Below are positions 1-24,102 of a DNA stretch of 24,102 nucleotides, piece after piece (the first letter of the stretch is position 1; every line of letters begins with the position of its first letter). Both the position numbers and the translations under genes were made by a program. This stretch comes from a virus. The notes beneath the pieces are model-generated. The model did no database searches. It was not told where the DNA came from and saw only the letters and a list, made by a program, of their open reading frames with translations. The stretch lies in IMG/VR virus record IMGVR_UViG_3300021964_008585, positions 1 through 24,102 of that record; one strand, 5' to 3'.

Positions 1-32
1 ACTAAAAACGATAGTAATATAATTTTATTCAT
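1..32 (-). CDS. N-terminus of a probably exported protein (partial)
   Basis: Only the first ten codons lie in the window, reading MNKIILLSFL, and the gene runs off the left edge. The start is supported by an AGGAG ribosome binding site at 39-43, six bases from the ATG. A lysine followed by a hydrophobic run is typical of a signal peptide or lipoprotein leader, so export is likely but unproven. It lies downstream of the tRNA cluster in the same direction. No function can be given. Confidence 0.55.
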   Translation of the reverse strand, partial: MNKIILLSFL

Positions 33-68
33 CAAAAGCTCCTGGGCACCACTTATTCTATTCTTTTA

Positions 69-88
69 CCTGAGGAATAAGACTCAGG
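69..88 (-). other. Hairpin downstream of tRNA-Trp
   Basis: CCTGAG and CTCAGG form a six-pair stem with an eight-base loop, 12 bases past the 3' end of the tRNA-Trp gene. There is no T-run after it in the direction of transcription, so it is unlikely to be a simple intrinsic terminator. It may help trimming of the tRNA precursor or protect the RNA end. Confidence 0.4.
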
Positions 89-99
89 ACTTTATTTAT

Positions 100-173
100 T
101 GGCAGAGGATGTAGGAGTCGAACCCACGCTCGCAGGGTTGGAGCCTGCTGTGCTACCGTAACACTTATCCTCT
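100..173 (-). tRNA. tRNA-Trp (CCA)
   Basis: Full cloverleaf on the minus strand: acceptor AGAGGAT pairs with ATCCTCT, the anticodon stem GCAGG/CCTGC closes the loop CTCCAAC with anticodon CCA, and the T-arm GTGGG-TTCGACT-CCTAC is intact. The discriminator is G, as usual for tRNA-Trp, and the CCA end is encoded. It is the last tRNA of the cluster. Confidence 0.95.
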
Positions 174-175
174 AC

Positions 176-251
176 TGGTACTCGGTGAGGGATTCGAACC
201 CCCGACAAACGCGTTATGAGCACGTGGTTCTAACCGCTGAACTAACCGAGT
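176..251 (-). tRNA. tRNA with CAU anticodon (Met elongator or Ile2)
   Basis: Cloverleaf with acceptor ACTCGGT/ACCGAGT, anticodon stem ACGTG/CGCGT around the loop CTCATAA (anticodon CAU), T-arm GGGGG-TTCGAAT-CCCTC, discriminator A and encoded CCA. The full first acceptor pair and the lack of three G-C pairs in the anticodon stem rule out an initiator tRNA. The short D-loop (AGCGGTTA) is closer to E. coli tRNA-Ile2, which reads AUA after lysidine modification, than to elongator tRNA-Met. The identity is not settled by sequence alone. Confidence 0.92.
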
Positions 252-256
252 ATACA

Positions 257-332
257 TGGCTGGGATGGAGGGGCTCGAACCCCCGACAGGGTGATTAACA
301 GTCACCTGCTCTACCAACTGAGCTACATCCCA
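257..332 (-). tRNA. tRNA-Asn (GUU)
   Basis: Acceptor TGGGATG/CATCCCA, anticodon stem GGTGA/TCACC with loop CTGTTAA (anticodon GUU), T-arm GGGGG-TTCGAGC-CCCTC, discriminator G and encoded CCA. All stems are complete. It lies five bases from its neighbours on each side, so the cluster is probably one precursor. Confidence 0.95.
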
Positions 333-336
333 ATCT

Positions 337-421
337 TGGTGCCCCCAGCGAGAGTCGAACTCGCACGGCCTAAGGCCCACGGATTTTAAGTCCGTTATGT
401 CTACCATTCCATCACAGGGGC
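337..421 (-). tRNA. tRNA-Leu (UAA)
   Basis: An 85-base class II tRNA: acceptor GCCCCTG/TGGGGGC, anticodon stem ACGGA/TCCGT with loop CTTAAAA (anticodon UAA), a long variable arm built on GGCC..GGCC, and T-arm GCGAG-TTCGACT-CTCGC. Discriminator A and CCA are encoded. It reads UUA, the Leu codon favoured in AT-rich phage genes. Confidence 0.95.
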
Positions 422-425
422 AAGT

Positions 426-499
426 TGGAGCGGGTACCCGGAATCGAACCGAGGTCTTTGGCTTGGAAGGCGATTGTAATACCATTATACTATACCCGC
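426..499 (-). tRNA. tRNA-Gly (UCC), weak anticodon stem
   Basis: Acceptor GCGGGTA/TACCCGC, loop CTTCCAA with anticodon UCC, T-arm CTCGG-TTCGATT-CCGGG, discriminator T and encoded CCA all match bacterial tRNA-Gly(UCC). The anticodon stem ATCGC/GCCAA has two non-pairs, A27-A43 and C29-C41, leaving only three pairs. The rest is intact, so it is called as a tRNA, but its decoding ability may be reduced. Confidence 0.85.
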
Positions 500-505
500 A
501 TTAAT

Positions 506-582
506 TGGCGATTCCGAGAGGATTCGAACCCCTGACCCATTGCTTAGAAGGCAATTGCTCTATCCAACTGAGCTACGGAACC
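506..582 (-). tRNA. tRNA-Arg (UCU)
   Basis: Acceptor GGTTCCG/CGGAATC with one G-U pair, D-arm GCTC..GAGC, anticodon stem ATTGC/GCAAT with loop CTTCTAA (anticodon UCU), T-arm AGGGG-TTCGAAT-CCTCT, discriminator G and encoded CCA. It reads AGA, a codon common in AT-rich phages. It is the first tRNA of the cluster and starts eight bases after the stop codon of the small gene upstream. Confidence 0.95.
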
Positions 583-589
583 ATTCATG

Positions 590-760
590 TTAACGATTAT
601 TATATTGCTGTTTGTTTGATTTTTCGAACTTACTTTTATTATAATCGTTTACTGCTTCTTGACGACGTTTCTCTCGAACCACTGGATCAAGTTGCTCATA
701 ACCTTTGATTCCCCAATCCTTTGCCCAAGCTGCAGTCATATCTACACTATGTTTACGCAT
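590..760 (-). CDS. Small hypothetical basic protein (56 aa)
   Basis: A 56-residue protein beginning MRKHSVDMTAAW and ending KQQYNNR. It is supported by an AGGAG ribosome binding site seven bases before the ATG and by a TAATG stop-start overlap with the gene upstream, which suggests coupled translation. The second half is highly charged and rich in Lys, Arg, Gln and Asn. No domain is recognised and there is no signal peptide or membrane segment. It is the last protein gene before the tRNA cluster and is probably transcribed with it. Confidence 0.7.
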   Translation of the reverse strand: MRKHSVDMTAAWAKDWGIKGYEQLDPVVREKRRQEAVNDYNKSKFEKSNKQQYNNR

Positions 761-972
761 TACATTACTCCTAATTTTTCATAAATCATTTCAACATCAG
801 CTTTAGCAGATTTAACAGTACGCCGGCGAAATGCAGATCGTCCTTTTACGTTAGCTACATATTGTTTACCTTCAGGTTTAATAAAACCCACTACCTGGTA
901 AAATTCATTAGTCATCTCATGATAAACGTAACCATTTTCATGACGATGCTGTTTCCATTTAACTTCCATCAT
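760..972 (-). CDS. Small hypothetical protein (70 aa)
   Basis: A 70-residue basic protein starting MMEVKWKQHRH. Its start overlaps the stop of the upstream gene as ATGA, and its stop overlaps the next start as TAATG, so it sits inside a coupled three-gene string. It has aromatic-rich stretches (YVYHEM, FYQVVGF) followed by a basic segment (RSAFRRRTVKSAK), which could bind nucleic acid. I do not recognise the family. The start could also be the second ATG, one codon later. Confidence 0.65.
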   Translation of the reverse strand: MMEVKWKQHRHENGYVYHEMTNEFYQVVGFIKPEGKQYVANVKGRSAFRRRTVKSAKADVEMIYEKLGVM

Positions 973-1181
973 AGACCTAATACCTTACTCACTTCTTTAT
1001 TAGAAGTAGGAAGCGATTTACCAGAACGTAACCACTCTTCTACTTGCTCAAAATAAAATGCAGCGTCATTATAACCTACACTCAATAATTCTTCCTTCGC
1101 AGTACGAAAAAAAGACACTTGCGCCATACCGTCCATAGAAGTCATAGACGCAGGCTTAGATTTAGCAGAACGCTGGAACAT
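969..1181 (-). CDS. Small hypothetical protein (70 aa)
   Basis: A 70-residue protein starting MFQRSAKSKPAS, first gene of a short coupled string leading to the tRNAs. The middle (TAKEELLSVGYNDAAFYFEQ) is probably helical. An AAGG element lies about 12 bases before the ATG, a rather long spacing. A TATAAT-like box at 1216-1221 lies upstream without a clear -35, so a local promoter is possible but weak. No family is recognised. Confidence 0.65.
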   Translation of the reverse strand: MFQRSAKSKPASMTSMDGMAQVSFFRTAKEELLSVGYNDAAFYFEQVEEWLRSGKSLPTSNKEVSKVLGL

Positions 1182-1224
1182 AATTTACACACCTTAAACT
1201 ATTTCAGATACTTATATTATAGGA

Positions 1225-1599
1225 TTATTTTGAAAGTTTTTGTATTGCTTCTGAATTTTTTCTAATTTGTTCGCCGTTAGCATGCGGAGTTGCGTCAATA
1301 ATAACCTTCTCTAATTTTAAAGAATTGATTCTATCATTATAGACATAACGCCAATGGTAGCTTCCATCAGGTTTGTGAATACCAAAGACTGTTTCTTTTG
1401 TACCAACTTTAACGACTAAGCCAGGCATTCCATCCACGATGACTTTATCACCTTCTTTGAATTGACCTGACCACTTGAACTGAAGGCCTTTAGCAATACC
1501 TGTAGCTACATCTTTAATAATTAGAGTTACTATTAAAGATGTTAACACCACGAATAATGGTGTTAACAATTCTGCTACATCTAAACCAATCTGTTCCAT
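1225..1599 (-). CDS. Single-helix membrane protein with MscS-like beta segment
   Basis: A 124-residue protein. Residues about 10-29 are a strong membrane helix (LLTPLFVVLTSLIVTLII), followed by a Gly/Ala-containing amphipathic stretch (KDVATGIAKGLQF). Residues 45-75 (GQFKEGDKVIVDG, then GLVVKVGTKETVFGI) follow the pattern of the pore helix-to-beta-domain junction in MscS-family mechanosensitive channels, where F..GD.I..G..G.V..I....T is typical. MscS itself is much longer, so this would be a minimal pore-plus-beta unit. There is no Shine-Dalgarno; the start is three bases after the upstream stop, so coupling is likely. Family placement is from memory of the motif. It could instead be an unrelated membrane-anchored beta-barrel domain. 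Confidence 0.7.
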   Translation of the reverse strand: MEQIGLDVAELLTPLFVVLTSLIVTLIIKDVATGIAKGLQFKWSGQFKEGDKVIVDGMPGLVVKVGTKETVFGIHKPDGSYHWRYVYNDRINSLKLEKVIIDATPHANGEQIRKNSEAIQKLSK

Positions 1600-1602
1600 A
1601 CA

Positions 1603-1980
1603 CTATTTATTAAATTGAAGCGTATATTGGCGACCTTCATGTGTGAATGTTACTGTGGAATGAGAGTAAATAGTTTTTTGCTCTTCTTCATAACGTGTCT
1701 CTACATTACATTTAGGGCCTTTATTACGTTCTGTATTATAAACCCCGCCAAGAAAAGCACCTAAAGCACCGCCATTTTTTTCACCCGGTACATTATTACC
1801 GATAGCACCACCAACAATAGCACCTTCAATAAAGCTTTCAATTCCTGATTTACTACTTCCTTGAGTACATACTTCTACAGTATACGGCTTTTTAACAATA
1901 ACTGTTTTATAATGATCACGGGTTGCTTCTGCCATTGCAGGTGTTGAAATCAACATTGCGGCTATAATAAACTTTTTCAT
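1603..1980 (-). CDS. Exported glycine-zipper protein
   Basis: A 125-residue protein with a clear Sec signal peptide (MKKFIIAAMLISTPAMA, cleavage after AMA at residue 17) and no lipobox cysteine. Residues about 50-80 form a glycine zipper (EGAIVGGAIGNN, then GGALGAFLGGVYN) like the 2TM glycine-zipper domain of the Rickettsia 17 kDa antigen and SlyB-type envelope proteins. The C-terminal part is soluble and has two cysteines in total in the mature chain. A strong GGAGG site lies five bases before the ATG, and the start overlaps the upstream stop as ATGA. An envelope location during infection is likely. The role (superinfection exclusion, lysis, envelope stability) is not shown by the sequence. 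Confidence 0.85.
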   Translation of the reverse strand: MKKFIIAAMLISTPAMAEATRDHYKTVIVKKPYTVEVCTQGSSKSGIESFIEGAIVGGAIGNNVPGEKNGGALGAFLGGVYNTERNKGPKCNVETRYEEEQKTIYSHSTVTFTHEGRQYTLQFNK

Positions 1981-2924
1981 GCTGCCTCCGCATATTCTAC
2001 AGCTTTTTTCACTGCTTCAATTTTTTTAACGCGAGTTGCACCGTACCAGATAGAGTTAAGACGAGTATCTCCTGCTCTACCTAATTGATGATCTGTTACA
2101 TAAGTTACAGCATTTAGAGCTGACCACCATGTTCCACGAGCAAACTCTGCGCCTGGTTGTGTATCAATAACATCGTAAGCCATTTGAGCTGAACGTGTAA
2201 GTTTGTCATCTTTCTTAGATTCACCAAACACTTCCTGCAAGAACATTTTAAACTGTTCATCAGAAATATTCTTAGATCCTAAGAACTGAGCTGTCTCTTT
2301 ATATTCATCCATATGCTTAGATGCAAGACCAAGAACTTGCTTTACACCTTCTGGCTCAAACTCTTTGCGATGGTTTAGCTTGACAGCATTTTGTACTGCT
2401 TGACCAAGCGAAAGTGTAAGAGTATTATTACATACTACACGTACTGGTGTAAAACGAATATCGACTGCTTGACCAAACTTATGAGGGTTAGAGAAAAGCA
2501 AAAAGCCTTCTACTTTATCACCATTAAACAACTCGAAGTCGGATGCAATCTTTGCTAGAGCCCATACACGTTTACCGTCAAACAGTGAACCAGCTGTATG
2601 CATTGACATTTGACCAGTCTTACAAAATGAATCAAAGAACTTGAATGCTTCAATATTTTGCACTGGATTCCAATCAACACCTACGATGTCTAGAAGTCGT
2701 TCGTCAGATTCACGAACAAGAGCTTGCTTACCTTCTACTTTTTTATCGCTAAACCTACCATAATACATATCAACTTTCTTAACATTCCAGTCAAGTCCAG
2801 CTGCTACCATCATTTCTTGAGGAGTCACACCCTCTTCAAGTTCGACACCCAAGCCGTGCCAAGGAGTCTTACCTACATAAGCCATTTGAGCTTGACCGTC
2901 TACCATTTCTAACATATGCGCCAT
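1977..2924 (-). CDS. DUF932 / TIGR03299 phage-plasmid-like protein
   Basis: A 315-residue protein that fits the DUF932 family (TIGR03299, 'phage/plasmid-like protein'). Hallmarks are the N-terminal KTPWHGLGVELEEG, the central RFTPVRVVCNNTLTLSLG, and the C-terminal GTWWSALNAVTYVTDHQLGR. Length is normal for the family and no part is missing. The family is common on phages and plasmids; its biochemical role is unknown. The start is supported by GGAG seven bases before the ATG, and a promoter-like element lies just upstream. It is probably the first gene of a unit that continues through the exported and membrane proteins downstream. Confidence 0.88.
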   Translation of the reverse strand: MAHMLEMVDGQAQMAYVGKTPWHGLGVELEEGVTPQEMMVAAGLDWNVKKVDMYYGRFSDKKVEGKQALVRESDERLLDIVGVDWNPVQNIEAFKFFDSFCKTGQMSMHTAGSLFDGKRVWALAKIASDFELFNGDKVEGFLLFSNPHKFGQAVDIRFTPVRVVCNNTLTLSLGQAVQNAVKLNHRKEFEPEGVKQVLGLASKHMDEYKETAQFLGSKNISDEQFKMFLQEVFGESKKDDKLTRSAQMAYDVIDTQPGAEFARGTWWSALNAVTYVTDHQLGRAGDTRLNSIWYGATRVKKIEAVKKAVEYAEAA

Positions 2925-2951
2925 TTACATCTCCATTTCAATTACATACTT

Positions 2952-2980
2952 ATTATAACAACAAGTTTATAAAAGTTCTT
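2952..2980 (-). promoter_or_regulatory. Promoter with AAGAACTT box, for the DUF932 gene
   Basis: On the minus strand TATAAT (2952-2957) is preceded by AAGAACTT (2973-2980) with a 15-base spacer, 28 bases upstream of the DUF932 start codon. The same box, spacing and -10 recur upstream of uvsY at 22564-22592. A -30 box plus TATAAT is the layout of T4 middle promoters (MotA box), but the box sequence differs, so the regulator is unknown. Confidence 0.55.
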
Positions 2981-3286
2981 CTAACCCCAATCTTTTTTAT
3001 CTTCTTCATTATCCCAACCGTATTTGTAAGCTGCGATTTCTAATTTAGTCATACTATCTTTAGTTACTATAAAGCCTTTATTAGTACCTTCTGGCCAAAA
3101 GTGCGGGTTATACATTCGACCATAATAACGATCAGCTGACCCTCTATCTTGCGGAGATCCGTGTTTAGGTATTTTTGTTTTATTGATAATACCATAAATC
3201 TCTCTATTGATAATGTTAAAAGGGTTAACAAGATTCCCAAACATCTCTACACCACCGCTATGCGTATCATAATCAAACTCAGACAT
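2981..3286 (-). CDS. Conserved-looking small phage protein (101 aa)
   Basis: A 101-residue protein starting MSEFDYDTHSG. This start is preferred over an in-frame ATG 17 codons upstream because GGAG lies five bases before it and because the upstream residues overlap the neighbour. The core (SPQDRGSADRYYGRMYNPHFWPEG, seen in two parts as DRGSADRYYGR and NPHFWPEG) resembles, from memory, a short family common in marine T4-like phages that ends in a KDWG-type tail, as here. No enzyme motif is visible. It starts with an eight-base overlap with the gene upstream. Function unknown. Confidence 0.75.
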   Translation of the reverse strand: MSEFDYDTHSGGVEMFGNLVNPFNIINREIYGIINKTKIPKHGSPQDRGSADRYYGRMYNPHFWPEGTNKGFIVTKDSMTKLEIAAYKYGWDNEEDKKDWG

Positions 3287-3488
3287 ATTGACTCCAATAA
3301 CTATCCCACAATTCGTTAATATAGTCAATCTTTTCATTAGTCGACATATGACTAATAAGCTTCATACAATCACCGTTAACAAGATTAAGCATTAGCTCCT
3401 CTACATGCTCACAACCTTTAATACGAACGGATACCTCGTCAATAAATTGCTCTTCTAGATCCATCATATACGCTTTCATTTTACCCAT
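3279..3488 (-). CDS. Small hypothetical protein (69 aa)
   Basis: A 69-residue, mostly helical, acidic protein. I place the start at MGKMKAYMMDLEEQF because AAAGGG lies nine bases upstream. An alternative start three codons later (MKAYMM, 3479) has only a GGG four bases away. A longer version starting at 3542 would overlap the upstream gene by more than 60 bases and is unlikely. It overlaps the next gene by eight bases. Repeated Leu, Val and Ile positions (VEELMLNLVNG, KLISHM) suggest a helical bundle. No family is recognised. Confidence 0.6.
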   Translation of the reverse strand: MGKMKAYMMDLEEQFIDEVSVRIKGCEHVEELMLNLVNGDCMKLISHMSTNEKIDYINELWDSYWSQYV

Positions 3489-3786
3489 TTGCACAAACCC
3501 TTTCAATATGAGCTTCAATTTTTTCGTCAGTCCAGGCTTCAAAATCTAAAGACCTAGCATATGATTTACTTACACGATCTGCAGTTATATAATATGCTGA
3601 CTCTTCTAGTTCAATACGCTTATACTCAGCAAGAGTACCTGAAGGTACACGCTGAGACCAATACTTAATCTCAGTAGCAGCAGGCATCATCCCCATAAAG
3701 CAACCAGGCTGCTTAGAGAACTCTTCTGCTTCTGCGCGCTGAGCGTTAATCAAATTTACCAAACCTTGATCTAAAGTATAAGTCAT
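3481..3786 (-). CDS. Hypothetical protein (101 aa) behind a strong promoter
   Basis: A 101-residue soluble protein starting MTYTLDQGLVNLINAQRAEAEEF. The start has GGAG six bases upstream, and a consensus-like sigma70 promoter at 3812-3840 lies 26 bases from the start codon. This makes it the first gene of a probable early unit with the two short genes that follow. No catalytic motif, signal peptide or membrane helix is visible. Such small genes behind strong early promoters often encode host-takeover proteins, which is an inference from position only. Confidence 0.75.
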   Translation of the reverse strand: MTYTLDQGLVNLINAQRAEAEEFSKQPGCFMGMMPAATEIKYWSQRVPSGTLAEYKRIELEESAYYITADRVSKSYARSLDFEAWTDEKIEAHIERVCANG

Positions 3787-3795
3787 ATCTATCTC

Positions 3796-3853
3796 CTCAT
3801 TCTATACATATATTATATACTACTTTTTAGCAAAGTGCAACTAAAAAAGGGCT
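3796..3853 (-). repeat. 58-base promoter cassette, copy A
   Basis: Direct repeat of 4240-4297. The outer 25 bases (3796-3820) and inner 16 bases (3838-3853) are identical in the two copies, and the 17 bases between match at about 10 places with no length change. The repeat covers the -35, the -10, the start region and an upstream GCCC-T6 element. Confidence 0.9.
3812..3840 (-). promoter_or_regulatory. Sigma70-type promoter, copy A
   Basis: Minus-strand TTGCAC (3835-3840), a 17-base spacer, then TATAAT (3812-3817). This is close to the bacterial consensus with ideal spacing and probably drives the 101-aa gene from 3786 early in infection with unmodified host polymerase. A GCCCTTTTTTAG element just upstream is shared with copy B. 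Confidence 0.85.
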
Positions 3854-4224
3854 TAGACTGCAACTTTTACATAATAAGTTGAAGATTCTTCATAATAACC
3901 TTCAATGTAAACATCAAAATGTTCGATAGTTTCAAAGTCTGAAAAAGCATACTCAGTAGCAAACTCTAAATCTTCTTCATCTTCCATATCGATAAGAGTA
4001 GATGATAGAAGAATTTCTTTAACTTCTTCTAATGTCTTTACAGGAAAAGTATCAGTCAAATCTGAGTTAGCGACCATATCATAATCATCGAGTTCACCAC
4101 GACAACCAATATCTAAAGAATACACACCAGATTCTTTAAAGATAGAAGTGTCTACATTAGGAAACACATCTTCTACTTGTAAAGGTGTCATTTGAGTTAG
4201 CATCTCGATTTTGATATTTTTCAT
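3853..4224 (-). CDS. Strongly acidic small protein (123 aa)
   Basis: A 123-residue protein with about 30 Asp/Glu against 7 Lys/Arg by my count, so a net charge near -23. The acidic residues are spread through the chain with a peak around residues 79-113 (DMEDEEDLEF and IEGYYEESST). It has its own near-consensus promoter and an AAGGA site six bases before the ATG. Size, charge and early-type expression resemble DNA-mimic anti-restriction proteins such as T7 Ocr, but there is no sequence evidence of kinship. It could equally be an ordinary acidic binding protein. No membrane segment or signal peptide is seen. Confidence 0.8.
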   Translation of the reverse strand: MKNIKIEMLTQMTPLQVEDVFPNVDTSIFKESGVYSLDIGCRGELDDYDMVANSDLTDTFPVKTLEEVKEILLSSTLIDMEDEEDLEFATEYAFSDFETIEHFDVYIEGYYEESSTYYVKVAV

Positions 4225-4239
4225 AACTTTTCCTTTTTT

Positions 4240-4297
4240 CTCATTCTATACATATATTATATACACTTTTTTACCAAAAATCAACTAAAAAAGGGCT
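4240..4297 (-). repeat. 58-base promoter cassette, copy B
   Basis: Second copy of the cassette at 3796-3853, with identical outer 25 bases (4240-4264) and inner 16 bases (4282-4297). Differences are confined to the spacer and -35. The conserved part after the -10 (GTATAGAATGAG on the minus strand) lies in the transcribed leader. Confidence 0.9.
4256..4284 (-). promoter_or_regulatory. Sigma70-type promoter, copy B
   Basis: Minus-strand TTGATT (4279-4284), a 17-base spacer, then TATAAT (4256-4261), 31 bases upstream of the acidic-protein start codon. The -35 is weaker than in copy A. Spacing and flanks are the same. Confidence 0.8.
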
Positions 4298-4314
4298 CTA
4301 GAGTTATAATGAAA

Positions 4315-4527
4315 TCAAGTAGTTACGATTTTCATGTCCTTTTTTTTCAGATTTTCTTCTGTAACATTAGGTACATCTAACATAGCTTCTTCTCTTGTTA
4401 GGTAAGGTCCAACAGAACCATGTACATAAGGACTACCAGCAGCATCAAATAAGATACCAACAAGCTCATATGCTTCAGTTGTTGAAAAAATAGGCCAGAT
4501 CTCTAAATGTAGTTTTCTTTGACCCAT
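4315..4527 (-). CDS. Small hypothetical protein (70 aa)
   Basis: A 70-residue protein starting MGQRKLHLEIWPIF, overlapping the end of the glycosyltransferase gene upstream by 25 bases in another frame. There is no good Shine-Dalgarno, so translation probably depends on coupling. A shorter form from a non-ATG codon is possible. The core (YELVGILFDAAGSPYVHG) looks like strands and turns. It is the last gene of the long glycan operon. No family is recognised. Confidence 0.55.
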   Translation of the reverse strand: MGQRKLHLEIWPIFSTTEAYELVGILFDAAGSPYVHGSVGPYLTREEAMLDVPNVTEENLKKKDMKIVTT

Positions 4528-5204
4528 TTTACATCATCTATGATTTCTTCTGGGTTTGGTTCCCCATGGAAAACACACACTTTTCCACCGTTGGGAATCT
4601 CTCTACCAAACATTTGAGAACGATCACCGGCGTGTTTGCCTCTGTGGACCCCTTTTTTATAAGACCACAACCACTCGTCAGGAAAAGCGTTAAGAAAATC
4701 AGGATAGTAGTTACAGTAGTGTGAAATAACATTCTGATCGCCGAAAAAATGGATTTGTTTTTGATAGTCTTTCCAAGTCTTCCTGTTATTTATATAGTGC
4801 TTGTAAATGCTCGCACTTTGTCGCGAATTAAATCTAAGAACTGACGAGTTATACTCTTTCCCTGGTAAAAGTCCGTTATCTGGTCTGATAAAATCTCTCG
4901 TAATACCAAACGAAGGATGGTCAAAAAAACAATCGATATTGTCAACAATAACAACATCAAGATCAAAATATAAAAATTCTCCATCAGGAAGCACTCCAGG
5001 GTTAAACATCTGAAGTTTGTTCCACCATCCTACTTCATCCGTATTAAGTTCTACTGTCTTGTAATTGGGGTATCTATCAACTTGGTCAGTTAACACATAA
5101 AAGTTAAAATCTTTTGTTGTATTACGTTTCACCATATTGTATATACGGTGTGTGTAATTTACACCATACTTTGTACCCCAGTTTACACAAACTACATTAT
5201 TCAT
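4503..5204 (-). CDS. GT-A type glycosyltransferase with DLD motif
   Basis: A 233-residue cytosolic protein. Residues 76-92 (EFLYFDLDVVIVDNID) hold the metal and nucleotide-sugar binding DxD motif (D81, D83) in a hydrophobic strand, as in GT8-like folds. NSSVLRF around residue 120 and VFHGEPNP near the C-terminus, with the histidine expected to bind metal or phosphate, complete the GT-A pattern. The sugar donor and acceptor cannot be told. It overlaps the adjacent cytidylyltransferase gene by eight bases and is the last clear enzyme of the operon. Confidence 0.82.
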   Translation of the reverse strand: MNNVVCVNWGTKYGVNYTHRIYNMVKRNTTKDFNFYVLTDQVDRYPNYKTVELNTDEVGWWNKLQMFNPGVLPDGEFLYFDLDVVIVDNIDCFFDHPSFGITRDFIRPDNGLLPGKEYNSSVLRFNSRQSASIYKHYINNRKTWKDYQKQIHFFGDQNVISHYCNYYPDFLNAFPDEWLWSYKKGVHRGKHAGDRSQMFGREIPNGGKVCVFHGEPNPEEIIDDVKWVKENYI

Positions 5205-5547
5205 TTCTTATCCTTGTTGCTGATATATTTTCAACACTCGAATCAAATCTTATTTCTTCTATTTTATAACCAACATCTCTACCATAACATATATTTGTAA
5301 TATTTGGAACACTGATAATAGTATAACAATCGGTGGTGATATCTTCTGCGGTCAATTTCTCTACTATATGCATGACTCTTTCATTTATATCATAAGGATT
5401 ATCACTATCACGATAAGTTGTTCTTAGCATTATAACAACTTGACCGGTTTTTTCTAGTGATTTTTTGAATAATGCTGTGTGACCCGCATGCCAAGGCTGG
5501 AATCGTCCTAACATCTGAGCTGTGGGTTTACCCCAATCAAACGCCAT
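5197..5547 (-). CDS. Short cytidylyltransferase-like nucleotidyltransferase
   Basis: A 116-residue protein of the HxGH nucleotidyltransferase superfamily. GRFQPWHAGH (residues 14-23) is the nucleotide-binding motif and ISATRIR (108-114) is the second conserved motif. These two parts match the NMN adenylyltransferase / cytidylyltransferase type. The middle is shorter than in cellular enzymes, but VPNITNICYGRDVGY is, from memory, typical of short versions in LPS-like gene clusters of marine T4-like phages. Substrate unknown. In this operon, activation of a phosphorylated sugar or alditol is more likely than NAD synthesis. It overlaps both neighbours (11 and 8 bases). Confidence 0.82.
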   Translation of the reverse strand: MAFDWGKPTAQMLGRFQPWHAGHTALFKKSLEKTGQVVIMLRTTYRDSDNPYDINERVMHIVEKLTAEDITTDCYTIISVPNITNICYGRDVGYKIEEIRFDSSVENISATRIRNE

Positions 5548-5884
5548 TATAACCTACAGATTCTCTAACAATATCTTTTTCTGGAAACTCTGCCCAATAC
5601 AGTTCATAAGCTACCGCGTCTTCTAAACATTCAAACTGATGCTGCACACCTGGTTTGACTTTTGTGTAATCACCTGCGCCTAAAATTGTTTCATCAACGA
5701 GATCGTAATCGTTCTGCCAAACACGAATTAGTAATTTTCCTGATTCAACAAAAAAACCATTCCATTTATACTCGTGCATATGTTTTGAACAAACACCACC
5801 TGCTTTAGTTTCAATGCGATGAAACTCTAATACACCATTACGTTCTACTAACTCAGTAGTACCCCATACTTTACCTGCAATCAT
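5537..5884 (-). CDS. Single-domain cupin protein
   Basis: A 115-residue cupin. Motif 1 is SKHMHEYKWNGFFVESG (residues 33-49, with H35, H37 and E38 or a nearby acid as likely metal ligands), and motif 2 includes GVQHQFE with H82. Single cupins in glycan operons are often sugar isomerases or epimerases (phosphomannose isomerase, 3,4-ketoisomerase or dTDP-sugar epimerase types). The motif spacing looks closest to the phosphomannose-isomerase-like group, but the substrate cannot be read. The start follows the upstream stop directly (TAAATG) with GGAGAG upstream. Confidence 0.78.
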   Translation of the reverse strand: MIAGKVWGTTELVERNGVLEFHRIETKAGGVCSKHMHEYKWNGFFVESGKLLIRVWQNDYDLVDETILGAGDYTKVKPGVQHQFECLEDAVAYELYWAEFPEKDIVRESVGYNGV

Positions 5885-6457
5885 TTATTCTCTCCATAGT
5901 AAATTATCTGCTTTAAATCTTCTCATCTTATAACCCATATTCATTAACAATTTAATTGAATCAGTTGCTTCTTTTCTTTTGTTTTCTAATAACACAACAG
6001 GTGAATATTTTTTTATTGTTTCTAAAGAACCTTGAATTACAGCGTTTTCATGTTGTTCTGTATCTATTTTTATAAGACTAACATCTAAGAAGTTATAAGA
6101 ATCTAGTGTGTTAATTTGTACTTCATACGTTTTTAAATTAACTCTTTTATTCCATTTACTTCTTCTCGTCGTGTCTATTGTACTAAAATCTGATCTTCCG
6201 TTTGGTTCAAATAGAATAGCTGTACCATCTGTGTTTGATAATGCTTCCTTATGTAATACAACATGAGAAGTATCATACTGTAAAATATTTTCTTGAAACA
6301 TTTCAATTGCATTGGGATTTGGCTCAAAGCAATGTATAGTATCGAAATATTCTAACATAGGAATAGTTGTCAAGCCAACATTAGCTCCAATATCTATATA
6401 CACTCCTCTGTTTTTTATTAGAGGTAATACATTATTAATTAATACTTTAGCACTCAT
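5885..6457 (-). CDS. FkbM-family methyltransferase
   Basis: A 190-residue SAM-dependent methyltransferase. Motif I is YIDIGANVGLT (residues 20-30). The acidic ribose-binding loop is in HCFEPNPNAIEMF, and the FkbM mark is LIKIDTEQHENAVIQG followed by YSPVVLLEN. In most FkbM proteins the middle motif reads D-V-E-G-x-E; here Gly is replaced by Gln, which may alter the loop but keeps the acidic residues. These enzymes O-methylate sugars or related hydroxyls. It overlaps kdsA by 11 bases, so a role in capping or marking the glycan made by the operon is likely. Confidence 0.88.
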   Translation of the reverse strand: MSAKVLINNVLPLIKNRGVYIDIGANVGLTTIPMLEYFDTIHCFEPNPNAIEMFQENILQYDTSHVVLHKEALSNTDGTAILFEPNGRSDFSTIDTTRRSKWNKRVNLKTYEVQINTLDSYNFLDVSLIKIDTEQHENAVIQGSLETIKKYSPVVLLENKRKEATDSIKLLMNMGYKMRRFKADNLLWRE

Positions 6458-7223
6458 GTATCTTAATTAAACCTTCTAAGATTTTTTTCATATCTTTTAA
6501 TTTGACCATGTTTGGTCCGTCTGATGGCGCGCCATCAGGATCTGGGTGCGTTTCCATAAAGAAACTTCTGACTCCAACCGCAGCTGCTGCTCTCGCAAGT
6601 GTTGGTACGTACTCTCTATTTCCGCCCGACGAAGAGCCGTTTCCTCCAGGTTTTTGTACACTATGCGTTGCATCAAATACCACTGATGTACCAGGAAAAT
6701 TATCAAGCATATATTTAACACCAGTAAAATCATTAACAAGAGTATTATATCCAAAACTAGTACCTCTCTCTGTTATCCATACTTCTTTAGCACCTTTAGT
6801 TTTACTTAATATACCCGCTACATCCCAAGGTGCAAGAAACTGTCCTTTTTTAATATTAACAATAAAGGGTGAATTGCATGCGGTTGTAATTAAGTCAGTT
6901 TGCCTACACAAAAAAGCTGGGATTTGTATTACATTAATAACATCAGCGTAAGATCTCTCAATTTCCCAAACCTGTTGTTCTGTGTGTACGTCTGTAAGAA
7001 ATTTTACTTCTGGAAACATAGTTTTGATATTTTTAAAGTCATCTAAAGTTTTACTTAACCCATGACCTCTTACACCATCTATTGATGTACGATTAGCTTT
7101 ATCAAAACTAGCTTTAAAAATAAAATCAATATCAAGATCTTTACAAATAAAATATAACGATTTGCATATCTTTAAAGACTGTTCGTATGATTCATGTTGA
7201 CATGGTCCTGCAATTAATCTCAT
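6447..7223 (-). CDS. kdsA: 3-deoxy-D-manno-octulosonate 8-phosphate synthase, metal-dependent class
   Basis: Condenses phosphoenolpyruvate and arabinose 5-phosphate to Kdo-8-phosphate in the cytosol. The 258-residue chain has AGPC near the N-terminus, KASFDKANRTS (37-47), VIQIPAFLCRQTDL, VNIKKGQF, the RGTSFGYN segment and ETHPDPDGAPSDGPN. Metal ligands of the class II enzymes are all present: C8, H187, E224 and D235. The His-Glu and Glu-Asp spacings (37 and 11) equal those I recall for the Aquifex enzyme (C11, H185, E222, D233). So this is the metal-dependent form, unlike E. coli KdsA. It overlaps the fusion enzyme upstream as ATGA. No Kdo-8-P phosphatase (KdsC) or CMP-Kdo synthetase (KdsB) is seen in the window, so the host or another phage region would have to supply them. 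Confidence 0.95.
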   Translation of the reverse strand: MRLIAGPCQHESYEQSLKICKSLYFICKDLDIDFIFKASFDKANRTSIDGVRGHGLSKTLDDFKNIKTMFPEVKFLTDVHTEQQVWEIERSYADVINVIQIPAFLCRQTDLITTACNSPFIVNIKKGQFLAPWDVAGILSKTKGAKEVWITERGTSFGYNTLVNDFTGVKYMLDNFPGTSVVFDATHSVQKPGGNGSSSGGNREYVPTLARAAAAVGVRSFFMETHPDPDGAPSDGPNMVKLKDMKKILEGLIKIHEC

Positions 7224-7975
7224 CTTCGTTCGATATCCAATTCTGTTAACTCATCACCAAACCAAGTTTCGATAATCTTAGCCGGCTCTTTACCTTTATT
7301 GCTAGGTTTATGCCAAACCATTTTACCAATATCAAAGCTTTGAGTAGGTATAATAAGATCACTTCTCTTGACACCCATCCATTCTGTTTCCATAGATACT
7401 TGACCTTGTACAACGTGCCAATGTTCTGAGCGTTTGCTATGTCTTTGATCTGATAAAGATTTACCTGGTAAAATAGTAAGTTCCTTAACAGCCCAACCAT
7501 CACCTTCGTCTAGCACTCTGTACCAACCCCAAGGTCGTTCAGTTTTAGGCGCTTTCCAGTCCTCTAAAATCCATGAAGAACTATTAGCTTTATTTTTACC
7601 ACCAACAGCAAATTTAAAATCAACTTCAAACTCAAAACTAGCGTCCATTTCTGGAATGTTTTTATTTGTTCTATCTCCACCGTTCATAAAGATAAGTTGA
7701 CTATCAGGGAACATCGCTGCGGCTCTTTCAATTAGATCACATGCTGTATCATCGTCATCTGCAAAATCTGTAGCATAATTTACATCATGCATAGCTTTAA
7801 TAATACGAATGCGTTCATTAAAAGGCATAAAATATCTACCTTTTTTTCTTGCGAGCCATTCATCTGAATTAACACCAACTAATAAAAAATCACAATGAGC
7901 TTTAGCAGCTCTTATGTAGCTAATGTGACCTGAATGAACAGGATCAAATCCACCTGAAATAATACCTATTCTCAT
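7220..7975 (-). CDS. Nucleotidyltransferase-cupin fusion (TagD/RfaE-like + ManC-type isomerase domain)
   Basis: A 251-residue two-domain protein. Residues 1-140 are a HxGH cytidylyl/adenylyltransferase of the TagD/RfaE type: GGFDPVHSGH (8-17), VGVNSDEWLARKKG and GGKNKANSSSWIL. Residues 145-245 are a cupin like the C-terminal domain of type II phosphomannose isomerase: RPWGWYRVL (147-155) and QRHSKRSEHWHVVQG (177-191, likely metal ligands Q177, H179, E184 and H185 or H187). The start is set at the ATGA overlap with the upstream gene; an ATG 11 codons earlier overlaps that gene further and is not needed. The pairing would link sugar isomerisation and nucleotide activation in one protein. The true substrate is unknown. 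ManC fuses its cupin to a different (GT-A fold) nucleotidyltransferase, so this architecture is a distinct one. Confidence 0.88.
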   Translation of the reverse strand: MRIGIISGGFDPVHSGHISYIRAAKAHCDFLLVGVNSDEWLARKKGRYFMPFNERIRIIKAMHDVNYATDFADDDDTACDLIERAAAMFPDSQLIFMNGGDRTNKNIPEMDASFEFEVDFKFAVGGKNKANSSSWILEDWKAPKTERPWGWYRVLDEGDGWAVKELTILPGKSLSDQRHSKRSEHWHVVQGQVSMETEWMGVKRSDLIIPTQSFDIGKMVWHKPSNKGKEPAKIIETWFGDELTELDIERR

Positions 7976-8649
7976 AACCCAAACATCTCCTTCAATTCTT
8001 CTTGCCACAAATCACTGTGCGGACATTTTCTGTATTCTGGAAACCAAGGACCTCCATCAGTGTAATGAATAAGGATTGGTTGTTCTTCTACGTAGTCATA
8101 ATAACCTGATAAGAAATTAAACTTTACAGGTAGTTTACCGATCTTATCTTCTGCCCATAACATTCGATGCAAATACATAGGTGTTTCTGTATTAACTACC
8201 TCCGGAGTAAGCATTTTACATTTAGCGTTATTAAACACCATTACAGAAGACCAGTTTTTTCTAGGATAGATATGTTGCATTTGCCCATCCATTTTCATTT
8301 TTGATTTAGGGCTGTAATCGTGTTGTACACAAGATACAGGGTTTGTTAACGCGTCTTGAAACTCTAACACAAACTCCAAATCTTCTAAACAAACCATATC
8401 ACAATCCATAAACAGAGAATAACCTTTATAACCGCTCAAAAACGGAACAAGAAATCTAGAAATAGTAAACTCTGTTGATCCTTTTTTATCATCTTCCCTA
8501 GTATAGATACCCTTCTCTCTTAGTTCATATAGTTTAAGAGGTATAACTTCGATGTTAGGGTTGTGTTTAAGAATAGAATGTTTAGCTACTTCATAAGCAA
8601 TATCTTCTCTGCTATCCCACCCAATAAAAACTTTTAAATTTGTTGGCAT
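7972..8649 (-). CDS. GT8-like glycosyltransferase
   Basis: A 225-residue GT-A fold protein. KVFIGWDSREDIAYEVAKHSI (opening strand and helix, residues 6-26) is the usual nucleotide-sugar entry, the DxD motif is DCD (82-84) in YSLFMDCDMVCLEDL, and ILIHYTDGGPWF near residue 200 carries the conserved His. This pattern is that of bacterial GT8-like and phage LPS-cluster transferases using a UDP- or GDP-sugar. It overlaps the upstream gene by 16 bases. It is different in sequence from the two paired transferases at 9383-11133. Confidence 0.85.
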   Translation of the reverse strand: MPTNLKVFIGWDSREDIAYEVAKHSILKHNPNIEVIPLKLYELREKGIYTREDDKKGSTEFTISRFLVPFLSGYKGYSLFMDCDMVCLEDLEFVLEFQDALTNPVSCVQHDYSPKSKMKMDGQMQHIYPRKNWSSVMVFNNAKCKMLTPEVVNTETPMYLHRMLWAEDKIGKLPVKFNFLSGYYDYVEEQPILIHYTDGGPWFPEYRKCPHSDLWQEELKEMFGL

Positions 8650-9386
8650 TTGCTATTCTCCATTGCAATGTCCCATGCTTCAGGTAGTTCATTTCTTTCG
8701 AACGATGACCAGGTTAAATTATCAAATACAGCCATTCTGTCAGGTTCTTGTAACATTTTACTAGTCTCTAAATCTTCTATCTGTTTAGAAGCTAGTTTTG
8801 CTGGACACCACCCTAAACTAATAGTTGGTACACCCATTTGCATAGCTTCAAGCGCCGCTGCTGATCCCCAAGTAATAACACAATAAGCTTCGCTAATTTG
8901 ATCTCTTAACGGTCTTGCTTTGCGTCCTTTAGCAGGTTTACCTCTAACCATTATATCTTTATCTGTATATTTGTTCACATTATGTGCAATATAATTTAAA
9001 AAATCTCTTAACTCAAACGTGTCCATATAAGGCGGAGAGGGGGGTAATACAAGGATTGAGCTACCTTTACCCCCTCTCCATGGCTGTAGTTGCATGCCAT
9101 AATTGAATCTTCTGCCTTCTCTAAACGTAATTGGAGCTGTGGCATTTAAAATAACTCTTTTATACTTTCCTAGATATCCATTATCCATACACATCCAAGG
9201 AATATTTCTTTTCATTGCTCTCTTAATTACGGTATCCATACCTCTCAATACACCATGAACAGCTACACACTGAGCATCTCCAGGGAGAACAGGGTCTTCT
9301 ACAGGTATATAAGAAGCATTAACATTTTTAGTTAACTCTCTCATATTAGCTGCTTTAATATTTTTATCTAGGTAAGCGCAAATCAT
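8634..9386 (-). CDS. KpsS/KpsC-like capsule-type glycosyltransferase, paralogue 1
   Basis: A 250-residue protein of the same family as the three at 13796-16324. The shared C-terminal module is DIMVRGKPAKG then YCVITWGSAAALEAMQMGVPTIS, matching the R.HP and HSS..EA...G.P pattern of capsule biosynthesis proteins (PF05159-like). It also shares a mid-chain LQPWRGGKGSSILVLPPSP element with paralogue 4. Here the usual HSS reads WGS and R.HP reads RGKP, so the site is degenerate. The family builds Kdo-type links in capsules. The start overlaps the upstream stop as ATGA. The sugar is not certain. Confidence 0.72.
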   Translation of the reverse strand: MICAYLDKNIKAANMRELTKNVNASYIPVEDPVLPGDAQCVAVHGVLRGMDTVIKRAMKRNIPWMCMDNGYLGKYKRVILNATAPITFREGRRFNYGMQLQPWRGGKGSSILVLPPSPPYMDTFELRDFLNYIAHNVNKYTDKDIMVRGKPAKGRKARPLRDQISEAYCVITWGSAAALEAMQMGVPTISLGWCPAKLASKQIEDLETSKMLQEPDRMAVFDNLTWSSFERNELPEAWDIAMENSKCQQI

Positions 9387-10174
9387 GTGATTCTCTCTGG
9401 TGAATAACCTTGATCTTTTCTGTTACCTTTTAAATGATCTAGATACTGTCCTAAAGGACCTCTAACAAACGGATGTCTTGATGAACCATCACCTAAATTA
9501 ATACTTACAGAATGACCTGCTTCTCTTTCAATATATCTTTCTGCTGCCCACCATACATAACTATCATGCCATTCTTCTAATTGAAATAGAGCAGCTTCAT
9601 CATACATCCATTTCATAAGTTGAAAGTATCTATCATACCACTTATTTTGCGTATCCCATATCATGAAACCGCATTCAGGGTATACATTAGGTCTATTCAC
9701 CCGTGACCATAGCTTACCTTCTTGTACAATACTGTATAAAAAATCTAAAGGAATATGTTTTGTAGCCACCACGTCAGCGTCACACCAGACAATATATCTT
9801 GCATCGGACTTTTGTCTAAAATCATCTACAGAATAATACTTATGAGAAAATCTAGTAGCTTCAAATAAGTATCTTGAACCAGGGGTTACAGGGCCTTCTC
9901 TATGAGATCGAGGATCTTCACCGTTAGGTCCTAGTACTTTTTCTTCCCAAGGAGCAGCTATCTCAGAAAATTTATTATATCTTTCACCCACTTCTTCTTC
10001 AAACATGCGCCAGGAAACATTACCATAATTAGTAAGAGGTTCTGACATATCTTCGTAGTAACAAGTTAAGTGTGTTTCTTTAGGCCAAAACTGTTGAAAT
10101 GTTTCAACCATACGTTCACCGTATTTCTCATAACCTTCTCTGTGAAAAGTGGTTACAATATCAAAATCACTCAT
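9383..10174 (-). CDS. Glycosyltransferase-like protein, tandem paralogue B
   Basis: A 263-residue GT-A-like protein with DxD as DAD (132-134) in RYIVWCDADVVATKHIPLDFL. Further blocks are GFMIWDTQNKWYDRYF, LEEWHDSYVWW and SRHPFVRGPLGQYLDHLKG. All these recur in the neighbouring gene at 10366-11133 (for example DAD, GMLIWDTQ, PEWHDCYAF and SRHPLVAGPLG), so the two genes are paralogues. It has an extra loop at about residues 70-100. Donor and acceptor are unknown. It starts with an eight-base overlap with the small gene upstream. Confidence 0.8.
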   Translation of the reverse strand: MSDFDIVTTFHREGYEKYGERMVETFQQFWPKETHLTCYYEDMSEPLTNYGNVSWRMFEEEVGERYNKFSEIAAPWEEKVLGPNGEDPRSHREGPVTPGSRYLFEATRFSHKYYSVDDFRQKSDARYIVWCDADVVATKHIPLDFLYSIVQEGKLWSRVNRPNVYPECGFMIWDTQNKWYDRYFQLMKWMYDEAALFQLEEWHDSYVWWAAERYIEREAGHSVSINLGDGSSRHPFVRGPLGQYLDHLKGNRKDQGYSPERIT

Positions 10175-10376
10175 CTTTACTTTCTACCATTTCGACTAAT
10201 TTTTTTGAATAATGGTCTGCTGCTACCTGGTATCTTTCTAGCTTTAAAGCTATTCTATCAGCTTCTTGTTTTGTTAGTAAAAACTTATCAAGTAACACTC
10301 TAGCATCGTCACTTAAATCTTCAATAATATATTCTTTATTATTAATGTTTACTGTTTGTTTATTTTCATTTTCCAT
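10167..10376 (-). CDS. Small coiled-coil protein, DUF6447-like
   Basis: A 69-residue protein starting MENENKQTVNINNKEYIIEDL. The start is the ATG inside the overlap with the upstream gene; a longer version starting at 10421 would overlap by over 50 bases and is not favoured. NINNKEYIIEDLSDDAR followed by a heptad-like helix (LTKQEADRIALKLERYQVAA) resembles, from memory, DUF6447, a short family in marine phages and bacteria. It sits between two paralogous transferases, which suggests it may pair with or scaffold them. Function unknown. Confidence 0.68.
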   Translation of the reverse strand: MENENKQTVNINNKEYIIEDLSDDARVLLDKFLLTKQEADRIALKLERYQVAADHYSKKLVEMVESKDE

Positions 10377-11133
10377 GTGCTTGTACTCTTTCCTTTGAAA
10401 AACCTGTAAATTTTCTTCCACCTTTCATGTGGTCGAAATATCGTCCTAACGGACCTGCAACTAACGGGTGTCTTGAATTTACACCATAACCTAAATCAGC
10501 GCATTTAATAACACCTTCTTTTTCTAGCTTAAAAGTAGCATAGTCAAAAGCATAACAATCATGCCATTCAGGCATATCAAATATTAAACCTTCCCTATAA
10601 ACCGAATCATATAACTCACACCATATTTTATGTTGTTCATGTTGCGTGTCCCAAATTAACATCCCTGTTTCTGTAAATTTGTTTCTAATACGTCTATCAG
10701 GAAAAGCTACATAATGATCACCCGTAGTTAAATTATCTAACAACTGCATAGGTATATCTTGTAACGTCATTAGATCTGCATCTAAATAAATCACATATCT
10801 TGTTTTAGGTTTTTTAAGCTCAGCTAATTGAGCATAAATCTTTTTACTAAACTTAACCGCTTGTCGGGTTGAAATATCACCTGCAGGGTCATCATCAAAA
10901 ATATCCCTATCATTATATTTTTTTGCAAACTCTTTATCACCAGATACATGTTCATCAAAATTCAAAAGATGCACTCTTTGAGAAGGTTCATAAGGTATAT
11001 TCTGATCTCCTTCCACGTAAATATAAGCTTGTATATCTTCCGGCCAATGTTTATCGAAGGAAGGTACACTATGCTTACCGTACACGTCCCAATACTTAGT
11101 AGGAAAGGTCATAATTACTGAATAATCGCTCAT
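10366..11133 (-). CDS. Glycosyltransferase-like protein, tandem paralogue A
   Basis: A 255-residue GT-A-like protein with DxD as DAD (118-120) in RYVIYLDADLMTLQDIPMQLL. It shares GMLIWDTQHEQHKIW, MPEWHDCYAF and SRHPLVAGPLGRYFDHMKG with the gene at 9383-10174, so they arose by duplication. The strictly kept EWHD and SRHP..GPLG blocks may form the acceptor or catalytic site. Its start overlaps the SDR stop as ATGA. Substrate unknown. Confidence 0.8.
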   Translation of the reverse strand: MSDYSVIMTFPTKYWDVYGKHSVPSFDKHWPEDIQAYIYVEGDQNIPYEPSQRVHLLNFDEHVSGDKEFAKKYNDRDIFDDDPAGDISTRQAVKFSKKIYAQLAELKKPKTRYVIYLDADLMTLQDIPMQLLDNLTTGDHYVAFPDRRIRNKFTETGMLIWDTQHEQHKIWCELYDSVYREGLIFDMPEWHDCYAFDYATFKLEKEGVIKCADLGYGVNSRHPLVAGPLGRYFDHMKGGRKFTGFSKERVQAHGK

Positions 11134-11657
11134 TTTAACTCCGGTATAATATCTATAGTCATAGATTTAATATTAACATATCTAGGTTGAATAGCTGACC
11201 AAACTACTGCTCTTGAAACTTCTCTTGGGTCTAGTTTAGCGCCTTCTGTTGTTTCTATCAGCTGTGTATCTATTCTACCCGGTTTAACAAGTGATACTTT
11301 ACATTTACCACCTACTAAAGACAATTGTGTACAAGCTTTCTCTAAAGCTGTTTTTTCGATAGCATATTTGTTAACAGCTTTCCTGTCTCCGTCGCTGCTT
11401 ACAGATCCTATATTAATTATATGACATTCTCTATCTTTATTCACATCGTACAACATATATAACAGCTCTGTTTGTGAAAAACCAAATTGAGCATTGTTAA
11501 TATAAACGTCGAAATCATCTTTAATAAAATTATCTAACCCTTTTGTAAGATCGTATTCTGGTCTATTAAGACCGGTTACCTTAAACTTAGCTTTATTAAA
11601 GTCTTTAGCAAGAGCTTTACCCAATCCTCTTGTTGAACCGGTTACGTAGACTTTCAT
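11130..11657 (-). CDS. Short SDR-family reductase
   Basis: A 175-residue Rossmann protein. It has the TGSTRGLG cofactor motif (6-13), NNAQFGF (54-60, classic NNAG position), GSVSS (84-88) with the catalytic Ser, and Y98-x3-K102 (YAIEK), followed by VKPGRIDT. All core catalytic residues are present although the chain is shorter than the usual 240-260, mainly from lost helices at the C-terminus. It overlaps both neighbours as ATGA and lies directly after gmd. A 4-keto-sugar reductase role in the dideoxysugar route is a reasonable inference, not proven. Confidence 0.85.
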   Translation of the reverse strand: MKVYVTGSTRGLGKALAKDFNKAKFKVTGLNRPEYDLTKGLDNFIKDDFDVYINNAQFGFSQTELLYMLYDVNKDRECHIINIGSVSSDGDRKAVNKYAIEKTALEKACTQLSLVGGKCKVSLVKPGRIDTQLIETTEGAKLDPREVSRAVVWSAIQPRYVNIKSMTIDIIPELK

Positions 11658-12631
11658 TTAGAATGTCTCCAAATATCTTTTTCAACCATATCTTCAATCA
11701 TTTGTTCAAATGTCCATTGCGGTTCCCAACCAAGCTCTTTTTTAGCTTTATCAGAACTCGCGTGTAAGGAAACGAGATCATTAGGTCTAATAAACGCGGG
11801 GTCAGATACTACATATTTTTCCCAGTTATCAATAGCTGCAGCTTCAAAAGCAACTTTACATAAATCTCTAATAGTTTTCTTTATACCCGTAGCGATAATA
11901 TAATCTTTAGGTTCATCTTGCTGCATCATCATCCATTGCGCTTTAACAAAATCTTCAGCATGACCCCAGTCACGTTCTGCATCTAAATTACCTAATTTAA
12001 TTGTATCACTTTTACCGTGATAGATCTGGGCCACACCATCAGTAACCTTACGCGTAACAAATTCAATACCTCTTAACGGTGATTCATGATTGAAAAGAAT
12101 ACCAGCGCATGCAAACATACCAAAACTCTCTCTAAAGTTACGTGTAATATGATAACCATAAAGTTTAGCTACACCGTAAGGTGATGCTGGCATGAACGCT
12201 GTCTCTTCTGTTTGCATTCCGTTAATATTATTATTACCAAACATCTCAGATGTACCAGCTTGATAAAATTTAATTTCAGGATTTACTCTTTTAATAACTT
12301 CTAAGAAGTTCAATGGACCTAAAGCATCTACTTGTGTAGTAACATGAGCTAATCTCCATGAACTACCTACATAACTTTGAGCAGCGAGATTATAAATTTC
12401 ATTAGGGTTAATTAATTCAACTACATCAAATAAACTACCTATATCAGTAACATCACCTGTGTGTAAATGTAACCCTTTTTCTCTTAAATCTAAGAAATCA
12501 ATATTAGAATAATTAGGTACTGAATATCTTTTCATAATACCGTGTACTTCATAATTCTGTTCTAATAAGAACTCAGCAAGATAACAAGCATCTTGACCCG
12601 GAAAACCTGAAATGAGAGCTACTTTACTCAT
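11654..12631 (-). CDS. gmd: GDP-mannose 4,6-dehydratase
   Basis: Converts GDP-D-mannose to GDP-4-keto-6-deoxy-D-mannose, using bound NADP. The 325-residue chain has the family order: Rossmann motif GFPGQDA (9-15), YLAEFLLEQNYEVHGI, NLAAQSYVGSSW (81-92), the catalytic GTSEMFG (T127, E129) and SPYGVAK (Y152, K156), then GILFNHESPLRG, FVTRKVT and RDWGHAEDFV. The third Gly of the nucleotide motif is Ala, unlike E. coli (GQDG), which is tolerated in extended SDRs. The start has AAGGA upstream and overlaps the DegT-like gene as ATGA, so product can pass to that enzyme. Confidence in function is high. Confidence 0.93.
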   Translation of the reverse strand: MSKVALISGFPGQDACYLAEFLLEQNYEVHGIMKRYSVPNYSNIDFLDLREKGLHLHTGDVTDIGSLFDVVELINPNEIYNLAAQSYVGSSWRLAHVTTQVDALGPLNFLEVIKRVNPEIKFYQAGTSEMFGNNNINGMQTEETAFMPASPYGVAKLYGYHITRNFRESFGMFACAGILFNHESPLRGIEFVTRKVTDGVAQIYHGKSDTIKLGNLDAERDWGHAEDFVKAQWMMMQQDEPKDYIIATGIKKTIRDLCKVAFEAAAIDNWEKYVVSDPAFIRPNDLVSLHASSDKAKKELGWEPQWTFEQMIEDMVEKDIWRHSK

Positions 12632-13803
12632 ACTACATCCTTTATAATTCTACCTACTGCTTCTATTTTGTATTCTAAATCAATACAATCATTACCAATG
12701 AAGAAACCATTATCATGAATATAATCAGCGTTAGGGCATTCAGTCTTAATATGATCCAAATGATCAATAACCGGATTTCTCATAAAGTTACCAGCTACGA
12801 TAGGTCTGCATTCTACACCACATGATTGTAATTCATTAATAACTTGCTTTCTTCTACCTTCAAGAGCTTCTGTGCACACAAGACCAAAACCAAACCAACT
12901 ACTATCACCGAGCTCACTTTGTAAATGCATATAAGGTTTTGCTAAATGCTGTTTAGCAATTTTTGCATTTTCTCTTCTTATTTCTAACATTTTAGTCCAT
13001 TTTTGTAATTGAACTTGACCCACTGCTCCAGACATCTCTAAAGGTCTTACAGTATAACCAGGTAGTACAAACTTGAAACTATCTTCAAAGTCATCACCGG
13101 TTTTGTTTAACAAACTATTTTTTTCGGGTAGATCTCTGATCCATCCATGAGCTCTAAGTGGTAACAAATACTCATACAAATCATCATCATCTGTTACAAC
13201 CATACCACCTTCCATTGTTTGCAGGTGATGGCTAAAAAAGAAACTATATGTACCCATTTTACCAAATGTTGCGCATTGCTTACCGTTTAGTTTAGCTCCT
13301 AGACTTTCACAATTATCTTCAAGTAATATAATATCATTACTATCACATAATTTTTTAAGCTCATCTAATGGACAAGGATTACCTAATAAATTTACAGCAA
13401 AAACACCAACTGTATTTTCATCAATATTATCTTTTACTGTTTGTACATCTAAATTATATGTTAACGGGTTAACATCTACAAATTTTAATACAAAATCATT
13501 CTGATGAACTGGAAAAAAAGTAGTTGACCAGCTAACTGCAGGTACAATAATATTAGGTTTTTTACCTTTTTTTGTAGACGTGTCAAATTTAGGATGTAGT
13601 TTCAAGGCAGCTAGCATAATAAGATTCGCAGATGAACCGCTATTTGTCATAACTGCATGCTTTGTACCCATGAAGTTTGCAAACTGTCGTTCGTATTCTT
13701 TTACTTCAGGTCCCATAGTGTATCTACCTGATTTAATAACTCTATTAAGAGCTTTAATCTCTCTATCATCCCACGTGTCGCTAGATAAACCATAATTAAT
13801 CAT
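12628..13803 (-). CDS. DegT-fold PLP enzyme with His for Lys: probable GDP-4-keto-6-deoxymannose 3-dehydratase (ColD-like)
   Basis: A 391-residue DegT/DnrJ/EryC1 fold protein. NSGSSANLIM (54-63), LLEDNCESLGA (D163 for the pyridine nitrogen) and SFFFSHHLQTMEGG (187-200) define the PLP site. Aminotransferases of the family have the Schiff-base lysine five residues after that Ser; here the place is H192, followed by H193. His at this place marks the coenzyme B6 dehydratases ColD and the E1 (RfbH/DdhC) type, which remove the C3 hydroxyl rather than transfer an amine. With gmd next door the expected product is GDP-4-keto-3,6-dideoxymannose, as in colitose synthesis. The alternative, a perosamine-type aminotransferase, is disfavoured by the missing Lys. 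The start overlaps the upstream gene by eight bases. Confidence 0.88.
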   Translation of the reverse strand: MINYGLSSDTWDDREIKALNRVIKSGRYTMGPEVKEYERQFANFMGTKHAVMTNSGSSANLIMLAALKLHPKFDTSTKKGKKPNIIVPAVSWSTTFFPVHQNDFVLKFVDVNPLTYNLDVQTVKDNIDENTVGVFAVNLLGNPCPLDELKKLCDSNDIILLEDNCESLGAKLNGKQCATFGKMGTYSFFFSHHLQTMEGGMVVTDDDDLYEYLLPLRAHGWIRDLPEKNSLLNKTGDDFEDSFKFVLPGYTVRPLEMSGAVGQVQLQKWTKMLEIRRENAKIAKQHLAKPYMHLQSELGDSSWFGFGLVCTEALEGRRKQVINELQSCGVECRPIVAGNFMRNPVIDHLDHIKTECPNADYIHDNGFFIGNDCIDLEYKIEAVGRIIKDVV

Positions 13804-14734
13804 TAATCAATTCCGCTTTCTGTAAATAGTAATTTAACCAATCAGGGTTAGCCATTTCATCAACAGTCCAACTCGTATATGACCAATTATAAAGATTTTG
13901 CAATCTTTTGTCCCAATTAATCTTATCTAAGCTGTTTAATAAGCTTAAATCGTGTTCACACGCATCATAGACAACACATCTTTTATCTAAAGCGAATGTA
14001 GGAATACCTTCTGTAATAGATTCACATGCTGCTGAGGAACTATGAGTCACCACAGCACCTGCTTGTCTAATAGAGTCGATAACTTTTCTGCGCTCTCTAT
14101 CAGCATGCTCAATTAAAATATTATCGAAACCTTCTGCAATCATAGCTGTTGGGTTACGATCTAAATTTGGATGGGATCTAAGAATAATCTCTTTATCAGT
14201 AATGTCTCTTATTTGTTTAACTATTTTTCTTGCGTAAGAATAAAACGGTAAGTTATCATCATATTGCCACCCTCTTTCTGATTGCAGCAAAAACAGAATA
14301 GGTTTATCATTATCAATAACAGGTTCTTTTTCTTCAAACTGAAAAGCTTCTTTTAACCATTCAAAGCGTTGTGAATCTGAATTTTCGTTTAAAAAGTTAC
14401 CAGTTCCTACACAATCACCTAACCCCACTCTAAACATATATGTTTCAGAACTATCCATTCTGTTACGAATGTAAGTAGAAAATAAAGCGGAATCAAGAGA
14501 AAAGATAGGAGTACCGTTATCTCTATGTTGTTGTATAGAGATAGCTCTTTCAGTATCCATCTTACGTTTAGTTATTGATCCAAATACAAAGACAGCGTCA
14601 GCTTCTTCTTGTACAATCTCATGACCTGCTTCTGATATAGAAGCTTGAATTGCATGAAACGCAGCAGTAATAGGATTAGAAAGTAAGTGTCGCTTACTAG
14701 CTTTAATTGTGGAGAAATCGCATTGAATTTTCAT
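13796..14734 (-). CDS. KpsS/KpsC-like capsule-type glycosyltransferase, paralogue 2
   Basis: A 312-residue protein, the longest of the four. Its C-terminal module is the cleanest: KEIILRSHPNLDRN and AVVTHSSSAACESITEGIPTF, giving R.HP and HSSS..ES...GIP as in capsule synthesis proteins. Before this, ILFLLQSERGWQYDD is the linker strand to the second Rossmann-like domain. The N-terminus (FSTIKASKRHLLSNPITAAF) differs from the other copies. AAGG lies nine bases before the ATG, and it overlaps the upstream gene by 32 bases. Probable role: transfer of a sugar such as Kdo. Confidence 0.78.
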   Translation of the reverse strand: MKIQCDFSTIKASKRHLLSNPITAAFHAIQASISEAGHEIVQEEADAVFVFGSITKRKMDTERAISIQQHRDNGTPIFSLDSALFSTYIRNRMDSSETYMFRVGLGDCVGTGNFLNENSDSQRFEWLKEAFQFEEKEPVIDNDKPILFLLQSERGWQYDDNLPFYSYARKIVKQIRDITDKEIILRSHPNLDRNPTAMIAEGFDNILIEHADRERRKVIDSIRQAGAVVTHSSSAACESITEGIPTFALDKRCVVYDACEHDLSLLNSLDKINWDKRLQNLYNWSYTSWTVDEMANPDWLNYYLQKAELIND

Positions 14735-15500
14735 AACATATACCTTCGCGCATCTCTTTAATAGAGTATTGTTTGTATGCTAAATTGTAAAAGAGATGCT
14801 CTCTATCATAATATTGTGGAGTATTTATATTGGAAAGACCCCTATTTGTACACCAGGCACTAGGAGCAAGATCACTAGTACTAAAAACAGGAATACCAGA
14901 AGCCAACGCATCCACTGCAGTAATTGAACCGCTAACAACAACGGCAAAGCAATTATCAAAATCGGAACTAAGAGGGACATCAGCAACGTGAGGACCACTA
15001 GTTCCCGCTTTCCTCGGCTTGTATCTGACTTTAATTGGTCTTTTGGTATATCGTTTGAGTTCATTGTAAGTATCCTCAGCCCATTTATCACTAGTTTTAT
15101 TATGCATAAATTTTGTCATAGTGTCTGAAGAAGGACATAATAAGATATGATCTCCTTCCATATTCCACGGTTTAATATCTAAATTCCATTTCTCAAATCT
15201 ATCTGATGGTACTTCGAGTTTTCTATTATCATGTAAACCTTCATAACACCAGCGCCAATAAGTATTATCCCAATCTTCGTTATTAGGATCATACCTACCG
15301 TTGTACGGCATATCGCAGAAAATGTAAGGCGCTTTCATATACTCGGTATTATTACCAATAAGGCCCCACAATACAAATCTATCATAAGTATGAGAATTAA
15401 TTTTTGCATCAGGCCAACCTTCTTCTAAAGCAGAATAAATTCTACTCATCTTAGGTGATTGTCTTGGCATTACCAGAGATAGTTTTTGAGACGATTCCAT
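14703..15500 (-). CDS. KpsS/KpsC-like capsule-type glycosyltransferase, paralogue 3
   Basis: A 265-residue protein starting MESSQKLSLVMPRQ. AAGGA six bases upstream supports this start, and the first strand (LSLVMPRQSPKMSRIYSALEEG in two parts) lines up with VSLFTNYGALNSKPVFDSFAEG of paralogue 4. A longer reading to 15533 and a shorter ATG at 15470 are less likely. The C-terminal module is IKVRYKPRKAG and AVVVSGSITAVDALASGIPVFS, where HSS has become SGS and R.HP has become RYKP. A degenerate active site is possible. It has the shared KPWNMEGDHILLCPSSD segment. Confidence 0.72.
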   Translation of the reverse strand: MESSQKLSLVMPRQSPKMSRIYSALEEGWPDAKINSHTYDRFVLWGLIGNNTEYMKAPYIFCDMPYNGRYDPNNEDWDNTYWRWCYEGLHDNRKLEVPSDRFEKWNLDIKPWNMEGDHILLCPSSDTMTKFMHNKTSDKWAEDTYNELKRYTKRPIKVRYKPRKAGTSGPHVADVPLSSDFDNCFAVVVSGSITAVDALASGIPVFSTSDLAPSAWCTNRGLSNINTPQYYDREHLFYNLAYKQYSIKEMREGICYENSMRFLHN

Positions 15501-16324
15501 GGTTTTCCTTCTGCAATTTCTTCCGGCCACCATTCAATATGAGTTAGTTGTTGTAACCACAAGTTTCGATCTAAGCGGGGTGGATCTTCAATATCGCGCC
15601 AATTTCTAATTGACATCGGATACGCAAAAGATTGACACCCTGTAAATGTATGTACACCCCTAATAGTAGCTTCTATAGCTGGATTTGATGAATGATTGAC
15701 TACACACCAAGACCTATCTAATATGTCACTAAAGTTAAAATTATCAGCTACACCTGTATGTTTTGGAACGTCAAAATAAACGTTTTTATTTTCTTTAGCA
15801 ATAGTAGGGAAGTCTGTAATTCTATCTCTAGGATGAGGTCTAATAACAATATCACGTTCACTGTATTGTCTAATTTCTCTTACAGCATTTCGTACATATG
15901 TTTCTACTGTAGGCATAGAAGACCATTGATGAGAGTCAGGGCGTTGTGTTGCTATAGTAATAAATTGACCATCATCTTTCCAAGGCTGTAACTCTAAACC
16001 AAATTTAGATACCCTGTCTATTTCTAGATTGTTTTTATTTGCAAATTCAGCGCCGTTATTAATACCGTTGATACCAACACGCCAAGTCTCGTTACGTTTA
16101 ATTGCACCAACTTCTAGAACTATGATTGGTTTGTCTTGTTTGGTAAAGTGTTCCCAAACTTGACGATTTGGTTCCATTCGTCCTGCAAATAGTATTGACC
16201 ATATGACTGCAACGTCTGCGTCCATGTCGTTGTATACGATGGATTCGTCACAACCTTCTGCAAAGGAATCAAAGACTGGTTTTGAGTTGAGTGCGCCATA
16301 ATTGGTAAAAAGTGAGACTCGCAT
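15470..16324 (-). CDS. KpsS/KpsC-like capsule-type glycosyltransferase, paralogue 4
   Basis: A 284-residue protein with the module DIVIRPHPRDR and WCVVNHSSNPAIEATIRGVHTF: R.HP and HSS..IEA...G are intact while the usual P after G is H. LELQPWKDDGQFITIATQRP matches paralogue 1. No Shine-Dalgarno precedes the ATG, but a TATAAT box ends six bases before it, so the gene may start the glycan operon on a leaderless message. Probable cytosolic sugar transferase, role in capsule-type polymer synthesis inferred from the family. Confidence 0.75.
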   Translation of the reverse strand: MRVSLFTNYGALNSKPVFDSFAEGCDESIVYNDMDADVAVIWSILFAGRMEPNRQVWEHFTKQDKPIIVLEVGAIKRNETWRVGINGINNGAEFANKNNLEIDRVSKFGLELQPWKDDGQFITIATQRPDSHQWSSMPTVETYVRNAVREIRQYSERDIVIRPHPRDRITDFPTIAKENKNVYFDVPKHTGVADNFNFSDILDRSWCVVNHSSNPAIEATIRGVHTFTGCQSFAYPMSIRNWRDIEDPPRLDRNLWLQQLTHIEWWPEEIAEGKPWNRLKNYLW

Positions 16325-16330
16325 TTAATC

Positions 16331-16336
16331 ATTATA
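16331..16336 (-). promoter_or_regulatory. Possible -10 box for the glycan operon
   Basis: Minus-strand TATAAT followed by exactly six bases and the ATG of the gene ending at 16324. By normal geometry transcription would start on the A of the ATG. No convincing -35 (only TTTAAA at 17 bases) and no ribosome binding site are seen. It lies between the hypothetical gene and the glycan operon. Confidence 0.3.
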
Positions 16337-16337
16337 A

Positions 16338-17300
16338 TCACTTAGGGTAGTTTTTTAAATTAACAATAGTTTTTCTTTGTTTGTCTAGAGGATCTGAAGC
16401 TAGTTTTTTCCCACCCGGGCCATCTGATGCAGGGTCACCTTTTTTAAGTTGACCTGATTTAGTAAAGTACGTACCTGTAGGAGCTTCTTTTGTTTCTCTA
16501 TAAACATCCATTGATCGTTCTCTTTTCTTTGAACTGCTTGGATATTTAGGACCTTTATAGTTAGGATTAGGTACTTTAAGATTCGGTTGTTTACGATCTA
16601 CAACTACAGGTTTAACCGGAGTTCTTTCTTCCAATTCTTCCTCTTGTTCTTCTTCAACAGGTTTAACTTTTGCTAAATTAAGACGTTGAATAGTTTCTCT
16701 AAATGCTTTAGTACGCGTATCTAGCTCTTGTTCTTCTTTAAGTCCTAATTTCTTCATATACATCATTTTAGTGTGCTTAGGCATTCCTTGAATAAGAAGT
16801 CTTACACTATCTTCTTCACCGTCTTTAATCATAACTTTAAATGTTTTAAGGACTTTTTGATCAATACCTTCAGTAACTGTAGATAACTTTAAATTTAATT
16901 CTTCTTTTTGTTCTGCATTTAATTTTGCAGCAATAGCCATCTGACGTTTTTTAGCCACTGATTTACCCTGGAATTGAGGTGCGTCTGACTTTTTAAAATC
17001 ATCAATAACATCGCCCATATCTGCTTTTTTCATATCCATTTTTTCTTTAAGAAAAGGATTATCTCCTGTTAAAACTGATGTATTAGACACTTCTTCACTC
17101 CTTAACATGTTCCATCTCGCTTGCTGTAAATACTTATCTCCAAATGTCATTTCTGCATCTTGTCTAGAGATAGGAATAACCTCATCTACCATATCAGGTC
17201 CTAGCATTTTCTTTACTAGGCGACCTACTTTAGCGCGAGTCTCACCAAACATAATCATTGGTGGGTTATCGTTATGCATGCGTACGTAAAATAATTTCAT
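16338..17300 (-). CDS. Hypothetical phage protein with charged, disordered C-terminus
   Basis: A 320-residue protein. Residues about 95-130 (IDDFKKSDAPQFQGKS then KKRQMAIAAKLNAEQ) resemble, from memory, a short segment repeated in many marine T4-like phage proteins. The middle is helical and charged. The C-terminal 100 residues are Pro, Lys and Glu rich (VEEEQEEELEERTPVKP, PNPNYKGPKYP) and probably disordered. No catalytic motif is visible. The start has no Shine-Dalgarno; it is 10 bases past the gp46 stop. In-frame ATGs at codons 8 and 15 have no better support. It lies between the recombination genes and the glycan operon. Function unknown. Confidence 0.75.
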   Translation of the reverse strand: MKLFYVRMHNDNPPMIMFGETRAKVGRLVKKMLGPDMVDEVIPISRQDAEMTFGDKYLQQARWNMLRSEEVSNTSVLTGDNPFLKEKMDMKKADMGDVIDDFKKSDAPQFQGKSVAKKRQMAIAAKLNAEQKEELNLKLSTVTEGIDQKVLKTFKVMIKDGEEDSVRLLIQGMPKHTKMMYMKKLGLKEEQELDTRTKAFRETIQRLNLAKVKPVEEEQEEELEERTPVKPVVVDRKQPNLKVPNPNYKGPKYPSSSKKRERSMDVYRETKEAPTGTYFTKSGQLKKGDPASDGPGGKKLASDPLDKQRKTIVNLKNYPK

Positions 17301-17310
17301 GTATTATTTA

Positions 17311-19014
17311 TTATTTTTTCGAATCTTTTATTTTAGAGAAATTACCATCTTTATAGTATTCTATTAAAGATTTAAACCTATCACCGTTTTGACTTTTATG
17401 AGATATAACAAACACATTCGCGTTTTCTAGACCGCCAAGTATATCCCACAACACATCTGTCGCTTCTGCATCAAGAGAACTATCACCTACTTCATCCATA
17501 ATAAGAAGATTAGTATTAATAGAGTTTTTCAGTTTAGCAATTTCTCTCCATGTAAACATAAGAGCAAGATCAATTCTCATCTTTTCTCCTTCTGAGAAAG
17601 ATGCGTAACTAAACGTATCTCTATAACGAGATTTTATAACCTCATTAAATGATTCATCGAGATGGAATGAATAATTAGCACCCATTCTGTCTAAGTACTG
17701 GTTAATTAATTGGTTCATAACTGGTAAGTATTGTTTAATAATCTTAGCTTTAATGCCATCATCTTTAAGAAGAATCTTACAGATTTCATAATAATGTTTC
17801 GTTTCAACATAATTATGTGACTGTCTTTCTAAGAATTTAAACTCGTTATCAAACTTTTCTAAGTCTTTCTGAGCTTCTTTTAACGAGGTTTCATCTGATT
17901 CTTGTGTACGTACTTCGAGATTACCATACAGTGTAAAGAGAGCTTTCTTCTGGTTAACGAGGTCTTTACGTATTTCGATAATCGAATCATATTGCGTTTT
18001 TACTTCTTGTGCTTCTCTAATTTTATCTTCTAATTTTTGATACGTGGTTAAAACAACAGGTTTCAAATTCTCAAGCTTATCAACTTCTTCTTGTAAAACA
18101 TTTACTTGTTTTACCTTAAGGTTTTGATCTATATCTTGTTCACAAACATAACAGTGATCGTGGTTATTATAAAATTTAAGACGACCTTCTACTTCAGCGC
18201 GCTTAGCTTTTATCTCTTGACCTTTATATTTAGCACTTGATAACTTATCTTGTAAATCAGTAATATCAATAAGTTCAATTAAATTAATTTCACTATCTGT
18301 ATGTGTTATTTTTTCTTCGATAAGCGAGATCTGACCATCAATTTTTTTCTTCTCTGCAATGATCTTTTCTTCTGATTCTTTAGTTCTGTTAACTAAATTA
18401 TTAATAAGACCTTTTTGACCCGATATTTTAGTCTTTGCTATTTCTTTCTGGTATTCATTATCTTTGATATCTAATTCAATATTTTGTAATCTATTCTTAA
18501 GTATAGTATTCATTTTTGAGAATACAGTAATATCTAAGATTTCTTCAATAATGACTCTACGATCATTTGTAGGTAAATCCATAAACGATTGATACCTTGC
18601 AGAACCTAGAATCACAATTTGCGTAAACGCTTTATAGTTAAGACCAATAATATCTTCTAATCTTTTTTGATAGTCTTTAATAGCCGCATCATGAGGCATG
18701 ATTTGACCGTTACGATAGATTTCAAATTTATTAGGCTTAAGACCTCTAACAACTTTATAGTCTGTTTCGTTTACTGTAAATTCAACTTGTACCTCTAAAC
18801 CTTTTTCATTAACAGTATTCATTAACTGTGGTTTATTAATATTACGATACGGTTTACCAAAGACACCGAAACATAAAGCATCTAGTATGGTTGATTTACC
18901 AGATCCATTTTGACCAGTAATAAGAACTGAAGGTACTCTATTGAGTAAAATCACATTCGGAATATTACCAGTAGATAAAAAATTCTTATAAGATACAGTC
19001 TTAAAAACTATCAT
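17311..19014 (-). CDS. 46: Recombination endonuclease subunit, SbcC/Rad50-like ATPase (T4 gp46)
   Basis: ATPase subunit of the nuclease that resects DNA ends for recombination-dependent replication and takes part in host DNA breakdown in T4. The 567 residues (T4 gp46 is about 560) hold Walker A GQNGSGKST (34-42), long coiled coils about 180-280 and 300-410, the zinc hook C288-Y-V-C291, signature SFSEGEKMR (472-480), Walker B LLIMDE (503-508) and D-loop SSLD (512-515). Its start overlaps the stop of gene 47 as ATGA, as expected for a subunit pair. Nothing is missing. Confidence 0.97.
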   Translation of the reverse strand: MIVFKTVSYKNFLSTGNIPNVILLNRVPSVLITGQNGSGKSTILDALCFGVFGKPYRNINKPQLMNTVNEKGLEVQVEFTVNETDYKVVRGLKPNKFEIYRNGQIMPHDAAIKDYQKRLEDIIGLNYKAFTQIVILGSARYQSFMDLPTNDRRVIIEEILDITVFSKMNTILKNRLQNIELDIKDNEYQKEIAKTKISGQKGLINNLVNRTKESEEKIIAEKKKIDGQISLIEEKITHTDSEINLIELIDITDLQDKLSSAKYKGQEIKAKRAEVEGRLKFYNNHDHCYVCEQDIDQNLKVKQVNVLQEEVDKLENLKPVVLTTYQKLEDKIREAQEVKTQYDSIIEIRKDLVNQKKALFTLYGNLEVRTQESDETSLKEAQKDLEKFDNEFKFLERQSHNYVETKHYYEICKILLKDDGIKAKIIKQYLPVMNQLINQYLDRMGANYSFHLDESFNEVIKSRYRDTFSYASFSEGEKMRIDLALMFTWREIAKLKNSINTNLLIMDEVGDSSLDAEATDVLWDILGGLENANVFVISHKSQNGDRFKSLIEYYKDGNFSKIKDSKK

Positions 19015-20045
19015 TCATCCATACTCATTGCTTCGTCATATATTTCTATCATAAGCTTTTTTATTGATTCTTTATTATTATCTGTTGCAACGTCTTCAAT
19101 ATATTCACCAATAAGTTCTGTAGTAGAAGATAAATGAATAATATCTTTAACATTTTCTTGATTATACTCTTCAAACGATTCTAGAATTTTTAACTCAAAA
19201 GGTGATTGAAAATTAATTTTATCTACAAATCTCTCAAAATCTTCGAATAATGTTTTCTTCTTTACATTTATTTTAACATATGAATTTTCTAAGTTTTCGG
19301 CTTCTCTATCAGGTTTATCATCCCACACAAACCTATTAAAGTATCTTAGATTATTTTCAATAAACTCCCATGAGTTGTCTGTTGTATCTAAAATCCAAAA
19401 ACCATGTTTTGTATAAGCATCATTCCATGTTAACTGGTAAGGTGTACCTATATAGTGTACGTTCTGTTGTTTAGATTGCGTATGATAGTGACCTGATATT
19501 ACTTGATTCCATTCTTTAAAGTCACTATACTTAAGACCGTCTCTAGATATAGCACCAGGATGCATTAGCGCTCCTTCTATCTCAAAATGTCCTACTAGAA
19601 GATCACCACCTTGCTTAACAACATTTAATATAGTTTCATAATTCTCCTTACACATCCAAGGTACAAGAGTAATGTTAACACCGTCAAATTCTAATGTTGT
19701 AGTTACATCATAATAATTCATCCACTCTTCTGTTAGAATCTGTTGTGGTGAATTATTATCTAAGGAGTTTCTTAAAGGTATATCATGGTTACCAATAATA
19801 CCATGCGTCGTTACACCAAGTTCTTTTGCTTTATTAACATACACTTCTCTTTGAAATGCCATGGTTTGTAGATTAATCCATTTACGATTATCAAAATAAT
19901 CACCAGTTTGAATAACTGTTGTGATACCATATTTTTCAATAGAAGGCCAAAACACTTCATTATAAAAACGACCTTGCCAGTGTTGAATAATTTGATTAGA
20001 GTTACGAGCACCGAAGTGTGTATCACCTAAAAACGCAATTTTCAT
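19011..20045 (-). CDS. 47: Recombination endonuclease subunit, SbcD/Mre11-like (T4 gp47)
   Basis: Nuclease subunit partner of gp46. The 344 residues carry the five phosphoesterase motifs: GDTHFG (D8, H10), QTGDYFDN (D49), IGNHDI (N86, H87), VGHFE (H153) and SGHYHTQ (H186, H188), which bind two metal ions. Length is that of T4 gp47 (339). A strong AAGGAAG lies seven bases before the ATG and the start is two bases after the gene 55 stop, so the genes are co-transcribed. Confidence 0.97.
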   Translation of the reverse strand: MKIAFLGDTHFGARNSNQIIQHWQGRFYNEVFWPSIEKYGITTVIQTGDYFDNRKWINLQTMAFQREVYVNKAKELGVTTHGIIGNHDIPLRNSLDNNSPQQILTEEWMNYYDVTTTLEFDGVNITLVPWMCKENYETILNVVKQGGDLLVGHFEIEGALMHPGAISRDGLKYSDFKEWNQVISGHYHTQSKQQNVHYIGTPYQLTWNDAYTKHGFWILDTTDNSWEFIENNLRYFNRFVWDDKPDREAENLENSYVKINVKKKTLFEDFERFVDKINFQSPFELKILESFEEYNQENVKDIIHLSSTTELIGEYIEDVATDNNKESIKKLMIEIYDEAMSMDE

Positions 20046-20047
20046 TA

Positions 20048-20641
20048 TTAATCTTCCTTTGGACGAAGCGGTGTACCACCTGTATAAGCTTCTCTTGATT
20101 CTTTTGTATAACCTGTACGTAAAGAAAAACCACCTTTACCTTTTTCTACTTTTTGACTTTGTAGTTCTTCTAATTTTTGATCCGCAATGGAACGAGCATG
20201 CTGATCTGATACATCAATAAATTCCTGATTACCCATAACAGAAACTTCTGCTTCTTGAATGAGTTTTAAATTAAGCTCATATTTCTTTTTTTCATTTTTA
20301 ATAGTCTGGATCATATGACTAAATAATATTTGTGTTACATATGCAAAGCCATTATCAAATCTTTCGCCATCAAAACGATACATATATTTCATAGCGCCTA
20401 AAATTGCGTTTTGCACCATCTCGTCTCTATACATATAACCTTTAAAGCGCGGGGTAAGAGATAGTCTATTAGACATTTTATACACACATTCACCTAGATA
20501 ACGAGACATTTGTGGTCTCTCTTTACCTTCAGCTAATGCTTTTTTACACGCTTGGCTATACTCGTCAAGTGCTAATGTAAACTCAACATTATTTACATAA
20601 TGAGCGTCGCCGGGTTTTTGTCTGGTTCTTTTTTCTGTCAT
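20048..20641 (-). CDS. 55: Late-transcription sigma factor (T4 gp55-like)
   Basis: A 197-residue protein (T4 gp55 is 185) aligned by the opening YVNNVEFTLALDEY, by MVQNAILGAMKYMYRFDGERF and by NGFAYVTQILFSHMIQTIKNEKKK (in two parts), which is the region 2-like core that reads the late promoter -10. gp55 with the sliding clamp directs RNA polymerase to TATAAATA promoters, and one such box lies in this window at 22566-22573. The start overlaps the uvsW stop as ATGA without a Shine-Dalgarno, so coupling is needed. The C-terminal tail is basic and Gly rich. Confidence 0.92.
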   Translation of the reverse strand: MTEKRTRQKPGDAHYVNNVEFTLALDEYSQACKKALAEGKERPQMSRYLGECVYKMSNRLSLTPRFKGYMYRDEMVQNAILGAMKYMYRFDGERFDNGFAYVTQILFSHMIQTIKNEKKKYELNLKLIQEAEVSVMGNQEFIDVSDQHARSIADQKLEELQSQKVEKGKGGFSLRTGYTKESREAYTGGTPLRPKED

Positions 20642-22098
20642 AGGTCAATAGTGTTGATCTTGTAATCAAACTCCTCTGTAGTATAAAACTTAAAGCGTTC
20701 ATTAGAATGTCTTAATGCAAAATTATCTCTTGATTTATATTTTAAGTCATCTATAATATCAAACACAGTAGCTTTTTGTCCGTTATCCGACTTACGTAAG
20801 ATACGTCCTATTGATTGTAATACTTTTATTTTAGATTTGGTAGGATGTGCAAACACCAAATTATGAAGGTTACGTATATTAACACCAGTAGAGAATACGC
20901 CGAGTGACGCAACAATAATAACGTCATTAGATTCTGCCATTTGTCTAACAGCTTCACGCGAGTCTTTATCTGTCTCTCCTGCAACATAATATAATTGTTT
21001 TTCTGTGTCAATCCTATCAAAGATATCTTTGCCATGATCTAACCTTAAAAATACTACTAACGTGTTACCTGGTAATGTAGATGCCATTTTAGCTATAAGA
21101 CTATTTCTTTTCTCATGTGTTACAATGAATTCTACCTCTTCATTATAAGTCATATCTTTTACTTTTTTGCGATCACTCTCTTCGTAACGAAGTTGAAGTA
21201 ATCGAATATTCATCTGTGATACTTGATCACGTTCCATTAACTCTTTTGTGGTAATAAGTTTATGTACAGAACCAAAAAGTCCTTTTAACACCAACTCGTG
21301 CGTCTTAGCTTCTTGTAATGTTCCTGTAAGTCCTATTCTATCAGGACATATTAACATCTTATTCATAATTGATTGAATAGATTTAGCTTGCGCGTGATGT
21401 ACTTCATCTACAACTACTGAACCAAACTGCGCATACCAGCTAGCTGGCATTTTATAGATAGATTGCCATGTAGATATAACAACTCTTTCTTCAGTTTCTT
21501 TCTCAACACCACCAGTAATACCATGCATGTTAACAAACTTTCCATTAGAGTAATCTTTAAAGTCACTCATCATTTGACTTACTAATGAAACTGTAGGTAC
21601 AATAATAAGAATTTTTCTATCGTGTGTTTCTAACCACCATCTAATAAGAGCATATATTATAAGAGACTTGCCTGATGCTGTAGGTGATAATAATAAACAC
21701 CTTTGCTGTGTTATAGCTTTCTTAAACGCTTCTCTTTGATAGTCTCTCATCTCAATAGGTTCCCCTTTTGAGAATGGTTTAAGTACATCTAAGAATTTAT
21801 CTAAGAAGCTATCATCAGATGATTCTTTACCAGGGAAGTTATATTGACTACCTTCGAAGTAGCACTCAACATCCATATCTTTAGCAAACTTAGTTATATC
21901 CCCTGTTAACCCTGCATAGATCGTGCTCTCCCTTAGGTTAGCTAGTCTTATCTTACCATCCCAATACTTACTTCTATATTGAGGTGTAAATTCAGCTCCA
22001 GGTACTTTAAATGTAAAGTAATCACTTAACATTCTTAAGTCGCTTTTATCACCTTCGAATTCAAGGTATACGTCGTTTTTTTTACGAAATGTTATCAT
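20638..22098 (-). CDS. uvsW: UvsW-like recombination helicase
   Basis: Superfamily 2 helicase that unwinds branched DNA and R-loops, shifting T4 replication from origin-dependent to recombination-dependent. The 486 residues (T4 UvsW is 503) have an N-terminal domain with YFTFKVPGAEF and YWDGKIRL (about 27-52), a Q-like MRDYQREA (117-124), Walker A SPTASGKS (138-145), IVPTVSLVSQ, DEVH (231-234), TGT (258-260), FLRLDHG, and motif VI QSIGRILRK (428-436). The start is coupled to uvsY as ATGA with GGAAG close by. Complete. Confidence 0.95.
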   Translation of the reverse strand: MITFRKKNDVYLEFEGDKSDLRMLSDYFTFKVPGAEFTPQYRSKYWDGKIRLANLRESTIYAGLTGDITKFAKDMDVECYFEGSQYNFPGKESSDDSFLDKFLDVLKPFSKGEPIEMRDYQREAFKKAITQQRCLLLSPTASGKSLIIYALIRWWLETHDRKILIIVPTVSLVSQMMSDFKDYSNGKFVNMHGITGGVEKETEERVVISTWQSIYKMPASWYAQFGSVVVDEVHHAQAKSIQSIMNKMLICPDRIGLTGTLQEAKTHELVLKGLFGSVHKLITTKELMERDQVSQMNIRLLQLRYEESDRKKVKDMTYNEEVEFIVTHEKRNSLIAKMASTLPGNTLVVFLRLDHGKDIFDRIDTEKQLYYVAGETDKDSREAVRQMAESNDVIIVASLGVFSTGVNIRNLHNLVFAHPTKSKIKVLQSIGRILRKSDNGQKATVFDIIDDLKYKSRDNFALRHSNERFKFYTTEEFDYKINTIDL

Positions 22099-22529
22099 AG
22101 ACTTCCAGAAGTAAATCTAACCCAATCGATTGCATTTTTGATTGATTGGTTTCTCCACTTAATTTGCTCAAGTATATGATTGAGACCTTCAAGTAGAATG
22201 TTTATATACTCTATTTTCTGTTCAATTGCAACTACTTCAGGATCAGTATTGACATGTTTATCCACACCTGCTTTAGTCTTAAGTTTGAGATCAAAAGGCT
22301 TTTCTTTATAATCATCAGCAGTAGCTTGACCTGAATAATAGAGTTCTTTTTCTTTTTTGAGACCTTCTAGTTTATGATTAATTGCAATTTTACGTGCTTT
22401 TAAATCCATAAGCATTGTTAGGTACTTATGATGTAATCTAGGCGCGTCAGTAGCTGCAGAATCAAGCGCTGTTTTATCAATAGGTGCATCTTCTTCCCAC
22501 ATAGATAAAAGCTCTTCATGTGTTAACAT
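22095..22529 (-). CDS. uvsY: UvsY-like recombination mediator
   Basis: A 144-residue protein (T4 UvsY is 137). It helps load the UvsX recombinase on single-strand DNA coated by gp32. The KELYYSGQATADDY block matches LDYYSGRGDGDEF of T4 UvsY, and the C-terminal half (INILLEGLNHILEQIKWRNQ) is the helical oligomer part. AAGG lies nine bases before the ATG. It is the first gene of the leftward core operon, just behind a promoter-like element. UvsX itself is not in the window. Confidence 0.9.
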   Translation of the reverse strand: MLTHEELLSMWEEDAPIDKTALDSAATDAPRLHHKYLTMLMDLKARKIAINHKLEGLKKEKELYYSGQATADDYKEKPFDLKLKTKAGVDKHVNTDPEVVAIEQKIEYINILLEGLNHILEQIKWRNQSIKNAIDWVRFTSGSL

Positions 22530-22563
22530 TTTTATAAACCTTTACATAGATCTCAACACCTAC

Positions 22564-22592
22564 ATTATAAATAGTTTAATGGTTAAGTTCTT
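22564..22592 (-). promoter_or_regulatory. Promoter with AAGAACTT box, for the uvsY operon
   Basis: On the minus strand TATAAT (22564-22569) follows AAGAACTT (22585-22592) after 15 bases, 35 bases upstream of the uvsY ATG. Box and spacing are identical to 2952-2980. T4 uvsY has a MotA-dependent middle promoter, so a middle-type activator is a fair analogy. The box is also part of an inverted repeat GTTAAG/CTTAAC. The -10 overlaps the plus-strand late promoter. Confidence 0.6.
22566..22573 (+). promoter_or_regulatory. T4-type late promoter, toward phoH
   Basis: Exact TATAAATA, the T4 late consensus read by gp55, on the plus strand in the only divergent gap of the window. Expected start is near 22579. 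It is 95 bases before the phoH ATG, with a hairpin terminator in between. The window also encodes gp55. Confidence 0.65.
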
Positions 22593-22606
22593 AACTATAT
22601 CCAACC

Positions 22607-22641
22607 AACCTCCAGCCAGTAATGGCCATGGAGGTTTTTTT
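22607..22641 (+). terminator. Intrinsic terminator upstream of phoH (leader)
   Basis: AACCTCCA pairs with TGGAGGTT, enclosing an inner hairpin GCCA-GTAA-TGGC with a two-base bulge, and the stem runs straight into seven Ts. It is on the plus strand, ending 26 bases before the phoH start codon and after the late promoter. It would end a leader of about 60 bases or act as an attenuator. The other strand lacks a T-run. A perfect stem-loop GTTAA-GTTC-TTAAC at 22583-22596 precedes it. Confidence 0.8.
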
Positions 22642-22667
22642 ATTTTATTCCCAGGAGAATTAAATTA

Positions 22668-23354
22668 ATGGCACGAGCTAAAAAGAAAGAGACTTTCGTT
22701 AAAGAAATCCAATCATCATCTGCTTTCCATATACAACCTAAGAATCCTACACAACAATATCTTTTAGACTGTATTGATCAATCTGTTATGACAGTTTGTA
22801 TTGGTCCTGCAGGTACAGGTAAAACATTCTGTACAGGTATGAAAGCAGCTCAATTGATACTTAAAGGTGGTTACGATAAAATAGTGCTCACAAGACCTAA
22901 TGTTGCAACTGGTAGATCATTAGGTTATTTTCCTGGTTCTGTAGAAGAAAAGATGACACCTTGGCTTAAACCTATTATGAATGTATTACAAGATGGTTTA
23001 GGAAAAGGTCGTTATGACTATATGTTTTCGAAAGAACAAATTCAAATTCAACCTATAGAGACGATCAGAGGTAATTCATTCGAAGATTGTATTATCATTG
23101 TAGATGAATCTCAAAACCTAAACATGTCTGAGATTAAAGCTATTACAACTCGTATTGGTGAAAACTCTAAACTTATCTTATTAGGAGACCCAGCACAATC
23201 AGATGTGCATGATGGTGAAGCGTTAGATGAATTTGTTGAGATGTGTCATCACTATGGTATAGAGGCACCTATTGTAAGGTTTACAACTGATCATATTGTT
23301 CGATCAGATATAGTAGCTCAATTAGTAAAGATGTTTGCTAAAAATAACATATAA
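22668..23354 (+). CDS. phoH: PhoH-family ATPase
   Basis: A 228-residue cytosolic ATPase, the only rightward protein gene here. Walker A GPAGTGKT (46-53), IVLTRPNVATGRSLGYFPG (72-90, the PhoH mark), ETIRGNSFEDCIIIVDESQN with Walker B D146-E147, and LLGDPAQSD (171-179) are all intact. PhoH is frequent in marine phages; a role in phosphate stress or RNA handling is suggested but unproven. The start has AGGAG about ten bases upstream. It is preceded by a late promoter and a leader terminator and followed by a strong terminator. Confidence 0.96.
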   Translation: MARAKKKETFVKEIQSSSAFHIQPKNPTQQYLLDCIDQSVMTVCIGPAGTGKTFCTGMKAAQLILKGGYDKIVLTRPNVATGRSLGYFPGSVEEKMTPWLKPIMNVLQDGLGKGRYDYMFSKEQIQIQPIETIRGNSFEDCIIIVDESQNLNMSEIKAITTRIGENSKLILLGDPAQSDVHDGEALDEFVEMCHHYGIEAPIVRFTTDHIVRSDIVAQLVKMFAKNNI

Positions 23355-23359
23355 GAAGA

Positions 23360-23380
23360 GGGGCTTAAGCCCCTTTTTTT
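23360..23380 (+). terminator. Intrinsic terminator after phoH
   Basis: GGGGCTTAAGCCCC, a perfect inverted repeat with a TTAA loop, followed by seven Ts, five bases after the phoH stop. The T-run overlaps the stop codon of the convergent FG-GAP gene. On the minus strand the following TCTTCTTATAT is only moderately T-rich, so it may work weakly in both directions. Confidence 0.95.
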
Positions 23381-24102
23381 AAATTTTTTCTTCGTATAAC
23401 TGAACATTTCCAAAACTAGTGTATGAACCATTCGATGGAAAAGTAGTACTGAAAACAAAAGAAGTACCATCTGCGTTTGTAGATATACCACCTTCGCCAT
23501 GGCGGCCGTTATATACAGCTTGGTATGGATATATTTTTTGCCCATAAGAATCACCATTGCGATGTGGGTATATTGTCCATGTAGAATCTACTAATTCATA
23601 AACTGAAATTGTTCCTCGAGAATAATCGCGTACCGCAGTAATAAAAACACGTGTACCAGCACTGTTAATTGCAACTCTAAATCCAAATTCGTCACTATAG
23701 TCGCCATTAATACTAGCTTCTAGTGACCAAGTCGATCCAGACCTAGAATAAATATAAGCGGAACCAGAACTACTATAATTACCACCGGTACCAGGATTTT
23801 CGGGCGCGCCAACAATAACTTTAGTACCACTAGAATTAATAGCGACATCGTGGCCAAATTTTCCACCAGCATAATTTGCAGGATTAGTTAACTTAGCTTG
23901 TTGTGTCCAGGTTGATCCAGACCTTGTAAAGATATAAGCACTACCAGTACTAGATGGTGCTTGCGATCCTACAATAGCATAGTTACCATCACCATTTATT
24001 GATACTGAGTTACCAAAATTATCTTTTGCTTGTAAATCAGATGGTGTTAGTTTAGTTTGTTCAGTCCAAGTAGAACCTGATCTACTAAAAATGTACGCGG
24101 AT
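23379..24102 (-). CDS. FG-GAP repeat protein, C-terminal part (partial)
   Basis: Open reading on the minus strand from the right edge to a TAA at 23379, giving 240 residues of C-terminus; the start is outside the window. It contains repeats of about 53-60 residues, each with SAYIFxRSGSTW, then an FG followed by V.I...G....VGAP-like strand (for example FGNSVSINGDGNYAIVG and FGHDVAINSSGTKVIVGAP). This is the FG-GAP beta-propeller pattern found in integrin heads and secreted or surface proteins. The last repeats degenerate (EFGFRVAINSAGTRVFI) and the final 60 residues lack the pattern. A virion or fibre-associated adhesion role is plausible, not shown. It is convergent with phoH. Confidence 0.85.
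   Translation of the reverse strand, partial: SAYIFSRSGSTWTEQTKLTPSDLQAKDNFGNSVSINGDGNYAIVGSQAPSSTGSAYIFTRSGSTWTQQAKLTNPANYAGGKFGHDVAINSSGTKVIVGAPENPGTGGNYSSSGSAYIYSRSGSTWSLEASINGDYSDEFGFRVAINSAGTRVFITAVRDYSRGTISVYELVDSTWTIYPHRNGDSYGQKIYPYQAVYNGRHGEGGISTNADGTSFVFSTTFPSNGSYTSFGNVQLYEEKI

Follow-up and report, generated by a model that had tools for sequence, protein, structure and literature searches.

The uvsY–phoH gap and its shared boxes

The window, the whole 24,102-base stretch of DNA analysed here, comes from a marine T4-like myovirus. PHROGs profiles confirm UvsY, a UvsW-type helicase, gp55, gp47, gp46 and PhoH (Table 1), which bears out the gene identities given in a preliminary description of this DNA, including the location of gp55 in a leftward operon. 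Because the five leftward genes lie head to tail, from 22529 to 17311, uvsY-uvsW-55-47-46 look like one operon. The order phoH / uvsY-uvsW-55-47-46 is constant in all related records that reach that far, and gp55 is encoded within the uvsY operon in every one long enough to show gene 55. In clades B, C and D (defined below), about 240–290 bp or more separate uvsY from uvsW; gene 55 might also have an internal promoter of its own. Elsewhere in the window, a row of six tRNA genes (Trp, Met, Asn, Leu, Gly, Arg) occupies 100–582 (−), and a terminator-like hairpin lies directly 3′ of phoH (23352–23381).

The uvsY and phoH promoters are most simply both placed in the 138-bp gap between these divergent genes. 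Within it, ATTATAAATA (22564–22573) can be read in both directions, as TATAAATA on the plus strand and as TATAAT on the minus strand, the two boxes having 4 bp in common. The preliminary description held that these ten bases serve as a −10 element leftward and as a late box rightward, and both sequences are indeed in place. The right-hand end that it gave to the element, 22592, falls on the leftward −35, AAGAAC, given a 17-bp spacer. Leftward transcripts are predicted to start near 22557 and rightward late transcripts at about 22578. With these starts 21 bp apart, the core elements of the two divergent promoters overlap and lie within one RNA polymerase footprint.

Table 1. Positions of genes and sequence elements in the window, and of late-box sites in a cultured phage
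Feature	Position	Strand	Evidence or remark
gene 46	17311..19014	−	PHROGs profile
gene 47	19011..20045	−	PHROGs profile
gene 55, late sigma factor	20048..20641	−	phrog_234, 3.4e-37
uvsW-type helicase	20638..22098	−	PHROGs profile
uvsY	22095..22529	−	phrog_231, 4e-40
uvsY 5′ leader, SD-like AAAGG at 22543–22539	22530..22557	−	inferred from −10 position
leftward −10 TATAAT, uvsY operon promoter	22564..22569	−	TATAAT/TATATT/TATAAC at matching place, all clades
late box TATAAATA	22566..22573	+	conserved as NATAAATA in clades A–F; genome-wide spacing rule
leftward −35 AAGAAC, 17-bp spacer	22587..22592	−	TAGAAA-like in relatives; cross-lineage match
5′ hairpin of late transcript (hairpin 1), holds leader ORF ATG; palindrome GGTTAAG-TT-CTTAACT	22579..22598	+	one compensated pair, clade A
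candidate leader ORF, 29 codons, MVKFLTISNQPPASNGHGGFFILFPGELN	22579..22668	+	stop overlaps phoH start (TAATG); P about 0.15
intrinsic terminator-like hairpin (hairpin 2) 22607–22636, U-tract 22635–22641	22607..22641	+	compensated stem changes, clades A, C, D
phoH Shine-Dalgarno AGGAG	22653..22657	+	conserved in aligned divergent loci
phoH	22668..23354	+	phrog_170, 1.6e-75
HTVC008M N5 sites	6268–6282, 7550–7564, 16005–16019(−), 18914–18928(−), 19444–19458, 31120–31134, 49748–49762		annotated CDS starts

Conservation of the opposed promoters

Scans with PhoH and UvsY, together with a PhoH alignment, recovered many loci with a divergent uvsY/phoH gap. They represent six clades of uncultured T4-like phages, grouped by eye rather than from a tree: A (the window, L004–L009), B (L011/L102), C (L043/L107, L047/L118, L048–L051/L108), D (L106, L111–L117, L119), E (L046/L099, L100) and F (L105). 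Among cultured phages, the best PhoH and UvsY identities fall below 60%, so no published transcriptome is directly applicable. The published phoH timing that we consulted was not informative for this phage.

The leftward promoter is of the sigma70 type, with a −10 near TATAAT and a −35 at 16–18 bp. When TAGAAA is compared with the −35 region of seven lineage representatives, 38 of 42 letters match, versus a mean of 27 and a maximum of 33 in 500 shuffles; the match peaks at 17-bp spacing, and the spacers are 16–18 bp in all seven. One caveat is that the −10s (TATAAT, TATATT or TATAAC) were chosen by eye before the −35 test and that the lineages are related by descent, so the 38/42 match is evidence of conservation rather than a clean probability. 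The window's own AAGAAC is weak. A generic sigma70 scan of the window returns sites no more numerous than in shuffles, and the leftward promoter goes unlisted on account of its poor −35. A rightward sigma70 candidate, TTTACA-N16-CATTAT (22541–22568), was rejected since it is not kept in relatives. In most clades the uvsY ATG follows the −10 by 6–8 nt, and the mRNA would be leaderless there; in the window it follows by 34 nt, and the leader carries an SD-like AAAGG. As a genome-wide rule for leaderless early genes, a fixed distance from TATAAT to ATG shows no enrichment and was rejected. The leftward strand of the window holds no ATAAATA between 22529 and 17311, which leaves the uvsY operon without a perfect late box.

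The rightward box is of the T4 late promoter type in all clades. T4 late promoters (TATAAATA; gp55, gp33 and gp45) have the same box sequence, and here a gp55 homologue is encoded nearby. In clade A, a block of some 33 bp running from the shared boxes to the end of the palindrome is nearly invariant; clade D is nearly invariant for the first 45 or so bases past the box. The late box overlaps the leftward −10 by 4 bp in clades A, B, C and D and by 1 bp in clade F. In clade E (L099, L100), its overlap is instead with the leftward −35, by 1 bp, and the −10 stays clear of it. The preliminary description is therefore upheld as regards two opposed promoters of two classes in one footprint, an arrangement seen across clades; the ten-base overlap itself is not universal. 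Comparison of these loci supports a sigma70-like promoter leftward and a probable gp55-type promoter rightward, and the conserved feature is overlap within one polymerase footprint rather than shared bases.

It is quite possible, if short of an even chance, that the overlap reflects economy of space, with sigma factor availability setting separate periods for the two promoters and occlusion adding nothing. The gaps are only about 100–138 bp long in genomes that are mostly 94–98% coding by our own ORF calls, the AT-rich TATAAT and ATAAATA easily overlap, and clade E has a different overlap. Sigma70 promoters may also simply go quiet late in infection. What speaks against mere economy is that the one-footprint overlap is found in every clade despite rearranged spacing, the predicted starts being 12 to 47 bp apart.

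Late-box spacing and the phoH leader

In 15 related records, one of them 109 kb long, ATAAATA precedes an ATG by exactly 4 nt (N4) in 52 of 153 cases, which gives the late box a fixed position before late genes; the count includes orthologues across related records and hence does not represent 52 independent events. Permuted 7-mers give a flat background, except where they overlap the box out of register. In the 109-kb record by itself, 15 of 48 ATAAATA lie at this distance. In the records listed in full, the ATGs at N4 open ORFs of 52–723 codons, many of them structural-like by place; the phoH leader ORF is the exception. At the phoH site, the spacing is N4 in clades B, C (with GTG), D and E, N5 in A and N7 in F. 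Other ATAAATA-N4-ATG sites lie at 17305–17311 (−) and 1604–1610 (−) in the window, and in L079–L091 and L122–L132.

The same rule holds at N5 in HTVC008M, a cultured SAR11 phage (L133), with 9 sites genome-wide versus 1 in the control; in its first 50 kb, 7 of 7 N5 sites coincide with annotated CDS starts. The spacing rule implies that late mRNAs may be leaderless in this phage group. In T4, late boxes are mostly 21–28 nt before the ATG, in contrast to typically 4 nt here (5 nt at the phoH site), and in the stretches of T4 and S-PM2 examined, the ATAAATA-ATG excess is found at roughly 21–28 nt. A literature search, which left most subscription journals outside its reach, found no paper on leaderless late mRNAs in T4-like phages. 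Middle-promoter searches found none in the marine phage Melnitz (PMC9004378), and prediction of middle and late promoters failed in pelagimyophages (PMC7029224). The 4-nt spacing rule offers a means of predicting late genes in these uncultured phages.

These results bear on whether one or both boxes arise by chance, with phoH transcribed from elsewhere. The window contains no excess of TATAAATA (3 observed versus 5.0 expected), and ATAAATA is depleted (7 versus 16.1), a rarity in keeping with a functional signal that is avoided at other places. We regard chance as very improbable, given the conservation of the boxes and the spacing rule, and given that no alternative conserved promoter was found in the gap. 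Both boxes are thus judged to be real, on the basis of conservation and spacing rather than counts.

Two hairpins and a 29-codon ORF occupy the stretch from the late box to phoH; neither the rightward terminator nor the ORF figured in the preliminary description. The leader folds with −23.6 kcal/mol (z −3.55). In the window, the second hairpin has a 12-pair stem with a bulge, followed by U7, and so has the G+C stem and U-tract of an intrinsic terminator. Compensated stem changes, counted on arms chosen by hand, affect two pairs of hairpin 2 and one of hairpin 1 in clade A, one pair in clade C and several in clade D. Hairpin 1 is missing from the minimum-energy fold in L005, L006 and L119. In the interval from the terminator to phoH, neither a further late box nor a recognisable promoter was found. 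Because the terminator separates the late box from phoH, late transcripts must read through it to reach the gene. The earlier suggestion that gp55 would start phoH is in this respect incomplete: a late box does lie upstream of phoH, but the intervening hairpin and U-tract argue against simple activation.

Conceivably, the rightward unit serves chiefly to make a small RNA of about 60–65 nt, with phoH reached only by read-through. A promoter, a 5′ hairpin and a hairpin with U-tract are all present in clades A, B, E, F and part of D, and the stems are compensated. We nevertheless think it unlikely, since clade C and most of clade D lack a U-tract at the terminator hairpin, the sequence past the conserved 5′ block varies freely, and no Rfam family matches the leader at threshold (tRNAs alone reach it in the window; weak sub-threshold matches over the leader were dismissed). 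The idea that the palindrome GGTWAAGTTCTTWACT is a repeated, regulon-wide operator was also rejected: every locus searched has it only once, and the window contains near-matches at a frequency that exceeds chance slightly at most.

Alternatively, the 29-codon ORF could encode a genuine leader peptide and, through its translation, govern termination ahead of phoH, as in attenuation. Every clade has its start codon at N4, N5 or N7, in A, C, D, E and F the frame stays open across the hairpin, and N4 is also the distance at which real genes begin elsewhere. In clade B the frame stops inside the hairpin. The openness is statistically weak in each clade (P 0.08–0.31), and the peptides differ between clades, with no sequence conservation. 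We consider this account doubtful, though a little less so than the small-RNA gene.

A possible early-to-late switch

The arrangement of the two promoters is real and conserved, and as judged from sequence a timing switch is plausible. The opposed promoters are conserved, gp55 is encoded in the operon and the operon has no late box of its own in the window; the two promoters therefore probably exclude each other, with a hand-over from early to late. A gp55-driven autoregulation of the uvsY operon is plausible. Early in infection, unmodified sigma70-type polymerase would use the leftward −35 and −10 to transcribe uvsY-uvsW-55-47-46. Later, gp55 would form the late holoenzyme with gp33 and the clamp and bind TATAAATA, and late polymerase would transcribe rightward, passing over the spacer and −35 of the leftward promoter. 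As the two sites could not be occupied jointly, late activation would repress gp55's own operon and so act as passive negative feedback. The short leader RNA so produced would read into phoH through the terminator-like hairpin; our best guess is that ribosomes on the leader ORF, following the polymerase, prevent termination.

We put slightly better than even odds on a mutually exclusive, bidirectional early/late promoter with passive feedback on the gp55 operon and read-through into phoH. Against it stand the weak AAGAAC, the −10s picked by eye and clade E, where the late box is separated from the −10. The fuller combination, in which gp55 represses itself and translation of a leaderless micro-ORF opens the phoH terminator, is improbable; if it were true, phoH would be made only in the presence of late polymerase and of ribosomes competent on leaderless mRNA. 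In T4, moreover, late transcription depends on replication as well as on gp33 and the gp45 clamp (PMC2988020); accumulation of gp55 alone may therefore not throw the switch. Were a sigma factor to close its own operon through a shared promoter, it would constitute a minimal timer with no extra regulator. The question bears on gene timing in T4-like phages without MotA and AsiA.

Overlapping early and late promoters have been described in RB49 and proposed in S-PM2 (PMC2984593). As here, an early sigma70-like promoter and a late box lie near one gene in phages without motA/asiA; according to that review, both promoters serve one gene there, whereas in the present case the promoters diverge and each has a gene of its own. 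In plasmid pLS20, divergent promoters overlap to form a switch (PMC4207663), and in phi29 a protein drives the switch from early to late promoters (PMC3100819). In both, the promoter arrangement is reported to let one programme displace another, as we propose here, but through dedicated DNA-binding regulators (by DNA looping or hairpin formation), whereas our proposed regulator is the alternative sigma factor itself. The uvsY-uvsW-55-47-46 cluster of S-PM2 has the gene order seen here, with minor insertions. Unlike here, uvsY of S-PM2 follows gene 3 on the same strand and does not adjoin a divergent phoH. In L103/L104, where uvsY was not found beside phoH, a terminator-like hairpin with a T-tract, followed by no evident promoter, lies immediately 5′ of phoH (locus position 2001).
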